DNA of 64,000 bases from the NCBI GenBank assembly GCA_023251075.1, contig JAHEZM010000018.1:1-64000 (forward strand), written 5' to 3'. Position 1 is the stretch's first letter; every line of letters starts with the position of its first letter. The notes beneath the pieces were generated by a model, which was given only the letters and a program-made list of their open reading frames with translations, was not told the DNA's origin and ran no database searches. Shown here in pieces: positions 1 through 64,000 of the stretch. Made by a program: the position numbers and the translations under genes. The stretch comes from Flavobacteriales bacterium (GTDB lineage Bacteria; Bacteroidota; Bacteroidia; Flavobacteriales_C; GCA-002722245).

Positions 1-1
1 A

Positions 2-190
2 CATCCAACACAGCGAGCTGAAAGTTTAGGAATATTCCGACTCTGGAGAGATTTAGGCTATGCCATTGGTGCAATTATTACAGGGCTTCTAGCCGATAAT
101 TTTGGATTAAATATTTCAATTGTCGCTATTGGAATATTGACAGCGCTTTCAGCTTTTGTAATACTGGCTAGGGTTAAAGATGTAAAATGA
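2..190 (+). CDS. MFS transporter, C-terminal end (partial)
   Basis: An open frame enters from the left edge and ends at TGA 188-190, giving 62 visible residues. It reads HPTQRAESLG, then a short loop ending in RDLGYAIGAII, and two hydrophobic segments (about residues 17-30 and 36-54) ending in ARVKDVK. The 'RxxGYxxGxxxxG' pattern followed by a last membrane helix and a short basic tail is typical of the end of a major facilitator transporter. The substrate cannot be judged from this fragment. No clear terminator follows; the next feature, a tRNA remnant, faces the other way. Confidence 0.6.
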   Translation, partial: HPTQRAESLGIFRLWRDLGYAIGAIITGLLADNFGLNISIVAIGILTALSAFVILARVKDVK

Positions 191-223
191 AGTTTGATAT
201 TTTTCTTGTGTTCTTTTGCTTTT

Positions 224-243
224 GGTGAAGGGGGGATTCGAAC
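224..243 (-). repeat. tRNA-Ser 3'-end remnant (possible att-like duplication)
   Basis: The 20 bases here match the last 20 bases of the intact tRNA-Ser at 401-420 at 18 of 20 positions, in the same orientation. They cover the T-arm and the 3' acceptor strand. No D-arm, anticodon arm or 5' acceptor strand can be read beside it, so it is not a tRNA gene. A same-orientation copy of a tRNA 3' end just downstream of the tRNA is what an old integrative element leaves behind. That origin is an inference. Confidence 0.5.
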
Positions 244-361
244 ACTTAATCAACTGTAAATAAAAGTATTATTGAAAACCCTCAAAAAAGTTCGAACATC
301 AATTTTTAAAAACAGAATTCTCTAAAAATCAATAATAACAAAGGATTTGGAAGAAAATAAA

Positions 362-396
362 AAAGGGACTTTACATTTTTTCTGTAAAGTCCCTTT
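362..396 (-). terminator. Intrinsic terminator after tRNA-Ser
   Basis: A perfect 14-bp stem (362-375 with 383-396) with a 7-base loop lies directly behind the 3' end of tRNA-Ser and is followed by a T-rich run on the minus strand. The rest of 191-361 shows no gene apart from the remnant at 224-243. Confidence 0.85.
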
Positions 397-398
397 CA

Positions 399-484
<86 letters not shown>

Positions 485-646
485 GCCGCAAACATACGAC
501 AATCTTTTAAATCGCAAAAATTCTTATAAAAAAAATGTCTTTCTCATTCTTTATATCAAAAGGCAACCTTTTAATTCTTTTGAGTCTTAGAAAAAGGGGC
601 TTTGTGGTGCATTGATGATTTACTATATTTAAACTTTAACTTACTT

Positions 647-2821
647 ATGAATAAATTTCTTACTTTATTAGCTGCTATTGTTGTGCTTTCTTTTGGTTGC
701 CGACGCGATATTGCTGAATCGAGCTGGAATACTCAGGTAGTTACTCCTCTTATTAAATCAAGCATGTCTTTGGATGATTTGTTGGGCGATACAATGGTGC
801 AAAAAAACAATGATAATTCTTTGAAAGTGGTGTACAACCAGCATCTTTATTCAGCCAATACCGATTCTCTTTTTAAATTTCCCGATTCAACTTATACCTA
901 TGGAACCAGCTTACAAACCTTGGTTTTAAGTAATGATTCTGTAGTACATTCTATTACTTTAGGGCAAATTGCACGTGAACAAGGCGGATTTATTGGTCCG
1001 TTTATCCTAAGCAATCAGGGAGTTCCTTTTCCTTTCCCAGCTATGACGGATATTTCATCGAGTGATATAGCTATGGATGGTGGAGCTTTTTTTGAATCGG
1101 TAGACGTTTTAACAGGTTTCTTGGATATTAGAATCAACAATAATTTACCAGTAGATATTTCCTTACTTGATTTCTTGCTAAAAAATGATATTCTGTTAGG
1201 TGGTGATACTATAGCTTCGGGTACTTTTCCTCTCATTCCTTCAGGAGGTTCTCAATTGATGAGTTTTCCTTTAGATGGTAAATCGGTAAAAAGCAAAATG
1301 CTGGGTAAAATCATTAAAATGAATACCGATGCTTCTGTGGGTGCGGTGCCTATTGATACGAATAATGCTGTTACTGCAATTATTAAAATCAGAGATCTTA
1401 AACCTCAATCGGCCACTGCTTATTTTCCCGGACAAGAAGTTTTTAAGAAAATTGAAGGAATTAAGTTGAGTGCTTTATCTAAAATGATGTTGAATGAAAT
1501 TAAAGTGAAATCGGGTGAAGTGCATGTAGAAGTGTTCAGTAGTATTCGCGACACCATTTTTTTTCATTACGAAATCCCAAGTGCCAGCTCAGGCGGCATT
1601 CCATTTCAGGTAGATACTTTTGTTCCTCCGGCACTGCCTAATAGCACTACTTCATTTTCTTACACTTATCCTTTTAAAGATTATACTTTGAATTTAAGAG
1701 GTTTTGGAATTGAAGATGACTTAGGTGAGGATATTAATGGTAACGGATTTTACGATCCCGATACAGTAAACACTTTTGTTCAGAAATTATTGGGAAGTAT
1801 CAAAGCAAAAAATCAAATGGTTACTCTAACCATAGGCGATACCTTTTATGTGAATGCTGGTTTGCGTGCACTGGTGCCTGCTTATGGTGAAGGTTATATT
1901 GGAAATGACACCATGCAAATTGGTCCGTCTTCTACTTCGCTTTCTGTATTTAATAAAATGGTTTCCGGATCGGTAAATTTTGAAGATGTTAAAGTAGATT
2001 TAGAAGTAACCAATGGATTGGGCGCTAAACTCGATGTTGATGTTGATAATATTACGGCAGTAAACACAAAACAAAATAATTCATTGGCTCTTTCTAATGT
2101 TACTATTAGTTCGCCTATTTCAATTGATAAAGCATTAAAAGTGCCACAAGGACAATTACCTGTTACACCTCAAAAAGTAGTAATTTCTTTGGATAAAGGT
2201 AATTCGAATATTGATCAGTTTGTGGAAGTTTTCCCTGATAGAATTGATTACAAAATGGCAGTGCGATTGAATTCTGATATTGTTACTCCACCTACTTACA
2301 CCGATGTTTTAACCTCACCTCCTAATTTTGCTTATAATTCCACAGGAGTAGATGTAAGTATGAATATTGAAATTCCTTTATCAATGATTGCTCAAGATTT
2401 GGTGCTGGCAGATACCATCGATTTCAGTATTACCAAAAGCGATGCAACACAGGGTTATCAAAATGGAACTTTCACTCTGTTAACCAATAATGGTTTTCCA
2501 TTTTCTACAGAAGTTTCTATTTACATGTTAGATGCAAATAATAATGTAGTGGATTCTATTTTTTCTCATGGAAATATTCCTGCAGCAAATATTTATTTGG
2601 ATGGGGCAGAGTGGAAAGTAAGTTCTAAAAAATCATCGGAAATCACATTCCCAGTTGATGTAACTAAAATGGAAAAACTTTTTAATGCATCGAAATTGCT
2701 AGTGATTGCAAAATTCAATACGGCTCAACCAGGAAGTGATTATATTAAAGTATACACCGATTATTCAATTGATTTTAAATTGGCAGGTGATTTTGGTTAT
2801 CAAGTTAGAGTGAAGAATTAA
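647..2821 (+). CDS. Large surface or periplasmic lipoprotein of unknown function
   Basis: The frame is open from TTG 602, but ATG 647 gives a clean lipoprotein signal, MNKFLTLLAAIVVLSFGC, with the lipidated Cys at residue 18; I chose that start. The 724-residue product is rich in beta-forming, Ser/Thr/Asn/Asp residues and has no catalytic motif I recognise. A segment 'DDLGEDINGNGFYDPDTV' around residue 360 looks like a calcium-type Asp loop. The gene is 13 bp upstream of a predicted outer-membrane barrel and probably shares its transcript. An envelope function together with that barrel is inferred from position only. Confidence 0.75.
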   Translation: MNKFLTLLAAIVVLSFGCRRDIAESSWNTQVVTPLIKSSMSLDDLLGDTMVQKNNDNSLKVVYNQHLYSANTDSLFKFPDSTYTYGTSLQTLVLSNDSVVHSITLGQIAREQGGFIGPFILSNQGVPFPFPAMTDISSSDIAMDGGAFFESVDVLTGFLDIRINNNLPVDISLLDFLLKNDILLGGDTIASGTFPLIPSGGSQLMSFPLDGKSVKSKMLGKIIKMNTDASVGAVPIDTNNAVTAIIKIRDLKPQSATAYFPGQEVFKKIEGIKLSALSKMMLNEIKVKSGEVHVEVFSSIRDTIFFHYEIPSASSGGIPFQVDTFVPPALPNSTTSFSYTYPFKDYTLNLRGFGIEDDLGEDINGNGFYDPDTVNTFVQKLLGSIKAKNQMVTLTIGDTFYVNAGLRALVPAYGEGYIGNDTMQIGPSSTSLSVFNKMVSGSVNFEDVKVDLEVTNGLGAKLDVDVDNITAVNTKQNNSLALSNVTISSPISIDKALKVPQGQLPVTPQKVVISLDKGNSNIDQFVEVFPDRIDYKMAVRLNSDIVTPPTYTDVLTSPPNFAYNSTGVDVSMNIEIPLSMIAQDLVLADTIDFSITKSDATQGYQNGTFTLLTNNGFPFSTEVSIYMLDANNNVVDSIFSHGNIPAANIYLDGAEWKVSSKKSSEITFPVDVTKMEKLFNASKLLVIAKFNTAQPGSDYIKVYTDYSIDFKLAGDFGYQVRVKN

Positions 2822-2834
2822 GTTAAAAGGAAGA

Positions 2835-4115
2835 ATGAGGAAAAAATTATTGGTTTTTGGTATCGCGATTACTATCGTGAATACCAATGTTTTTGCGCAA
2901 GAAAATGAAGAGGATGTAGAAAAAGGGAATTTATCGGAAATGCTCGATACCTATAGTCATTACGACGTTGAGCCATCGCCATCTGTTTGGCTATTGTCTA
3001 ATGCTGAGGTAAATAGTACTGCTATTACATCTGCTTTTTACACTAAATTATATCAGGGTGGTTTTATTGATCAATCACTAAAAGATCAGGTTAAAAACCG
3101 ACTCACTTCTAATAATTTGTTAGGTGGAGAATTCAATTCCTCTATTTATTATCATAGTGGATCTCCTGCTTTATTCAAGAATAAATTTTCGTACGCTATT
3201 TCGCTAGGTTATACTATCGATTTTGCTGCGAAATTCAGTTCCGATTTATTCAATTTTACTTTTTATGGCAATAAGAGTTTTGAAAATAAAACCGCTGATT
3301 TTTCTGATACACGATTCAAGATGATGACCAGTCAGTTTGTTGGTTTTTCACTAATTCAATCAAGCGATAAATACTATTTAACGGTAGGCTTAAATTTAAT
3401 TAAAGGACAAAATTATTACGATTTCTCTGTCAATAAAGGATCAGTATACACCGCACCTTCGGGAAGTTATTTAGATGTTGTTGCCAATGGTTCTTTTGTA
3501 AGAAGCGATACCACCCACAACGATTTTACTTCCTTTAACGGAATGGGAGCCGGCTTGAATTTAATATACAATCGCCATTTAAAAGACAATTCCAACTTGG
3601 TTTTTTCTGCTAGCAATGTGGGGGCTATGTATTGGAATTCTGCAACAGTGCGCACTAATGTGGATACTTCTGTACAGTTCGATGGCTTGAAAGTGGATAA
3701 TATTTTCTCCATTCAGGATTCTCTGTTTACTAATGTTTCTGGCAAAAATGTTTTTAATGATTATACCCATAATTCATCAGCATCAAGATTAACTTTATTA
3801 CCCATGACTTTTAGAGCCGATTATTACAAGTATTTCGAAAAAGGATTTCAGTTTTTGGGTTCTATTCAATATAAAAATTGGGGATCATACATTCCGCGTG
3901 CTACAGCCACCCTTGGATTCAGATTACCTGCTTACTGGTATTTACATGTAGGAGCAGGTTATGGTGGTTACGGACAAGCACACTTATCGCTTGGTTTAAG
4001 TGGTATGGTTGGAAAAACATATTTGATGTTCGGTTCTTCTGATTGCCTGGGATTTATTGCTCTCAACAAATTTTCTAATGAAGGATTGTATTTAAAAGCC
4101 TTTTATCATTTTTAG
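2835..4115 (+). CDS. Predicted outer-membrane beta-barrel protein (DUF5723-like)
   Basis: The 426-residue protein starts with a signal peptide (MRKKLLVFGIAITIVNTNVFAQ). The rest alternates aromatic and polar residues in strands and ends with a terminal aromatic (AFYHF), as outer-membrane barrels do. The 'N..LVFSASNVGAMYW' and 'LSLGLSGMVGKTYLMFGSSD' segments resemble the DUF5723 barrels of Bacteroidota; I place it there by likeness, not by a search. It directly follows the lipoprotein gene ending at 2821, so the two probably work together at the outer membrane. Ligand and role are unknown. Confidence 0.65.
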   Translation: MRKKLLVFGIAITIVNTNVFAQENEEDVEKGNLSEMLDTYSHYDVEPSPSVWLLSNAEVNSTAITSAFYTKLYQGGFIDQSLKDQVKNRLTSNNLLGGEFNSSIYYHSGSPALFKNKFSYAISLGYTIDFAAKFSSDLFNFTFYGNKSFENKTADFSDTRFKMMTSQFVGFSLIQSSDKYYLTVGLNLIKGQNYYDFSVNKGSVYTAPSGSYLDVVANGSFVRSDTTHNDFTSFNGMGAGLNLIYNRHLKDNSNLVFSASNVGAMYWNSATVRTNVDTSVQFDGLKVDNIFSIQDSLFTNVSGKNVFNDYTHNSSASRLTLLPMTFRADYYKYFEKGFQFLGSIQYKNWGSYIPRATATLGFRLPAYWYLHVGAGYGGYGQAHLSLGLSGMVGKTYLMFGSSDCLGFIALNKFSNEGLYLKAFYHF

Positions 4116-4185
4116 TTTTAAAAAAATTTAGAAATAAGGCATCCCTTTTTATTGTTTTGCGTTTATAAGGATACAGATCTACTAC

Positions 4186-4782
4186 ATGCAAAATAATTTC
4201 ATTACTACTCAAGCCGTACTGGCCATAAAAAATATGGTGGGTAATAGCTGTATTAAAGTGGTGCGTGAAGAATTACAAAGAACAGGATTTGTTGAAGTAC
4301 TTGCTGTTAAATTAGGTGAGGCTGAAATTAAGTATGATGCCCAGGTAATTAGCATGGATATCATCGATACTATTTTACAAAGAAATGGTTTTGAACTGTT
4401 GCGCGATAATTCAGCAAGGCTGGTAGAACAAATTAAAACAGCAGTGATCGAACATATTTTTTATGGAAGTAACACCAATTCATTAATCAGAAATTCCGAT
4501 TATTTAAGCGAACACTTAGCACACCCTTATCCTTATTTAAGTAAAGTATTTTCTGATAAAACAGGAAATACTCTAGAGAAATTTATTATTCTGATTAAGA
4601 TTGAAAAAATAAAAGAACTCATTACTTATGGCGAACTATCATTGAGCGAAATTGCCTATTTAATGGGATATTCCAGTGTTCAGTATTTGAGTAATCAGTT
4701 CAAACAAATCACAGGATACACAGTGAGCGATTACAAAAGCAAAGGGATAAAAGATAGAAAACCTTTGAGTTCGGTGGAGTGA
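4186..4782 (+). CDS. AraC-family regulator with HMA-like N-terminal domain
   Basis: This is a 198-residue protein. Residues about 8-75 follow the beta-alpha-beta-beta-alpha-beta plan of heavy-metal-associated (HMA) domains; the metal loop reads MVGNSC (residues 17-22), so the first Cys of the usual MxCxxC is Gly and only Cys22 remains. Residues about 95-190 form an AraC-type double helix-turn-helix with the family signature 'SEIAYLMGYSSVQYLSNQFKQITGYTVSDYK'. It should bind DNA as a transcription factor. Whether it still senses metal is doubtful given the missing Cys. It is convergent with murQ, 6 bp away. Confidence 0.8.
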   Translation: MQNNFITTQAVLAIKNMVGNSCIKVVREELQRTGFVEVLAVKLGEAEIKYDAQVISMDIIDTILQRNGFELLRDNSARLVEQIKTAVIEHIFYGSNTNSLIRNSDYLSEHLAHPYPYLSKVFSDKTGNTLEKFIILIKIEKIKELITYGELSLSEIAYLMGYSSVQYLSNQFKQITGYTVSDYKSKGIKDRKPLSSVE

Positions 4783-4788
4783 TTAGAA

Positions 4789-5601
4789 TTACGGTCGGTA
4801 ATTTTCAATAGCAGCGCGAATACTTCCATGAATTTTTAAAAGCTCCATTGCTTTTTCGTAATCCACTTTAGTTTCTTCCATCACCATTCGGGCACCTCGA
4901 TCCACCAATTTATTATTGGCTAATTTCATGTCTACCATTTTGTTGCCCTTTACTTTCCCTAATTTAATCATCACGGTAGTAGACAACATGTTCAGAATTA
5001 ATTTCTGTGCAGTTCCTGCTTTCATTCGTGTACTACCTGTTAGGAATTCCGGACCCACCACTGCAGCAATTTTATATTGAGCAACTTTTGTTACAGGGCT
5101 ATCGGCGTTGCAGGTAATACAACCTGTAACAATATTTTTCTCATTGCATTTCATTAAGGCTCCAATCACGTAAGGTGTTGTTCCCGATGCTGCAATTCCT
5201 ATCACTACATCTTTGCTGGTAACGTTTCTTTCTTGTAAGTCTAACCAACCTTGCATATGACTGTCTTCTGCGAATTCAACCGCTTTTCTTATAGCGTTGT
5301 CTCCACCAGCAATAATGGCGATTACCACTCCGTGTTCAATACCAAATGTTGGAGGACACTCAGAAGCATCTACTACACCTAATCTTCCGCTGGTTCCTGC
5401 TCCCAAATAAAATAAACGTCCACCATCTTTCATTTTGGCTACCACTACATCCACCAATTTCTCAATCTCAGGAATTATTTTTTCCACGGCATCAGGAACA
5501 GTTTTATCTTCCTTGTTGATGTTGTGCAGCAAATCGGAAACACTCATGTTTTCAAGATTGCTGTACTTTGATTCCGCTTCGGTAGTTTTTTTAAATTCCA
5601 T
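4789..5601 (-). CDS. murQ: N-acetylmuramic acid 6-phosphate etherase
   Basis: MurQ cleaves the lactyl ether of MurNAc-6-phosphate to give GlcNAc-6-phosphate and D-lactate in cell-wall recycling, in the cytoplasm. The 270-residue protein has the SIS-domain core 'LGAGTSGRLGVVDASECPPTFG' (shown in part); Glu81 in DASE and Glu112 in AED match the two acidic residues known to act in the E. coli enzyme. The C-terminal 'GSTRMKAGTAQKLILNMLSTT' block is also typical. Its start lies 1 bp after the stop of the E1 gene at 5603, so the two are probably co-transcribed although their pathways are unrelated. No MurNAc kinase or transporter is nearby. Confidence 0.93.
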   Translation of the reverse strand: MEFKKTTEAESKYSNLENMSVSDLLHNINKEDKTVPDAVEKIIPEIEKLVDVVVAKMKDGGRLFYLGAGTSGRLGVVDASECPPTFGIEHGVVIAIIAGGDNAIRKAVEFAEDSHMQGWLDLQERNVTSKDVVIGIAASGTTPYVIGALMKCNEKNIVTGCITCNADSPVTKVAQYKIAAVVGPEFLTGSTRMKAGTAQKLILNMLSTTVMIKLGKVKGNKMVDMKLANNKLVDRGARMVMEETKVDYEKAMELLKIHGSIRAAIENYRP

Positions 5602-5602
5602 T

Positions 5603-8026
5603 TTAATAGATACTTGGGTATTTGGAAGGATTACTTTCTCTCATCATTTTGTAAACTTTATCGAAAACTGTTTCAACATTTGGTTTCGAAAAATAATTTC
5701 CATCAGAACCGTACGCCGGACGGTGATCTTGCGCAGCAATAGTTTTAGGTTCAGAGTCTAAATAATAATAGGCTTCTTGTTCTTCTATAATTTGTTGCAA
5801 CATGAAACCGGTAGCTCCTCCTTGCACATCTTCATCCATCACAATTAATCGATTGGTTTTTTTAACCGATTCTAGAATTTTCTTTCCTGTATCAAAAGGC
5901 AGCAACGTTTGAATATCTATAATTTCAAGGTGAATATCGAATTCTTTTAACTGTTCGGCCGCTTCAATAGCAATGCTCACGCATGAACCGTACGTTACAA
6001 GAGTGAGATCTTTTCCTTCTACAATTACTTCGGGAACTCCTAAAGGAACTTTAAATTCACCCAAGTTGGCAGGTAACGTTTCTTTTCTTCTGTAAGCGAG
6101 TAAAGGCTCAATTACCAAACCTGGATCATAAGCACTCAACAAAGTATTGTACATTCCTGCAGCTTGAGTCATGTTGCGCGGAACACAAATGTAAATTCCT
6201 CTTAAAGAATTAATGATCATACCTAGCGGAGATCCAGAATGCCATATACCTTCAAAACGATGTCCTCTGGTTCGAATGATTAAAGGTGCTTTTTGTCCGC
6301 CTTTAGTTCGATAATGCAATGAAGCTAAATCATCGCTAATGGTCATTAAACCATAAATCAAATAATCGAGATATTGAATTTCGGCAATCGGACGAAGACC
6401 TCTGATGGCCATTCCCACACCTTTACCCAGTATAGTAGCTTCTCTGATCCCGGTATCACTTACACGTGGTTCACCATATTTTTTTTGAAGTCCTTCCAAT
6501 CCTTGATTCACTCCACCAATTTTTCCGGAATCTTCTCCAAAAATCACCAGTTTAGGTTCTTTTGCTAATAAAGCATCGAAGTTATCGCGAATGATAATTC
6601 TTCCGTCTACTACAGGAGAATCTTCATTGTACAAAGGTTTTATTTCTTTTACATTGATGGCTGAATGTGCATCATGACTATACAACAATGAATTGTATCG
6701 ATCGAAGTTGGCAACATTTTCTTGGGTAAGCCAATCGGAAAGCATTTTTTTCTCATCGCTTTCTTCTCTGCTTACTTCGCGTAAAACTTTTTTAGCGGCA
6801 ATAGTTAAATCTTTTACGTTGGTATCGATACCATTTAACAAGCGCTGTTTTATTTGAAGAATATGTTCTTTGTTTTCACTTTTAAGAGCAAGTTGATCGA
6901 ATAAGCGACAAAGGTTTCTTACTTCATTTTTGATGGGTGTAAAGTAGGCTTTCCATGCGGCATCTTTCCCTGCTTTTACGGCAGCAACCGATTCGTCTTC
7001 AATTTTTTTAAGTTCTTCTTCACTGGCAAAACCTTGTGATAGAATCCATTCTTTAAATTTTTTATTACAATCGAATTCTTTTTCCCAGGCTAATCTTTCT
7101 TCCGATTTATATCTTTCGTGTGATCCTGAGGTGGAGTGTCCTTGGGGTTGAGTTAATTCTTCTACATGTACTAAAACAGGAACATGTTTTTCACGTGCGA
7201 GTTCAGCAGCTTTTTTGTAGGTGAGGCATAAAGCGGCATAATCCCAGCCTTTAACAGTTATGATCTCCCAACCTTTAAATTTTTCATCTCTTTGGAAACC
7301 AGCTAAAGCCCTTGAAATACTTTCTTTGGTGGTTTGTAATTTGGTTGGCACTGAAATTCCGTGGCCATCATCCCAAACCGATAAAACCACAGGAACCTGC
7401 AAAACACCCATGGCATTAAATGCTTCGAAGAAAATTCCTTCAGAAGTACTTGCATCTCCAATGGTACAAAAAACGACTTCATTTCCTAAATTGGAAAGAG
7501 TGGTGTATTGATGTAATTCTTTATTTTTTCGGAATAATTTTGATGCTAAACCCAAACCTACAGTTCTTGGTATTTGCGCTGCAGTAGGAGATAGATCGGT
7601 AGTGGTAATTTTTAATTTAGTCATGTCCTTCCATCCACCATCATCGTTGATGAATCGTGTGGTGAAATGACTATTCATTTGTCGGCCAGCTGAATGCGGT
7701 TCTGCTTCAATGCTGGTGTGCGAGTATAATTGTGCGAAGAGTTGTTGGTGGGTTAATTCACCAATGGCGTACATAATGGTTTGATCCCGGTAGTATCCAC
7801 TTCGGTAATCTCCATTTTTAAATTGTTTGGAAAGAGCAATTTGAGCTACTTCTTTTCCATCTCCAAAAATTCCGAATTTTGCTTTGCCGGTGAGTACTTC
7901 TTTTCGTCCTAGTAAGCTGGCTTCTCTGCTTTCACAGGCTAAGCGATAATCAGCCAATACAGCTTCTTTGAATTCAGCGAGTGATAGTTCTTTGGTACTG
8001 TTATTTCCTTTTTCGGGAGAAGTCAT
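5603..8026 (-). CDS. Fused 2-oxoacid dehydrogenase E1 (alpha + beta)
   Basis: The 807-residue protein joins both E1 subunits of a thiamine-diphosphate 2-oxoacid dehydrogenase. The alpha part (about 1-360) has the ThDP motif from GDASTSEG to DDGHGIS. The beta part (about 470-807) has 'VFGEDSGKIGGVNQGL', 'REATILGKGVGMAIRGLRP' and the late 'VMDEDVQGGATGFM' region. Enzymes of this fused form are common in Bacteroidota and are usually annotated as branched-chain 2-oxoacid or pyruvate dehydrogenase E1; the substrate cannot be decided here. The lipoyl E2 and E3 partners are not in the window. The gene leads a two-gene unit with murQ. The 195 bp upstream (8027-8221) shows no gene. Confidence 0.9.
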   Translation of the reverse strand: MTSPEKGNNSTKELSLAEFKEAVLADYRLACESREASLLGRKEVLTGKAKFGIFGDGKEVAQIALSKQFKNGDYRSGYYRDQTIMYAIGELTHQQLFAQLYSHTSIEAEPHSAGRQMNSHFTTRFINDDGGWKDMTKLKITTTDLSPTAAQIPRTVGLGLASKLFRKNKELHQYTTLSNLGNEVVFCTIGDASTSEGIFFEAFNAMGVLQVPVVLSVWDDGHGISVPTKLQTTKESISRALAGFQRDEKFKGWEIITVKGWDYAALCLTYKKAAELAREKHVPVLVHVEELTQPQGHSTSGSHERYKSEERLAWEKEFDCNKKFKEWILSQGFASEEELKKIEDESVAAVKAGKDAAWKAYFTPIKNEVRNLCRLFDQLALKSENKEHILQIKQRLLNGIDTNVKDLTIAAKKVLREVSREESDEKKMLSDWLTQENVANFDRYNSLLYSHDAHSAINVKEIKPLYNEDSPVVDGRIIIRDNFDALLAKEPKLVIFGEDSGKIGGVNQGLEGLQKKYGEPRVSDTGIREATILGKGVGMAIRGLRPIAEIQYLDYLIYGLMTISDDLASLHYRTKGGQKAPLIIRTRGHRFEGIWHSGSPLGMIINSLRGIYICVPRNMTQAAGMYNTLLSAYDPGLVIEPLLAYRRKETLPANLGEFKVPLGVPEVIVEGKDLTLVTYGSCVSIAIEAAEQLKEFDIHLEIIDIQTLLPFDTGKKILESVKKTNRLIVMDEDVQGGATGFMLQQIIEEQEAYYYLDSEPKTIAAQDHRPAYGSDGNYFSKPNVETVFDKVYKMMRESNPSKYPSIY

Positions 8027-8221
8027 TCCTGCAATATAATTCTGTTAATACTGACCACCTAGCTTTCCGCCACTCGCATTCTTACGCGAAAATAGTAAAA
8101 TAGGTGCATTTGAGCGAAGCAATTTTGAGAATAGTTGAATTGTATTGGAAGAGGTGATTAAAAGTATAGAGTTGTAGAGTGTTTTAGGCGGAAATTGGTT
8201 TTAAAAAGTTTTTAACAAATT

Positions 8222-8653
8222 CTACAATCTGCGAAGAGTCATTCTTTTGTTGATGTTGGCAGTGCTGCTTACTCCACCTGAGCTGTAAATCACGGTTTTG
8301 GTGCATTCCCAGGTTTGGGTACTTTTTACATCGCTGGTAATCAGCCATGTTTCTTCCGAGTTATCTTTTAAATAAGTGATTTTTATGTGTTTCTTTTTTA
8401 CGGTTTCCCAATGAATATCCTGAGTGTCGTAGCTGGTGTCGGCAGTAGAGATATACTTCCCTTCTCCTTTTGAACTGAAGGTGTAGGCACCTGCATTTTT
8501 TAGAGAGTATTCCGATTTTTTTCCAGAGAAGTCGGCCACTACATGAAGATCATCTACATTCCATTGACCTTTCAATTCTATATCAATATACAAATCACTA
8601 TTGCATGAAGTGCTGATGATAAAGGAGAAAAGCAATAGTGTAATATATTTCAT
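8222..8653 (-). CDS. Small lipoprotein of unknown function
   Basis: The 143-residue protein has a lipoprotein signal with the lipobox Cys at residue 17 (FIISTSC). The remainder looks like a small beta-barrel or lipocalin-like domain: a 'GQWNVDDL' start, alternating strands and the phrase 'EETWLITS' near the end. I do not recognise a defined family. Its ATG overlaps the TGA of the upstream gene (ATGA, 8650-8653), so translation of the two is probably coupled. Confidence 0.7.
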   Translation of the reverse strand: MKYITLLLFSFIISTSCNSDLYIDIELKGQWNVDDLHVVADFSGKKSEYSLKNAGAYTFSSKGEGKYISTADTSYDTQDIHWETVKKKHIKITYLKDNSEETWLITSDVKSTQTWECTKTVIYSSGGVSSTANINKRMTLRRL

Positions 8654-9495
8654 TTCTTTTTTTGTTCTGATGAAGTCTCGTCTGCTATAGTGTATATACG
8701 TGCATCCATGTATTGTAGTTTATTAATAAATCCTTTTGTAGAGTCTTTGGGCATTTCCTTCAATAAATTGGTAAAGGTACTTTTCACTTCCTGGTTGTTG
8801 TAGTAGCTTAAAGTTCCTACAAATCCTTCTTTATTTTTCGCAATCAAATCGATAATTCCTTTTGAAAAATCTTTAAATAATTTCATGTCAACTTCAGGAA
8901 TGTAAGCTTTATTCACTTCAATATATTTGCTGAAATAAGCAGTGTCACTCACCAATTTGAATCCGTAATATTTTCCAATAACAGATTTACCTTCTTTTTT
9001 AAGATTGTCGTAGGGTACCAGTGGACTAAAAAACAATAGAAATTCGTCTAAAGTAGAGGGGAAGCGACTAAAGAAAATTCCTCTGTAAGGAACATTTTTT
9101 GGGTTTAAAACCAAGTGGCGACAAGCTTCATTCAATCGTGTTGTTTTATGTTGTAATTCTTGTCGGTTGATTTGTAAAACAAAATCTCTTCTGAATATTT
9201 GAATAGGAAGTATATCAATATTTGAATCTTGAAGCAAGTAATAATATCTGTTGTTGATTCCTACTTTTATATCGTATTCTCCATCTTCGGGCAAAGTGTA
9301 AGCGTACACACCTTTGTAGTTACTTTTAACTTCATCAATTTTAGTAGAATCTTTCCAAATAGAAATTATGATATTATCTACGGGGTATCCACATTCATTT
9401 TTTACTATACCTCTTAATTCCACCGTTCCTCCAATTCTAAAAGCAGGAAGAGCAACCAGGAAAATACTAAGCAGAATAAATAGCAGAAACTTCAT
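8650..9495 (-). CDS. Exported protein with carboxypeptidase-regulatory-like domain
   Basis: A 281-residue protein with an N-terminal hydrophobic segment (residues 1-20; signal peptide or anchor) is followed by a beta-sandwich of the carboxypeptidase D regulatory type ('VELRGIVKNECGYPVDNIIISI... YKGVYAYTLPEDGEYDIKVG', about 25-110). The remaining 170 residues are mostly charged and helical and match nothing I know. Domains of this type usually act as binding or spacer modules on the cell surface. It is co-transcribed with the lipoprotein gene that overlaps its stop codon. Confidence 0.65.
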   Translation of the reverse strand: MKFLLFILLSIFLVALPAFRIGGTVELRGIVKNECGYPVDNIIISIWKDSTKIDEVKSNYKGVYAYTLPEDGEYDIKVGINNRYYYLLQDSNIDILPIQIFRRDFVLQINRQELQHKTTRLNEACRHLVLNPKNVPYRGIFFSRFPSTLDEFLLFFSPLVPYDNLKKEGKSVIGKYYGFKLVSDTAYFSKYIEVNKAYIPEVDMKLFKDFSKGIIDLIAKNKEGFVGTLSYYNNQEVKSTFTNLLKEMPKDSTKGFINKLQYMDARIYTIADETSSEQKKK

Positions 9496-9681
9496 TTACT
9501 GAATGGATTGAGCACTAAAAATATCAAAATAATTAGAAAGCAACTAACCTAGTATAAAAGTAAAAACGTTTGTCGGTAAATTTACTGCTTTAGTCGGGTG
9601 TTGAATGTCTTTCAAGGAAAATTTACACATTGGCTTTTCATTTTTATTATTTTGCGTATCCCAGAACAATAATGCTTTAAC

Positions 9682-10296
9682 ATGAGTAAGTTTTTAGTTG
9701 GTATATTTTTTCTCACTTCTTCTCTCACTGCGTTTTCGCAAGAGGTAAATAATCATTTGGTAATATTAATTAACGAAGGAAAAACAGCCGAATTAAAAGG
9801 CAACTTATTGGCTGCTGAAGATGCATATATGAGTGCTTTAACTATTGATTCTAATAGCGTTTCAGTGCATGTTCTTTTAGGGAAATTGTATTATGAATTG
9901 GATAAATTCAATTTGGCGTTGGCAGAATTTAATAGAGCGCTTTTTCTCGATCCTTACAATTCTGAGGTGTATTTCAATCGTGCCAATTTATATGTTGATT
10001 TGAATAATAACAATATTGCTATTTCTGATTATAGCAATTCTATATTGTTAGATCCATCAAACATGCAAGCCTATATGGCGCGAGGTTTTGTTTACGCACA
10101 ACAAGAAAAATATGAGCAGGCAATAAAGGATTTTTCAGTAGCAATAGAACTTAATCACGATGAAGCGGTGGCATACTACAATTTCATGCGTGTTCAAGGT
10201 GTAGAGCCTCTTCAGAAAAATTGCATTTTCGCTGAGCAAAAAGTGAAAGCAGGAGATATGCAGGCTAGCTTGGTATTCAATACTTTTTGTTTTTAA
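9682..10296 (+). CDS. Exported tetratricopeptide (TPR) protein
   Basis: The 204-residue protein has a signal peptide (MSKFLVGIFFLTSSLTAFSQ) and about four TPR units between residues 25 and 165. Typical units read 'VHVLLGKLYYELDKFNLALAEFNRALFLDP' in part, with the W/L-G-Y-A-F-A-P pattern. TPR domains bind other proteins, so a scaffold role in the periplasm is likely; no partner is indicated. The gene stands alone and converges on the GH18 gene, whose stop is 6 bp away. Confidence 0.8.
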   Translation: MSKFLVGIFFLTSSLTAFSQEVNNHLVILINEGKTAELKGNLLAAEDAYMSALTIDSNSVSVHVLLGKLYYELDKFNLALAEFNRALFLDPYNSEVYFNRANLYVDLNNNNIAISDYSNSILLDPSNMQAYMARGFVYAQQEKYEQAIKDFSVAIELNHDEAVAYYNFMRVQGVEPLQKNCIFAEQKVKAGDMQASLVFNTFCF

Positions 10297-10302
10297 TCTT
10301 TC

Positions 10303-11544
10303 TTAATTTTTAATTAAAACAGTGGTGGTGTTTTTTTCGTTTTGCGAGATGCGAATGCTATAAAAACCCGATGATAAATTTGCGATAGAGAAATGTTTGT
10401 TTTTCCCCTCAACAACTTTTTCCCCCAAGCCATTGTATATTGTCCATTGAAGCGGTAAGTCATTGGTGCTTACTATCGTGATTTCACTGTTCGAGGGATT
10501 AGGATAAACTGATATGGTTGTATTGTTGTTCACTGCATTTATTTCTAAAGCTTCGGAAACGTAGGTATTTAAAGAATCTAAAATATTAACATTACCTGAA
10601 AAGCAATCTCCACCCAATTCCCAAATCATATATCCACCCGCATTATCTGCAGCATATTTTATTTTCTTCTTAAAGGTAGGTAAGCCATTGTAATAAACCG
10701 GATGCTGATTGGAAGTAGTTACCATGTCGTTGTGCAAAGGGTCTTGCGATGCGTAAGAAGGGTTGGTGTAAATACTACATAAGTCGAGATTAAATTGCCA
10801 ATAAGTATTTTGAGGCGACATAGGGAATTCAACTCCATAGAAAGCCAATCCTCCAACTACTTGATGGGGGTTCATTCCTCTGGAAACCCAATAATCAATA
10901 TCGTCGGTAAAGCCTGAATAAGGAAATTGATCACTGGGTTGATTGTAGTTCCAGCTACCCACTCCGCCATACGACATGGTGGTAATAAAATCCATTTTTT
11001 GTAAAGTAAGGTCGCTAATTGCTAAGGCATAACTATTATTCCATCCCAAAGCCAATGCAGCACTTATTTCTAATCCGGCTGCATGAACACTGTCGGCAGT
11101 TTCCTGGGCGAAGAGATTGAAATCAGAAAGTTGTAGAGCGTATCCTTCTAAATCTAAATCAATACCATCCAGGTTATGCAGTCGCACATAATCCATCATT
11201 TTATGAATGAAATTGCTTCTCTGATTTTGATCGATTAATTTTTTATAAATAGCAGTGTCGGCACCCCAGCTGTAACTGCCTCCACCGGCAAAAGATGGAA
11301 TTACTTTACACCCCTGATTATGGGCGATATTAACTAATCCATTAATGTTTTGAGAGAAAGTGATAGTGCCGGCAGTATCAGGATTAACGAAGGCTACAAA
11401 AACATGAGTGAGTTTTGATAAATCCATATTACCAATGTCGTTCCATCGGTAATCGGGTATATATCCTGTTTTTTTGAATGTTTGAGCCTGTCCTTCAAAG
11501 CATACTAATAAACCAATAAAAATGAGTAATAGTTTTTTTATCAT
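10303..11544 (-). CDS. Secreted glycoside hydrolase family 18 protein with T9SS signal
   Basis: The 413-residue protein has a signal peptide (cut near residue 20), a GH18 TIM-barrel (about 24-330) and a T9SS sorting domain (about 340-413, starting 'ISVYPNPSNSEI'). The catalytic DxxDxDxE motif is intact as DGIDLDLE, with Glu133 as the acid. GH18 enzymes cleave chitin or related beta-1,4-GlcNAc chains; some members only bind. It lies 52 bp downstream of an esterase gene on the same strand, with a hairpin terminator between them, so it is probably read through at a lower level. De-acetylation plus GlcNAc-chain cleavage would fit together. Confidence 0.88.
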   Translation of the reverse strand: MIKKLLLIFIGLLVCFEGQAQTFKKTGYIPDYRWNDIGNMDLSKLTHVFVAFVNPDTAGTITFSQNINGLVNIAHNQGCKVIPSFAGGGSYSWGADTAIYKKLIDQNQRSNFIHKMMDYVRLHNLDGIDLDLEGYALQLSDFNLFAQETADSVHAAGLEISAALALGWNNSYALAISDLTLQKMDFITTMSYGGVGSWNYNQPSDQFPYSGFTDDIDYWVSRGMNPHQVVGGLAFYGVEFPMSPQNTYWQFNLDLCSIYTNPSYASQDPLHNDMVTTSNQHPVYYNGLPTFKKKIKYAADNAGGYMIWELGGDCFSGNVNILDSLNTYVSEALEINAVNNNTTISVYPNPSNSEITIVSTNDLPLQWTIYNGLGEKVVEGKNKHFSIANLSSGFYSIRISQNEKNTTTVLIKN

Positions 11545-11556
11545 GTTTCTATATAC

Positions 11557-11590
11557 GAAAAAAGCAAGCCGGAGTTTAGGCCGACTTGCT
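11557..11590 (-). terminator. Hairpin terminator between esterase and GH18 genes
   Basis: The 10-bp stem (11563-11572 with 11581-11590, one G-U pair, 8-base loop) is followed on the minus strand by six T residues. It sits between the stop of the SGNH esterase and the start of the GH18 gene and may lower expression of the latter. Confidence 0.75.
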
Positions 11591-11596
11591 GAATCC

Positions 11597-13033
11597 TTAC
11601 ATTTTCACAAATGAAGTGGTAGATATTTTATTTTCCGTTGTAACAACAACAAAGTATATCCCTGCATTTAAATTTTCAATAGAACAATTTACATTGTTAT
11701 TTTCCATAATCACTTCCCCCATTGTGTTTACTATTTTGTAAGAAGCGTTGCTGGGTAGATTATTGATAGAAATTTGATTTTGTGCAGGATTGGGGAAAAT
11801 TTTGATTAACGAATTGAATTCAATACTCGTTCCTGTACTTGTGCCACAATCACTTTCGCCCCAGTTAATATTCATCGCATTAATTTTTTGAAGCAACACT
11901 GCGCTCATTTCTTGATGCGAACATTTTGAAGGATGCCATGCATCACCATAACCACAATCATCAGAAGGATTACCAGTCCATTTTTCAGCAGTATAAGGCA
12001 GTTCACAAGTGGTAATATGACTGCTGCCAAAATGCGCCACTATGTTGCTGCCTATAGTTCTTAGGCGTGTCAATTGATGTGTCCATGTTGGCCATGAGTC
12101 TGATTTAGAGTTTCCGAAGCAAATAACAATATTCACACAAGGATGATAGCCTCTGATTTTATTGATGAAGGCAATATAAGTAGATTGAAAAGCAGCATCA
12201 TCTAAAGCGTATTGAGAACCGCCTTCCTCTTGTGCCATGTCGTTTGTTCCTAAATGAATTACTACTACATCGGGATGAAAGGTAGAGTGATCGTAAGCGG
12301 GAGACGAATTGTCTTCTAAGGTATTATCGTAATTTAAAGGCAAGGTATTGTTCATAGAGCCGGTATTGTTTCTGTACAAACCTCTGCCTGATGTTGCGGT
12401 AACGCGGTATTCAGCACCTAGTGCCCGAGCAGTAATGGCCCCCCATGCGTAATAATTGTCTTCATTGGCCGCTACATAATTTCCATTCACCATTGATGCA
12501 TTTCCGGTACTGTATTGTGAAAGATTACCAAATCCGCAAGTCCAGGAGTCACCAATAAATTCAATTTTCTTATTGGTTTTGGCAGGAAGATCTAAAAGGC
12601 TTTGATTGTTACCTATTATCGTAAAACCTTTGAAAGAACTTTTGCCTGATGCCCCTTCCGTAATTTTCATAATTTCAACCGTATGGTCGGCAGCCGTTAA
12701 TCCACTGGCCAGAGTGTAAGTATTTAATCCCGGTATCATAGCCAACTGTTCGGTAGCAATTAGTCCGTCGATAAATACTTTGTAGTAATTGGTGGTTTGA
12801 GCAGTACCTGTTCCGTAATCGTAAATGGTAGCACTAATTCCTGTACCATTGAATTTTGCTTTTATAGAAACACCTGGGTAGATGTAAGTGGGTTGTAAGG
12901 GATTTACAAAATCAATTCTACCTGAGTATTGAATTTTGGTATCATTGGCAGTAATGGTGGGTGCTTGTGCCTGCACTAAATTTGTGCTTACCAATAGTGC
13001 GATACTCATCATAAGGGTTATTTTTGTTTTCAT
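11597..13033 (-). CDS. Secreted CE2-like SGNH esterase with T9SS signal
   Basis: I start at ATG 13033 because it begins a clean signal peptide (MKTKITLMMSIALLVSTNLVQAQ); the frame is open 9 codons further. The 478-residue product has an N-terminal beta-sandwich (about 25-140), an SGNH hydrolase domain and a T9SS domain ('IKIFPNPAQN'). Block I is FIGDSWTCGFG (Ser163), block III HLGTND (Asn264), block V DAWH (His367). The two-domain order is that of carbohydrate esterase family 2, which removes acetyl groups from polysaccharides. A TAnnTTTG promoter (13058-13065) and a repeated site shared with the other esterase gene (13122-13161) lie upstream. Confidence 0.85.
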   Translation of the reverse strand: MKTKITLMMSIALLVSTNLVQAQAPTITANDTKIQYSGRIDFVNPLQPTYIYPGVSIKAKFNGTGISATIYDYGTGTAQTTNYYKVFIDGLIATEQLAMIPGLNTYTLASGLTAADHTVEIMKITEGASGKSSFKGFTIIGNNQSLLDLPAKTNKKIEFIGDSWTCGFGNLSQYSTGNASMVNGNYVAANEDNYYAWGAITARALGAEYRVTATSGRGLYRNNTGSMNNTLPLNYDNTLEDNSSPAYDHSTFHPDVVVIHLGTNDMAQEEGGSQYALDDAAFQSTYIAFINKIRGYHPCVNIVICFGNSKSDSWPTWTHQLTRLRTIGSNIVAHFGSSHITTCELPYTAEKWTGNPSDDCGYGDAWHPSKCSHQEMSAVLLQKINAMNINWGESDCGTSTGTSIEFNSLIKIFPNPAQNQISINNLPSNASYKIVNTMGEVIMENNNVNCSIENLNAGIYFVVVTTENKISTTSFVKM

Positions 13034-13057
13034 TTTAAGTGGGTATTGGTTATGGTT

Positions 13058-13065
13058 CAAAGTTA
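13058..13065 (-). promoter_or_regulatory. Putative -7 promoter element of the esterase gene
   Basis: The minus strand reads TAACTTTG, an exact match to the Bacteroidota TAnnTTTG element, 24 bases before the ATG at 13033. No TTTG is present at the -33 position, which would fit a promoter that needs an activator. Confidence 0.55.
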
Positions 13066-13121
13066 AACCCCAATGTTTTTTTTAAATTTGTTTTAAATGG
13101 AAAACCCTTGTAGATACTGAT

Positions 13122-13161
13122 AAATACAAAAATGCAAAGTCAATTTCATAAAATGCAAAGT
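13122..13161. promoter_or_regulatory. Paired direct-repeat operator upstream of esterase and AraC genes
   Basis: The 12-mer AAAATGCAAAGT occurs at 13129-13140 and at 13150-13161, 21 bp apart, which is two helical turns. The 19 bases 13122-13140 recur exactly, inverted, at 14313-14331 upstream of the second esterase gene. AraC-type regulators often bind two direct half-sites about 21 bp apart. The site lies between the divergent esterase (11597-13033) and regulator (13204-14292) genes, so it could serve both. Confidence 0.6.
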
Positions 13162-13203
13162 GTAGATAGTGTTATTATGAACTACTTTAATTAAATTTCA
13201 ACT

Positions 13204-14292
13204 GTGCTACTCAAAAATAAATTAATATGGATTGCTCTCGGTACTACTTTCTTTGTACTTATTGCTTTGTTTTTTAGTTTGAATTTTTCTACTTTTTCTA
13301 TTCTTCCCTATTCTAAATCTTCTCAATTTAATTATCAATCTTTTCGAGAATCGATTGATAGTGGTTATAGCGAAGCAAAAATTACTACCGATAATAAAGG
13401 AGCTTTACATTTGAATTATAAATTATGTAAGAAGTTAGAAGAACCATTTACAGGGGTTTATTTTTCTAAAAAAGATTCTTTACCTCCTTTTTTCGATGTG
13501 AGTACTTTTAATACTTTGCGTATTCATTTGAAATCAATTAAGGCAAAGCGAATTCCGCTTACTATTACTTTTGATTATGATGGATTTAGTTCTAAACAGA
13601 AGGAATTTCAATATGTTCCTTATACTGCTTTGGTAGATTATAAAGGGGAGGGAGACTATGAAATTTCTCTGAATGATTTTAAAGAACAAAGTTGGTGGTA
13701 CCGTTATCATCACAAAACTCCTGAGGATTTTAAAAACATAGATTTTTCCCGCGCCAATTTCTTTATTATAGGCTCTTGTCAGTTGTTAGGTGCAGGCGGA
13801 GAAGATGAAATTGAGGTGTCGTCTTTAGATTTTGTAAATAACAATGGTAAATGGTATTTACTTATAGCGATAATCCTTATTGTATTCTATAGTATTTTAG
13901 TGATCTATTATTACATGCGTCAAAAGAAACAAGTGTTTATTCCTTATATAGCCAATGAAGTGAATGACGCTCCGGTAAATAAATTAGATAAAGTAATGCA
14001 ATACATTGCTGTAAATTATTCTAATCCTGAGTTAGATCAAGAAGCTCTACAAAGGGAGTTGGGCATTTCTACTCGTGAGATAGGTACTTTGTTAAAAGAA
14101 AAACTAAATACTTCTTTTAAAAATTATTTGAATCAAATTCGTCTGGCCGAAGTAAAGCGTTTGCTGAAAGAAAGTGATTTACCCATATCAGATATAGCTT
14201 ATCGCGCTGGCTACAACAATATTTCTCATTTCAACAGAGTTTTTAAAACGGAGGTAGGGGTGAGTCCAAAACAATTTCGCGACGAAAAGTAA
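13204..14292 (+). CDS. Membrane-bound AraC-type regulator with extracytoplasmic sensor domain
   Basis: The 362-residue protein starts at GTG 13204; the nearby ATG at 13226 is in another frame. It has a membrane helix at about 7-25, an extracytoplasmic domain (about 30-215), a second helix at about 217-238 and a cytoplasmic AraC-type DNA-binding domain (about 260-362, with 'PISDIAYRAGYNNISHFNRV'). The middle domain has alternating strands, aromatic clusters (WWYRYHH) and 'IDFSRANFFIIG', which resembles galactose-binding-like carbohydrate modules. I infer that it senses a glycan outside the inner membrane and acts directly on DNA. It sits between two esterase genes whose upstream regions share a repeated site. 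Confidence 0.82.
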   Translation: MLLKNKLIWIALGTTFFVLIALFFSLNFSTFSILPYSKSSQFNYQSFRESIDSGYSEAKITTDNKGALHLNYKLCKKLEEPFTGVYFSKKDSLPPFFDVSTFNTLRIHLKSIKAKRIPLTITFDYDGFSSKQKEFQYVPYTALVDYKGEGDYEISLNDFKEQSWWYRYHHKTPEDFKNIDFSRANFFIIGSCQLLGAGGEDEIEVSSLDFVNNNGKWYLLIAIILIVFYSILVIYYYMRQKKQVFIPYIANEVNDAPVNKLDKVMQYIAVNYSNPELDQEALQRELGISTREIGTLLKEKLNTSFKNYLNQIRLAEVKRLLKESDLPISDIAYRAGYNNISHFNRVFKTEVGVSPKQFRDEK

Positions 14293-14331
14293 TTTGCATT
14301 CCTTGTTTTTTCACTTTGCATTTTTGTATTT
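14293..14331. promoter_or_regulatory. Paired operator upstream of the second esterase gene
   Basis: TTTGCATT occurs at 14293-14300 and again at 14315-14322 (22 bp apart). Bases 14313-14331 are the exact reverse complement of 13122-13140. Seen from each esterase gene, the site has the same orientation and lies 88 and 99 bases before the respective ATG. A TATCTTGG at 14398-14405, 25 bases before ATG 14431, is a near match to TAnnTTTG. Confidence 0.6.
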
Positions 14332-14430
14332 TGCGAATAATAGCAAATACATCAACTACTTTTCATGGTAAACAAATTCACCTTTCAGAATCACCGATAT
14401 CTTGGTTGTATAATTTAAAAACTACTTACC

Positions 14431-15783
14431 ATGAAAACAATTAAACAACTACTGCAACGAATTCTTTTCGTTTTTTTATTTCTTACTTTTTACAATTCTT
14501 CATTTTCTAAAGTGACCATCTCTTTAGATGATCCTAATATTTCTTACGATGGTGTTTTTTATCCGGTGATTACTTCCAATAAGGTTCAATTCAATCGTCA
14601 TCTTTCTTCTATGATTAACAATTGGGAATCGGGTATTGCCGGTTCATGGATCAATCAATGGGTAATTACACAAACGGGGGTTCGCATTAGATTTAAAACA
14701 GCTAGTCCTACGATTGATTTAAAATTCGGAAAAAGAATAGGAGGAGGTACAATAGGTTCATTGCCTTCAACTGGTTTTACGGTTTTTGTAAATGGTGTAC
14801 AAACAGCAACTTTCTCTGATACTGTTTTCACTGTCAATAACCCCAATCCGGGTACATCCAATACTTTTGAAGTAACCTTGCCTAATTTATGGGCGGTTGA
14901 TTTTACCGGAATGCAAATCGATGATACTTATGCTTTAGAATCTCCGGGTGCTTTGAATAAACCTGTTTATGTTTCTATTGGGAATTCGATAACGCATGGT
15001 ACCGGACAGTATGTCTCTGCAGCTAAAGGTTACCCGTTTTTGCTGGCAAAAAAGATGGATTGGGATTTACATAATATAGCGGTAGCAGGATCTACGTTGG
15101 GTTGGGCAATTGCGTTGAATATTAAAGGTAAACATGTCGACTTCATAACAGTTAAAATTGGTTTCAACGATTGGAAATATACCAGCGATCCTTTATCGGT
15201 GAAAAAAGCGGAATACGGAAAATTGATTGATTCTTTAAGAGCGTATCAACCTACGGCAAGAATATTTTGTATTACTCCTATTTATACTGCTGATAATGAT
15301 GGTTCGGCGCCTTATACTATTGCTGATTTTAGAGCGATGGTGGCGGAAGTGGTTACTGAAAAAATGTTGAACGATAATAATTTATGTTTGATTAATGGCG
15401 CTGAAATTTCTGATGCTACGATGTTGGCTCCAGGTGATCCAACCCATTTAAGTGAATATGGTGCATCAAAATTAGCCGATGCATTGTACCTGAAAATAAA
15501 TGATTGTGGAAGTTCTTCTTCGGTTTCTACTTTGCAAACGAACTCACGAATTCAAATAAAACAATGGAGTAATAATCAATTGCAAATCACATCAGAAGTA
15601 TCGGCAGTTTTCGATTTAAGTGTTTTTTCAATGGAAGGAAAATTGATGTATAAAAAATCAATTAATGTTGTGAAAGGAGAAAATACAATTACAAGCAATG
15701 AAGATTTATTAAGCAATGGTTTGTACCTGGTGAAAATTCAAAATCAAAATGATTCTTCTTCCACGAAAGTTTGGGTAAAGTAA
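14431..15783 (+). CDS. Secreted two-domain SGNH esterase with T9SS-type C-terminus
   Basis: The 450-residue protein has a signal peptide (about 1-26), a beta-sandwich (about 28-170), an SGNH hydrolase domain (about 178-355) and a C-terminal domain of the T9SS type ('LSVFSMEGKLMYKKSI... NGLYLVKI'), although its opening lacks the usual YPNP. Block I is IGNSITHG (Ser186, with Asn instead of Asp before Ser), block III IGFND (Asn246), block V DPTH (His339). Asn at this place is also seen in other active SGNH esterases, so activity is likely. It probably de-acetylates a polysaccharide, like its partner at 11597-13033, and shares an upstream operator with it. Confidence 0.82.
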   Translation: MKTIKQLLQRILFVFLFLTFYNSSFSKVTISLDDPNISYDGVFYPVITSNKVQFNRHLSSMINNWESGIAGSWINQWVITQTGVRIRFKTASPTIDLKFGKRIGGGTIGSLPSTGFTVFVNGVQTATFSDTVFTVNNPNPGTSNTFEVTLPNLWAVDFTGMQIDDTYALESPGALNKPVYVSIGNSITHGTGQYVSAAKGYPFLLAKKMDWDLHNIAVAGSTLGWAIALNIKGKHVDFITVKIGFNDWKYTSDPLSVKKAEYGKLIDSLRAYQPTARIFCITPIYTADNDGSAPYTIADFRAMVAEVVTEKMLNDNNLCLINGAEISDATMLAPGDPTHLSEYGASKLADALYLKINDCGSSSSVSTLQTNSRIQIKQWSNNQLQITSEVSAVFDLSVFSMEGKLMYKKSINVVKGENTITSNEDLLSNGLYLVKIQNQNDSSSTKVWVK

Positions 15784-15792
15784 ATCTAAATT

Positions 15793-16977
15793 TTATCGGA
15801 TATTTGAAATGGCTTGTAGAATAATTTTACAAGCCTTTTCTATTTCCAATGCTGAAATAGTAAGTGGGGGTGCAATTCGCATAGAGTGATCATTGAATAA
15901 AAACCAATCTACAAAAACGCCTAATTCTAAACAGGCATGATTGACTGCAAAATTAAATTCTTTCGATTCGAACTCTACAGCCAGGAACAAACCTTTTCCG
16001 CGAATCGATTTTATTTTAGGATGTACTAAATATTTTCTGAATAATTCTTCTTTAGCGGCAATATCTTCTAATAATTTTTCTTCTTCGATCACTTCAATAC
16101 AAGCCAAACTGGCGGCACAGGAAACTGGATGTCCACCGAAAGTAGTAATGTGTCCTAAAATCGGACTCTCCATCAAACTACTCATTATTTCCTTCGAACT
16201 GATAAAGGCACCAATAGGCATTCCTCCACCCATTCCTTTGGCACAAACCAAAATATCGGGAACTACATTGTAATGTTCAAAAGCAAACATTTTCCCACTT
16301 CTGCCAAAGCCACTTTGTACTTCATCAAAAACCAAAAGTGTTCCTGTTTCATCACATTTTTTCCGCAAAGCATTTAAATAGTTTTTTTCGGGAAGAATGA
16401 TGCCTGCTTCCCCTTGAATGGGTTCTATGAAAACGGCTGCTGTTTGAGTGCTGATCTGTTCTAAATCTTCAAGGTTATTGAAGGTGATTGTGCGTGTCAT
16501 TGGTGTTAGCGGACGAAATGCATTTTTGTATTTCTCCGATCCAATAATACTTAATGCTCCTGTTGTGCTTCCGTGATAAGCATTTTTGCAAGATATTATT
16601 TCACTGCGTTGAGTATATCTCCTACTTAGTTTTAAAGCCCCTTCAATGGCTTCGCTTCCTGAATTAACGAAATAAATATTGTTTAAAGAAGAAGGTAAAA
16701 GTTGTGCTATTTTTTCGGCTAGTTTTGTTTGCGGACTTTGAACTAATTCTCCATAAACCATTAAGTGCATGAATTTTTCTGCCTGTTTTTTTACGGCTTC
16801 TACCACACGAGGATGACAATGCCCAACATTGCTTACAGAAATTCCAGAAATTAAATCGATGTACTCTTTCCCATCGGGAGAGTATAGTATACTTCCTTGA
16901 GCTTTTTCAATTTCAATTTGTAGAGGGAAAGGGGAGGTTTGCGCCTGATACTGCAGAAATAATTGTCGGTTATTCAT
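15793..16977 (-). CDS. Class III aminotransferase (ornithine/acetylornithine type)
   Basis: This pyridoxal-phosphate enzyme has 394 residues from ATG 16977; the frame is open 7 codons further but that start overlaps the upstream gene more. The PLP lysine is Lys247 in 'VCAKGMGGGMPIG'; 'FDEVQSGFGRSG' holds the Asp that binds the ring nitrogen (Asp218), and 'VNSGSEAIEGALKL' binds the phosphate. The family transfers the omega-amino group of ornithine, acetylornithine or similar compounds to 2-oxoglutarate. No arginine or proline genes are near, so the substrate is open. The start overlaps the stop of the upstream barrel gene by 8 bp, so the two are likely coupled. Confidence 0.85.
   Translation of the reverse strand: MNNRQLFLQYQAQTSPFPLQIEIEKAQGSILYSPDGKEYIDLISGISVSNVGHCHPRVVEAVKKQAEKFMHLMVYGELVQSPQTKLAEKIAQLLPSSLNNIYFVNSGSEAIEGALKLSRRYTQRSEIISCKNAYHGSTTGALSIIGSEKYKNAFRPLTPMTRTITFNNLEDLEQISTQTAAVFIEPIQGEAGIILPEKNYLNALRKKCDETGTLLVFDEVQSGFGRSGKMFAFEHYNVVPDILVCAKGMGGGMPIGAFISSKEIMSSLMESPILGHITTFGGHPVSCAASLACIEVIEEEKLLEDIAAKEELFRKYLVHPKIKSIRGKGLFLAVEFESKEFNFAVNHACLELGVFVDWFLFNDHSMRIAPPLTISALEIEKACKIILQAISNIR
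15811..15835 (+). terminator. Terminator-like hairpin inside the 3' end of the opposing gene
   Basis: GGCTTGTA (15811-15818) pairs with TACAAGCC (15828-15835) and is followed by TTTTCT on the plus strand. It would end transcription of the esterase gene that stops at 15783, yet it lies within the last codons of the convergent aminotransferase gene. Confidence 0.5.
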
Positions 16978-17662
16978 TTGCTTTTTTCGTTTTACCAAAT
17001 CGGTACCCGAAAGATAAACAAATATTTAAAGTGTTGAATTTTAATGGTTGCCATGAAGCATCAGTAGCAGCAACCACTTTGCCTCCATTGGTGTTTTCTT
17101 TAATATTCATATTTAGTCTTTCTGTAGAAATTCCCAATTCAAAAAAGGCCGGATACACATCGCCATATTCATTGCCTAAATGATACCTTAAACTCGAACC
17201 AATGCCATAGATATAACCCTGACCTTTTAATTCACCTTTTACATCATTAATGAATTTAATTTTATCCATGTATCCATAACCACCATCAATGGTTATTTTC
17301 CATAACAATCTGTCTTCGTTATAGGCGTAGTAATTGTAATTTGCGCTACCAAAAAGGAGATAACCGGTGTTGTGATTTTTTAAAGCTGAATTATTGTTTT
17401 CGAGATAAGAATTCGAAATATCATTGATTAGTCCAACAGAGGTTTTAATACCAAACGAGTTAATTTGTGAAGCCATAATTTCCATTGAAAGAGGAAATTC
17501 GAAAACTGCGGCAGGAACGGGCTGAGAACGAAAGGCATTATGGAAATATGAATTTTTACTTGCGCCTGCACTAATGATAAAATTTCCGCCTGAAGTAGTT
17601 TGCCCGTCAACTCTTTCAATTAATACACACAGAAAAAATAATATGTAGATGTACTTCCTCAT
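16970..17662 (-). CDS. Outer-membrane beta-barrel-like protein of unknown function
   Basis: The 230-residue protein has a signal peptide (about 1-20, ending VDGQ) and strands of alternating polar and aromatic residues ending in 'NICLSFGYRFGKTKKANE'. This is the shape of a small outer-membrane barrel or porin-like 'outer membrane protein beta-barrel domain' protein. I recognise no specific family. It overlaps the aminotransferase start by 8 bp and lies downstream of the ECF sigma cassette, separated from it by a terminator at 17720-17754. Confidence 0.6.
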   Translation of the reverse strand: MRKYIYILFFLCVLIERVDGQTTSGGNFIISAGASKNSYFHNAFRSQPVPAAVFEFPLSMEIMASQINSFGIKTSVGLINDISNSYLENNNSALKNHNTGYLLFGSANYNYYAYNEDRLLWKITIDGGYGYMDKIKFINDVKGELKGQGYIYGIGSSLRYHLGNEYGDVYPAFFELGISTERLNMNIKENTNGGKVVAATDASWQPLKFNTLNICLSFGYRFGKTKKANE

Positions 17663-17719
17663 TCCTTTTAATAAAACATTAAGATATGCTTTAAAGTTAC
17701 AATCTTACTCTTCAAACGC

Positions 17720-17754
17720 AAAAGAACCAGGTATATTTCAACTCTGGTTCTTTT
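17720..17754 (-). terminator. Intrinsic terminator after the Spy-like gene
   Basis: An 11-bp perfect stem (17720-17730 with 17744-17754) lies 11 bp after the stop of the gene at 17766. The stem itself ends in four T residues on the minus strand. It closes the sigma-factor cassette. Confidence 0.75.
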
Positions 17755-17765
17755 GCTGTATTTTG

Positions 17766-18281
17766 TTATTCATCATCTTCGGGGCCACCTGGAGGAGGGG
17801 GAGGAGGGTTGTGCTGACCATTACCAGGGCCTTTTTGATCTCTTGCCTTTTTTAGAATTTCTTTTCTAAACTCATGTTCTGCTTCGTACAGCAAGGCCAC
17901 TTTTTTAATGGGAAGTACCGTTTTTACTTTGGTGTGAAAGTCTTTTTTTAACGCCAATTCTTTTTCTTCAAATTGCAATTCTAAATCTACTTTCTTTTCC
18001 AGTTCGGCATTGCTCAAACTATCGATTCCTTTTTTTACTGCTTTGTGATTGGCTTTTCTTTCTTTGTGTAGTTTTTCCAGCTTATCGTGAAAATCGTTGT
18101 AAACTGGCCAAAATTTTTGAGCTTCTTCAGAAGTAAGCGATAATTTTTCGGTGATAAAAGCAATTTTCATCGCCTTTATTTCTTCTCGTTTTTCTTGCTT
18201 TTTTTCTTTGGCTGGCTGAGCCATTACGTTTACAATTGATCCTATGATCATGGCAAACATCAACATCCATTTTCCTTTCAT
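17766..18281 (-). CDS. Spy/CpxP-like periplasmic protein of an ECF sigma cassette
   Basis: The 171-residue protein has a signal peptide (about 1-21, NVMAQ) and a long helical, charged body containing 'LSLTSEEAQKFWPVYNDFHDKLEKLHKE', the pattern of LTxxQ-like proteins related to CpxP and Spy. The C-terminus is a short proline stretch and an acidic end (PPPPPPGGPEDDE). In Bacteroidota such proteins are often called 'sensor of ECF-type sigma factor'. It follows the anti-sigma-like gene by 18 bp and is the last gene of the cassette. A periplasmic stress or chaperone role is inferred from the family. Confidence 0.75.
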   Translation of the reverse strand: MKGKWMLMFAMIIGSIVNVMAQPAKEKKQEKREEIKAMKIAFITEKLSLTSEEAQKFWPVYNDFHDKLEKLHKERKANHKAVKKGIDSLSNAELEKKVDLELQFEEKELALKKDFHTKVKTVLPIKKVALLYEAEHEFRKEILKKARDQKGPGNGQHNPPPPPPGGPEDDE

Positions 18282-18299
18282 AAAAATTAGTTTTAAGTT

Positions 18300-18722
18300 T
18301 TACAATTCATCTATTATCCATTCTTCATCTACTCCTTCGTCGAGAAGATATTCTTCTACAGCTTCGTCTTTTGCACTGGCTGTTTTGCTTACTAATTCAG
18401 CACTGGCGCCAATGCTTTCGTAAATAAGCTCATCGTCGAATTCTTCAATATTTTCGTTTACATAAGAAACATAATCTATCCCTGTTTGAGCAGGAGCAAC
18501 AGTATTTTCAACGGGTGTGCTTTTGGTGAAAAACCAAATGGTTAATGCCATTGCCGAACTTGAAAAAGCAAAAAGTGGATATTTAAATCTTGCGAAAAAA
18601 GAACCTTTGTTTTTCTCTTGAATTTTACTCTGAACATTTACTTCTAATTCATTAAAGTAATTTTCGGGAACAGAAAATCCGTGGTTGATTTTATTTTCTT
18701 CTATGTTAATCTTTTTGCTCAT
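18300..18722 (-). CDS. Small membrane protein, probable anti-sigma factor
   Basis: The 140-residue protein has an N-terminal cytoplasmic part with 'FSVPENYFNELEVNVQSKI', one membrane helix (about 47-66) and an acidic C-terminal part ending 'DEEWIIDEL'. The FxVPxNYF stretch before a single helix is typical of small proteins encoded next to ECF sigma factors in Bacteroidota. It lies 31 bp behind the sigma gene. Sigma-factor control is inferred from this position; no zinc-binding HxxxCxxC motif is present. Confidence 0.65.
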   Translation of the reverse strand: MSKKINIEENKINHGFSVPENYFNELEVNVQSKIQEKNKGSFFARFKYPLFAFSSSAMALTIWFFTKSTPVENTVAPAQTGIDYVSYVNENIEEFDDELIYESIGASAELVSKTASAKDEAVEEYLLDEGVDEEWIIDEL

Positions 18723-18753
18723 TTGTCTTATGACTTTTAATAAATGATTTGGT

Positions 18754-19302
18754 TTAATCGTTCTCTAAAAATTCTTCTATTTTTTTTACTGCCAAGTGGT
18801 ACGATGCTTTTAAAGCACCTACGGAAGTGCCTGTTATTTCAGCAATTTCTTCGTATTTCATTTCTTCGAAATATTTCATATTAAAAACCATTCTTTGTTT
18901 TTCAGGAAGCGTTAAAATGGCTTTTTGTAATTTCTTTTGAATTTCATCTCCCGAGAATCCTTCACTATTGTCAATGGCGGCAATCAATTGTTCTTCTATA
19001 TCTACAATAGAAATAAAAAAGCGTTTTCTTTTTTTGTTTAAAAAGGTGAAGCATTCGTTGGAAGCGATGCGATAAATCCAGGTAAATAATTTCGATTCTT
19101 CATGGAAAGAATCCAGTCCGTTCCAAATCTTTATAAAGATATCCTGAGTAATATCGTTGGCATCATCATGATCAATTACCATTCTTCGAACATGCCAGTA
19201 AACACGTTGCTTATATTCCTGCATGAGGAGGTTGAATCCCAGATTTCGGGTTTCCCGATTCCTGAATTTTTCTAGTAATTCTCTGTCAGTCCATTTTTCC
19301 AT
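18754..19302 (-). CDS. ECF-type RNA polymerase sigma factor
   Basis: The 182-residue protein has sigma-70 region 2 (about 20-90, with 'DDANDITQDIFIKIWNGLDSF' in part and 'LFTWIYRIASN') and region 4 (about 120-175, 'LPEKQRMVFNMKYFEEMKYEEIAE' in part, then 'TSVGALKASYHLAVKKIEEFL'). It has no region 3 and so belongs to the extracytoplasmic-function class. Together with the anti-sigma-like and Spy-like genes behind it, it forms a three-gene envelope-stress-type cassette. Its start is only 26 bp behind the stop of the transketolase C-half gene, so it may also be read from that operon. Confidence 0.92.
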   Translation of the reverse strand: MEKWTDRELLEKFRNRETRNLGFNLLMQEYKQRVYWHVRRMVIDHDDANDITQDIFIKIWNGLDSFHEESKLFTWIYRIASNECFTFLNKKRKRFFISIVDIEEQLIAAIDNSEGFSGDEIQKKLQKAILTLPEKQRMVFNMKYFEEMKYEEIAEITGTSVGALKASYHLAVKKIEEFLEND

Positions 19303-19328
19303 TTTCTGCTACAGAGCGTAGTAAAGGC

Positions 19329-20282
19329 TTACTTTCTTTTGATTACCTTCTGAACGGCTTCTACAATGTTAGGAGTATTGATTCCGTATTTCGTCATCAA
19401 TTGTTCTTCTGTTCCACTTTCACCAAATTTGTCGTTTACCGCAACAAATTCAATTGGAGTAGGAAGTTGTTTGGCCAACAACTGAGCGATGCTGTCTCCT
19501 AAACCGCCATTCATTTGATGTTCTTCAGCAGTTACCACGCATTTAGTTTTTTGTACTGATGCTAGGACTGCCTTTTCATCTAAAGGTTTAATGGTGTGTA
19601 TATTTATTATTTCGGCAGAGATACCTTGTTGTGCTAAAATCTCTCCTGCCAGTATAGCTTTCCAAACTAAATGACCAGTGGCAAAAATAGTGACATCTGT
19701 TCCCTCGTTCAATATTACTGCTTTTCCAATTTCAAAGGTTTGATCTACCGGAGTGAAGTTTGGAACTTTCGGACGGCCGAATCTCAGGTAAACCGGACCA
19801 TCGTATGCAGCTGCAGCAATTGTTGCTGCTTTGGTTTGGTTGAAATCACAAGGATTAATCACTACCATTCCTGGTAACATTTTCATTAATCCAATATCTT
19901 CTAATATCTGATGTGTTGCACCATCTTCTCCCAAAGTTAAACCAGCGTGAGAAGCAGCAATTTTTACGTTTTTACCAGAGTAAGCAATCGACTGACGAAT
20001 TTGATCATAAACTCTACCCGTTGCAAAATTCGCGAAAGTACCGGCAAATGGAATTTTACCACCAATGGTTAAGCCGGCAGCAATCCCCATCATATTGGCT
20101 TCAGCAATACCAATTTGGAAGAATCTTTCAGGATTTTCTTTAATAAATTGATCCATCTTTAATGATCCGATCAAATCGGCACAAAGTGCTACTACATTCG
20201 GATTGGTTCTTCCTAGTTCTGTTAATCCCGCTCCAAATCCTGAACGAGTATCTTGCTGATTTTGTATTTCGTATTTTTTCAT
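19329..20282 (-). CDS. Transketolase, C-terminal half
   Basis: I start at ATG 20282 (MKKYEIQNQQDTRSG); the frame is open 36 codons further, but that part comes from the repeat region and does not resemble the family. The 317-residue protein carries the pyrimidine-binding domain ('AEANMMGIAAGLTIGGKIPFAG') and the C-terminal domain ('HTIKPLDEKAV'). With the N-terminal half at 22001-22846 it should form a working transketolase of the pentose-phosphate pathway. The halves are usually adjacent; here a von Willebrand A gene and a palindromic element lie between them. Confidence 0.92.
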   Translation of the reverse strand: MKKYEIQNQQDTRSGFGAGLTELGRTNPNVVALCADLIGSLKMDQFIKENPERFFQIGIAEANMMGIAAGLTIGGKIPFAGTFANFATGRVYDQIRQSIAYSGKNVKIAASHAGLTLGEDGATHQILEDIGLMKMLPGMVVINPCDFNQTKAATIAAAAYDGPVYLRFGRPKVPNFTPVDQTFEIGKAVILNEGTDVTIFATGHLVWKAILAGEILAQQGISAEIINIHTIKPLDEKAVLASVQKTKCVVTAEEHQMNGGLGDSIAQLLAKQLPTPIEFVAVNDKFGESGTEEQLMTKYGINTPNIVEAVQKVIKRK

Positions 20283-20380
20283 ATCTCTTTTTCGTGGCGC
20301 TAAAATAAGAACATATTTTAAAGGGAGGTAATTAAAAGGGCTTTTCTTTGAGTAAGTAATTTCAAATTTAGCGGAGTGCT

Positions 20381-20524
20381 GTAATTTCAAATTTTGCGAA
20401 GCGAATTTGAAATCTTCATTTCAGGCATTTGTAATGCCGATGCGTGCTATTTAAAGTATAACTATCGCGATTAAAAATCGCTAAAATGGGGATTTCAGAT
20501 TCGCTTCGCAAAATCTGAAATTAC
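20381..20524. repeat. Composite palindromic repeat element (MITE/REP-like)
   Basis: A 34-bp left arm (20381-20414) and right arm (20491-20524) are inverted copies that agree at 32 of 34 positions. Each arm is itself nearly palindromic around GCGAAGCG. Between them are two more perfect hairpins, GGCATT/AATGCC (20424-20438) and GCGAT/ATCGC (20467-20481). A degenerate extra copy of the left arm starts at 20356. The structure suggests a non-coding mobile repeat, perhaps moved by a REP-associated transposase elsewhere. It lies between the vWA gene and the transketolase C-half. Confidence 0.7.
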
Positions 20525-20531
20525 GGGGATC

Positions 20532-21926
20532 TTAAAACAAATCAACCTTAATCTGTTTTCCTGATTCAACTTTAAATTTCTTTTCAATAGTATAAATGCT
20601 TCGTTTAGCATTTTTAGTGCGGTAAACAACGGTGTAAGTACCGGGTAACATATAAATTGTTTCTGCCGGACTCTCTACATTCATTTCGTAAATCATTTCC
20701 AGTTTTCCATTTACCAACTGGTAAATACTTCCAAATCCAAAGGTGTTTACATTGAAAGAAACTCTTCCGGGTTGAGGAACTTCAATTTTTTTGGTTTCGC
20801 TTTGAGCGATTTGTACTGTGGTTTTAATTCGTGGAATAGTGAGTAACTCAATATTGTATTCTCCCACAATGTACTTTTCTACTCTTTCAAATTTTTGATG
20901 ATTCAGTATTTTAGAAGAATCTCTTTGAATAATAATTCCTTCAAAACCATACTGATTATTGGTGTTACCTGCCGATTTAAATTGTAAAGATCCTTGTGGT
21001 GCATCAATATTTACTATGGTGTGTTCTCCGGGTTTAAAGCGAACATTTTCTTTCCTCATTTGGGGTTTGGTGTGTACCACTATTTTATAGGTGCTCAAAG
21101 GATCGATGGAAATAGTATCAGGATTTCCCTTATAATTTAAGGTATGCACTAAATTGTATTTTATTTCTCCGGTATGCTGATCGTAGAAAGTCATGTTGGC
21201 GTTGGTTTCTGTGGGCTGCTGATTAACATTTAATAAATTAATCTGGCAAGAGGTGGTGCTTAATGCTTCGGCAATAACAATAGATAAAATAGATTTAAAA
21301 GAGTTTTTATTACTGGCATCATAATATTCACCCATGCAACGAAATTGTTCCGAATAATCCTGATCCATTCCCACTCCAATCACAAAAGGTTTTAAAATAA
21401 TACCGTTCTGCTGTAATGCTCTTGATACTGCACAAGGATCTCCATTACAGGCCTCAATTCCATCGGTAATTAAGATGATAATATTTCTGCAGTTTTTGCA
21501 AGGAGGGAAATCTGCTTCAGAGGCTTCCAGTGATTTGGCAATTAAGGTGGTTCCTTTAGGCTGAGTAGATTTTAAAACATGTTTTATTTTCTCAATATTA
21601 TTTTTCTCGAAAGGAACTTCTAAATGAGTGTCTTCACAATCTTGCGGACCGCTATTAATATCTTTTCTGTTTCCGTAAACACGAAGAGCCACTTCAACGT
21701 TTTCAATGTTTTTTAAACTGTCGATAGCAGTAGAAAGCAAACGTTGGGCGATAGCGATTTTAGTTTCACCATCCATCAATCCCCACATACTTTGTGAAGC
21801 GTCGAAAATAAATAGGATGCGTGTTTTAATTACAGAATCTTTCGCTATTTCTTTTTTCGGATGCTTTTGTGCAAACGATATGGAGAAGAGTAATAAGAAT
21901 AATATAGATCCTGCAATCTTCTTCAT
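20532..21926 (-). CDS. Exported von Willebrand factor A domain protein
   Basis: The 464-residue protein has a signal peptide (about 1-20, ISFAQ) and a vWA domain (about 35-215) with an intact metal site: DASQS (Asp42, Ser44, Ser46), 'KGTTLI' and 'LITDGIEACNGD'. The remaining 250 residues form beta-rich repeats resembling PEGA or surface-binding modules ('AGNTNNQYGFEGIIIQRD', 'LPGTYTVVYRT'). vWA domains bind proteins through a metal ion. The gene sits between the two halves of transketolase, 74 bp after the first and 249 bp before the second, which is an unexpected place. Confidence 0.85.
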   Translation of the reverse strand: MKKIAGSILFLLLFSISFAQKHPKKEIAKDSVIKTRILFIFDASQSMWGLMDGETKIAIAQRLLSTAIDSLKNIENVEVALRVYGNRKDINSGPQDCEDTHLEVPFEKNNIEKIKHVLKSTQPKGTTLIAKSLEASEADFPPCKNCRNIIILITDGIEACNGDPCAVSRALQQNGIILKPFVIGVGMDQDYSEQFRCMGEYYDASNKNSFKSILSIVIAEALSTTSCQINLLNVNQQPTETNANMTFYDQHTGEIKYNLVHTLNYKGNPDTISIDPLSTYKIVVHTKPQMRKENVRFKPGEHTIVNIDAPQGSLQFKSAGNTNNQYGFEGIIIQRDSSKILNHQKFERVEKYIVGEYNIELLTIPRIKTTVQIAQSETKKIEVPQPGRVSFNVNTFGFGSIYQLVNGKLEMIYEMNVESPAETIYMLPGTYTVVYRTKNAKRSIYTIEKKFKVESGKQIKVDLF

Positions 21927-22000
21927 GATAATTTACAGAGTACAAAGTTTAAAGTATTGTTTACTCAGCAAACCTTATACCTCAATTTTCTATAATAATG

Positions 22001-22846
22001 CTAATAGTCGCCTAAAGTTTCAGCATTTTGCGCTAATGCCGATTGTAATTGCTCATTGTTAGGAGCAACACCATGCCATTTGTGAGAACCCATCATGAAA
22101 TCAACACCATTACCCATTTGAGTAGTCATCATAATCATAATTGGAGTTCCTTTTCCGGTTAAAGTTTTTGCTTTATTTAAAGTAGCAATTACCTCTTCCA
22201 TTTTGTTGCCATTCATTTCTAAAACAGTCCAACCGAAAGCTTCCCATTTAGCTTTTAAATTTCCTAGTGAAAGAACTTCGTCGGTACTACCATCAATTTG
22301 TGCTTTGTTATAATCTATGGTTGCAATGATATTATCTACTTTTTTAGCTGCGGCGTACATAGCTGCTTCCCAAATTTGCCCTTCTTGCTGCTCGCCATCA
22401 CCCATTAAGCAAAAAACCAATTTATTGTCTTTGTTTAGTTTTTTCGCTTGCGCTGCACCCAGTGCCACCGACAAACCTTGTCCGAGTGAACCACTTGCAA
22501 CTCTAATTCCCGGCAATCCTTCATGAGGAGTGGGGTGTCCTTGTAATCGTGAATCTAAGCTTCTAAAAGTGGCCATTTCCTTCACAGGGAAATATCCGGC
22601 TCTTCCTAAAACACTGTAAAAAACTGGGGAAATATGTCCGTTCGATAAAAAGAAAATATCTTCATTTTGGCCATCCATATCCCAGTTGTTTGGCTGGTGA
22701 GTCATGATTTCGTTATACAAAGCCACAAAATATTCGGCACAACCTAATGAACCTCCAGGGTGACCTGAGTTGTTTTGATGAACCATTCTAACGATGTCGC
22801 GACGAACTTGTGAAACAATCTGCTCTAATTTTTGGATGTCTGCCAT
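22001..22846 (-). CDS. Transketolase, N-terminal (thiamine-diphosphate) half
   Basis: I start at ATG 22846 (MADIQKLEQIVSQVRRDIVRMV); the longer open frame overlaps the divergent ychF gene. The 281-residue protein has the transketolase ThDP domain: 'SGHPGGSLGCAEYF', 'FLSNGHISPVFYSVLGRAG', and the GDG motif 'CLMGDGEQQEGQIWEAAMYAA' (in part) with 'IDYNKAQIDG'. It needs the C-terminal half at 19329-20282 to be active. The intergenic region shared with ychF (22847-22938) must hold both promoters. Confidence 0.92.
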   Translation of the reverse strand: MADIQKLEQIVSQVRRDIVRMVHQNNSGHPGGSLGCAEYFVALYNEIMTHQPNNWDMDGQNEDIFFLSNGHISPVFYSVLGRAGYFPVKEMATFRSLDSRLQGHPTPHEGLPGIRVASGSLGQGLSVALGAAQAKKLNKDNKLVFCLMGDGEQQEGQIWEAAMYAAAKKVDNIIATIDYNKAQIDGSTDEVLSLGNLKAKWEAFGWTVLEMNGNKMEEVIATLNKAKTLTGKGTPIMIMMTTQMGNGVDFMMGSHKWHGVAPNNEQLQSALAQNAETLGDY

Positions 22847-22912
22847 GTCGGTTAAATTTTTTACGAAAATAGTATTTAGAATGTGAATAGCCAATAAGTA
22901 ATCGGTATTTAC

Positions 22913-22920
22913 TATTTTTG
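22913..22920 (+). promoter_or_regulatory. Putative -7 promoter element of ychF
   Basis: TATTTTTG matches the Bacteroidota TAnnTTTG element exactly and is 18 bases before the ATG of ychF. No clear TTTG is visible at the -33 place. Confidence 0.45.
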
Positions 22921-22938
22921 CCTCCTTAAATTTTTTGT

Positions 22939-24039
22939 ATGGGATTAAAATGTGGAATTGTAGGATTGCCAAATGTAGGAAAATCAACCTTGTTCAACTG
23001 TCTTTCAAGTGCCAAAGCACAAGCGGCTAATTTTCCGTTTTGTACGATAGAGCCAAATATAGGTACTATCATCGTTCCCGATGCTCGTTTAAATAAATTA
23101 GAAGAGTTGGTGAAACCAGAAAGAGTACAAGCCAATGTGATGGAGATTGTAGATATTGCCGGCCTCGTGAAAGGAGCCAGTGAAGGTGAAGGTTTGGGAA
23201 ATATGTTCTTAGGAAATATTCGTGAGACCGATGCTATTTTGCATGTTATTCGTTGTTTCGATGACGATAATGTTATTCACGTTGATGGTTCTATTAATCC
23301 TATCCGCGATAAAGAAACCATTGATTTCGAATTGCAATTAAAAGATCTTGATACTATAGACAAGCGCTTGGAGAAAGCTGCTAAAATGACCAAGCATGGC
23401 GATAAGGATGCTATTAAATTGGTAGCTATTCTCGATCAGGTAAAACAAACTTTACTACAAGGTAAATCGGCAAGATCAGTGAGCTTGTCGGAAGATGAAG
23501 CCGTGGTTTTAGCCGAATTAAATTTAATTACAGCTAAACCTGTATTGTATGTTTGTAATGTTGATGAAAAGAGTTTACCTGCCAATGGAAATCAATATGT
23601 TGATGCAGTAAGAAAAGTGGCTGCTGAAGAAGGAGCAGAGGTGATGGTGATTTGTGCACAATTAGAATCAGATATTGCTGAATTGGAAAGCTACGAAGAA
23701 CGTCAAATGTTTTTGCAGGATGCAGGTTTATCAGAACCAGGCGTAAACAAATTAATTACCGCAGCATATAAATTGTTAAAGTTAAGTACCTACTTCACTG
23801 CGGGTGTGAAAGAGGTAAGAGCATGGACTATTAAAGAAGGTTTTAAAGCGCCACAGGCAGCAGGAGTTATTCATACCGATTTTGAAAAAGGCTTTATTCG
23901 TGCCGAGGTTATTAAGTACGAGGACTTTGTTAAATATGGCTCTGAAGCAGCGTGCAGAGATGCGGGTAAATTAGCTATCGAAGGAAAAGAATATGTAGTA
24001 GGAGATGGAGATGTGATGCATTTTAGATTTAATGTTTAA
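22939..24039 (+). CDS. ychF: Redox-regulated ribosome-binding ATPase YchF
   Basis: YchF is an Obg-family P-loop protein that prefers ATP to GTP and binds the ribosome. The 366-residue protein has the Walker A motif GLPNVGKST at the N-terminus, the switch II motif 'DIAGLVKGASEGEGLGNMFL', and NVDE in place of the GTP-specifying NKxD, which is the mark of this family. The C-terminal TGS domain is present ('EVRAWTIKEGFKAPQAAGVI' and 'DFEKGFIRAEV'). It is a single gene with its own promoter and a strong terminator at 24064-24091. Confidence 0.96.
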   Translation: MGLKCGIVGLPNVGKSTLFNCLSSAKAQAANFPFCTIEPNIGTIIVPDARLNKLEELVKPERVQANVMEIVDIAGLVKGASEGEGLGNMFLGNIRETDAILHVIRCFDDDNVIHVDGSINPIRDKETIDFELQLKDLDTIDKRLEKAAKMTKHGDKDAIKLVAILDQVKQTLLQGKSARSVSLSEDEAVVLAELNLITAKPVLYVCNVDEKSLPANGNQYVDAVRKVAAEEGAEVMVICAQLESDIAELESYEERQMFLQDAGLSEPGVNKLITAAYKLLKLSTYFTAGVKEVRAWTIKEGFKAPQAAGVIHTDFEKGFIRAEVIKYEDFVKYGSEAACRDAGKLAIEGKEYVVGDGDVMHFRFNV

Positions 24040-24063
24040 TTAAAATTTTATCACTCAATAAAA

Positions 24064-24091
24064 AAGCCTTTCGTAAGTAAACGAAAGGTTT
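24064..24091 (+). terminator. Intrinsic terminator of ychF
   Basis: AAGCCTTTCGT pairs with ACGAAAGGTTT across a 6-base loop, with one mismatch in the stem, and runs into T residues to position 24100. Confidence 0.85.
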
Positions 24092-24107
24092 TTTCTTTTT
24101 ATGTAAA

Positions 24108-24137
24108 TACCACTTTTTAGGTATTTCAGAAGTGGTA
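24108..24137. promoter_or_regulatory. Inverted repeat upstream of the imelysin operon
   Basis: TACCACTT (24108-24115) and AAGTGGTA (24130-24137) are a perfect 8-bp inverted repeat with a 14-bp spacer, 41 bp before the ATG at 24178. The spacing fits an operator for a dimeric repressor. It does not resemble a classical Fur box. Confidence 0.4.
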
Positions 24138-24177
24138 AATGCGGTATAAATTCGCTTCGTAATTAAAATAAACACAC

Positions 24178-25383
24178 ATGAAATATTTTTCTGTTTTCAC
24201 TTTATTGGTAGCATTGGTATTTACTTCTTGTAAAAAAGAACCTAAAAAGGAGGAAGAAGTAACTGTTGATCCTAATGCGGCACTCAAAAAAAGTATTGTT
24301 GAAAATTATGCCAATATAGCCTATTATTCTTATCTCGATAGCTACAATAAAGCGGTAGATTTAAAAACTGCTATTGATGCTTTTACAAGTGATCCTACCA
24401 ATACTACAAAATTTGCTGAAGCTAAAGCAGCATGGCTCCTTTCTCGTGAATCTTACGGACAAACAGAAGCTTTTCGATTTGCTGGCGGACCAATTGATGA
24501 TGCCAACGGACCTGAAGGATTGTTGAATTCATGGCCATTGGATGAAGCATATATTGATTATGTAAATGGTGATGCAAATTCCGGAATTATTAACAACACT
24601 GTTTCATATCCTACTATTAGTGAAAGTATGTTGGACTCTTTGAACACAGTAGGAGGTGAAACAAATATTAGTGTGGGATATCACGCGATAGAATTTTTAT
24701 TGTGGGGACAGGATTTAACTTCACCATCGGCTAAAACTCCAGGCCAACGTCCTAATACCGATTTCGTAGATGGAGGAACGGCTGCTAATCAATCGCGCAG
24801 AAGACAATACCTTTCTATTTGTGCCGATCTTTTAGTAGATCATCTTGAGTATGTTAAAAACGCTTGGGATCCTGCTGTTTCGAATAATTACAGAGCAACA
24901 TTTTTAGCTTTAAGTGCAAACGATGCTATTAAAAATATGATGACCGGAATGGGTGCTTTGAGTAAATCGGAATTGGCCGGACAACGTATTTTCACAGCTT
25001 ACGACAATCAGGATCAGGAAGACGAACATTCTTGCTTTAGTGATAATACACATCGCGATATTCGCTTAAATGCTATGGGAATTAGAAATATATACACCGG
25101 AAATTACACTCGTGCCGATGGAATTAGTGTGGTGAGTGGAGAATCGCTAAATGATCTTTTGAAAATTATTAATCCTACTCTGGCTACTCAAGTGATGAAT
25201 CAATTGAATACTGCTTTACAAAAAGTAAATGAAACAGCTATTCCTTTTGATTTTGCTATAACCGATGCAAACTCTCGTCCGGCAGTATTAGAAGCAGTCA
25301 ATAATCTTAAGGATTTAGGAGATGATTTTGTTTTAGCTGCTCAGGCTTTTGGAATTACAATCAGTACCGCTACACCTGAATAA
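24178..25383 (+). CDS. Imelysin-family lipoprotein (first of two)
   Basis: The 401-residue protein has a lipobox (Cys18 in VFTSC) and the imelysin (M75) fold, a pair of helical bundles. The conserved GxHxxE motif is intact as GYHAIEF (His169, Glu172). Other family stretches are 'NSWPLDEAYIDYV' and 'GMGALSKSELAGQRIFTAYD'. Imelysins such as EfeO or IrpA help bacteria take up iron; they are not thought to be active peptidases. The gene heads a three-gene operon with a di-haem protein and a second imelysin, which suggests metal handling at the cell envelope. An inverted repeat lies 41 bp upstream. Confidence 0.9.
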   Translation: MKYFSVFTLLVALVFTSCKKEPKKEEEVTVDPNAALKKSIVENYANIAYYSYLDSYNKAVDLKTAIDAFTSDPTNTTKFAEAKAAWLLSRESYGQTEAFRFAGGPIDDANGPEGLLNSWPLDEAYIDYVNGDANSGIINNTVSYPTISESMLDSLNTVGGETNISVGYHAIEFLLWGQDLTSPSAKTPGQRPNTDFVDGGTAANQSRRRQYLSICADLLVDHLEYVKNAWDPAVSNNYRATFLALSANDAIKNMMTGMGALSKSELAGQRIFTAYDNQDQEDEHSCFSDNTHRDIRLNAMGIRNIYTGNYTRADGISVVSGESLNDLLKIINPTLATQVMNQLNTALQKVNETAIPFDFAITDANSRPAVLEAVNNLKDLGDDFVLAAQAFGITISTATPE

Positions 25384-25398
25384 AATATTTGAAGTGCA

Positions 25399-26802
25399 AT
25401 GCGAAAGGCTGTTATTATCTGTAGTTTAATTTTTTTAGTTTTCTTTTTACAACAATGTAAAAAGGAAATTAAAACAGAGGAACAACCATTGAAAGCTGAA
25501 GAGAATGAACAATATTCGGGCGGACAAGTAACTGTTTTCGATCAATCGCCCAGTGCTTTTGGCTCACAAGCTCCCGGATTATTAGGAGATAATGAACTTT
25601 TGTTTTTTGTTGGTCATGCTTTTTTCACCCAAAATTGGGTAACCGCTCCTTCTTCCACCACAGCAAGAGATGGATTGGGGCCGTTTTTTAATTCTAATTC
25701 CTGTTCGGGCTGCCATTTTAAAGATGGTCGCGGACGAGCGCCTAATTTTGATGGAGAAGTTTCAAGTGGTTTGGTTTTGCGATTAAGTATTCCCGGAACA
25801 GGTTCTCACGGTGAGCCTTTAAATGAACCTCTTTATGGCAAACAGCTACAAGATCAAGCAATTTCTTCGACATTAAAAGAAGGAAGCTATACCATTCTAT
25901 ATACTGAAAGTTCGGGCACCTTTAGTGATGGAACTGCTTATAGCTTGAGAAAACCGGAATACCAAATCAATAATTTGAATTATGGAGCAATGGATGCTTC
26001 TGTTCAAATTTCCGCTCGTGTGGCAAGACAAATGGTTGGGTTAGGATTATTAGAAGCGTTGAGCGAAGCAACGATACTTTCCCGTGCCGATGAAAATGAT
26101 GCAAATGGTGATGGCATTTCAGGGAAAGTTAATTATGTATGGGATTATAAAAATCAGCAAAATGCTATAGGTCGTTTTGGATGGAAGGCAGAGCATCCTT
26201 CTTTGTATCAACAAAGCGCAGCGGCTTTATATGAAGATATTGGTATTTCTACTTCATTATACAATTCTCAAAATTGTACCACAGGTGATTGTTCTTCTTT
26301 AGCTAACGGAGGAAATCCTGAAATTGATGAAGATGATTTATTAAAGGTGGTATTGTATTGCCAAACTTTAGCTGTACCGGCAAGAAGAAATTGGACAGAT
26401 CAAACCGTATTGAAGGGAAAACAATTGTTCATTAATTCAGGTTGTGCTTCTTGCCATGCGCCAACAATAACTACGGGTACGCATCCTACAATATCAGCTT
26501 TATCCAATCAAACCATTCATCCTTATTCCGACCTTCTTTTACATGATATGGGTGAAGGATTAGCCGATAATCACAGTGATTTTTTAGCCACCGGAAGAGA
26601 ATGGAGAACTCCTCCTTTATGGGGAATAGGATTGTTTCAAACAGTAAACGGACACACTTTTTATTTGCATGACGGAAGAGCAAGGAATTTGGAAGAGGCT
26701 ATTCTTTGGCATGGTGGTGAAGCAGGTGTGGCGAGAAATAAATTTGTTGCAATGTCAAAAGCTGACAGAGATGCATTGATCAGTTTTTTAAATTCTTTAT
26801 AA
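25399..26802 (+). CDS. Di-haem oxidoreductase lipoprotein (DUF1111 family)
   Basis: The 467-residue protein has a lipobox (Cys20, FLQQC) and two c-type haem motifs, CSGCH (102-106) and CASCH (349-353). The stretches 'GLGPFFNSN', 'GRFGWKAEHPS' and 'RTPPLWGIGL' mark the DUF1111 di-haem oxidoreductases, relatives of bacterial cytochrome c peroxidases. The natural substrate of this family is not settled. It starts 15 bp after the first imelysin gene, and its stop overlaps the start of the second by 1 bp (TAATG). A redox step linked to iron uptake is the usual guess for this gene set. Confidence 0.9.
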   Translation: MRKAVIICSLIFLVFFLQQCKKEIKTEEQPLKAEENEQYSGGQVTVFDQSPSAFGSQAPGLLGDNELLFFVGHAFFTQNWVTAPSSTTARDGLGPFFNSNSCSGCHFKDGRGRAPNFDGEVSSGLVLRLSIPGTGSHGEPLNEPLYGKQLQDQAISSTLKEGSYTILYTESSGTFSDGTAYSLRKPEYQINNLNYGAMDASVQISARVARQMVGLGLLEALSEATILSRADENDANGDGISGKVNYVWDYKNQQNAIGRFGWKAEHPSLYQQSAAALYEDIGISTSLYNSQNCTTGDCSSLANGGNPEIDEDDLLKVVLYCQTLAVPARRNWTDQTVLKGKQLFINSGCASCHAPTITTGTHPTISALSNQTIHPYSDLLLHDMGEGLADNHSDFLATGREWRTPPLWGIGLFQTVNGHTFYLHDGRARNLEEAILWHGGEAGVARNKFVAMSKADRDALISFLNSL

Positions 26803-27914
26803 TGACAAAAACATTTAAAACTATTTTTCTCTTTTTAGTATTGATTGCCTTATTTATTGGCTCGTGCAAAAAGAAAGAAAGTGAGGTCAAAACACCTTTT
26901 GATAAAAAGGCAATGCTTCACGATATGGGTGAAATAGTGATTAAACCACTTCACCAACGTTTTATGCAAGAATGTGGAGAATTAGTAATGGCAGCACAAA
27001 ATTTTTCTACACAAAAAGATAGTGCAACTCTTTTTGCCTATCAATTTCAATGGAAAGAAACCCGTCATTGGTGGAAGCAGTGTGAGGCTTATATATTGGG
27101 TGCACCAGCCGAATTGTATATCAACTTTAAAATTGATAAATGGCCAACCAATCAAACTTTTATAGATAATAATATTTCAGGAAGTGCTGTTTTAAATGAA
27201 GCTTTTGTAGAATCACAGGGCTCTACGGCTAAGGGATTTTCTGCAATTGAATATTTGGTATTTAATACGGGCGGAGATTCTTTGGTTTTGAAAAATTTCA
27301 CCACCGATATTAATGCCACGAGAAGAATGGATTATTTGCTTGCACTCAGCTTAAATCTTCAAACTAAAGCAACTTACCTTTTACAGGTTTGGAGCGATTA
27401 TCTTCCCGATTTTGAAACTACTGATCGTACAGATATTTATGGTTCAGTGAGTAAATTAATTAATGCTCAGGCAGCTTTACTCGAACAAATGGTGAATACT
27501 AAATTGGGTTATCCATTGGGAAAATCAAATGGCGATGTTGCTTTGCCTGAATCGGTAGAGGATTACCTTAGTAAAGAATCGTTGAATGACATCAGAATCA
27601 ATCTTGCCGGAATACAGGAAGCATATCTTTGTTCTTTCGATGGCAATAGCGGCAAAGGATTAAGAGACTTATTGAATTACAATGAAGCAAAAAAAGGAGA
27701 TATTTTATTGTCGGCAGCAATAGACAATAAATTCGCAGAGTGTTTTGCCGCTTTGGATAAAATCTCTTCACCTTTATCAGAAGCAGTTGTTTCTCAAAAA
27801 ACGGATGTTGAAGATTTATACATTAAAATTCGAGATCTTTTAATTTTATACAAGGCTGATATGGCAGATAATTTAGGTGTTACTATAACTTTTAATGATA
27901 ATGATGGAGATTAA
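26802..27914 (+). CDS. Imelysin-family lipoprotein lacking the motif histidine
   Basis: The 370-residue protein has a lipobox (Cys22, IGSC) and the imelysin fold ('WKETRHWWKQCEAYILG', 'DKWPTNQTFIDNNI', late 'SLNDIRINLAGIQEAYL'). The usual GxHxxE motif is GFSAIEY here, so His is replaced by Ser147 while Glu150 remains. It cannot bind a ligand in the same way as its partner at 24178-25383. The start overlaps the di-haem gene by 1 bp, so translation is coupled. The pair may have split roles, one binding and one structural. Confidence 0.87.
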   Translation: MTKTFKTIFLFLVLIALFIGSCKKKESEVKTPFDKKAMLHDMGEIVIKPLHQRFMQECGELVMAAQNFSTQKDSATLFAYQFQWKETRHWWKQCEAYILGAPAELYINFKIDKWPTNQTFIDNNISGSAVLNEAFVESQGSTAKGFSAIEYLVFNTGGDSLVLKNFTTDINATRRMDYLLALSLNLQTKATYLLQVWSDYLPDFETTDRTDIYGSVSKLINAQAALLEQMVNTKLGYPLGKSNGDVALPESVEDYLSKESLNDIRINLAGIQEAYLCSFDGNSGKGLRDLLNYNEAKKGDILLSAAIDNKFAECFAALDKISSPLSEAVVSQKTDVEDLYIKIRDLLILYKADMADNLGVTITFNDNDGD

Positions 27915-28049
27915 ATCTCTTGTTTTAAGTTTCTCATATAATTTGTAATGCATACAAAACAGATATAAGTTTTTTCTCTTCATATTTTTTTTAATAACAA
28001 GAATGATTGTACATTCGTTGCGATAGTTCTTTTTTTACCATCAATGCTG

Positions 28050-28212
28050 TTTTCAGGTTTCCCTTAACGGGAATTAATAAGGAACTGTGTGCAAATCACA
28101 GACTGTCGCGCAACTGTAAGTAACATGAAGTCTTTCCAATAATATCCATTGTCCCGATATATATCGGGGCGAGAAGGGTGGAAAAGATGTTACAAGTCAG
28201 GAGACTTGCCTA
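28050..28212 (+). ncRNA. Cobalamin riboswitch upstream of metE
   Basis: The conserved features are in order: a 5' 'CGGGAATTAATAAGGAACTG' block, the hairpin GTGTGCAAATCACAGACTGT, the core GCGCAACTGTAAG, and the 3' block AAGTCAGGAGACTTGCC. A variable arm between core and 3' block holds an extra hairpin, GTCCCGATATATATCGGGGC (28151-28170). The element starts about 315 bp before metE. With B12 bound it should turn metE off, which implies that the cell can also use a B12-dependent MetH. The rest of 27915-28365 has no gene; TACATTCG at 28010 is a near match to TAnnTTTG. Confidence 0.93.
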
Positions 28213-28365
28213 AAACAAAATTGACATTGCTTTCGCGAAATGAAGCAAGAGTCAGGCACTACCTTTTCCCTTTCCTCACAAAGCGGAAAAAACACGTCCT
28301 TACTTTTTATTTATTCGTGATTGCAGGTTAACAAGAACACATTGTTAAACTAAATCTTTTTTAAG

Positions 28366-30669
28366 ATGCAAACACACAATTTGGGTTACCCGCGAATTGG
28401 TACCCACAGAGAGCTCAAAAAAGCCAATGAGGAATACTGGCAAAACAAAACCTCACTCAAAAACCTTTTACAGGTGGGTAAAAACATCCGTAAGCAAAAC
28501 TGGCAACTTCAAAAAGAAGCGGGTATTGATTGGATTCCTTCCAATGATTTTTCCTTTTATGATCAGGTATTGGATTTATCGCTTACCGTTGGAGCCATTC
28601 CTGAAAGGTATCACGCTGTGGCACTCAACAAAGAAAATTCTGAAATGGATTTGTATTTTGCGATGGCGCGTGGTTATCAAAAAAATGGTATCGACATTAA
28701 AGCGATGGAAATGACAAAATGGTTTGATACCAATTATCATTACATCGTTCCTGAGTTTTATAAAAATCAGGAGTTTAAATTGTTGTCAACAAAAATCATC
28801 GACAATTATTATGAAGCGTTGCAATTGGGAATTATTACGAAGCCTGTTATCATTGGTCCGGTTTCATATTTGCTATTAGGTAAAGAAAAGGAGGAAGGAT
28901 TCGATAAACTGGATTTGATTAAAAATTTACTCCCTGTTTATTTGGAGATTTTAAGAAAATTGGAGCCTCTCGATTTAGAATGGATTCAGTTTGATGAACC
29001 TTTCTTAGCAATGGATATTTCTGCCAAAGCAAAAAAAGCTTATCAATATGTTTATAGTGAAATAAAAAAGGAGTTTCCGCAAATTAAAACTTTGGTGGCG
29101 ACTTATTTTGACGGATTAAAAGACAATACAGAATTGGCCTTAAGTTTACCTGTTTGCGCTTTGCATATTGATTTGGTAAGATGCCCTGAGCAACTCGATA
29201 AGGTTTTATCTATAATACCTTCTAAACTGTCTTTATCGCTGGGAATAGTAGATGGAAGAAATGTGTGGAAAAATGATTTTACTAAGTCATTGGGCTTTAT
29301 TTATAAAGCCATTTCTACTTTGGGAGATAACAGAGTAATGATTGCTCCTTCTTGTTCATTGATTCATTCTCCATGTGATTTGGATATAGAAACAATAATG
29401 TCTTCAGAAATTAAAAACTGGATGGCTTTTGCCAAACAAAAACTGAATGAAATAGTTGCTCTTAATTATTTGGCAAGAGGAGAGAAGTTGGCATTTTTAG
29501 AGGAAAATAAAAAAGCAATGGAGAGCCGCAAAAACTCTACTTTGATTCATAGTTCTAAAGTTAAAGAGCGTGTTGCTTCTATTAGAGAAGAAGATGCACA
29601 ACGACAAAATCCTTTTTCGCTACGAAGAGAAAAACAAGTGAAAGCTTTAAAACTTCCTTTGTTTCCAACTACTACCATTGGTTCTTTTCCGCAAACTACA
29701 GAAGTAAGAAGCTGGAGATCTAAATTTAAAAAAGGAGAACTCACTGCTGCAGAATATGATGCTTTATTGAAAAAAGAAACTGAAGAATCAGTTCGTTGGC
29801 AGGAAGAAATAGGCATGGATGTTTTAGTGCATGGTGAGTTTGAGCGCAACGACATGGTAGAATATTTTGGAGAGCAACTACAAGGCTATGTGTTTTCAAA
29901 AAATGGATGGGTACAAAGTTATGGGTCGCGTTGCGTGAAACCCCCCATTGTTTTTGGTGATGTATCTCGCCCGAAAGAGATGACGGTTTACTGGAGTAAA
30001 TACGCACAATCGTTAACGAATAAATTGATGAAGGGAATGTTAACCGGGCCGGTTACTATTTTGCAATGGTCGTTTGTACGTGATGATCAGCCACGTTGGC
30101 AAACTGCTTTTCAAATTGCCTTGGCCATTCGCGATGAAGTTTGCGATTTGGAAAATGCAGGCATTAAAGTGATTCAAATTGATGAACCTGCCATTCGTGA
30201 AGGATTACCTTTGCGTAAAGCCGACTGGAATAATTATTTGAATTGGGCGGTGAAAGCTTTTCGTGTTTCTGCATCGGGAGTGAAAGACGAAACGCAAATT
30301 CATACACATATGTGTTATTCTGAATTTAACGACATCATTCAAAATATTGCCGATATGGATGCCGACGTGATTACGATTGAATGCTCGCGTTCTCAAATGG
30401 AGTTGCTAGATGCCTTTGCCGATTTTAAATACCCCAATGAAATCGGTCCGGGTGTTTATGACATTCATTCGCCGCGTGTTCCTTCCAAGGAAGAAATGGT
30501 GGATTTGCTCAACAAGGCAAAAGCCGTTATTTCGGTAGAACAATTGTGGGTAAACCCCGATTGTGGCTTGAAAACACGCCATTGGCCGGAAACCAAAAAA
30601 GCATTGACAGAAATGGTGAGTGCAGCTAAAATGCTGCGTTTATCGGTAAAAGAAGAAGTGCTTTCTTAA
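28366..30669 (+). CDS. metE: Cobalamin-independent methionine synthase
   Basis: MetE transfers the methyl group of 5-methyl-tetrahydropteroyl-glutamate to homocysteine without B12. The 767-residue protein has full family length, an N-terminal barrel (starting 'NLGYPRIGTHRELKKANEEYW' in part) and a catalytic C-terminal barrel ('LPLFPTTTIGSFPQT'). The zinc ligands are His648, Cys650, Glu672 and Cys733, with the same spacing as in E. coli MetE. It is controlled by the cobalamin riboswitch just upstream. A 10-bp hairpin follows at 30681-30706. Confidence 0.97.
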   Translation: MQTHNLGYPRIGTHRELKKANEEYWQNKTSLKNLLQVGKNIRKQNWQLQKEAGIDWIPSNDFSFYDQVLDLSLTVGAIPERYHAVALNKENSEMDLYFAMARGYQKNGIDIKAMEMTKWFDTNYHYIVPEFYKNQEFKLLSTKIIDNYYEALQLGIITKPVIIGPVSYLLLGKEKEEGFDKLDLIKNLLPVYLEILRKLEPLDLEWIQFDEPFLAMDISAKAKKAYQYVYSEIKKEFPQIKTLVATYFDGLKDNTELALSLPVCALHIDLVRCPEQLDKVLSIIPSKLSLSLGIVDGRNVWKNDFTKSLGFIYKAISTLGDNRVMIAPSCSLIHSPCDLDIETIMSSEIKNWMAFAKQKLNEIVALNYLARGEKLAFLEENKKAMESRKNSTLIHSSKVKERVASIREEDAQRQNPFSLRREKQVKALKLPLFPTTTIGSFPQTTEVRSWRSKFKKGELTAAEYDALLKKETEESVRWQEEIGMDVLVHGEFERNDMVEYFGEQLQGYVFSKNGWVQSYGSRCVKPPIVFGDVSRPKEMTVYWSKYAQSLTNKLMKGMLTGPVTILQWSFVRDDQPRWQTAFQIALAIRDEVCDLENAGIKVIQIDEPAIREGLPLRKADWNNYLNWAVKAFRVSASGVKDETQIHTHMCYSEFNDIIQNIADMDADVITIECSRSQMELLDAFADFKYPNEIGPGVYDIHSPRVPSKEEMVDLLNKAKAVISVEQLWVNPDCGLKTRHWPETKKALTEMVSAAKMLRLSVKEEVLS

Positions 30670-30680
30670 TTATTAATATA

Positions 30681-30706
30681 TTAGTCCCGATTAAGGTCGG
30701 GACTAA
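30681..30706 (+). terminator. Palindromic hairpin after metE (possible terminator)
   Basis: TTAGTCCCGA pairs perfectly with TCGGGACTAA around a 6-base loop, followed by TTTTATTC. The core GTCCCGAT-type palindrome also occurs at 28151 and 32884, so it may be a dispersed repeat that serves as a terminator. Confidence 0.55.
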
Positions 30707-30720
30707 TTTTATTCTATTTT

Positions 30721-31104
30721 ATGACTGTAGAGGAAAGAAAAATAAAAGCTGAAACAAGAGTTTTCAAGGCAGTGTTTCCCAATACTACCAATCATTACGA
30801 TACTTTATTTGGAGGTACTGCCATGAGTATGATGGATGAGGTTGCATTTATTGCCGCTACCCGCTTCAGCCGAAAAAAGATGGTTACTATAAGCAGTGAT
30901 AAAATAGATTTTACTCAACCCATCAAAGCCGGAACCATCATTGAGTTGATAGCTAATATTACTCATGTAGGTAACACCAGTTTGAAAGTTAGGGTAGATA
31001 TTTTTACCGAAGAAATGTATTCGGATAAAAGAGAGAAAGCTATTACGGGAACTTTTACCTTTGTGGCCATTGATGAAAATAAAAAACCAGTTTCTATTCT
31101 TTAG
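30721..31104 (+). CDS. Acyl-CoA thioesterase, hotdog fold
   Basis: The 127-residue protein is a single hotdog domain of the YciA/acyl-CoA hydrolase type. Typical stretches are 'NHYDTLFGGTAMSMMDEVAF', with the catalytic Asp in MMDE, then 'SSDKIDFTQPIKAGTIIEL' and 'THVGNTSLKVRVDIF'. It should hydrolyse acyl-CoA thioesters in the cytoplasm; the chain length cannot be read from the sequence. It follows metE with 51 bp between but is probably a separate unit because of the hairpin. Confidence 0.88.
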   Translation: MTVEERKIKAETRVFKAVFPNTTNHYDTLFGGTAMSMMDEVAFIAATRFSRKKMVTISSDKIDFTQPIKAGTIIELIANITHVGNTSLKVRVDIFTEEMYSDKREKAITGTFTFVAIDENKKPVSIL

Positions 31105-31152
31105 TTGGAACCTTTCTCTTTATTTCACGATTAACAGTGTAAAACTGTTACG

Positions 31153-32661
31153 ATGAAAATCAATTCAATTCTTTTTCTACTAATTTTTTTCATTTCTTTT
31201 AAAGTTTCAGCGCAGTTGGAAAAACATCTGATTAAAAACACAGAAGGAAGTAGAGAGATTTGGGTGAAAAAGAATAATGTGGATTATCAGCAAATCATCT
31301 TATCGGGTCAGGATAGTATATTGTATGTGAATTTTAAGGGGAAAGATAACGAAGATACATTGTCGTTGTTACACACCATTTTTCTTCAGGAGGAAAAGGT
31401 GGGTTATGATATTCCGAATTACACTCCGGTAATAGAGTATTATAAAAACGACCAGTTACAATCACATTTGTTTAATAGCGGTAAAGATTCTTCGGAGAAT
31501 TATATGTTGAAACTGGATACCTCTTTTGAAACCAAGGAAACAGGGCATGTTTTGTTTAACGAGCATAACAGCATTACCGATTATATTACTTTTCGTATTG
31601 AGAAAACGAATGATTACTACGATTTTCCTTTGAACACATGGATACAAGTGAGTTCGAATAAATTGCTTAGTAATTCTTTAGATGAAAAAAGAAAAATTTA
31701 TAAAGTGGATAATTTGAAAGAATTTCTTTCTGCTATTGGTTCAGATAGGATTATAGAATTTACGGAAGAACAGTTTGTTGTTGAAGAAGACTTTTTCGCA
31801 ATTATTCCAGAGGAAGAGCGTGAAAGAGAATATTATTCCCTTGAAGATAGCGTTATGTCAGATCCTTATAGTTACGATGTCATTCTTGTGGTGAAAAATG
31901 TGAAAAATCTTACTGTGAAAGGGGGAGTGAAAATCAAGACTAAAATGTTTGATAAAAGTTATAATAACCTTCGTTTTCAATTTGTTGATTCTGAAAATAT
32001 AAGTTTGGAGAATTTATCGCTCGCAAAGGATACTTTTTTTAATGATAGTCCTTTAGCTCTTTTATCGTTTTCAAAGTGTAAAACCGTTTCAATCAAAAAC
32101 TGTAAATTAGAAGGGTATTCAACGAATTTAATTAAGCTAAACGAGGTGTTGGGCTTCTCTATGGATCATTCTAATGTAACAAAATGTACAAAGACTCTTT
32201 TAGAGAGTAGGGATTCAGAGCATTTGTACTTTAATCAGTGTGAGTTTTTGAATAACATAGTAGATTCAGAAAATATATTCTTTTTTGGTCACAGCAATCA
32301 TGTCTATTTTAATTCATGTACTATAAAAAACAATAAGGCTTTAACGGGAGAACATTCTTCATTTTGTAGAGTTGGTTATTCTAGTGATTATACTCATTTG
32401 TCCTATAATTTGATAATGAATAATGATCTGAAGCACTTTTTTTTCAGCGATGAATCCAGTAGTACGGGTGTTGTTTTGCAAAAGGATCATAATAAATTAA
32501 TGAAAAACAGCTTTCTGGAGAAGGAAGAGAGCGATCCTAAAGTTACTCAACCAACACTGTATTACAACTGTATGTATGATCTTAAAAATAAGCTTCAATC
32601 GATAGAAGTTAGCGATGCACACAAGAAATATCTATATACCCTTACTTATGAGTATCGTTGA
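31153..32661 (+). CDS. Exported right-handed beta-helix protein of unknown function
   Basis: The 502-residue protein has a signal peptide (about 1-20, KVSAQ). From about residue 180 it has short strand repeats such as 'VKNVKNLTVKGGVKI', 'SENISLENLSLAKD' and 'CKTVSIKNCKLEGYS', the repeated N-xx-I/V-xx-C/S pattern of right-handed parallel beta-helices. The first 180 residues match nothing I know. Beta-helix proteins of this type often bind or cut polysaccharides, but I see no catalytic pattern. No T9SS domain is present at the end. Confidence 0.65.
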   Translation: MKINSILFLLIFFISFKVSAQLEKHLIKNTEGSREIWVKKNNVDYQQIILSGQDSILYVNFKGKDNEDTLSLLHTIFLQEEKVGYDIPNYTPVIEYYKNDQLQSHLFNSGKDSSENYMLKLDTSFETKETGHVLFNEHNSITDYITFRIEKTNDYYDFPLNTWIQVSSNKLLSNSLDEKRKIYKVDNLKEFLSAIGSDRIIEFTEEQFVVEEDFFAIIPEEEREREYYSLEDSVMSDPYSYDVILVVKNVKNLTVKGGVKIKTKMFDKSYNNLRFQFVDSENISLENLSLAKDTFFNDSPLALLSFSKCKTVSIKNCKLEGYSTNLIKLNEVLGFSMDHSNVTKCTKTLLESRDSEHLYFNQCEFLNNIVDSENIFFFGHSNHVYFNSCTIKNNKALTGEHSSFCRVGYSSDYTHLSYNLIMNNDLKHFFFSDESSSTGVVLQKDHNKLMKNSFLEKEESDPKVTQPTLYYNCMYDLKNKLQSIEVSDAHKKYLYTLTYEYR

Positions 32662-32665
32662 AACA

Positions 32666-32697
32666 ACAAAGCCTGCCAGAAAACTGGCAGGCTTTGT
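32666..32697. terminator. Bidirectional terminator between beta-helix gene and tRNA-Pro
   Basis: A perfect 14-bp stem, ACAAAGCCTGCCAG (32666-32679) with CTGGCAGGCTTTGT (32684-32697), with a 4-base loop, lies between the convergent beta-helix gene and tRNA-Pro. The T-rich flank on both strands fits use in both directions. Confidence 0.85.
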
Positions 32698-32700
32698 TTG

Positions 32701-32775
32701 TCGGGGCGGCAGGATTCGAACCTGCGACCTCATGGTCCCAAACCATGCGCGATAACCGGACTACGCTACGCCCCG
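32701..32775 (-). tRNA. tRNA-Pro (UGG anticodon)
   Basis: The minus strand folds as a 75-nt tRNA. The acceptor CGGGGCG pairs with CGCCCCG, the anticodon loop is TTTGGGA (anticodon TGG), the stem is CATGG/CCATG, and the T-arm is GCAGGTTCGAATCCTGC. The discriminator base is A. CCA is not encoded. A strong terminator follows at 32666-32697. Confidence 0.95.
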
Positions 32776-32883
32776 AAAGAACTTTTTAATGGGACGGCAA
32801 ATTTAGGATAAAAATTTATCTATCCAATTAAATCACTCATAAAATTATTTCTTTTATACGAAAAAGCAGCAAAAGCTTGTCGC

Positions 32884-32902
32884 GTCCCGATTTTGATCGG
32901 GA
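32884..32902. repeat. Short palindromic hairpin (TCCCGAT...ATCGGGA)
   Basis: GTCCCGATTTTGATCGGGA gives a perfect 7-bp stem with a 4-base loop. It is directly joined to the 5' side of the tRNA-Pro fragment. Related palindromes are at 28151-28170 inside the riboswitch and at 30681-30706 after metE. Confidence 0.6.
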
Positions 32903-32932
32903 AGGTCGCAGGTTCGAATCCTGCCGCCCCGA
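32903..32932 (+). pseudogene. 3' fragment of a tRNA-Pro gene
   Basis: These 30 bases are identical to the last 30 bases of the intact tRNA-Pro at 32701-32775 but on the other strand; the match extends a few bases past the 3' end. They hold the T-arm and the 3' acceptor strand. No 5' acceptor strand, D-arm or anticodon arm can be read upstream, where the palindrome 32884-32902 and AT-rich sequence lie. It is therefore a truncated or captured tRNA end and not a working gene. A hairpin terminator follows it. Confidence 0.7.
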
Positions 32933-32933
32933 C

Positions 32934-32965
32934 AAAAGCCTTCGATTTTCATTGAGGGCTTTTTT
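32934..32965. terminator. Terminator after the tRNA-Pro fragment
   Basis: AAAAGCC (32934-32940) pairs with GGCTTTT (32957-32963) and ends in a run of seven T residues. It also overlaps the stop codon of the opposing gene at 32964 and could serve both directions. Confidence 0.55.
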
Positions 32966-33317
32966 ATTGGCAAATTATTTTGTTACCGGGAACCATTATT
33001 ACGAATCCCATTCCCGGGTGGTCGATTCTGATAGTTTGACAAATTTTACCATTGATTTTTATTTCCAAATCAATATGGCTTTGATCATACCTGAAAACGT
33101 AGGCCGTGAAATACCCATCCATATTGCTTTTAAAAGTATCACAGGGTCGTTGTTGTTTGTCGGTGTAGAGGACTGTGATTTCAGCATTGGCTATAGCTTT
33201 GTTTTTGGAATCAACAACTTGTCCGTTAATGTTAGAAGGGCCAGGAGGGAGGGGATTGTTTTCCTGAGCAAAACTTTTAAATGTTAGAAAAACGAAAAGT
33301 ATTAAAATTAGTCGCAT
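32964..33317 (-). CDS. Small exported carboxypeptidase-regulatory-like protein
   Basis: I start at ATG 33317 (MRLILILFVFLTFKSFAQ), which gives a clean signal peptide; the open frame continues upstream but there overlaps the next gene out of frame. The 117-residue product has, after a proline stretch (NPLPPGP), one beta-sandwich repeat 'INGQVVDSKNKAIANAEITVLYTD' (in part), the CarboxypepD-regulatory type. It is probably a small periplasmic or surface protein. It lies 38 bp behind the MFS gene on the same strand. Confidence 0.7.
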   Translation of the reverse strand: MRLILILFVFLTFKSFAQENNPLPPGPSNINGQVVDSKNKAIANAEITVLYTDKQQRPCDTFKSNMDGYFTAYVFRYDQSHIDLEIKINGKICQTIRIDHPGMGFVIMVPGNKIICQ

Positions 33318-33355
33318 AATATTCTTTTCACCATCGAAGGCGAAAATTGTGCCTT

Positions 33356-34588
33356 TTATTCTTCGTTGTAAGATAAATCTTTTCCAAATGTTTCTTTCAA
33401 ATTGTATAGCGCTAAAAAGGTAAATGCGTAGGTAACTATACCAACTGTTATTGCTGCGTTGGGTTTTCCCATTGAGCCGCTTAATCCTTGAAAGGCAAGT
33501 AGCAATAAAGTAAGTGCTCCACGCACAAAGTTGGGGGCAGTGGTACTTGCCGTAGCGCGCAAGTTTGTTCCGTAGCTTTCCGCCGATGTGGTAATGAAAA
33601 TTGCCCAGTATCCTACGGCAAATCCTGAGGCAACTGCGCAGATGTAAAACAATGTTTCCGACTGTAGTGCAATAGTGAAAAACGAAATCCATGTTACTAC
33701 CGAGAAAATAATAAAGATGAGCATTGCTTTTTTTCTGCTTCTTAATACCTGACTCAATATTCCGCTGCAAAGGTCTCCTAATGCCAATCCTATGTAACAA
33801 TACATTACAGCTTTTCCATCTTCGGGAACAAACGAAGCTTTTAGTTCTTCATAGATTTGAGAAGATTGATTCATGATTACTCCTACAATGTACCACACTG
33901 GTACTGCCACTAAAATTAAGCTGATGTATTTTTTTGATTCCTGGAAGTTGGAAAACAGCCTGAGGAAGTTCCCTTTCTTTACTCCTTGATGTGAGGTGTT
34001 TTCGTACATGGCCGATTCATATACTCCAAAACGAAGGGCCAATAAAATAAATCCCATTCCACCCCCCACAAAATAAGAAGTTCTCCAGTCAAATAATTTA
34101 ACTACTAAAAATGCTACTACGGCACCTGAAACACCAATAGCAGCTACTATAGCGGTACCTTTTCCGCGCGACTCTTTGGTCATCGTTTCTGCTACTAAAG
34201 TGATACCAGCCCCCAATTCACCAGCTAATCCTACTCCGGCAAAAAATCTTAGTAGGGCATAAGTATTTACATCTTCAACAAAACCATTTAAAACATTGGC
34301 CAGAGAATACATGATGATGGAACCGAACAGTACTTTAAGTCGGCCTTTTTTATCGCCCAATATTCCCCAAAAAATACCACCCACCAGCATTCCAATCATT
34401 TGCCAGTTATGCAGCATAATTCCTGTGTCGAACAATTCCGTTTTGCCAAGAACACCAATATCCATCATGCTTTGTTTTTTCACCATCATGAATAAAACGA
34501 TGTCATAAACATCAACGAAATATCCTAAAGCAGCCACGAAAACCAGTAAATTAAATCCTGATGAAAGTTCTTTTTTTTCTATGGTCAT
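33356..34588 (-). CDS. Major facilitator superfamily transporter
   Basis: I start at ATG 34588 (MTIEKKELSSGFNLL), 6 codons inside the open frame, as the longer form has no support. The 410-residue protein has about 12 membrane helices. The MFS motif A is present as GDKKGRLKVLFGS between helices 2 and 3, and 'RFFAGVGLAGELGAGITLVAE' (in part) resembles the helix 4-5 region of metabolite:proton symporters and sugar porters. The substrate is unknown. It shows no metabolic neighbour that would help. Confidence 0.85.
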   Translation of the reverse strand: MTIEKKELSSGFNLLVFVAALGYFVDVYDIVLFMMVKKQSMMDIGVLGKTELFDTGIMLHNWQMIGMLVGGIFWGILGDKKGRLKVLFGSIIMYSLANVLNGFVEDVNTYALLRFFAGVGLAGELGAGITLVAETMTKESRGKGTAIVAAIGVSGAVVAFLVVKLFDWRTSYFVGGGMGFILLALRFGVYESAMYENTSHQGVKKGNFLRLFSNFQESKKYISLILVAVPVWYIVGVIMNQSSQIYEELKASFVPEDGKAVMYCYIGLALGDLCSGILSQVLRSRKKAMLIFIIFSVVTWISFFTIALQSETLFYICAVASGFAVGYWAIFITTSAESYGTNLRATASTTAPNFVRGALTLLLLAFQGLSGSMGKPNAAITVGIVTYAFTFLALYNLKETFGKDLSYNEE

Positions 34589-34701
34589 AGTTGAAAAGGT
34601 TATCACTCAAAAGTAAAATTATTTTTGGGTTATGGTAACAGGCTTTTTTTTCTTTCGTAACTTTTTGCAGGTTTGGTGTTAATAACTAAACCGAGAGGGG
34701 C

Positions 34702-34732
34702 TTTACTTCCCTAAGCATTAAAGATAAATTTG
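34702..34732 (+). promoter_or_regulatory. Putative promoter of the coiled-coil protein gene
   Basis: TTTA at 34702-34705, a 19-base spacer and TAAATTTG at 34725-34732 fit the Bacteroidota TTTG-N19-TAnnTTTG pattern with one mismatch. The ATG at 34747 is 14 bases further. Confidence 0.55.
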
Positions 34733-34746
34733 TTTAAACAGATAAA

Positions 34747-36081
34747 ATGCAAAGTTCAATGATGAAAAATGTTTTGATAATACTGATGATTTTATTGGGT
34801 TTTACCCTTGCGCCATCTGTTGCTTATGCGCAACCTGATTTGAAGCAGGAAGCTAAATTGAAAAAACAACAATTGAAAGAGCAGGAAAAGGCAAAAAAAG
34901 AAGCAGCTCAATTGAAAAAGAAGGAATATGCTGCTCAGTTGAAAATGAAAAAGGAAGCTGAGGCTCTTAAAAAACAACAAATTGAAGAACAGGAAGCTGT
35001 AGCAGCAGAAGCCAAAGAAAAAGCAGAAGCCAAAAAGAAAGCTGATTTAGAGCTTGAAATGGAGCGAATTAAAAAAGAACAAGCCGCCAAAGATGCCAAG
35101 GAAAAAGCCGAGCAAGCAGCTGCAGCATATAAAGAGAAACAATTGAAAGCCGAAAAAGCAAAGCAAGAAAAAATAAAAGCAAAGCAAGAAAAAGAGAAAG
35201 CTAAAATTTCGGGAATTGAGAATAAGTATAAAGCGCGTATTGATAACCAAGATAAGCAAAGTAAGCTGGATGAGGAACGTTTTAAAAAAGAAAAAGAGAA
35301 GATCGATAAGCAAATTAGTGATGCGGAAAGAAGAGCTAAAGAAAGAATGGACAAGCTGAAAGAATATGATGAGGCAAAAAATAAAATTCAGGATGATTTA
35401 AATAAAACTTCTTTAGAAAAAAATAAAAAGGAAACAGAAGAGGAGGCTCGTATTCGCAAAGAAAAAGAATTAAAAAAGATCAATAAGAAGATTGAAAAAG
35501 AAAAAGAATTAATTGATAATAAAAAGAGAAGTGCTGAAGAGCAAGTTAAATTGGATGAGATTAAGAAGAAGGAGTTAGAGCTTAAAGAAAAAGTAACGAA
35601 GTTTAAAGAAGAGTCGAAATTAAAAGCTAAAAAAGAAGAAGAAGAATATCAACGACAGTTAGAAGACGAGAAAGAGAAAATTCGTGTGCGTATTGAAGCG
35701 CAACGTTTTCGTGATGAACAAAAAGCCAAAGAAGCAGAATTGAAAGCTAAATTTGAGGCCGAGGAAAAAGCTAAAAAAGATGCAGAGGCAAAAGCAAAAG
35801 CGGATGCAGAGGCAGAAGCTAAACGAATTGAAGATTTGAAAAAAGCGGAAGAAGAGGCAAGAAAACAGGCAGAGGAAGAACGTAAAAAGAAATATGAAGA
35901 AGAAATAAAAAAGGCAGAATCTGGCTTAAGCGCTCAGGAATTAAAATTAAAACATTTGCAGGAGGCTGAAGAAAAGGCCCGTTTAGAGCGTGAGAAAAAA
36001 CATAAAGAGAAGGAGGAAAAGGAATTGCAAAAATTAAAACTGGAAGAAGAAAAACTGAAGAAGGAATCAGAAACAAAATAA
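34747..36081 (+). CDS. Exported lysine/glutamate-rich helical protein
   Basis: The 444-residue protein starts with a signal peptide (cleaved near VAYAQ, residue 29; ATGs at 34759 and 34762 are also possible starts). Everything after it is one run of K, E, A, Q and L in patterns such as EEEARKQAEEERKKKYEEE, with hardly any Gly or Pro. This predicts a very long coiled coil or single alpha-helix across the periplasm. Such low-complexity sequences resemble TolA and similar spacers by composition only, so no function can be assigned. It leads a likely operon with the SRPBCC and TfoX-like genes. Confidence 0.75.
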   Translation: MQSSMMKNVLIILMILLGFTLAPSVAYAQPDLKQEAKLKKQQLKEQEKAKKEAAQLKKKEYAAQLKMKKEAEALKKQQIEEQEAVAAEAKEKAEAKKKADLELEMERIKKEQAAKDAKEKAEQAAAAYKEKQLKAEKAKQEKIKAKQEKEKAKISGIENKYKARIDNQDKQSKLDEERFKKEKEKIDKQISDAERRAKERMDKLKEYDEAKNKIQDDLNKTSLEKNKKETEEEARIRKEKELKKINKKIEKEKELIDNKKRSAEEQVKLDEIKKKELELKEKVTKFKEESKLKAKKEEEEYQRQLEDEKEKIRVRIEAQRFRDEQKAKEAELKAKFEAEEKAKKDAEAKAKADAEAEAKRIEDLKKAEEEARKQAEEERKKKYEEEIKKAESGLSAQELKLKHLQEAEEKARLEREKKHKEKEEKELQKLKLEEEKLKKESETK

Positions 36082-36096
36082 ACTGGAATTACAAGC

Positions 36097-36555
36097 ATGA
36101 GCAAATTACAAGCAAGAAACGAAGCCATTGTCAACGCTCCCATAAGTAGCGTTTGGGCAATTATTACTGATATAAATGTTTTACCTAAAATAAACCCGGG
36201 TGTTATTAAAGCATCGGGGCGAATGGACAAGCAAGGTGAAACCAGAACCTGTGAAATGAATAATAAAGGCAGAAAAGGTACCATGACCGAAAAACTGGTT
36301 GAGCTTGTTCACGAAAAGAAAACAGTTTGGGCGATTGAAAACGATACCATGGGAATGGCTAAAATGCTTAAAGATCCCCGGTTTTGTTTCTATCTTGAAA
36401 AAGAAGGAGAGAATAAAACTAAAATTATCAACGAGTCTTATTACGAGCCAGCTACCTTTGCTGCAAAAATAATGAACGCTTTGATGATGAAAAGAATGAT
36501 GAGTAAAATTCAAAGTAAAATTCTTTCCAATATTAAAGAATTAGCTGAAAAATAA
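36097..36555 (+). CDS. SRPBCC-family (polyketide cyclase-like) protein
   Basis: The 152-residue protein shows the START/SRPBCC pattern: an opening strand 'NEAIVNAPISSVWAIITDIN', a middle 'GETRTCEMNNKGRKGTMTEKL' (in part) and a long C-terminal helix. This fold makes a deep pocket for a hydrophobic ligand. Members range from cyclases to lipid carriers and the ligand cannot be guessed here. It follows the helical protein gene by 15 bp and precedes the TfoX-like gene by 6 bp. Confidence 0.8.
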   Translation: MSKLQARNEAIVNAPISSVWAIITDINVLPKINPGVIKASGRMDKQGETRTCEMNNKGRKGTMTEKLVELVHEKKTVWAIENDTMGMAKMLKDPRFCFYLEKEGENKTKIINESYYEPATFAAKIMNALMMKRMMSKIQSKILSNIKELAEK

Positions 36556-36561
36556 TTTACA

Positions 36562-36909
36562 ATGGCATTCGATGAAAAATTAAACGATAGAATTCGCGAA
36601 GCAATTGCGGATTTACCAAATATTGAGGAAAAACATATGTTTGGTGGAACCTGTTTTATGTTGAATGGAAAAATGTGTGTAGGGGTAGTTAAAGATGAAA
36701 TGATGTGTCGTATTGATCCGCTGATCTATGAAGAAGCTCTTGAAAAAGAAGGTTGTCGCGAAATGAAATTTACAGGTAAACCAATGAAGGGCTATGTGTT
36801 TGTGAATGAAGATGGATTGAAAACCCAAAAACAGTTCGACTATTGGATAAGCTTATGTTTGGAGTTTAATAAAAAAGCAAAAGCTGCGAAAAAAAGAAAG
36901 CCAAAATAG
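36562..36909 (+). CDS. TfoX N-terminal domain protein
   Basis: The 115-residue protein is a single TfoX/Sxy N-terminal domain: 'EEKHMFGGTCFMLNGKMCVGV' (in part), 'MMCRIDP' and 'FTGKPMKGYVFV'. In gamma-proteobacteria TfoX controls competence together with CRP; short stand-alone versions elsewhere have no known role. It closes the three-gene unit and is followed by a terminator shared with the convergent chitinase gene. Confidence 0.85.
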   Translation: MAFDEKLNDRIREAIADLPNIEEKHMFGGTCFMLNGKMCVGVVKDEMMCRIDPLIYEEALEKEGCREMKFTGKPMKGYVFVNEDGLKTQKQFDYWISLCLEFNKKAKAAKKRKPK

Positions 36910-36974
36910 ATTTTCGAATTCAAGTTGCTACCCAAAAATCATCTGTATAATTCCGGAATAATTTATTGAAAAAA

Positions 36975-37000
36975 AAAGCCCCCAATTTCTTGGGAGGCTT
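36975..37000. terminator. Terminator between convergent genes
   Basis: AAGCCCCCAA pairs with TTGGGAGGCTT (one bulged A) around a short loop, with A-rich and T-rich flanks. It serves the TfoX-like gene and possibly the chitinase gene on the other strand. Confidence 0.65.
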
Positions 37001-37035
37001 TTCCTCACTAGTTCAAGTTGTAAGACAGAACTTAT

Positions 37036-38373
37036 TTAATATTTTATTATTTTAAAATTACTTTCGCTGGCGGCAGATTTTACTTTCACAAAATAAATTC
37101 CACTATTCCAATCTGCTCCGAAGGAAATATTTCCAGGTGGATAAGAAATTTTTTCTATTATTTTTCCTGATAGGTCATAAACCTTAATACTGCTTGTTGT
37201 AGTAGTTTGCATATTAAAATTGTTAGCGCTTGGATTAGGATAAATGCTGTTTTCATCAATTTCGTATAAAGATTCTATTTCTGTAGAAACAGCAAACGCA
37301 CAAGAGAAATTATTTGCAAACGACCAAGCACCGTCACAGGTTTTATTATCTTCATTGATCGACCAAGTCATCAACCCTCTTAGGTTAGGATAAGTTGCCG
37401 TTCGGGTGTAAGTCCAACCGGCAGGTTTTGAAATATCACCTTTCAAATATTTTGCAGCTAAACAAACATCAGATGGAAGTACATAACCTGTTCCGGCAGC
37501 AGAGCAGGAATTGGCGGGTAATCCAATGGCAACTTTATTGGCAGGAATTCCTGTGAATGTACCTTTTCCGCCAACCAAAGTGAAGCCTTTAATCACGGTT
37601 TCGGTCATGGCAGTAATAAAATTCGGACTTGTGTCATAATAAACTTGCCCGTTACTAGCGAACATTCCTCCATTCACTCCTCCGGCGTTATAGAGTTGGC
37701 AATGCAACAAATCCAATTCATTTCTTAATCCGTTTATAATGGGAAGGTAAGCTCCTCCATTGGCATTATTGATTTGCCAAGTTGAAAGTCCGCCATGCAC
37801 ATAAACACACTCGGGAGCCATTGTAAGAATCATTTTTTTACCTGTTTGAGTTTGATACGAACTCATGATGCTTTGTACTGCAGTAACCATGTTGGTTTGT
37901 CCAACAGCAGGTGCACTCATAGTCCACGCACCAAAATTCAAAGAAGTGGTTTCCAGATCCAGATCGATTCCATCAAACTTATAACTGTAATCAGAGAATA
38001 TTTGCAGCATGGAAGAGATGAAGGTTGCTTTGTCTGTATTATTCGCAAGAAAAATCGGATCATTTGCACCACCAATGCTGAGTATCACTATTTTTCCTTG
38101 AGCGTGTAAAGCATCAATATCAGCTATAAAAGCGGCCTTTTGTTGTAGTATTGTTCCACTATAACAAGATGGAGAAGAAAAAACCATATTGGCAGTTGTA
38201 CCAAAAGAAGGCTTTGCAAAAGCGACATCAATAACATTGTAATTGGAATTCACTTGTGAGAGCTTCATATTGCTCCATGCTTCCCAATAACCTACTAGAA
38301 CCGGATTTGGTAATTGAGTATAAGCAGAAAAAAAACTCAAAAAAGATATCGCAATAAGTACATTTATTTTCAT
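37036..38373 (-). CDS. Secreted GH18 chitinase with T9SS signal
   Basis: The 445-residue protein has a signal peptide (about 1-19), a GH18 barrel (about 24-350) and a T9SS domain (starting 'SIYPNPSANN'). The catalytic motif is DGIDLDLE with Glu141; 'VGYWEAW' opens the barrel and 'GLMTWSINED' closes it, both typical of chitinases of the ChiC/ChiD type. It should hydrolyse chitin outside the cell after T9SS export. It is the last gene of a run of T9SS cargo on the minus strand, 7 bp behind the adhesin-like gene. Confidence 0.92.
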   Translation of the reverse strand: MKINVLIAISFLSFFSAYTQLPNPVLVGYWEAWSNMKLSQVNSNYNVIDVAFAKPSFGTTANMVFSSPSCYSGTILQQKAAFIADIDALHAQGKIVILSIGGANDPIFLANNTDKATFISSMLQIFSDYSYKFDGIDLDLETTSLNFGAWTMSAPAVGQTNMVTAVQSIMSSYQTQTGKKMILTMAPECVYVHGGLSTWQINNANGGAYLPIINGLRNELDLLHCQLYNAGGVNGGMFASNGQVYYDTSPNFITAMTETVIKGFTLVGGKGTFTGIPANKVAIGLPANSCSAAGTGYVLPSDVCLAAKYLKGDISKPAGWTYTRTATYPNLRGLMTWSINEDNKTCDGAWSFANNFSCAFAVSTEIESLYEIDENSIYPNPSANNFNMQTTTTSSIKVYDLSGKIIEKISYPPGNISFGADWNSGIYFVKVKSAASESNFKIIKY

Positions 38374-38380
38374 AGTTTAT

Positions 38381-40747
38381 TTATTTTTTTATCCATCGTA
38401 AGGAAGAAAAATTGCCTTCTTTAGAATGTAGGTTGATGATATATACTCCGTTGGAAAATTCATTGGGAAGAATAAATTTATTTCCATCGTCAAACGGGGA
38501 AAATGACGTAGAAAAAATATTCTTCCCATTAAGATCAGTAATAGATATATTATAAATATCCCTGCTTTCTTCTCCAAAATAAATTGCAGAAAATTGAGAA
38601 GAAGGGTTCGGATATAGTTGTGTTGTGAAATCAGATGAATTAGTAAAAACAATAGCTTGTATTGACGATTCCTGTTGCCTTCCGTCAAAATCATATTCAA
38701 TCAATTTGTAGTATGAAGTACCTGGTAGGGGAGCTATATCCAAAAATGAGTAGGTGATAATATTATTGCTAGTTCCTTCAGCGCTTATTTTTCCAATGCT
38801 TTCAAAATTTATTCCGTCCTGCGAGCGAAATATTTCAAAATAATCACTATTTATTTCAGAAGCCGTTGACCAATTTATATTTGCATTTTTATTTTCTTTT
38901 TGCACAGAAAAAGAAATCAATTCAACGGGTAGGGTTCCTGATGGTACTATTTCACCTGATGCCAGTTGCACGGCAGTATAATTAGTAGCGTTAGATGCTC
39001 GGTAAAAATAAATCTTTGATAGATGTGAAGCATCCAATTCAGCACTTGACCCCGTTACAAATTTAGGATCTGATCCTCCTGCGGCTGTGCTATTATAGCC
39101 CCCCAGCCAATCACAAACTTTTAATGTTTTATTCCAGGTCCATGTTATACCATTGCTTGCAGCGGCAGTAAAAGTATGATTGCCTGTACCTAAATTCAAT
39201 ACCGAATATTCACTTAATGTTATTGTTCCTATCGTTTCATTGTAATAAGCATTAAGCGTACCCCCATTAAAATTCATAGTGCTTACATCGGCCAAAACAT
39301 TATTTGCTCCCAATTGCAAAACCCCTGTTGTTAATGTGGTTGTACCCGTATATGTATTTGTTCCTTTCAATTGAAAAGTTCCGGTACCTGTTTTTGTAAG
39401 ATTACGACCGCTGATGACGTAACCTACTGCCTGTCCATCGTTTGCACCACTACTGGTAACTGTGCTATTGCCATCATTGATAGATAAATCACCGCCTGTA
39501 GTAGTAGCTGTCATGCTAACATTGGCGGTTAAAGTAATTCCACTCGGTCCGGTTAATGAAACGCTACCTCCTGTTGATGTTCCTGTTCCCCTGCTCGTTC
39601 CTCCTGTTGCAGAAAGAGTTCCTCCCTGACCAATAGAAATAGTAGTGCTGGCCGTCATTGTAATATTGGCTCCATTCCCCCCACTTTGATTGGTAGTACC
39701 CGAACCTGAATTTCCTCCATTTGCGCTAATCGTATTCAAAGTTGTTATTGCACCGCCTGATGCTGTCAAAGTAATACTGCCTCCGGTTCCGCCATTTCCA
39801 TTTCCTGAACCTGCTCCACCTGATGTATTTAAAGTATTGTTGCCAATACTGATGCTTGTAGCAGCTGTAAAAATAATTGTTCCGCCTGCGCCACCATTGC
39901 CAGGAGTACCATTAGCCCCGGCACCTCCTACAGATGTAATGCTGTTTGATGTGCTTATAGAGCCAGTTGTTGCCGTTGTGCTTAAAGAACCTCCGGCACC
40001 TCCGTTCGCTGTTCCTGCAGCTGCCCCACCTGAATTATCAATAGCTGCATTACCAATGGTTACGCTTGTGCCAGATAAAGTGATATTACCACCTGCACCG
40101 CCATGAGCAGTAGCACCGCCACCAGTACCACCCGCAGCTCCTCTTGCGTAATAATTCCATGTGTTGGATACGGTTCCGCCTGAAGAAGTTAAAGTGATAT
40201 CTCCTGCTTTTCCACCTGTTGAAGTTCCTGAAGAAGCTCCCCCGTCGGTAGTAATAATAGCTGTCACCGATACCCCTGTTGCTCCACTAAAATTCATATT
40301 GCTTCCGGGATAACCTGTTCCTGCATTAGAAGCCGGGGTTAAATTAATTGCCCATGCGATGGTGATTGATCCGGCTGCTGTTATCGTAAATGTAAACTGT
40401 GTACTGCTGGTTGTAGCAGCAGTGATTCCCTGTGCCATCGTGATATTTCCACTTTGAGTACCTGTACCACTGCAAGCGGTAACAATTGTAACGCTCGCTG
40501 CGCCATTGGTGGCTGCGGAAGCCAATCCCGATCCGCCCAACGATCCGCTTCCTAAAAGACAATTTTGTATATCAGCAGTATTGATAGTAGAGCTATTAGC
40601 ACTGGGGGTAAAAGTGTAAACCGAAGAAGCAAATGACCAGGATCCATTAGCTGTTGCATTGGTGAGCGAGATGTTTGCATTTCCCGATGCAAAAGAATTG
40701 TACATCAGAAAAAGCAGAAAAGAAATAACTAGTAATTTTTTATTCAT
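38381..40747 (-). CDS. Glycine-rich repeat adhesin-like protein with T9SS signal
   Basis: The 788-residue protein has a signal peptide (about 1-20), then from about 150 to 400 six or so repeats of roughly 37 residues of the type 'SGGAG..NG..GG.GGSITLTAS'. After these comes a typical autotransporter-associated beta-strand repeat ('KTGTGTFQLKGTNTYTGTTT' and 'GVLQLGANN'), then a domain starting 'LPVELISFSVQKENKNANINW', and a T9SS domain ('TQLYPNPSSQ'). The whole should be a long surface beta-helix. Adhesion is inferred from the repeat type. It lies in a run of secreted enzymes. Confidence 0.82.
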   Translation of the reverse strand: MNKKLLVISFLLFLMYNSFASGNANISLTNATANGSWSFASSVYTFTPSANSSTINTADIQNCLLGSGSLGGSGLASAATNGAASVTIVTACSGTGTQSGNITMAQGITAATTSSTQFTFTITAAGSITIAWAINLTPASNAGTGYPGSNMNFSGATGVSVTAIITTDGGASSGTSTGGKAGDITLTSSGGTVSNTWNYYARGAAGGTGGGATAHGGAGGNITLSGTSVTIGNAAIDNSGGAAAGTANGGAGGSLSTTATTGSISTSNSITSVGGAGANGTPGNGGAGGTIIFTAATSISIGNNTLNTSGGAGSGNGNGGTGGSITLTASGGAITTLNTISANGGNSGSGTTNQSGGNGANITMTASTTISIGQGGTLSATGGTSRGTGTSTGGSVSLTGPSGITLTANVSMTATTTGGDLSINDGNSTVTSSGANDGQAVGYVISGRNLTKTGTGTFQLKGTNTYTGTTTLTTGVLQLGANNVLADVSTMNFNGGTLNAYYNETIGTITLSEYSVLNLGTGNHTFTAAASNGITWTWNKTLKVCDWLGGYNSTAAGGSDPKFVTGSSAELDASHLSKIYFYRASNATNYTAVQLASGEIVPSGTLPVELISFSVQKENKNANINWSTASEINSDYFEIFRSQDGINFESIGKISAEGTSNNIITYSFLDIAPLPGTSYYKLIEYDFDGRQQESSIQAIVFTNSSDFTTQLYPNPSSQFSAIYFGEESRDIYNISITDLNGKNIFSTSFSPFDDGNKFILPNEFSNGVYIINLHSKEGNFSSLRWIKK

Positions 40748-40871
40748 TGCACTCGCAAATTAGAGTCAGGGCAAGAAAAAAGAAAAGTGATATAAGGAAA
40801 TTTTTACGTGGAAAATATTAGTAAAAGAGATATGTAGATATTGACAATCAGCAACTTATGAGGGGTAATTA

Positions 40872-42410
40872 TTATGCTTCGATCAAGGAGTAAATTGTTG
40901 TTTTAGTGCTTTGAGCTTGGTATTCCCGAGTAAAGTTCTTTTTATTACAAACACAATCGCACCACAAACAAACATCAATAAGGATTTCACCAAAACAAGT
41001 GTCAGCAGAAATATTATTTTCTTTAATGCGCTGAAAAACTTTTTCTGCAATCGTGATTTTTTCAGCCCATGGATTTTCAATAATAGTCTCCACTAAAATT
41101 TTTCTTTGTTGAAATGCAAGGGATTCTTTTTCCAAAAGTGTTTTATATAGTTTGGCTAAATAAACTGCTGTTTCAGTATTTCCTAATTCTATATGTGAAA
41201 GAATTTTAATGAGATAACATTCTGAATCTACATAAGGAGTGGTGTGTTGCTCGGTGTACAATTCAATGGCATTAAGTGCTTTGATTGCATCACGATGTTC
41301 TTTCAGTAAAAAATGAAATATGCTTTTGTTCAGATAAGTGCTGGCTAATGAATCGGTAATTATAGTTTCTTTTTGAAGATAGGTATTGCTGTCTTGTATG
41401 CCACCCTGATAATCACCCGAAAGGAAAAAGACAAAACATTTCAGATTGACCAAACAGGTTTCGGCCAACTGATAAATAAAATCGCGGGAATCATCAATTT
41501 CACTTTTCAAAAATTCAATACCTTGAATACATTGTGCAATTAATTCCAGATTATTAAACTGTGCGGCCGCTACTGCCAGATTATTAACAAACTGTAAAGT
41601 CCAGCGCTGATTAAAAGTATGATTTTGATTTTTATCCAAAGCCATCTTGAGTAAGATTTCTCCTTCTGTGTTAAATGCCTCTTCTTCTTTTTTGATCAAA
41701 TGACCGAAAACCAAAACATTCTGATGAAGCAATTTTATTTTTTTACTCGACAGATAAAGATAATCCTGATATTCGTCGGAGTTCAGTATTTGATCAAATT
41801 TAGCAACGATGGCCAATCTTTCCTCGCGCCCCATATCATGTGCAAATTTAGTCACCTGAAAACAGGTTTTCTCAAAAAACAAAATTCCTTCTATCAGATA
41901 TTTATATTGTTTTTCCTCTTCAATACTCAATTTAGCAAGTAGTTCCAACTCATTCGGATTGGCGTCATATACCCTGAACATCGCCCGTTCTATAGAAATG
42001 AGTTCTATCAGCGGAAAATAAATTTCATTATGCAAGCCAATTTTCTTCGCCTTTTTCACAATGGTAAAAGCTTGTTTGTATAGGCCTTTGTCTTTTAAAA
42101 TTTCGGCATACTGTATTTGTGTTTTTAAAATATATAGATTTTTTTTTTCGCCGTAGTAACTTTTAAGTCCCTTTAAAATTAGCTCATACAAGTAATGCTT
42201 AGTGATAGCTATTCTGTTTGCAAATTTTTCTTTTTGCACCAATTGATCAATTTTTTTCTTGTCGTACTCTTTAACACTATTGTAAATATCAAAGAGGCGG
42301 GCACCATTGGCTTCTTCTTTAGAATACAATGTTGCCAGCTTCTTTACAAATCCTTTTTCAGATTTATCAAGTGTATGAATTAACTCGTATAGTTTGTCTT
42401 CTGCTTCCAT
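40872..42410 (-). CDS. TPR-like helical protein of unknown function
   Basis: I start at ATG 42410; one TTG codon before it is also open. The 512-residue protein is all-helical with no signal peptide and no membrane segment. Repeats such as 'AEILKDKGLYKQAFTIVKKAKKIG' (in part) and 'GNTETAVYLAKLYKTLLEKE' look like divergent TPR units. It belongs to a group of long helical Bacteroidota proteins without known function. It sits between secreted T9SS cargo genes and starts 6 bp after the protease stop, but is itself predicted to be cytoplasmic. Confidence 0.6.
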   Translation of the reverse strand: MEAEDKLYELIHTLDKSEKGFVKKLATLYSKEEANGARLFDIYNSVKEYDKKKIDQLVQKEKFANRIAITKHYLYELILKGLKSYYGEKKNLYILKTQIQYAEILKDKGLYKQAFTIVKKAKKIGLHNEIYFPLIELISIERAMFRVYDANPNELELLAKLSIEEEKQYKYLIEGILFFEKTCFQVTKFAHDMGREERLAIVAKFDQILNSDEYQDYLYLSSKKIKLLHQNVLVFGHLIKKEEEAFNTEGEILLKMALDKNQNHTFNQRWTLQFVNNLAVAAAQFNNLELIAQCIQGIEFLKSEIDDSRDFIYQLAETCLVNLKCFVFFLSGDYQGGIQDSNTYLQKETIITDSLASTYLNKSIFHFLLKEHRDAIKALNAIELYTEQHTTPYVDSECYLIKILSHIELGNTETAVYLAKLYKTLLEKESLAFQQRKILVETIIENPWAEKITIAEKVFQRIKENNISADTCFGEILIDVCLWCDCVCNKKNFTREYQAQSTKTTIYSLIEA

Positions 42411-42416
42411 CAATCA

Positions 42417-44906
42417 CTATTGTACAATTAGTTTAGAAGTTTGAGTAGATCCATTGCTGATGAATTGAAGAAAATAAATCCCTTCAGAAATAGTATTCAC
42501 AGTCATTTGAATAGAGTTTGATTCTGATAAAATTAATTTTCCGTTCACATCAAAAAGATTCACTTTTTCAATACTTTGATTGAAATAAACTATTTGATTT
42601 TCTACCGGATTTGGATAGAAATAAAAAACATTTTCTTTTGCTTTTTCTGTGGATGTTGCTACCCCTAAACAAAAAGAATGATTTGCCGGAGAAGTGTAAT
42701 TTGTTAGTGTACTTGTGGCTAAAGTGGCTTGAGTGTTATTATCTATCAATTCAAAATAATCACTTCCATTTGCAGCAGTACATGCACTTATATTGGTATA
42801 ATATTGAGGAAAATTGATTGGGTTTCCTCCCCATACCGTAATGATTACTTCATACAAATTTCCTAAATAAACCAAACGATCTCCAACCTGATAAACCGTT
42901 GAAGCATTCCACGGTAAATACGGTGCACATACATCACTTATAAAAGCATTGCTAAGAGTGAAATCGTAACAAGCGTTGTTGGCCAAACAAAAATTTTGCG
43001 AAGTAAAATTGCCATTTATTGTAGAGCCCACTGCAGCAGAGGAAACAACAGGAGAACCATTTTCACTAATGTTCCATGAGATATTACTATTTAAAGACGC
43101 GGTTGAAATATTAAAAGTGAGGGAATTTCCATCGTTGATACTGAAAGTATTCGACAAACTATTATTGTTCGACGATTGATCCGAATTTCCATTGGGATTA
43201 CTTAAAACCACATTGATGATATTACTGCCAAATACAGAAATGCCAATATTTGAAAGCGTAATGTTTTCTGATGCATTGTTCACTAAGGAAGTATTGTGCG
43301 TAAACGTTTGAGTCAATACTGCATTTAAATAAACTTGTACTTGCACATTATTGAGCGTTTGCATTCCTAAATTTTGAATAGTAATGACCGGGCTGATAGA
43401 GCTACCACAACCTGATGCCGGAATACCTGAAATACTGTTAATGGCAACATCATAATTAAAGGACTGCGCACTGGGAAAAGTTCCGGAGATTTCATAAGGC
43501 CCCATAGAATTATAATCGCTCCACCCAGTAATTGGATCTCCTGTACCTATTCCATCAACTTCAATATAATAACTACCTGCAGTCAATGTGGTGTTAATAG
43601 TTACTCCGCTCTTAATAAGAAAGTGATCGGTGGTATAGGTATTTATTAAACTTCCCTGATTGTTGAATAATTTCAACTGAATATCTAAATTCACTCTTTG
43701 CTCTCCACTTGGTTTAAATAATAAATTAACTATTCCTCCGGTGGTAGTGAAATGAAATACATCTTTGTCTACGGCTGTATTGATTAATCCTTTATTTGAA
43801 GCAGCAGCTATTGTAGCTACATCTGCGGCTGTTGTATAAATCAATTCCTGTGCAGCTAAAATAGTATTCCCGTAATCATCACTTTTCATTCCATCAAAAA
43901 GAGTGTTGGTAATGATTTGAATATCGTCCTCTAAATTATTGGCATCACTATATTCACCTTTACTAAATTGGCTAACAGAATAATCATAAGCAGTTCCCAT
44001 AATGGGATTCCAGCCGTTATGTCCCGAATAATAACCTGTATAGCTGTTGCCATCATGACTTAAGCCTAGGGTGTGCCCAATTTCATGTGAAGCTGCTTCT
44101 GCACAATAAATAGAGCTGTAGCTCAAATTACCTGTGAAAATAAAACAAGGAATATCATATATATAGTAATTGAAGGTTCCCTTATAGGCAACACCACCAG
44201 AATAACCAGAGTACCAACTTGTGGTAGGAGAGAATACAACTCTCATTCTGTTGTATCCTGGAGCTGCTGTATATAGAGTAGAGTCGGTGGTGATGTTGAT
44301 ATTAAAGGGAGCGTAATCTTCGGCTATATTTGCCCATATAGCGCGTATTTGAGTGCTTGTAAAAGAAGAAGTTGTTGAATAAAAGCCAGAGCCATTATTC
44401 CATAATTTTCCATTTGGTGTAGCGTGTCCGTCGAAATCAAGAAACACAACGGCTTTAGCGCCAGGCTGACTTTGAAGAATAGGCACAGTGATTTCCTCAA
44501 GAGTAGGTGTGTTGGTTTCACTATTTTGAGGAAAGGGATTTTCATTACCGTATTCAGTACATAACAAAGAATGAACAGATGCTTTATTGAAATGTACATC
44601 GGCATTTTCAGTGCTTTCTATTTTGAAGGCAATATCTTCTTTTTTGGAAATGATAATAAAACCATTAGCTGTTCCATTATTGTTTACAACTATAAATTCC
44701 GATTCTGAATACCCATTTATTTTTCCCATAACAGAATTGGCATCGCTGTAACTAACCTGAGTGCTATAAGTAAGCGCATCGCTAATTGTTATAGCAACTG
44801 GGTTCGCAAAAAAATCTCTTAAAAACTCTTTGGTAGATAATTTTGTGTTCTGGGCAAAGGCAGAAAAATATACTATCGATAATAATACGAATATTAACTT
44901 TTTCAT
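42417..44906 (-). CDS. Secreted metzincin zinc protease with T9SS signal
   Basis: The 829-residue protein has a signal peptide (about 1-19), a propeptide-like region, and a zinc protease domain with the extended motif HEIGHTLGLSH (His274, Glu275, His278, His284) and a Met-turn 'PIMGTAY' (Met303). This is a metzincin of the reprolysin type. A pre-peptidase-C-like domain (about 355-480), a CARDB-like domain (about 490-600) and a T9SS domain ('FYFYPNPVEN') follow. It should digest extracellular protein. It is encoded between a GH5 gene and a cytoplasmic TPR-like gene. Confidence 0.9.
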   Translation of the reverse strand: MKKLIFVLLSIVYFSAFAQNTKLSTKEFLRDFFANPVAITISDALTYSTQVSYSDANSVMGKINGYSESEFIVVNNNGTANGFIIISKKEDIAFKIESTENADVHFNKASVHSLLCTEYGNENPFPQNSETNTPTLEEITVPILQSQPGAKAVVFLDFDGHATPNGKLWNNGSGFYSTTSSFTSTQIRAIWANIAEDYAPFNINITTDSTLYTAAPGYNRMRVVFSPTTSWYSGYSGGVAYKGTFNYYIYDIPCFIFTGNLSYSSIYCAEAASHEIGHTLGLSHDGNSYTGYYSGHNGWNPIMGTAYDYSVSQFSKGEYSDANNLEDDIQIITNTLFDGMKSDDYGNTILAAQELIYTTAADVATIAAASNKGLINTAVDKDVFHFTTTGGIVNLLFKPSGEQRVNLDIQLKLFNNQGSLINTYTTDHFLIKSGVTINTTLTAGSYYIEVDGIGTGDPITGWSDYNSMGPYEISGTFPSAQSFNYDVAINSISGIPASGCGSSISPVITIQNLGMQTLNNVQVQVYLNAVLTQTFTHNTSLVNNASENITLSNIGISVFGSNIINVVLSNPNGNSDQSSNNNSLSNTFSINDGNSLTFNISTASLNSNISWNISENGSPVVSSAAVGSTINGNFTSQNFCLANNACYDFTLSNAFISDVCAPYLPWNASTVYQVGDRLVYLGNLYEVIITVWGGNPINFPQYYTNISACTAANGSDYFELIDNNTQATLATSTLTNYTSPANHSFCLGVATSTEKAKENVFYFYPNPVENQIVYFNQSIEKVNLFDVNGKLILSESNSIQMTVNTISEGIYFLQFISNGSTQTSKLIVQ

Positions 44907-44928
44907 AAAGCTGTATTTTTTTACCTAA

Positions 44929-46200
44929 TTAATCTTTAATGAACTTGCTATTTTGAACGGCATTCACAGAAATAAAATAAATTCCGCTATTTAAATCAGA
45001 GATACTAAAAACAGAATTGTTGTAAATAAAGTCTTTTACAATCTGTCCCTCCACGTTCATGATTTGCACGCGATCATTTACATTTAGTCCTTTTATCATT
45101 AATTGATCGGTTGCCGGATTAGGATAAATATTTAAAGCTTTAGTATCATTTTGAATTCCATTGCTTGAAGTGAGCAGAGGACAATTTCCCAACGGAATGG
45201 AAAGGAAATTTTTTACCGTAGCCATTTGAGGTTTATCTACTCCATTCAAAGGTTCAATGGATAAGTTGTAAGTATCCCACCATTCTCCACCGGCCCAATA
45301 AGTACCATTCACGCAGTTGCTTGCCAGGTATGTGAGGAAATTATTCAAGGCTACATTCCATCGCGCATCATCACCGGGAATACCATATTCACCAACATAT
45401 CCTTTCAAGCCATTAGTATTCAACCAAGTGATAAAAGGTGTTACGCGATCAACGCCTACATTAGGATAAGCTCCTTCAGAATCATAAGTTCCTGCGTATT
45501 CGCCCGAAGCATCGGCGTCAAAATAAACGTGAGCTTGAAAAATAAGCTTATCGGACACGTCAACTAGATTTTTAAGATTATCGCTGGATTGCATCCATCT
45601 TTCTCCCGAACTCCAATCGTCACCACTTACAATAATAGTAGTTGTTAAATCGGAGCTTCTAATACCCGTGATGATTTGCTGCGCAATGGAAAACCATGAA
45701 GTAGACTGTAGCATATCATGCGGTTCATTCATAATGTCGTAACCAAAAATATTGGTTTTGTTTTTTAAGGCAGTGGCCAAGCGTGTCCAACCATCCTTAA
45801 TATTTGCCACTGGTAAACCATTGGCACCAATAATTTTTTCGGTACCGTTAATACTTCTTCTTCCATAGTTGTGCATATCCACTATGACTTGCATTCCTTT
45901 AGTATTGGCATAATCAATCACAGCAGTAATTCTATTCAACTCAGCTGTATTTAGTGCAGCATTCATCGTGGGCTGAATTCTTTCCCATTTTATCGGAAGA
46001 CGAATTAACTTCAATCCCTTTCCACTATAGTAATCTAAAACTGAATTGCTGGGATAAGTGTAATCTGTATCGTAAACGCCGGGGAAAACATCGCCGAATT
46101 CAGCGCCGGCTAAATTCACACCGTAGTTAAGGGCAGTTTGTGCGTTAGTTATCAATGCCGAAAAAAGGCAAATAAAAAAGGGGGTAATGATTTTTTTCAT
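44929..46200 (-). CDS. Secreted GH5 glycosidase with T9SS signal
   Basis: The 423-residue protein has a signal peptide (about 1-20), a GH5 barrel (about 24-335) and a T9SS domain ('LNIYPNPATDQ'). The acid/base Glu159 lies in DIMNEP and the nucleophile Glu271 in GEYG; 'RLPIKWERIQP' and 'VDMHNYG' are further family marks. GH5 enzymes cleave beta-1,4-glucans or mannans and this one resembles endoglucanases. It is the first gene of the minus-strand run of T9SS cargo. Its 352-bp upstream region holds palindromes but no gene. Confidence 0.9.
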   Translation of the reverse strand: MKKIITPFFICLFSALITNAQTALNYGVNLAGAEFGDVFPGVYDTDYTYPSNSVLDYYSGKGLKLIRLPIKWERIQPTMNAALNTAELNRITAVIDYANTKGMQVIVDMHNYGRRSINGTEKIIGANGLPVANIKDGWTRLATALKNKTNIFGYDIMNEPHDMLQSTSWFSIAQQIITGIRSSDLTTTIIVSGDDWSSGERWMQSSDNLKNLVDVSDKLIFQAHVYFDADASGEYAGTYDSEGAYPNVGVDRVTPFITWLNTNGLKGYVGEYGIPGDDARWNVALNNFLTYLASNCVNGTYWAGGEWWDTYNLSIEPLNGVDKPQMATVKNFLSIPLGNCPLLTSSNGIQNDTKALNIYPNPATDQLMIKGLNVNDRVQIMNVEGQIVKDFIYNNSVFSISDLNSGIYFISVNAVQNSKFIKD

Positions 46201-46552
46201 CGTTGTTTTTTTAGTTGTTTAACATTTTTTTTGGAGTTGGGGCTCCCTTGTAAAGGTATTATCCAAAACAATTTCATGCGTTGATTCAGACTCTATGACA
46301 AGTTATTGTCAGTGCGGATTTGCTTAGAAAGGAAGAATTGTCAGTTCTAAGTCAGTGATTATAAATTTTTATAAATCCCTTGGTGAATAGACGTTTTAGA
46401 TTATGTCAATTCAAATCAAAGAAAACATCAAGTTTTCCGATAGGCTTTAATGCGGTTTTTAAAGCATAATATCTTGAATAGTGCTTGAGATAATTCCAAA
46501 ATAAAAAAGCTTCCGTTAGGCGACGGAAGCTTTTCTTTCTTATACAGTCATC
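46201..46552. other. Intergenic region upstream of the GH5 gene
   Basis: No open frame of use is seen. It holds the perfect inverted repeat TGACAA-GTTA-TTGTCA (46296-46311), about 100 bp before the GH5 start, a weaker pair TTAGAA/TTCTAA just beyond it, and a hairpin GCTTTAA/TTTAAAGC near 46446. These could be operators for the GH5 gene; nothing links them to a known regulator. The terminator of the SPFH gene lies at the right end. Confidence 0.4.
46505..46534 (-). terminator. Intrinsic terminator of the SPFH protein gene
   Basis: A perfect 12-bp stem, AAAAGCTTCCGT with ACGGAAGCTTTT, around a 6-base loop, ends in T residues on the minus strand, 18 bp after the stop at 46553. Confidence 0.85.
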
Positions 46553-47341
46553 CTAATTTCCTGTATTAATCAAATTTGATGCTTTACCATCGGTAATAAT
46601 GATTTTAGAATTGGGTGAATTTACTAAGCTTTTCAACATTTCTATTTGATTGTATTGAATGATTTTATCGGAGATAGATTGATTTAAGATGTCTTGTGAT
46701 TTTTTGATCCCTTCAGCTTCAATCACCTTTCTTTCTGCTTCTTTTTTAGCTTGGTCAATCACATATTCCATTTTAAGAGATAATTGTTCCGCATTCACTT
46801 TGTCTTGAATAGCTTGCGCCATTTGAGGAGGTAAAACAATGTCTTTTAAAAGTACTGCATCGATAGTAAATCCTAATTTAGCAATGTGTGCGGTTAGCTC
46901 TTCAGAAATAGCTCTTTCCACTTTATCTCTTTCTGTTGCATATAATTCTTTGGCAAAATATCTTGAACTTATTTCTCTGGCAGTAGCACGGAAGTTACTT
47001 AGCACAATCACTTCTTCGTAGTTCTCGCCAAATTTTATGTAAACGTTCTTTACAGAATCGGGATTTACATGGTACAATAAAGAAATTTCAGCATTTACGC
47101 TCAAACCTTCTTTAGTGGGAAGAGGTAAGCTATTGAAAACCTCTACGGTTCTGATGTTGATTTTAACAACTTTACTTACAAAAGGATTGTACCATTTTAA
47201 ACCTTGAGTAACAGGTTTTCCTTTTATTTTTCCAAGCGTTTGTTTGATTCCCATTTCACCTGGTCGGATTACGGCACATTGTTGAAATAGCATACTGAAG
47301 CCAATTGCAGCTACAGCGAAGGATAAAATTTTCATTCTCAT
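46553..47341 (-). CDS. Prohibitin-like SPFH domain protein
   Basis: The 262-residue protein has an N-terminal hydrophobic segment ending in FQQC (Cys22), which can be read as a lipobox or as a membrane anchor. The SPFH/prohibitin domain follows ('AVIRPGEMGIKQTLGKIKGK', 'IRTVEVFNSLPLPTKEGLSV', 'REISSRYFAKELY'), then a charged coiled coil ('KKEAERKVIEAEGIKKSQDI'). Such proteins form rings or lattices in membranes. The usual anchor is a plain helix, so a lipid anchor would be unusual. It is a single gene with its own terminator. Confidence 0.88.
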   Translation of the reverse strand: MRMKILSFAVAAIGFSMLFQQCAVIRPGEMGIKQTLGKIKGKPVTQGLKWYNPFVSKVVKINIRTVEVFNSLPLPTKEGLSVNAEISLLYHVNPDSVKNVYIKFGENYEEVIVLSNFRATAREISSRYFAKELYATERDKVERAISEELTAHIAKLGFTIDAVLLKDIVLPPQMAQAIQDKVNAEQLSLKMEYVIDQAKKEAERKVIEAEGIKKSQDILNQSISDKIIQYNQIEMLKSLVNSPNSKIIITDGKASNLINTGN

Positions 47342-47433
47342 AATAGAAATATTTAAGGTTACTGCTTAAATGTATCTATTAAAACGTTTCCTTTATTTCT
47401 CGTTAATGAATATTAACAATAATTGAATTTGGC

Positions 47434-48612
47434 TTACATTCTCTCTATTACAATTGCACTTGCTCCTCCGCCACCATTACAAATACCAGCTGCGCCAATT
47501 TTACCATTGTTTTGATGTAGAACATTAATTAAGGTAACAATGATTCTTGCTCCTGAAGAGCCTAGTGGATGTCCTAAAGAAACTGCTCCACCATTTACAT
47601 TTACTTTTGAAGGATCTAATCCCATCTTTTGTATGTTCACTAAACCAACTACAGAGAAAGCTTCGTTGAGTTCATAAAAATCAACTTCCGAGGTTTTCAA
47701 ATTTGCTTTAGCTAAAGCTTTTGGTACTGCTAACGATGGTGCTGTTGTAAACCATTCCGGTGCGTGTGCTGCATCTGCAAAGCTTACAATTTTTGCTAAG
47801 GGTTTAATACCTAATTCATCGGCTTTTTTCTTGCTCATTAAAACCAATGCTGAAGCTCCGTCATTCAAGGTAGAAGCGTTAGCAGCAGTTACCGTTCCTT
47901 CTTTGGTGAATACAGGTTTCAATCCTGCTATTTTATCGAATTTCACATTGGTATATTCTTCATCCTCTTTAAAGAAAGTAGATTCTCCTTTTTTAGATGG
48001 AATTTCAACGTGCACTATTTCATTATTGAATTTTCCAGCCTTCCATGCAGCAGCAGATCGAGTATAAGATTCAATGGCAAAAGCATCTTGCGCTTCTCTG
48101 CTGATGTTGCATTCTTTGGCACACATGTCGGCAGCATTTCCCATGTGGTAATTATTGTATACATCAGTTAGTCCATCTTTCACCAATCCATCAATCATTT
48201 TTGCATCTCCTAACTTGGCGCCAAAACGGGCTTTATCAAGGTAGTAAGGCACGCTTGACATGTTTTCCATTCCACCAGCTACCACCACATCATTGTCGCC
48301 CACCATAATAGATTGCGCTGCCAGCATCACTGATTTCATTCCTGAGGCACAAACTTTATTTACGGTGGTTGCAGGAACAGAATTCGGTAATCCCGCGAAA
48401 ATAGCCGCTTGTCGGGCAGGAGCCTGACCCGCATTCGCCTGTAAAACATTTCCCATAAATACTTCCTGAACATGTTTTGGATCCAGTTTGATTTTTTCAA
48501 GTGCGCCTTTTATAGCGATGGCACCCAACTGAGTAGCTGAAATATTAGCCAATGATCCACCGAAACTTCCCATAGGGGTTCTAACTGCTGATACGATATA
48601 AACTTCTTGCAT
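47434..48612 (-). CDS. Acetyl-CoA acetyltransferase (thiolase)
   Basis: Thiolases join two acetyl-CoA molecules to acetoacetyl-CoA or run the reverse. The 392-residue protein has all three active-site residues at the standard places: Cys88 in NKVCASGMKS, His348 in GHPLGSSGAR and Cys378 in GICNGGGGASA. The size and the motifs fit the biosynthetic/degradative acetyl-CoA C-acetyltransferase group. No other beta-oxidation or ketone-body gene is adjacent, so the pathway is open. Confidence 0.94.
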   Translation of the reverse strand: MQEVYIVSAVRTPMGSFGGSLANISATQLGAIAIKGALEKIKLDPKHVQEVFMGNVLQANAGQAPARQAAIFAGLPNSVPATTVNKVCASGMKSVMLAAQSIMVGDNDVVVAGGMENMSSVPYYLDKARFGAKLGDAKMIDGLVKDGLTDVYNNYHMGNAADMCAKECNISREAQDAFAIESYTRSAAAWKAGKFNNEIVHVEIPSKKGESTFFKEDEEYTNVKFDKIAGLKPVFTKEGTVTAANASTLNDGASALVLMSKKKADELGIKPLAKIVSFADAAHAPEWFTTAPSLAVPKALAKANLKTSEVDFYELNEAFSVVGLVNIQKMGLDPSKVNVNGGAVSLGHPLGSSGARIIVTLINVLHQNNGKIGAAGICNGGGGASAIVIERM

Positions 48613-48668
48613 GATGATTTGATTTTCGCGTGATACGCAGCTTTGCCGATTTGGTTCTAAGCACTAAA

Positions 48669-49583
48669 TTAAATCTCAAACTCTTGCTTCAGTATTTCTT
48701 TTTCTCCAGCGTTTACTATCACGAAGTATTTTCCTTTCTCCCAGCCCGAAACTTTTAATGAAAATTCATAGGTCATGTTCAAAGCACGAGGGACATGGAA
48801 AGGAGTTAGTCCATTATCAACAACTTCTCCTTTTTCATTCATAACCTTTTGACTAACATCGCATGCTTTATTTACATAGATGGAGATTTTTCCCCTCACT
48901 TCAACAGGAGTATAAACGATCTCTCTGTTTTCATTTACCTCTGTGCGACGTTGTGTATTGTACCAATTATTAGGAATATTCATTTCTGAGGCAATGGCTT
49001 CGCGCAAACTTCTAATATCCTCTCCATTGCTTGCTGTTTGTACATCATTGTCGAGGTTAAGATTTGATAAGCCATCACCATTTGCTGCGCACCAAACAGC
49101 TTCTTGTTTAATGCTAGGAGAAAGTTTTTTGTCTTTCATCAATTGGGTTAGCTTGATCAAATTTTTATTGTCGGTAAATGTTAATTTAAAAGTTGAATTA
49201 GGTGCCGGAGATTGATCACTTGACTCGCTGCAATATCCTTCTACAATTAAATTTTTATTTTCATTTCCTTTTAACAAAACTACACTTGAGTTAGGCACAA
49301 AAATATTTTGTTCTTCGTTGATATCGGCCACAAACATAGTGCCTGCAGGAATATTTATTTTACAAGATTTGTTGCTTAAGTTTTTAATCAGCAATTTGAT
49401 GGCTTCTCCCGAATGACTTCCTGTGGAGCTGGCTTCAATCTGAATCAGTTTCTTGTTTACTGCGTCATGAATGCTTATTTCTTCTTCTGTAAAAAAGCTT
49501 GTGGTGAGAAAGGTTATCAATACCGCCACAATGGTTAATAAAATAAAATCTACTGCTCTGCGAATCACACTTCCCGTTTCCAT
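48669..49583 (-). CDS. Membrane-anchored protein of unknown function
   Basis: I start at ATG 49583 (METGSVIRRAVDFILLTIVA); the open frame runs 27 codons further but overlaps the glyA terminator. The 304-residue protein has one membrane helix (about 10-32) followed by a large extracytoplasmic part. Residues about 45-140 look like a beta-sandwich ('EAIKLLIKNLSNKSCKINIP', 'PAGTMFVA') and the C-terminal part ends in a second beta-domain. I recognise no family. It is alone between thiolase and glyA. Confidence 0.65.
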   Translation of the reverse strand: METGSVIRRAVDFILLTIVAVLITFLTTSFFTEEEISIHDAVNKKLIQIEASSTGSHSGEAIKLLIKNLSNKSCKINIPAGTMFVADINEEQNIFVPNSSVVLLKGNENKNLIVEGYCSESSDQSPAPNSTFKLTFTDNKNLIKLTQLMKDKKLSPSIKQEAVWCAANGDGLSNLNLDNDVQTASNGEDIRSLREAIASEMNIPNNWYNTQRRTEVNENREIVYTPVEVRGKISIYVNKACDVSQKVMNEKGEVVDNGLTPFHVPRALNMTYEFSLKVSGWEKGKYFVIVNAGEKEILKQEFEI

Positions 49584-49643
49584 ACTTGTAGGTTTGTTAT
49601 AGAAATGTGATAAAACAAAAACGTTACAAGTTTTAATGCAAAA

Positions 49644-49672
49644 AAAATCCGGAACTGTTAGCACCGGATTTT
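49644..49672 (-). terminator. Intrinsic terminator of glyA
   Basis: AAAATCCGG pairs with CCGGATTTT across an 11-base loop and runs into seven T residues on the minus strand, 20 bp after the glyA stop. Confidence 0.75.
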
Positions 49673-49692
49673 CTCTTTCTATTTATTTGATA

Positions 49693-50979
49693 TTAAACCA
49701 AAGCTTCCTGAGCAAACAAAGGATAGCTGCTCATCATTTCTGTAACGTCAGATTTGATTTGTGCTAATTTCGCTGCGTTGTCTCTGTTTTCGATAGCTGC
49801 ATCAATAAACTCAACAACTTTTACTATTTCAGCTTCTTTCACTCCTCTAGAAGAGATGGCAGGCGTACCCACACGAATACCTGAAGTTACGAATGGAGAT
49901 TTATCATCGAAAGGAACCATGTTTTTGTTTACAGTGATGTGCGCATGTCCTAAAGCAGCTTCAGCATCTTTTCCGCTGATGCCTTTAGAACGCATGTCAA
50001 TTAACATGGAGTGATTATCGGTACCGCCAGAGATGATTTGGTATCCTTTTTTCACTAACTCTGCAGCCATAACTGAAGCATTTTTTTGTACTTGTTTGAT
50101 GTAGTCGCCATACTCATCAGTTAACGCTTCACCAAAAGCAATAGCTTTAGCAGCAATAACGTGCTCTAACGGTCCGCCTTGAGTTCCAGGGAAAACAGCG
50201 CCATCTAAACATTGCGACATTTTTTTCAATTCTCCTTTAGGCGTTTTTTGTCCCATTGGGTTTTCAAAATCTTTACCTAACATGATCACACCACCGCGCG
50301 GACCTCTTAAGGTTTTGTGAGTAGTTGTAGTTACAATATGGCAATGTTCCATTGGGTTGTTCAATAAGCCTTTGGCAATTAAACCTGCAGGGTGAGAGAT
50401 ATCGGCCATCAATAAAGCACCCACTTCATCGGCAATGGCTCTCATTGTTTTGTAATCCCAATCTCTTGAATAAGCAGAAGCGCCGGCAATAATTAATTTT
50501 GGTTTTACTTCACGCGCTTTTTGAGCAATAATATCAGTACTAACTCTTCCTGTTTCTCTTTCAACACCATAGAAATTCGGTTTGTATAATTTACCAGAGA
50601 AGTTTACTGGAGAACCGTGTGTTAAGTGACCACCATGAGACAAGTCGAAACCCAAAATAGCATCACCCGGATTCAATACCGCCAACATAACAGCAGCATT
50701 GGCTTGTGCACCAGAGTGAGGTTGAACGTTAGCCCATTCAGCACCGAATAATTTTTTCAAACGGTCGATAGCCAATTGTTCAATTTCATCTACTACCTCG
50801 CAACCACCATAATATCTTTTACCCGGAAGTCCTTCAGCATATTTGTTGGTTAAAATGCTGCCCATTGCGTTAATCACTTGTTCGCTCACGAAATTTTCAG
50901 ATGCGATTAATTCGATTCCGCTTAATTGGCGTTGTTTTTCCTTAGCAATAAGGTCGAAAATAACTTTGTCTCTTTTCAT
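49693..50979 (-). CDS. glyA: Serine hydroxymethyltransferase
   Basis: GlyA converts serine and tetrahydrofolate to glycine and methylene-tetrahydrofolate, the main source of one-carbon units; these units also feed MetE elsewhere in the window. The 428-residue protein has the PLP lysine Lys222 in '[15 protein letters not shown]', '[18 protein letters not shown]' and '[14 protein letters not shown]'. It has full family length and is a single gene with its own terminator. Confidence 0.97.
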
Positions 50980-51146
50980 TGTATTTAGTTTTATTTTACT
51001 CTTTTAGAAATGAGGGGCAAAAATACGGTGTTCTTTTCAAAGAAGAAAGTATTAATTGAGGTTGTTAGAAAATATTGAAAAGTCATTTCCCACCAACTTT
51101 AAATTGCCCAACTCCTCAAAAATTCCTAACTATGTTTTCTCTTACA

Positions 51147-52085
51147 ATGAAGACCAGGGTTAGCAACATATTTAATATTGAATTTCCATTGATACAAGCC
51201 GGTATGGTGTGGTGTAGCGGTTGGCGGTTGGCATCTGCGGTAAGCAATGCCGGTGGATTGGGAATTATTGGTGCGGGGTCGATGTATCCTGAGGTTTTAA
51301 GAGAGCATATTCAAAAATGCAAACAGGCAACGAATAAACCTTTCGCAGTAAATGTTCCTTTATTGTATCCCAATATTGAGGAAATCATTAAGATCATTGT
51401 GGAAGAAGGGGTGAAGATTGTTTTTACCAGTGCAGGAAATCCAAAAACATGGACTAGCTTTTTGAAAGAAAAGGGAATTACGGTGGTGCACGTAGTGTCA
51501 TCGGCTAAATTTGCCAAAAAAGCAGAAGAAGCTGGAGTAGATGCTGTAGTAGCGGAAGGATTTGAAGCAGGCGGACACAATGGAAGAGAGGAAACCACCA
51601 CAATGGTATTGATTCCTCAAGTAGTGGAAGCGGTAAAAATACCGGTGATTGCTGCAGGCGGTATTGCCAGTGGTAAGGCTATGTTGGCGGCTTTTGTCTT
51701 AGGTGCCGAAGGGGTTCAGATAGGAAGTAGATTTGTGGCTTCGATAGAATCTTCAGCGCACGAAAAATTTAAAAATAAAGTGATTCATACTCAAGAAGGA
51801 GAAACTTTGCTTACCTTAAAGGAACTCACACCGGTAAGATTAATTAAAAATAAGTTCTTTCAATCTGTAGAAGAAGCCAAACAAAAAGGGGCAACTACAG
51901 AAGAACTAAAAGCTTTGTTGGGAAGAGGCAGAGCTAAAAAAGGAATGTTTGAGGGAGATATGGAGGAAGGGGAGTTGGAGATCGGACAGGTAGCTTCCAC
52001 TTTTCATGAAATTAAACCTGCTGCAGATATTGTAAGAGAGATAATGACCGAATTCGAAGAAAGAAAAAAATCGTTTAATGATTAA
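51147..52085 (+). CDS. Nitronate monooxygenase-family flavoprotein
   Basis: I start at ATG 51147 (MKTRVSNIFNIEFPLIQAGM); ATG 51132 and a longer frame from 51075 are possible. The 312-residue protein is an FMN-binding TIM barrel of the nitronate monooxygenase/enoyl reductase FabK group: 'PLIQAGMVWCSGWRLASAVS', 'AEGFEAGGHNG' and 'VIAAGGIASGKAMLAAFVLG' with 'QIGSRF'. The substrate may be a nitronate or an enoyl-thioester. Its last 8 bp overlap the first M16 peptidase gene, so three genes are coupled here. Confidence 0.85.
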   Translation: MKTRVSNIFNIEFPLIQAGMVWCSGWRLASAVSNAGGLGIIGAGSMYPEVLREHIQKCKQATNKPFAVNVPLLYPNIEEIIKIIVEEGVKIVFTSAGNPKTWTSFLKEKGITVVHVVSSAKFAKKAEEAGVDAVVAEGFEAGGHNGREETTTMVLIPQVVEAVKIPVIAAGGIASGKAMLAAFVLGAEGVQIGSRFVASIESSAHEKFKNKVIHTQEGETLLTLKELTPVRLIKNKFFQSVEEAKQKGATTEELKALLGRGRAKKGMFEGDMEEGELEIGQVASTFHEIKPAADIVREIMTEFEERKKSFND

Positions 52086-53313
52086 CTACAAAGAAAGAAC
52101 ATTGGCTAATGGTTTGAAAGTTATTGCGCATCGTGATACTTCTACTCCCATGGCAGCTTTAAATATCTTGTATAAGGTAGGAGCGAAAGATGAAGATCCT
52201 TCCATGACAGGATTTGCGCATTTATTTGAACATTTAATGTTTGGAGGAACTCCGGCAGTTCCCGATTTTGATACCTTGGTGCAAAACATGGGAGGGGATA
52301 GTAATGCCTTTACTACCAACGATTACACTAATTATTATTTGTCGTTTCCCAAAGATAATATCGAGCGTGCTTTTTGGTTGGAGGCCGATAGAATGAAAGG
52401 ATTGGCGTTCACACAAAAAAGCTTGGATGTTCAGAAAAACGTGGTGATTGAAGAGTTTAAACAGCGTTATTTAAATCAGCCTTATGGTGATGCATGGTTA
52501 AAAATTCGTCCGGTTGCCTACAAAGTACATCCTTACAAATGGGCCACTATTGGTGAAAAAATTGAGCATATCGAAAAAGCCGAATTGCAAGATGTGAAAG
52601 ATTTTTTCTACCGTTATTATTTACCCAACAATGCTATTTTGGTTTTTGCCGGAGATGTGGAGGAAGAAAAAATATTTGCTTTGGCTGAACATTATTTTGG
52701 CGCAATTCCTTCGGGAGAAATTAAACGACAGAAGTACAGTTTTGAGTCTCCTCAGAGTGAGTACAGAGATTTGAATTCCGATTTGAAAGTACCGGTAAAA
52801 TCTTTTTACCAGGTATATCATATGCCAGCAAGAAATCATAAAGATTATTATGCGGTAGATTTACTTTCCGATGTATTGGCACGCGGTACTTCATCGCGAT
52901 TATACCAAAAACTGGTGAAAGAAAATCCATTGTTTGCTGAGTTAAGCACATATATTATGGGTAGTGTTGATCCGGGATTATTTGTGGTACATGCTATGCT
53001 TTCCGATAATGTAGATATTGATGAGGCGAAGGCTGCATTGCAAAAAGAAATGGATGAATTATTGCAAAACGGAATTTTAGAAAATGAGTTGAAAAAAGTC
53101 GTTCATAAATCGGAAACAAGTTTGGTGTATTCAGAAATGAATGTGTTGAATAAAGCCCAAAACCTGGCTTTTTTCGAAATGTTGGAAGATGCTTCTTTAG
53201 TTAATACTCAACAAGAAAAATACAATGAAGTTACTTCTGCTGAAGTGCTTCGTGTGGCGAAAGAAATATTAAGAAATGAAAATTGTACCTGTTTAAATTA
53301 TACGAATGTCTGA
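52078..53313 (+). CDS. M16-family zinc peptidase (catalytic subunit)
   Basis: The 411-residue protein has the inverted zinc motif HLFEH in 'GFAHLFEHLMFGGT' and the distal Glu in 'VVIEEFKQRYLNQPYGD'. It is the catalytic half of a two-gene M16B peptidase of the mitochondrial-processing-peptidase type. Its gene overlaps both neighbours by 8 bp. It has no signal peptide, so it should act in the cytoplasm on short or unfolded peptides, paired with the protein at 53306-54580. Confidence 0.93.
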   Translation: MINYKERTLANGLKVIAHRDTSTPMAALNILYKVGAKDEDPSMTGFAHLFEHLMFGGTPAVPDFDTLVQNMGGDSNAFTTNDYTNYYLSFPKDNIERAFWLEADRMKGLAFTQKSLDVQKNVVIEEFKQRYLNQPYGDAWLKIRPVAYKVHPYKWATIGEKIEHIEKAELQDVKDFFYRYYLPNNAILVFAGDVEEEKIFALAEHYFGAIPSGEIKRQKYSFESPQSEYRDLNSDLKVPVKSFYQVYHMPARNHKDYYAVDLLSDVLARGTSSRLYQKLVKENPLFAELSTYIMGSVDPGLFVVHAMLSDNVDIDEAKAALQKEMDELLQNGILENELKKVVHKSETSLVYSEMNVLNKAQNLAFFEMLEDASLVNTQQEKYNEVTSAEVLRVAKEILRNENCTCLNYTNV

Positions 53314-54580
53314 AACTATTACTCCTTCTATTCCTGCGGTAAGCAATACTTTTGAAATAAAAATTATTGAAGCCGAAAAAACAGCGCTCAAAAATGGAGT
53401 ACCCGTTTATTTTGTAAATGCAGGTACACAAGATATAGTGCGTTTGGAAATTTATTTTGATGCAGGTATTATCCGACAACAAAAACCTTTTCAGGCTTTC
53501 CTCACCAACTTAATGTTGATTGAAGGAACTACCAATCGCTCATCGGCTCAAATCTCTGAGGACATCGATTTTTATGGTGGTTATTTAAGTGTGGATTATG
53601 CCAAAGATTTTGCATCGTTAACCTTACATATTCTCAATAAATATTTCGATAAAGGATTGGAAGTAATTAAAGATATTTTGCAAAATGCCAACTTTCCGCA
53701 GAATGAATTAGATACCATGATAGCCAATCAAAAAAGTGCTTATATGGTAGATGTGGAAAAGGTATCGTATGTGGCGCAAAAGAAATTGAATGAGCTGATG
53801 TTTAAAGGCCACCCTTATGGTACAGCTTCCACTGCCGATGATTTCAATAAAATTTCGCGTGAAGATATTTTGGCTTTTTACAAATACTATAATTTGTCTT
53901 TTGCTCAAATTACTTTGTCGGGAAAAATTGAGCAAAAAGAAATTGATTTGTTAGATAAATATTTAGGTATTATTCCAGTTTCAGCAAAAGAAAAATCACC
54001 TTTTCCTGCTTCTTTTTCTTTTGATGCAGGAAAACATTTTGTAGAGAAAAAAGATGCCATGCAAAGTGCTATAAAAGTGGGTGGGCATCTCCCTTTTAAA
54101 GGTACTCAGGATTTTTATGGTTTGCTGGTTTTAAATACCATTTTTGGAGGATATTTTGGTTCTCGCTTGATGAATAATATTCGTGAGGATAAGGGCTGGA
54201 CTTATGGCATTTCCTCTTACATAGAATCTACAGCAATTGATTCTTGTTTAATTATTTCTACTGAGGTGAAAGGTGATATTGCTGAAAAAGCATTGGCTGA
54301 AATTTTTGTGGAAATGGATAAACTTTCTACCGAATTGGTGGCTGAGGATGAACTGGAAAAAGTCCGTACTTATATGTTGGGTAAATTCTTAAAAAATCTT
54401 GATGGCCCCTTTGAAGTATGTGATCGCTTTTGGGGAATTCAACAGTTTGGATTGGGTTATGAATATTACCATCAGTATATCAAAACCATCAAAACCATTA
54501 GTGCAGAAGAACTTCAGCGTTTGGCGAAAAAATACTTTGATAAAGATAAATTGGTGTGTTTGATTGCGGGAATCAGATAG
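53306..54580 (+). CDS. M16-family peptidase-like protein (non-catalytic subunit)
   Basis: The 424-residue protein has the M16 fold but no HxxEH motif; the place is taken by 'AFLTNLMLIEGTTNRSSAQI'. The family Arg/Tyr region is present as 'FGGYFGSRLMNNIREDKGWT' (in part) and 'YGISSYIES', which binds the substrate. Such R/Y subunits pair with the HxxEH subunit encoded just before. The 8-bp overlap with that gene supports co-translation of the two parts of one enzyme. Confidence 0.9.
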   Translation: MSETITPSIPAVSNTFEIKIIEAEKTALKNGVPVYFVNAGTQDIVRLEIYFDAGIIRQQKPFQAFLTNLMLIEGTTNRSSAQISEDIDFYGGYLSVDYAKDFASLTLHILNKYFDKGLEVIKDILQNANFPQNELDTMIANQKSAYMVDVEKVSYVAQKKLNELMFKGHPYGTASTADDFNKISREDILAFYKYYNLSFAQITLSGKIEQKEIDLLDKYLGIIPVSAKEKSPFPASFSFDAGKHFVEKKDAMQSAIKVGGHLPFKGTQDFYGLLVLNTIFGGYFGSRLMNNIREDKGWTYGISSYIESTAIDSCLIISTEVKGDIAEKALAEIFVEMDKLSTELVAEDELEKVRTYMLGKFLKNLDGPFEVCDRFWGIQQFGLGYEYYHQYIKTIKTISAEELQRLAKKYFDKDKLVCLIAGIR

Positions 54581-54624
54581 TTCTTCGTATTACAACTTTA
54601 TCTTTTATCTCTCACTTTTTTTGC

Positions 54625-56130
<1,506 letters not shown>

Positions 56131-56157
56131 AACTAAAACCTAAAATAGCATAGTGCA

Positions 56158-58098
56158 ATGAAAAAATTATTTATTTCCGTTTTGTTTTTATGCTCGGCGC
56201 TAGTGAATGCTCAACCACTTTTAACAATAGGTGGTGAAGCTATAAGTGCCGACGAATTCATGACGATGTATAATAAAAAATCGTCGTATCAAGACACTAC
56301 TAAAACTCCTGAAGAAGCTTTAAAAGAATATCTTGATTTGTATATCAAGTTTAAAATTATTGTAAAAGAAGCTGAAGGGTTAGGCCTGGATACCGTTAAA
56401 AAATTTAAGGATGAATTGGCGGGTTATAGAAATCAGTTGGCTGAATCATACATGACCGATAAAAATGTAACAGAAGAATTGGTTAAAGAGGCTTACGAAA
56501 GATTGAAATATGAAGTGCATGCTAGTCATATTTTAGTGCTTTGTCGCCCTGATGATATGCCTGAAGATACTCTTATTGCTTACAAAAAAGCATTAGATAT
56601 TATGAATAAAGCCAAAGCCGGACAAGATTTCGGTAAACTGGCAATGGAATATTCAGGCGATCCTTCTGCTAAAGAAAATAAAGGCGATTTAGGATATTTT
56701 GCAGCAATGAAAATGGTTTATCCATTTGAAACGGCTGCTTATAATACACCGGTAGGACAGGTTTCGAAACCGGTGAGAACTAAATTTGGTTATCATATTT
56801 TGAAAATTCAGGATAAGAGACCAACGCAGGGAAGTATCAATGCAGCGCACATTATGATTACTACCAAACAACATGCTTCGGCAGAAGAAGTTGCCAATGC
56901 TAAAACCCGTATTGATGAGATTTACAGTAAACTTCAGGGTGGAACTCCATGGAATGAATTGGCTAAACTTTCTGAAGATCCTCAGTCGGTTAAAAAAAAT
57001 GGAGAACTGGGATTCTTTTCTTATGATACTTATCCGGTTGATTTCGCTGAAGCTGCTTTTGCATTGAAAGATAAAGATCAAATTTCAGCTCCTATCAGAA
57101 CAGATTATGGATGGCATATCATTAAGTTGATCGAGAAAAGACCAATGGATTCTTTCGAAAAAATGCAGCCTGAAATTAAACGTTCTTTAGGAAGAAACGA
57201 TAGATCCAATCTTTCCAAAGAAGCTGTTTATCAAAAAATAATGCAAAAAAATGGCTTCAAAGAATATCCTGAAAACATCAAAATCATGTTTCATATTACC
57301 GATACTACTTTGGTAATGGGTACATGGAAAGTACCTGCGAATGTGGTGTTAGATAAAGTTTTGTTTGAAATAGGAAATGAGAAATATACTCAAAACGATT
57401 TCGCGCAATATGTCTATACACATGAAGGAGTGAGAAAGAATAACACCTACAAACAATTGGTAAATCAATACTATGAGTCGTTTAGAAAAGAAAAAGTATT
57501 GGGTTATGAAAACAAAAACTTAGAAAAAAATTATCCTGCTTTTAAAGCTTTAATGAAAGAGTACAGAGATGGTATGTTGAAATTTGAAATTACCGATCAA
57601 AACGTATGGACTAAAGCAGTGAAAGACACTACCGGTTTGAAAGAGTTTTACGAAGCCAATAAAAGTAAATGGATGTGGCCGGAAAGAATTAAGGGTGATG
57701 TTTATATTTGTTTAAATGCAGAGGTGGCTAAGTCGGTTAGAAAAATGTTGAAGAAACATGCTACGGTTCCTGAGATTTTAGAAAAAATAAACAAAGAATC
57801 TCAGTTGAATGTGAGAGTGCTGCAACAAGGACATTACAGTAAAGAAGATTACCCTTCTTTGGCTACATTCAAATGGAAAAAAGGAATTTCGCCTGTTACA
57901 GAAAACAATAAAATGTTTTATGTATTCAGCATCACTGATTTGTTGCCAGTACAATCTAAAAAAATTGATGAAGCTAAAGGTGTAATTACTTCAGCTTATC
58001 AAACTTATTTAGAAGACACCTGGGTTAAAACGTTAAGAAGTAAATATCCGGTGCAAGTGAACAATGCTGTCTTAAATGGTTTGCTTAAAAAGAAATAG
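56158..58098 (+). CDS. Periplasmic peptidyl-prolyl isomerase with two PpiC domains
   Basis: The 646-residue protein has a signal peptide (about 1-18, VNAQ), a SurA-like N-terminal helical part and two tandem parvulin (PpiC) domains at about 120-225 ('HASHILVLCRP', 'GDLGYFAAMKMVYPFETAAY') and 225-335 ('AAHIMITTK', 'GELGFFSYDTYPVDFAEAAF'). The remaining 300 residues are helical, with no known domain. It should fold or escort outer-membrane proteins in the periplasm. It is the first of three related genes. Confidence 0.9.
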   Translation: MKKLFISVLFLCSALVNAQPLLTIGGEAISADEFMTMYNKKSSYQDTTKTPEEALKEYLDLYIKFKIIVKEAEGLGLDTVKKFKDELAGYRNQLAESYMTDKNVTEELVKEAYERLKYEVHASHILVLCRPDDMPEDTLIAYKKALDIMNKAKAGQDFGKLAMEYSGDPSAKENKGDLGYFAAMKMVYPFETAAYNTPVGQVSKPVRTKFGYHILKIQDKRPTQGSINAAHIMITTKQHASAEEVANAKTRIDEIYSKLQGGTPWNELAKLSEDPQSVKKNGELGFFSYDTYPVDFAEAAFALKDKDQISAPIRTDYGWHIIKLIEKRPMDSFEKMQPEIKRSLGRNDRSNLSKEAVYQKIMQKNGFKEYPENIKIMFHITDTTLVMGTWKVPANVVLDKVLFEIGNEKYTQNDFAQYVYTHEGVRKNNTYKQLVNQYYESFRKEKVLGYENKNLEKNYPAFKALMKEYRDGMLKFEITDQNVWTKAVKDTTGLKEFYEANKSKWMWPERIKGDVYICLNAEVAKSVRKMLKKHATVPEILEKINKESQLNVRVLQQGHYSKEDYPSLATFKWKKGISPVTENNKMFYVFSITDLLPVQSKKIDEAKGVITSAYQTYLEDTWVKTLRSKYPVQVNNAVLNGLLKKK

Positions 58099-58963
58099 TA
58101 GATTTAATATCCTTAATGTAAAGCAACTGGTTTTCACCGGTTGCTTTGCTGTTTTATTTGCTTGCGTTGATTTGAAGTCGGCCGATCCTACCGAACAAGA
58201 ATTAGCAAAGGTGGGAGTTTATACTTTATTTCTTTCTGATGTGCTTGCCGATATTCAATTAACCCCCGAGAAAGATAGTGCTGCCCAGGTGAAATTGTAT
58301 ATTAATAACTGGGTGAAAAATCACGTTGTTTTACAAAAAGCAGAAACCGAATTGTACTCAGAAGAAAAGAAATTTAGCAAGCAATTAGAAGAGTATAGAA
58401 ATTCATTAATGCGTTATGCCTACGAACAAAAGTACGTGCGTGATAATTTAGATACAGTTGTTGGCGAAAAAGAAATTGCTGCTTTTTACAATCAGAATGC
58501 CAGAAACTTTGAATTGAAGGAAGATGTAGTAAGAGTGCGATATGTGTTGTTGAACAAAAATAAAATCAAGTTCAAAGCAAAGCTTAAATCATTATTAACT
58601 TCTAATACTGTTAAAGCCAAAAAGGAATTTATTACCTTTTGTGCGAAGAATAAATTAGATTGTTATTGGAATGATAGTACCTGGGTGTTTTTCGATGAAT
58701 TCAGAAACATAGTTCCTTTGAAATCTTACAATAATGAAGATTTTTTGCGTTCTACGAAGTATTATGAATGCAATGATTCTTTGAAACTAGATTTAATGTA
58801 TTTCACGAATTTTAAAATTAAAGATAGCGCTTCGCCTATAGATTTTGAAAGAGAAAAAATTAAAAGGATTATTCTCAATCAACGAAAATTGAAATTGATT
58901 GAAGAGATGGAAATTAAAGTATATGATGAGGCTTTGAAAGAGGGTGATGTTGAGGTTTATTAA
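58076..58963 (+). CDS. SurA-like lipoprotein without a parvulin domain
   Basis: The 295-residue protein starts at ATG 58076, which overlaps the gene before by 23 bp; I see no other good start in frame. A basic stretch, a hydrophobic segment and 'LFAC' (Cys30) mark a lipoprotein signal. The body is helical and looks like the N-terminal chaperone part of SurA/PpiD ('INNWVKNHVVLQKAETELYS', 'EKEIAAFYNQNARNF'), but the parvulin domain cannot be seen: its place has 'VRYVLLNKNKIKFKAKL' and no GDLG motif. It probably works with the two genuine isomerases around it. Confidence 0.75.
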   Translation: MVCLKRNSRFNILNVKQLVFTGCFAVLFACVDLKSADPTEQELAKVGVYTLFLSDVLADIQLTPEKDSAAQVKLYINNWVKNHVVLQKAETELYSEEKKFSKQLEEYRNSLMRYAYEQKYVRDNLDTVVGEKEIAAFYNQNARNFELKEDVVRVRYVLLNKNKIKFKAKLKSLLTSNTVKAKKEFITFCAKNKLDCYWNDSTWVFFDEFRNIVPLKSYNNEDFLRSTKYYECNDSLKLDLMYFTNFKIKDSASPIDFEREKIKRIILNQRKLKLIEEMEIKVYDEALKEGDVEVY

Positions 58964-58994
58964 AATGTTAAGAAGAGAATTTTAAAATATTTGA

Positions 58995-60338
58995 ATGATG
59001 AGAGCAGTGTTTTTTTTATCACTAATGTGTACAGCAAATTTAGCTTTTAGCCAACCAAAGCCTTTAGATAGAATTGTGGGTAAAGTAGGGGGGAGTCTTG
59101 TTTTAGAATCGGACATCACTATACAATACGAGCAAATGAAATTACAGGGCTATCCGGTAGATGAGTCTTCTAAATGTGCTTTGTTTGAAGATTTTATGTT
59201 TCAGAAATTGTTGCTGCAACAAGCAGAATTGGATAGTGTGGAGGTTTCGGAAAAAGAAGTAGAGGCTGAAATCAACCGCAGAATGCAATATCATTTGGCG
59301 CGATTGGGCGGATCGGAAGCTGAGTTTGAAAAACACTACGGAAGTATAGTGGCGTTTAAACAACAAGAAACTCCGGTGATTCGGGAAGAAATGCTGGTGC
59401 GTGAAATGCGTTCTAATATTGTTTCTAATATTAAAATTACACCCGTAGAGATTCGTCATTATTTTTCTACTTTATCACCTGATAGTTTGCCTATTGTTCC
59501 TGCTAAATATGAAATTGCGGAAATATTAATTAAACCAGAAATGAATTCTTTTGAGCGTCAACGTGTAATGAATGAAATGAAAAGAGTGCGCAATGATATT
59601 GTAAAAGACGGAAGAGATTTTGGTATGGTGGCAAAATTCGAAAGTATGGATGGCTCTAAAGATGCGGGTGGTGATTTAGGTTATATCAGCAGGGAACAAG
59701 TAGTATCAGAGTTTGCAGCGGTTGCTTTTAGAATGAAAATTGGAGAAGTGTCAGATGTTTTTGAAAGTGAGTTTGGTTTTCATATTCTTCAGGTGTTGGA
59801 ACGTAAAGGACAATTGTTACGTGTTCGTCATATTCTTAAAAAACCAAGATTTTATTCTACCGATATTTTAAAAGCTAAAACCCGTGCCGATTCTTTGTAT
59901 GAGTTGTTGGTGAATAATAAAGGATCATTTGCTGATTTAGCCTCTCGTTTTTCCCAAGATGCGGCAAGTAAAGGAAATGGTGGTATGATTACCAACCAAC
60001 AATCAGGTGATACTAAATTTGCACCGGAAGATTTAGATCCTGATATAGCCGCTCGAATCAGTCATTTAAATGAAGGTGAAATTACAGCGCCTGAAGCTTT
60101 CACTGATTATTCGGGAAGCAATGCAGTGCGGATTTTGAAATTAGTAACTTATAAAGAAGCGCACAGAGCAAATCTTTCGGATGATTACGAACAAATTAAA
60201 AATGCAGCTCTTCAAATAAAACAACAAGAAGCGATGGTAAAATGGGTAGAGAAAAAATTACCTAGCACCTTTTCGCAAGTGAATGAAGGCTATACACATT
60301 GTGAACAAAGCAAACGTTGGATTAAAAAAAGTAATTAA
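58995..60338 (+). CDS. SurA-like periplasmic chaperone/peptidyl-prolyl isomerase
   Basis: The 447-residue protein has a signal peptide (about 1-20, AFSQ), an N-terminal SurA domain ('LDRIVGKVGGSLVLESDITI' in part) and two parvulin domains at about 170-270 ('AEILIKPEMNS', 'GGDLGYISREQVVSEFAAVA') and 275-370 ('RVRHILKKPRF', 'KGNGGMI'). This is the architecture of SurA, which escorts outer-membrane proteins. It is the third gene in the triad, and its stop is followed after one base by the moxR start codon. Confidence 0.92.
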   Translation: MMRAVFFLSLMCTANLAFSQPKPLDRIVGKVGGSLVLESDITIQYEQMKLQGYPVDESSKCALFEDFMFQKLLLQQAELDSVEVSEKEVEAEINRRMQYHLARLGGSEAEFEKHYGSIVAFKQQETPVIREEMLVREMRSNIVSNIKITPVEIRHYFSTLSPDSLPIVPAKYEIAEILIKPEMNSFERQRVMNEMKRVRNDIVKDGRDFGMVAKFESMDGSKDAGGDLGYISREQVVSEFAAVAFRMKIGEVSDVFESEFGFHILQVLERKGQLLRVRHILKKPRFYSTDILKAKTRADSLYELLVNNKGSFADLASRFSQDAASKGNGGMITNQQSGDTKFAPEDLDPDIAARISHLNEGEITAPEAFTDYSGSNAVRILKLVTYKEAHRANLSDDYEQIKNAALQIKQQEAMVKWVEKKLPSTFSQVNEGYTHCEQSKRWIKKSN

Positions 60339-60339
60339 G

Positions 60340-61308
60340 ATGTCGTTAAAATTTGAATCGGATGTTAAGGCCTTAGATTCTTTAAAAGAAGTAAGTGCTA
60401 AGCTTGAAAAAGAAATAGGAAAAGTAATTGTGGGTCAACAAGAAGCTGTACGCCTCGTGGTGATTTCTGTTTTTAGTAACGGTCATGCATTGTTGGTGGG
60501 TGTTCCGGGATTGGCAAAAACCTTGTTGGTAAATTCTATCGCTAAAGCTTTAGGTTTGTCGTTTAACAGAATTCAGTTTACTCCCGATTTAATGCCATCA
60601 GATATTGTGGGTGCTGAGGTGTTGGATGAATCTCGACAATTTAAATTCGTTAGAGGGCCCATTTTCGCGAACGTGATTTTGGCTGATGAGATCAATCGTA
60701 CTCCTCCTAAAACACAAGCTGCTTTGTTGGAAGCCATGCAAGAGCGTCATGTTACCAATGCTGGAAATTCAATGCCTTTGCCTTCTCCGTTTTTTGTTTT
60801 GGCTACTCAAAATCCAATTGAACAAGAAGGAACTTATCCTTTGCCTGAAGCACAACTCGATCGTTTTATATTCAATATCTGGATAGATTATCCTAATTAT
60901 CAAGACGAAATTGATGTAGTGAAAAGAACTACTTCTAGCACCAATGAAACTATTGAATCGGTGTTAAGCGCTGAAGATATTTTGTTTTATCAGCAGTTAA
61001 TTAGGAAGATGCCTGTGGCCGATAATGTTTATGAGTATGCAGTGAAGTTGGCTAGAAAAACCAGAAAAGATTCTGATGAAGCTCCAGAAAGCGTTAAGAA
61101 ATATTTGTATTGGGGTGCGGGTCCGAGAGCTTCGCAATATCTTATCGTTGCGGCAAAAGTAAGTGCAGCACTCAATGGAAAATATTCACCTGATATTGAA
61201 GACGTAAAAGCAGTAGCAGTACCTATTTTGCGCCACCGTATTTTACGCAACTACAAAGCTGAAGCTGATGGTGTGAGTGTGGAGAATATTATTGAAGGGT
61301 TGTTGTAG
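60340..61308 (+). CDS. MoxR-family AAA+ ATPase
   Basis: I start at ATG 60340 (MSLKFESDVKALDSLKEVSA); the longer frame from 60283 overlaps surA. The 322-residue protein has Walker A 'GVPGLAKTLL', Walker B 'VILADEINRTPPKTQAALLE', sensor 1 'FVLATQNPIEQEGTYPLPEA', and the lid 'YLYWGAGPRASQYLI'. MoxR ATPases act as chaperones, usually beside DUF58 and vWA genes; none of these follow here. It is co-transcribed with the chaperone triad, and its end overlaps the convergent rsmD gene by 20 bp. Confidence 0.93.
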   Translation: MSLKFESDVKALDSLKEVSAKLEKEIGKVIVGQQEAVRLVVISVFSNGHALLVGVPGLAKTLLVNSIAKALGLSFNRIQFTPDLMPSDIVGAEVLDESRQFKFVRGPIFANVILADEINRTPPKTQAALLEAMQERHVTNAGNSMPLPSPFFVLATQNPIEQEGTYPLPEAQLDRFIFNIWIDYPNYQDEIDVVKRTTSSTNETIESVLSAEDILFYQQLIRKMPVADNVYEYAVKLARKTRKDSDEAPESVKKYLYWGAGPRASQYLIVAAKVSAALNGKYSPDIEDVKAVAVPILRHRILRNYKAEADGVSVENIIEGLL

Positions 61309-61837
61309 TTTTAAACACACTAAAATTCACATTCCCGTAATTTCTATGTTCCTTAAAATTAGGATGTGTGGCGAAACTATGATCCTTCGGATGTTCTAGT
61401 ACAAACCATCCATTTTCATTTAATATACCTGCTTTAAAAATTAAATCAGGAATATCTTTCAGGTTTTTTAAATCGTAGGGCGGATCCGCAAAAATTAAAT
61501 CGAATTTTCTGGAGTTATTATTTTCAACCCATTTGAAAACATCGGCTTTTTGAACGATGGGAGAAATATTTAATTGAGCCGCGGTGGCCTTTATAAATGA
61601 GCAACAATTGAAGTTTTGATCTACACAAGTTATTTTCTCTACACCTCGCGATGCAAATTCAAAAGATATAGCTCCGGTGCCCGCAAACAAATCCAACACG
61701 GCAATATTTTCGAAATCAAAATTATTATTGAAGATATTGAAGAGTGCTTCTTTGGCTTGATCGGTAGTAGGACGAACGGGTAGATTCTTAGGTGGATTAA
61801 ATCTTCTTCCTCCAAACTGTCCGGAAATTATACGCAT
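61289..61837 (-). CDS. rsmD: 16S rRNA (guanine-966-N2)-methyltransferase
   Basis: RsmD methylates G966 of 16S rRNA during assembly of the small subunit. The 182-residue protein has the N-terminal 'MRIISGQFGGRRFNPPKNLP' and 'VRPTTDQAKEALFNIF', the AdoMet loop 'LDLFAGTGAISFEFASRG' and the catalytic DPPY (residues 118-121). Full family length. Its start overlaps the stop of the DUF3822 gene by 10 bp, a gene order common in Bacteroidota. Its end overlaps moxR by 20 bp. Confidence 0.95.
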   Translation of the reverse strand: MRIISGQFGGRRFNPPKNLPVRPTTDQAKEALFNIFNNNFDFENIAVLDLFAGTGAISFEFASRGVEKITCVDQNFNCCSFIKATAAQLNISPIVQKADVFKWVENNNSRKFDLIFADPPYDLKNLKDIPDLIFKAGILNENGWFVLEHPKDHSFATHPNFKEHRNYGNVNFSVFKTTTTLQ

Positions 61838-62712
61838 AGATACTGACTGAAATGTGAGAAGTAAAAATAAGGATTTATGTCGTTTAATTCATAACCTAAT
61901 TTATACTGCGCATTTTTCAGTATCCATGAACTCTTTTTGAAATATTTGATTAGTATTTCGTGTATAGCCGAGTTTTTTTCTACTTCACCTACTAAGTAAA
62001 CAGAAGTACTTGATGCATTTATTTTTAATTGTTCCAGAGTATAGAAAGTGTAATAAAGAAAATCTTCGGTGGTTTGAATAGGGTGCACCGTGTATAATTT
62101 CAACTGACTGTTTTCAAACACAATAATATCGTAGTGTTGTGAGTGAATGTTTACGAATACAACAGGTTCTGTTTCTGCTTTGAATAAGTTATACAAGGAT
62201 AAATAAGTGGGTACTACATGCGGAAAATAATCAATACTAGGAAAGTGTTCATCGAGAATAGTTTTCAAAATCCCTGGCATTGCAAAAATCGCATGAGCTC
62301 CCAGAAAATTTACTTCACGGTGAATAATTACACTTCCTTCGTCGATACTGCATGTTGCCAACAAATATTCTACTGCTTTTTCCTGGTGAAATAAAGAAGT
62401 AGGAACCAAAGTGAATTTTGAACTTACCAACGAAAGAGATACTTTTTGGTATTTGTTCATTAGCTTCAATGGAGAGCTTTTGAATAACTGGGTAAGTTTA
62501 TCAGCATCGAATTCATAATATTCAGTACTGATGTCAATAGTTTGAAAAGCAAGTATTTCTTTTTCTTTAGGTTCTATAATGTGAATTTTGAAGAGGTTGT
62601 TTTCCACTTCAAAATGCAATTGTAATTGCTCGGTAGGATAGTTTGCAATGCGTTTATCAACAATGTGCATCTCCTTTTCGCTATTGACTACTTGTACTTC
62701 CATTAAATTCAT
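61828..62712 (-). CDS. DUF3822 family protein
   Basis: The 294-residue protein (ATG 62703 is an alternative start) resembles DUF3822, a Bacteroidota family usually next to rsmD: 'HREVNFLGAHAIFAMPGILK' (in part), 'VFVNIHSQHYDIIVFENSQL' (in part) and 'EDFLYYTFYTLEQLKINASS'. The pattern of strands and acidic residues looks like the ASKHA (actin-like ATPase) fold of PilM/FtsA proteins. Its function is unknown. It overlaps rsmD by 10 bp. Confidence 0.8.
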   Translation of the reverse strand: MNLMEVQVVNSEKEMHIVDKRIANYPTEQLQLHFEVENNLFKIHIIEPKEKEILAFQTIDISTEYYEFDADKLTQLFKSSPLKLMNKYQKVSLSLVSSKFTLVPTSLFHQEKAVEYLLATCSIDEGSVIIHREVNFLGAHAIFAMPGILKTILDEHFPSIDYFPHVVPTYLSLYNLFKAETEPVVFVNIHSQHYDIIVFENSQLKLYTVHPIQTTEDFLYYTFYTLEQLKINASSTSVYLVGEVEKNSAIHEILIKYFKKSSWILKNAQYKLGYELNDINPYFYFSHFSQYLCV

Positions 62713-62785
62713 AATTTAGAGCCGTAGCTAATTTACGGAAATAAGTGTAATGGAAGATTAATTTACTGTAAAGTGAGAGTTAATT

Positions 62786-64000
62786 TTGAAAGAAAAAGTA
62801 TTAACATATTTAGGACATAAACCTACTTCCGGACAAGCGGAATTGATTGATCAGTTACTAACTTTTTTTACTATACCTATGCCTCGTCCGGTTTTCGTGA
62901 TGCGTGGTTATGCAGGAACAGGCAAAACTTCTCTGGTAAGTGCTTTCGTGAAATCGATGCGGGGAGGAACCTGCGTTTTGTTGGCACCCACAGGTAGGGC
63001 TGCTAAGGTGTTTGGAACGTATTCGGGTCGACCGGCTTATACCATTCACAAAAAGATTTATCAAAATTCAGTGAAGGATGGCGTAGCACAGTTCTCACTC
63101 ACTAAAAACTTGCATAAGGATACTGTTTTCTTCGTTGATGAAGCCTCTATGATTTCTAATTCGGGTGGGCTAGGGGGCTCTTTTGTGAGTAAAGGAAGGA
63201 GTTTATTGGATGATCTTTTGGAATTTGTTTTTTCAGGTGAAAATTGCAGGGTAGTTTTTATTGGTGATACCGCTCAGTTGCCTCCGGTGGGAATGAGTTT
63301 GAGTGTAGCTCTCGATCCTAAATATTTAAAAGCACAATGGGGTTTGAATGTATTTGATTATGAAATGACAGAGGTGGTGCGGCAAAGCGCTCAATCAGGA
63401 ATATTATATAACGCTACTAAAATTCGCGATCAGTTGAAATTGAAAACTCCTGGTTATCCGGCAATAGAACTCAAAGATTTTCCTGATGTAGCGGTGATCA
63501 GTAGTTATGAAGTAGAAGAATTGCTGAATGATGCGTATTCAAAATCAGGAGTAGAAAAAGCGATTGTAATTACGCGATCCAATAAAATGGCCAATAATTT
63601 CAACCAACAAATTCGATATCGTATTCGTTGGCAGGAAGATGAAATTTCTTCGGGCGATTATTTGATGGTAGTGAAAAATAATTATTTCTGGCTGGGTGCC
63701 GATTCAAAAGCCGGATTCATTGCCAACGGTGATATGATTTATGTGGAGAGGGTGATGAAATACGAAGAAAAATTTGGATTTCGTTTTGTGAATTTGCAAG
63801 TGAAAATGGTAGATTACCCTGATGAACCAGAAATGGAAGTGAAGATTATTTTAGATTCCTTGATGACTGATGCACCATCGCTTACCAAAGAACAAAGCAA
63901 AAATTTGTCGGAAGCCGTTTATGGTCATTACATGATGGAGAATAACACCAAAGCAAAGATTCGTGAAGCGGTAAAAAAAGATCCTTACTATAATGCGCTC
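62786..64000 (+). CDS. RecD-like superfamily 1 DNA helicase (partial)
   Basis: The frame starts at TTG 62786 (an in-frame stop lies at 62774) and leaves the window at the right edge after 405 residues. Walker A is GYAGTGKTS (41-49), Walker B 'FFVDEASMIS', motif III 'IGDTAQLPPVG', and 'VVRQS' follows. These mark a superfamily 1B helicase of the RecD/Pif1 kind; similar stand-alone proteins are common in Bacteroidota. The C-terminal 'UvrD_C_2' part is missing only because the window ends. It is divergent from DUF3822. Confidence 0.88.
   Translation, partial: MKEKVLTYLGHKPTSGQAELIDQLLTFFTIPMPRPVFVMRGYAGTGKTSLVSAFVKSMRGGTCVLLAPTGRAAKVFGTYSGRPAYTIHKKIYQNSVKDGVAQFSLTKNLHKDTVFFVDEASMISNSGGLGGSFVSKGRSLLDDLLEFVFSGENCRVVFIGDTAQLPPVGMSLSVALDPKYLKAQWGLNVFDYEMTEVVRQSAQSGILYNATKIRDQLKLKTPGYPAIELKDFPDVAVISSYEVEELLNDAYSKSGVEKAIVITRSNKMANNFNQQIRYRIRWQEDEISSGDYLMVVKNNYFWLGADSKAGFIANGDMIYVERVMKYEEKFGFRFVNLQVKMVDYPDEPEMEVKIILDSLMTDAPSLTKEQSKNLSEAVYGHYMMENNTKAKIREAVKKDPYYNAL

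Follow-up and report, generated by a model that had tools for sequence, protein, structure and literature searches.

Two copies of a 19-bp sequence bracket the gene of a membrane-bound AraC-type regulator, here called REG, and they are probably its operators (probability about 0.82): judged from the sequence, REG would be a one-component transmembrane AraC activator that senses its signal in the periplasm, controls two esterase genes and regulates its own gene. Observed directly were the sites themselves and the facts that they are unique and conserved, keep phase with the -7 boxes and co-occur with REG. The window, that is, the whole stretch of DNA analysed, comprises 64,000 nucleotides. The features discussed below are as follows.

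11563..11590, minus strand: intrinsic terminator after the CE2 gene (-16.7 kcal/mol, z -3.8), between CE2 and a GH18 gene (10303-11544)
11597..13033, minus strand: CE2-family carbohydrate esterase, with CE2_N (PF17996, 2.2e-23), GDSL (PF13472) and a type IX secretion tail (PF18962)
13058..13065, minus strand: CE2 promoter, -7 box TAACTTTG; the gap to operator 1 is 64 bp, and there is no -33 TTG box
13130..13161, plus strand: putative operator 1, located between the divergent CE2 and REG genes; half-sites AAATGCAAAGT at 13130-13140 and 13151-13161 with a spacing of 21 bp
13192..13199, plus strand: putative -7 box TAAATTTC of the REG gene, 30 bp from operator 1, assigned from its position
13204..14292, plus strand: REG, membrane-bound AraC-type regulator, 362 aa, GTG start; layout from hydropathy, AF2 and Foldseek: TM ~6-26, periplasmic CBM11-like beta-sandwich ~30-211, TM ~215-239, AraC HTH 260-360
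14291..14323, minus strand: putative operator 2, half-sites AAATGCAAAGT at 14313-14323 and GAATGCAAATT at 14291-14301, 22 bp apart
14398..14405, plus strand: EST2 promoter, -7 box TATCTTGG, 25 nt before the ATG at 14431; the gap to operator 2 is 74 bp, and there is no -33 TTG box
14431..15783, plus strand: EST2, second SGNH/GDSL esterase (PF13472, 1.3e-15), motifs GNSITHG and DPTHLS, type IX secretion tail
15811..15835, plus strand: terminator-like hairpin after EST2

Paired half-sites flank the regulator gene

The 19-bp inverted repeat reported in the preliminary description is present: the 19-mer AAATACAAAAATGCAAAGT at 13122-13140 returns as an exact inverted copy at 14313-14331. Elsewhere in the window the only inverted 19-mer was one tRNA-associated repeat, and when the window was simulated 60 times with an order-2 Markov model, a single run gave any inverted 19-mer within 1.5 kb. 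Each copy forms one half of a ACTTTGCATT half-site pair, the second partial core that had been described lying at the distance given for it, 21 bp on one side (13131/13152) and 22 bp on the other (14293/14315). The 19 bp make up a single half-site in its extended form, ACTTTGCATTnnnTGTAttT; it is the pair that is the functional unit. The pattern AATGCAAA-N13/14-AATGCAAA was absent from all 100 shuffles of the window.

The preliminary description had proposed a search of this and related genomes for the paired motif. Using mismatch patterns for the whole-genome site search, we found two matches to the exact pair in the 3.28-Mb genome, at operators 1 and 2, and no match to the reversed pattern used as a control; pairs were also conserved at the orthologous loci of all five genomes. 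Operator 2 lies upstream of EST2 and directly 3' of REG, its far half-site overlapping the regulator stop codon, and the site has the same orientation toward each esterase gene, as had been noted. Across 26 half-sites TTTGC is nearly invariant, and a second box, TG(T/A), follows about 10 bp beyond it, its TG being invariant in the 13 distal copies. Two boxes about 10 bp apart are the layout that would be expected for an AraC monomer placing its two HTHs in successive major grooves.

REG combines a predicted sensor and an AraC domain in one chain

The gene between the sites encodes a membrane-bound AraC-type protein, as proposed earlier, with two hydrophobic spans and matches to HTH_18 (E 4.1e-23, 81.9 bits, cut-off 33.6) and HTH_AraC (41.1 bits, cut-off 26.6). 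Its C-terminal AraC-type double HTH domain and the tandem direct half-sites about 21 bp apart are features of the AraC/XylS family, and Foldseek matched the HTH region to the DNA-binding domains of AraT and YesN. The HTH, the two spans and a predicted beta-sandwich between them are thus carried on a single kinase-less chain; Pfam searches up to E 1 returned the AraC HTH as the sole domain, with neither a histidine kinase nor a receiver domain.

AlphaFold2 modelled the whole of REG with a pLDDT of 72 and its periplasmic part as a beta-sandwich (pLDDT 71, pTM 0.75), these models (mean pLDDT ~71-72) being built from five sequences only. The best solved Foldseek match of the sensor (model pLDDT 71) was 6r31, the CBM11 of Clostridium thermocellum (E 1.4e-5, TM 0.60/0.65, 13% identity), a structure solved with mixed-linkage glucan, and CBM4, CBM30 and CBM86 were among the lower matches. 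CBM11 is a module that binds beta-glucan, and the resemblance of the sensor to it is a prediction from the fold; Pfam gave no CBM match. Binding of a sugar by this modelled domain is likely rather than certain, because the non-sugar proteins NDUFAF1/CIA30 and FlaA1 have the same fold. The earlier label 'glycan sensor' stands as far as the predicted CBM11-like fold and the gene content carry it.

The flanking esterases and their neighbours

The left gene starts from an ATG at 13033 on the minus strand and joins a CE2_N domain (82.8 bits, cut-off 27.9) to an SGNH catalytic domain with the Ser/His motifs GDSWTCG and DAWHPS. In EST2, Pfam detected GDSL and sorting domains only, and no CE2_N. The nearest NCBIfam models were AxeC2 (acetylxylan esterase/glucomannan deacetylase) for the CE2 protein and AxeA1 (acetylxylan esterase) for EST2, both far below their curated cut-offs. 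Deacetylation of plant structural polysaccharides is a known activity of CE2 enzymes (PMC2661963).

It had been suggested that GH18 belongs to the circuit through the operon. This had to be given up, since a strong intrinsic terminator (11590-11563) separates CE2 from GH18 and GH18 adjoins CE2 in none of the four related cassettes. Instead, the cassette of genome G006 is surrounded by GH9, GH16 and a second CE2 gene, and the neighbourhood in relatives includes GH9, GH16, a second CE2 and an expansin gene, a setting in which acetylated plant hemicellulose or beta-glucan is a more probable target than chitin. Judged on ORF size, no SusC was seen among the neighbours listed, the largest of which (807 aa) is by appearance a dehydrogenase.

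Conservation of the cassette and promoter phasing

The CE2-REG-EST2 cassette was found in all five genomes of the genus searched, with identical gene order and orientation and with REG orthologues 50-80% identical to that of the window. The pair between CE2 and REG has a spacing of 21 in every genome, and that 3' of REG a spacing of 21 or 22; the exact 19-bp identity is not conserved in relatives, while the half-site pairs and their spacing are.

The TAnnTTTG-like boxes noticed previously were recovered as TAACTTTG, ending 24 nt before the CE2 ATG, and TATCTTGG, 25 nt before the EST2 ATG. We measured the gap from the near edge of each operator to the -7 box (TAnnTTTG or TAnCTTGG/C), taking the -7 consensus and position (-12 to -5) from a flavobacterial transcription-start map (PMC9723704). 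Across the five genomes the gaps were 64, 64, 74, 74 and 75 bp for CE2 and 74, 74, 75, 75 and 75 bp for EST2, so that all ten esterase promoters fall at 64 or 74-75 bp, two classes one helical turn apart. The REG promoter had gaps of 30, 30, 31 and 31 bp in the four genomes scored by script and a matching TATCTTGC box in the fifth. Helical phase is therefore kept in the esterase and the REG promoters.

No TT(T)G -33 element was present in any of the ten esterase promoters, and a TTTG-N19 -33 element occurred in three of the five REG promoters, those of G000 and G008 having no recognisable -33 box. From this distribution we infer that the esterase promoters would need an activator and that REG would have basal expression. 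The REG -7 box lies 4 nt before the GTG in the window (13192-13207) and 4-7 nt before the start codon in relatives, which suggests that the REG mRNA may be leaderless or nearly so.

Proposed mechanism and the sign of regulation

The best reading of these sequences is that REG controls hemicellulose deacetylation, acting like a hybrid two-component system (HTCS) that lacks the kinase. Its periplasmic CBM11-like domain would sense an oligosaccharide, probably derived from acetylated beta-glucan, glucomannan or xylan, and its cytoplasmic AraC domain would bind, as a dimer, the two direct half-sites spaced 21/22 bp. Operator 1 would serve two divergent promoters, activating the CE2 gene from about -77 to -108 relative to the transcription start and, next to the -33 region of the REG promoter, mediating autoregulation; EST2 would be activated by operator 2 from about -87 to -119. 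DNA binding, dimerisation, the sign of regulation and the ligand of REG are what we infer here. Against this reading stand the long distance of the operators upstream of the esterase promoters, an operator orientation that is not the same for the esterase promoters as for that of REG, the missing -33 box of the REG promoters in G000 and G008, and two G007 CE2 genes that have no site upstream.

The sign of regulation is not readable from the sequence, and REG could bind the sites and instead repress the esterase genes, with release on ligand binding; a loop is conceivable, as the operators flank REG about 1.2 kb apart. We consider this unlikely, since the operators do not cover the -7 box but end 64-75 bp before it, the -33 box missing from all ten esterase promoters fits activation, and the AraC-domain HTCS relatives are described as transcriptional activators (review PMC10766802).

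Sites elsewhere and paralogous regulators

As a control we scanned 149 genomes of the class for the half-site pair. Pairs with 0-1 mismatch were confined to genomes with a REG orthologue or cassette, and the 145 other genomes of the class had none. At 2-3 mismatches, pairs do occur in other class genomes, often as low-complexity repeats. By position weight matrix (PWM), no pair scored at least 24 in 1.6 Mb of Markov sequence, and nine of the ten cassette pairs reached at least 26, the weakest being the EST2 pair of G008 (21.6).

Several matches were set aside. The window match at 35154-35185 (PWM 29.1) is a lysine-rich coding repeat and not an operator: a lysine/glutamate-rich coiled-coil gene at 34747-36081 contains an internal 19-bp direct repeat (35154/35175) that mimics an operator by chance. 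The match on G007:C36 and many class matches at three mismatches are low-complexity repeats, and the weak pair of G000:C15/G008:C62 is within a 341-codon open frame. Separately, at 32697-32936 of the window, the end of a tRNA-Pro gene (32700-32775, minus strand) recurs in inverted form at ~32903-32936; this may be an integration scar.

With two mismatches allowed, further pairs were found in the five genomes. In relatives, three genes for secreted proteins have the site 100-115 bp ahead of them, oriented as at the esterase promoters. A second CE2 gene in G006 has a site, found by the PWM scan only, with a -7 box at a gap of 65; a 756-aa CE2-type protein gene in G009 has a site with a box-like TAGCTTTA at a gap of 65 (by eye); and a CHU_C-type secreted protein gene in G006, which adjoins an expansin gene, has a site with TAACTTCG at a gap of 75 (by eye). 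Ten CE2_N genes were counted in the genus and eight have a site upstream, namely the five of the cassettes, the second CE2 of G006, one on G009:C80 and one on G009:C17 beside a REG paralogue; two of the three CE2 genes of G007 are without one. The circuit described earlier as self-contained is so in this genome, as far as tested, but not in the relatives, where the site is also found at unlinked genes. The conserved cassette, the half-site pairs, the phasing and the near-absence elsewhere do agree with the earlier proposal that the sites are shared operators tied to REG and the two esterase genes.

The REG paralogue at locus L052 (G009:C17), 30% identical and with little HTH similarity, bears on whether REG alone recognizes these sites. 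Between this paralogue and another CE2 gene, at 6477-6529, there are three AAATGCAAAGT-like half-sites in 21-bp steps. Because a protein with so little HTH similarity has a very similar motif, which counts against REG as the sole binder, another regulator could bind similar DNA.

GH9 genes of four relatives (L058, L081, L082, L083) have AAATGTAAAG pairs, spaced 21/22 bp, upstream of the ATG; their orientation is opposite to that at the esterase promoters, and three of the four sit 19-20 bp from a -7-like box. They look real in three to four genomes, but in view of this opposite orientation and a variant sequence we keep them as candidates only, possibly for another regulator.

Taken further, the L052 half-sites and the GH9 pairs could mean that the sites belong to a paralogous AraC-type regulator encoded elsewhere and that REG is a bystander. 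We regard this as improbable, more so than repression by REG: only REG adjoins both sites in all five genomes, the tree places the L052 protein in a group with none of the listed matches from G000 or G008, and the other paralogue groups examined have half-sites of their own, GTCCGGT (22 bp, five of five genomes) and TTGATTTTTTCTG.

Least probable by far is that the exact 19-bp inverted repeats, which bracket a 1.17-kb segment with one gene, are a recombination or mobile-element feature such as an insertion scar, given that the 19-bp identity is lost in relatives while the half-site pairs and spacing are kept (the ground on which an invertible segment was rejected), that gene order and orientation are the same in all five genomes, and that single copies of these sites stand before unlinked genes.

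Several paralogous loci were of interest in themselves. In one group (L043-L047; G000:C42 ~63,500-63,800 and its orthologues), a REG paralogue is preceded by GTCCGGT half-sites with a spacing of 22 bp, and the start of the proximal half-site is 49 bp from a TAnnTTTG -7 box in five of five genomes. This promoter would drive an RNA of ~65 nt consisting of a conserved unpaired GTAAGAAAAGTAGATTGAATCCCC, then a hairpin varying in sequence with its pairing conserved, then a T run. The RNA had no Rfam match, and exact second copies of the leader are present in G006:C23 and G007:C143. In a second group (L041 7189-8304, L049 1747-2214), TTGATTTTTTCTG direct repeats 22 bp apart, of a sequence that differs from the cassette motif, lie 3' of the L049 paralogue, and L041 has a weaker pair like that of L049 with a single full TTGATTTTTTCTG copy. 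At L042 (G000:C44, 7780-8970) two REG paralogues stand in tandem, the first of them preceded by a TAAAATGCA pair with a spacing of 21 bp. Since each of these paralogue groups in the genus has half-sites of its own, such switches may form a small family.

Comparison with known regulators

Escherichia coli AraC, RhaS and related activators are cytosolic and have a cupin-type sugar-binding domain; they combine a double HTH with tandem half-sites separated by about two helical turns and with an autoregulated divergent promoter. The double-HTH AraC domain, the tandem half-sites and the divergent promoter are common to the REG system, whereas REG has a predicted periplasmic CBM-like domain and membrane spans. 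ToxR and CadC have an N-terminal winged HTH and one span; in REG, by contrast, the AraC domain is C-terminal and two spans are predicted. With the ToxR/CadC/TcpP type REG shares a sensor, a membrane span and a DNA-binding domain in a single chain (PMC10269533). One-component transmembrane regulators are reported to be common and enriched in Bacteroidota, and a text search of the survey in question found no mention of AraC or HTH_18 (PMC10269533).

Membrane-anchored regulators of Bacteroides are described as falling into two types, SusR-like proteins and HTCSs, and the AraC domains of HTCSs use 21-bp direct repeats (PMC3878776). REG resembles the former as membrane-anchored glycan regulators of Bacteroidota with direct-repeat operators, but SusR-like site centres are 67 or 77 bp apart against 21/22 bp here (PMC3878776). 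The likeness to HTCSs extends to a membrane protein with a periplasmic sensor and a C-terminal AraC domain, direct repeats of ~21 bp and linked extracellular polysaccharide enzymes (PMC3878776), and the REG sites are direct-repeat operators of that kind near polysaccharide genes. However, REG, at 362 aa, has no histidine kinase or receiver, which places it outside the HTCSs; its sensor is predicted to be CBM11-like, against the COG3292-type of most HTCSs; and no SusC/SusD pair was seen in the cassette. As far as the sequence tells, REG is a kinase-less single chain with HTCS-like output and operator design.

A search of the literature available to us returned no described membrane AraC one-component glycan regulator in Bacteroidota. 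We see about an even chance that REG and its paralogues form a set of kinase-less HTCS-like proteins, each with a CBM-like periplasmic sensor, a span, an AraC domain and its own 21/22-bp direct-repeat operators by secreted glycan genes, one of these operators driving a small RNA; such a set would add a third type to the membrane-anchored glycan regulators of Bacteroidota, next to the SusR-like and HTCS types.

What is known of the control of extracellular polysaccharide enzymes in Bacteroidota comes mainly from ECF/anti-sigma, SusR-like and HTCS systems. A membrane switch made of one protein, its sensor predicted to be a carbohydrate module and its operators placed almost to the base pair relative to the -7 box, would be simple to test and usable as a biosensor, and the half-site pair followed by 64 or 74-75 bp to the -7 box offers a rule for finding targets in uncultured relatives. 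Together, REG and its flanking operators are likely a compact switch for degrading acetylated plant fibre.
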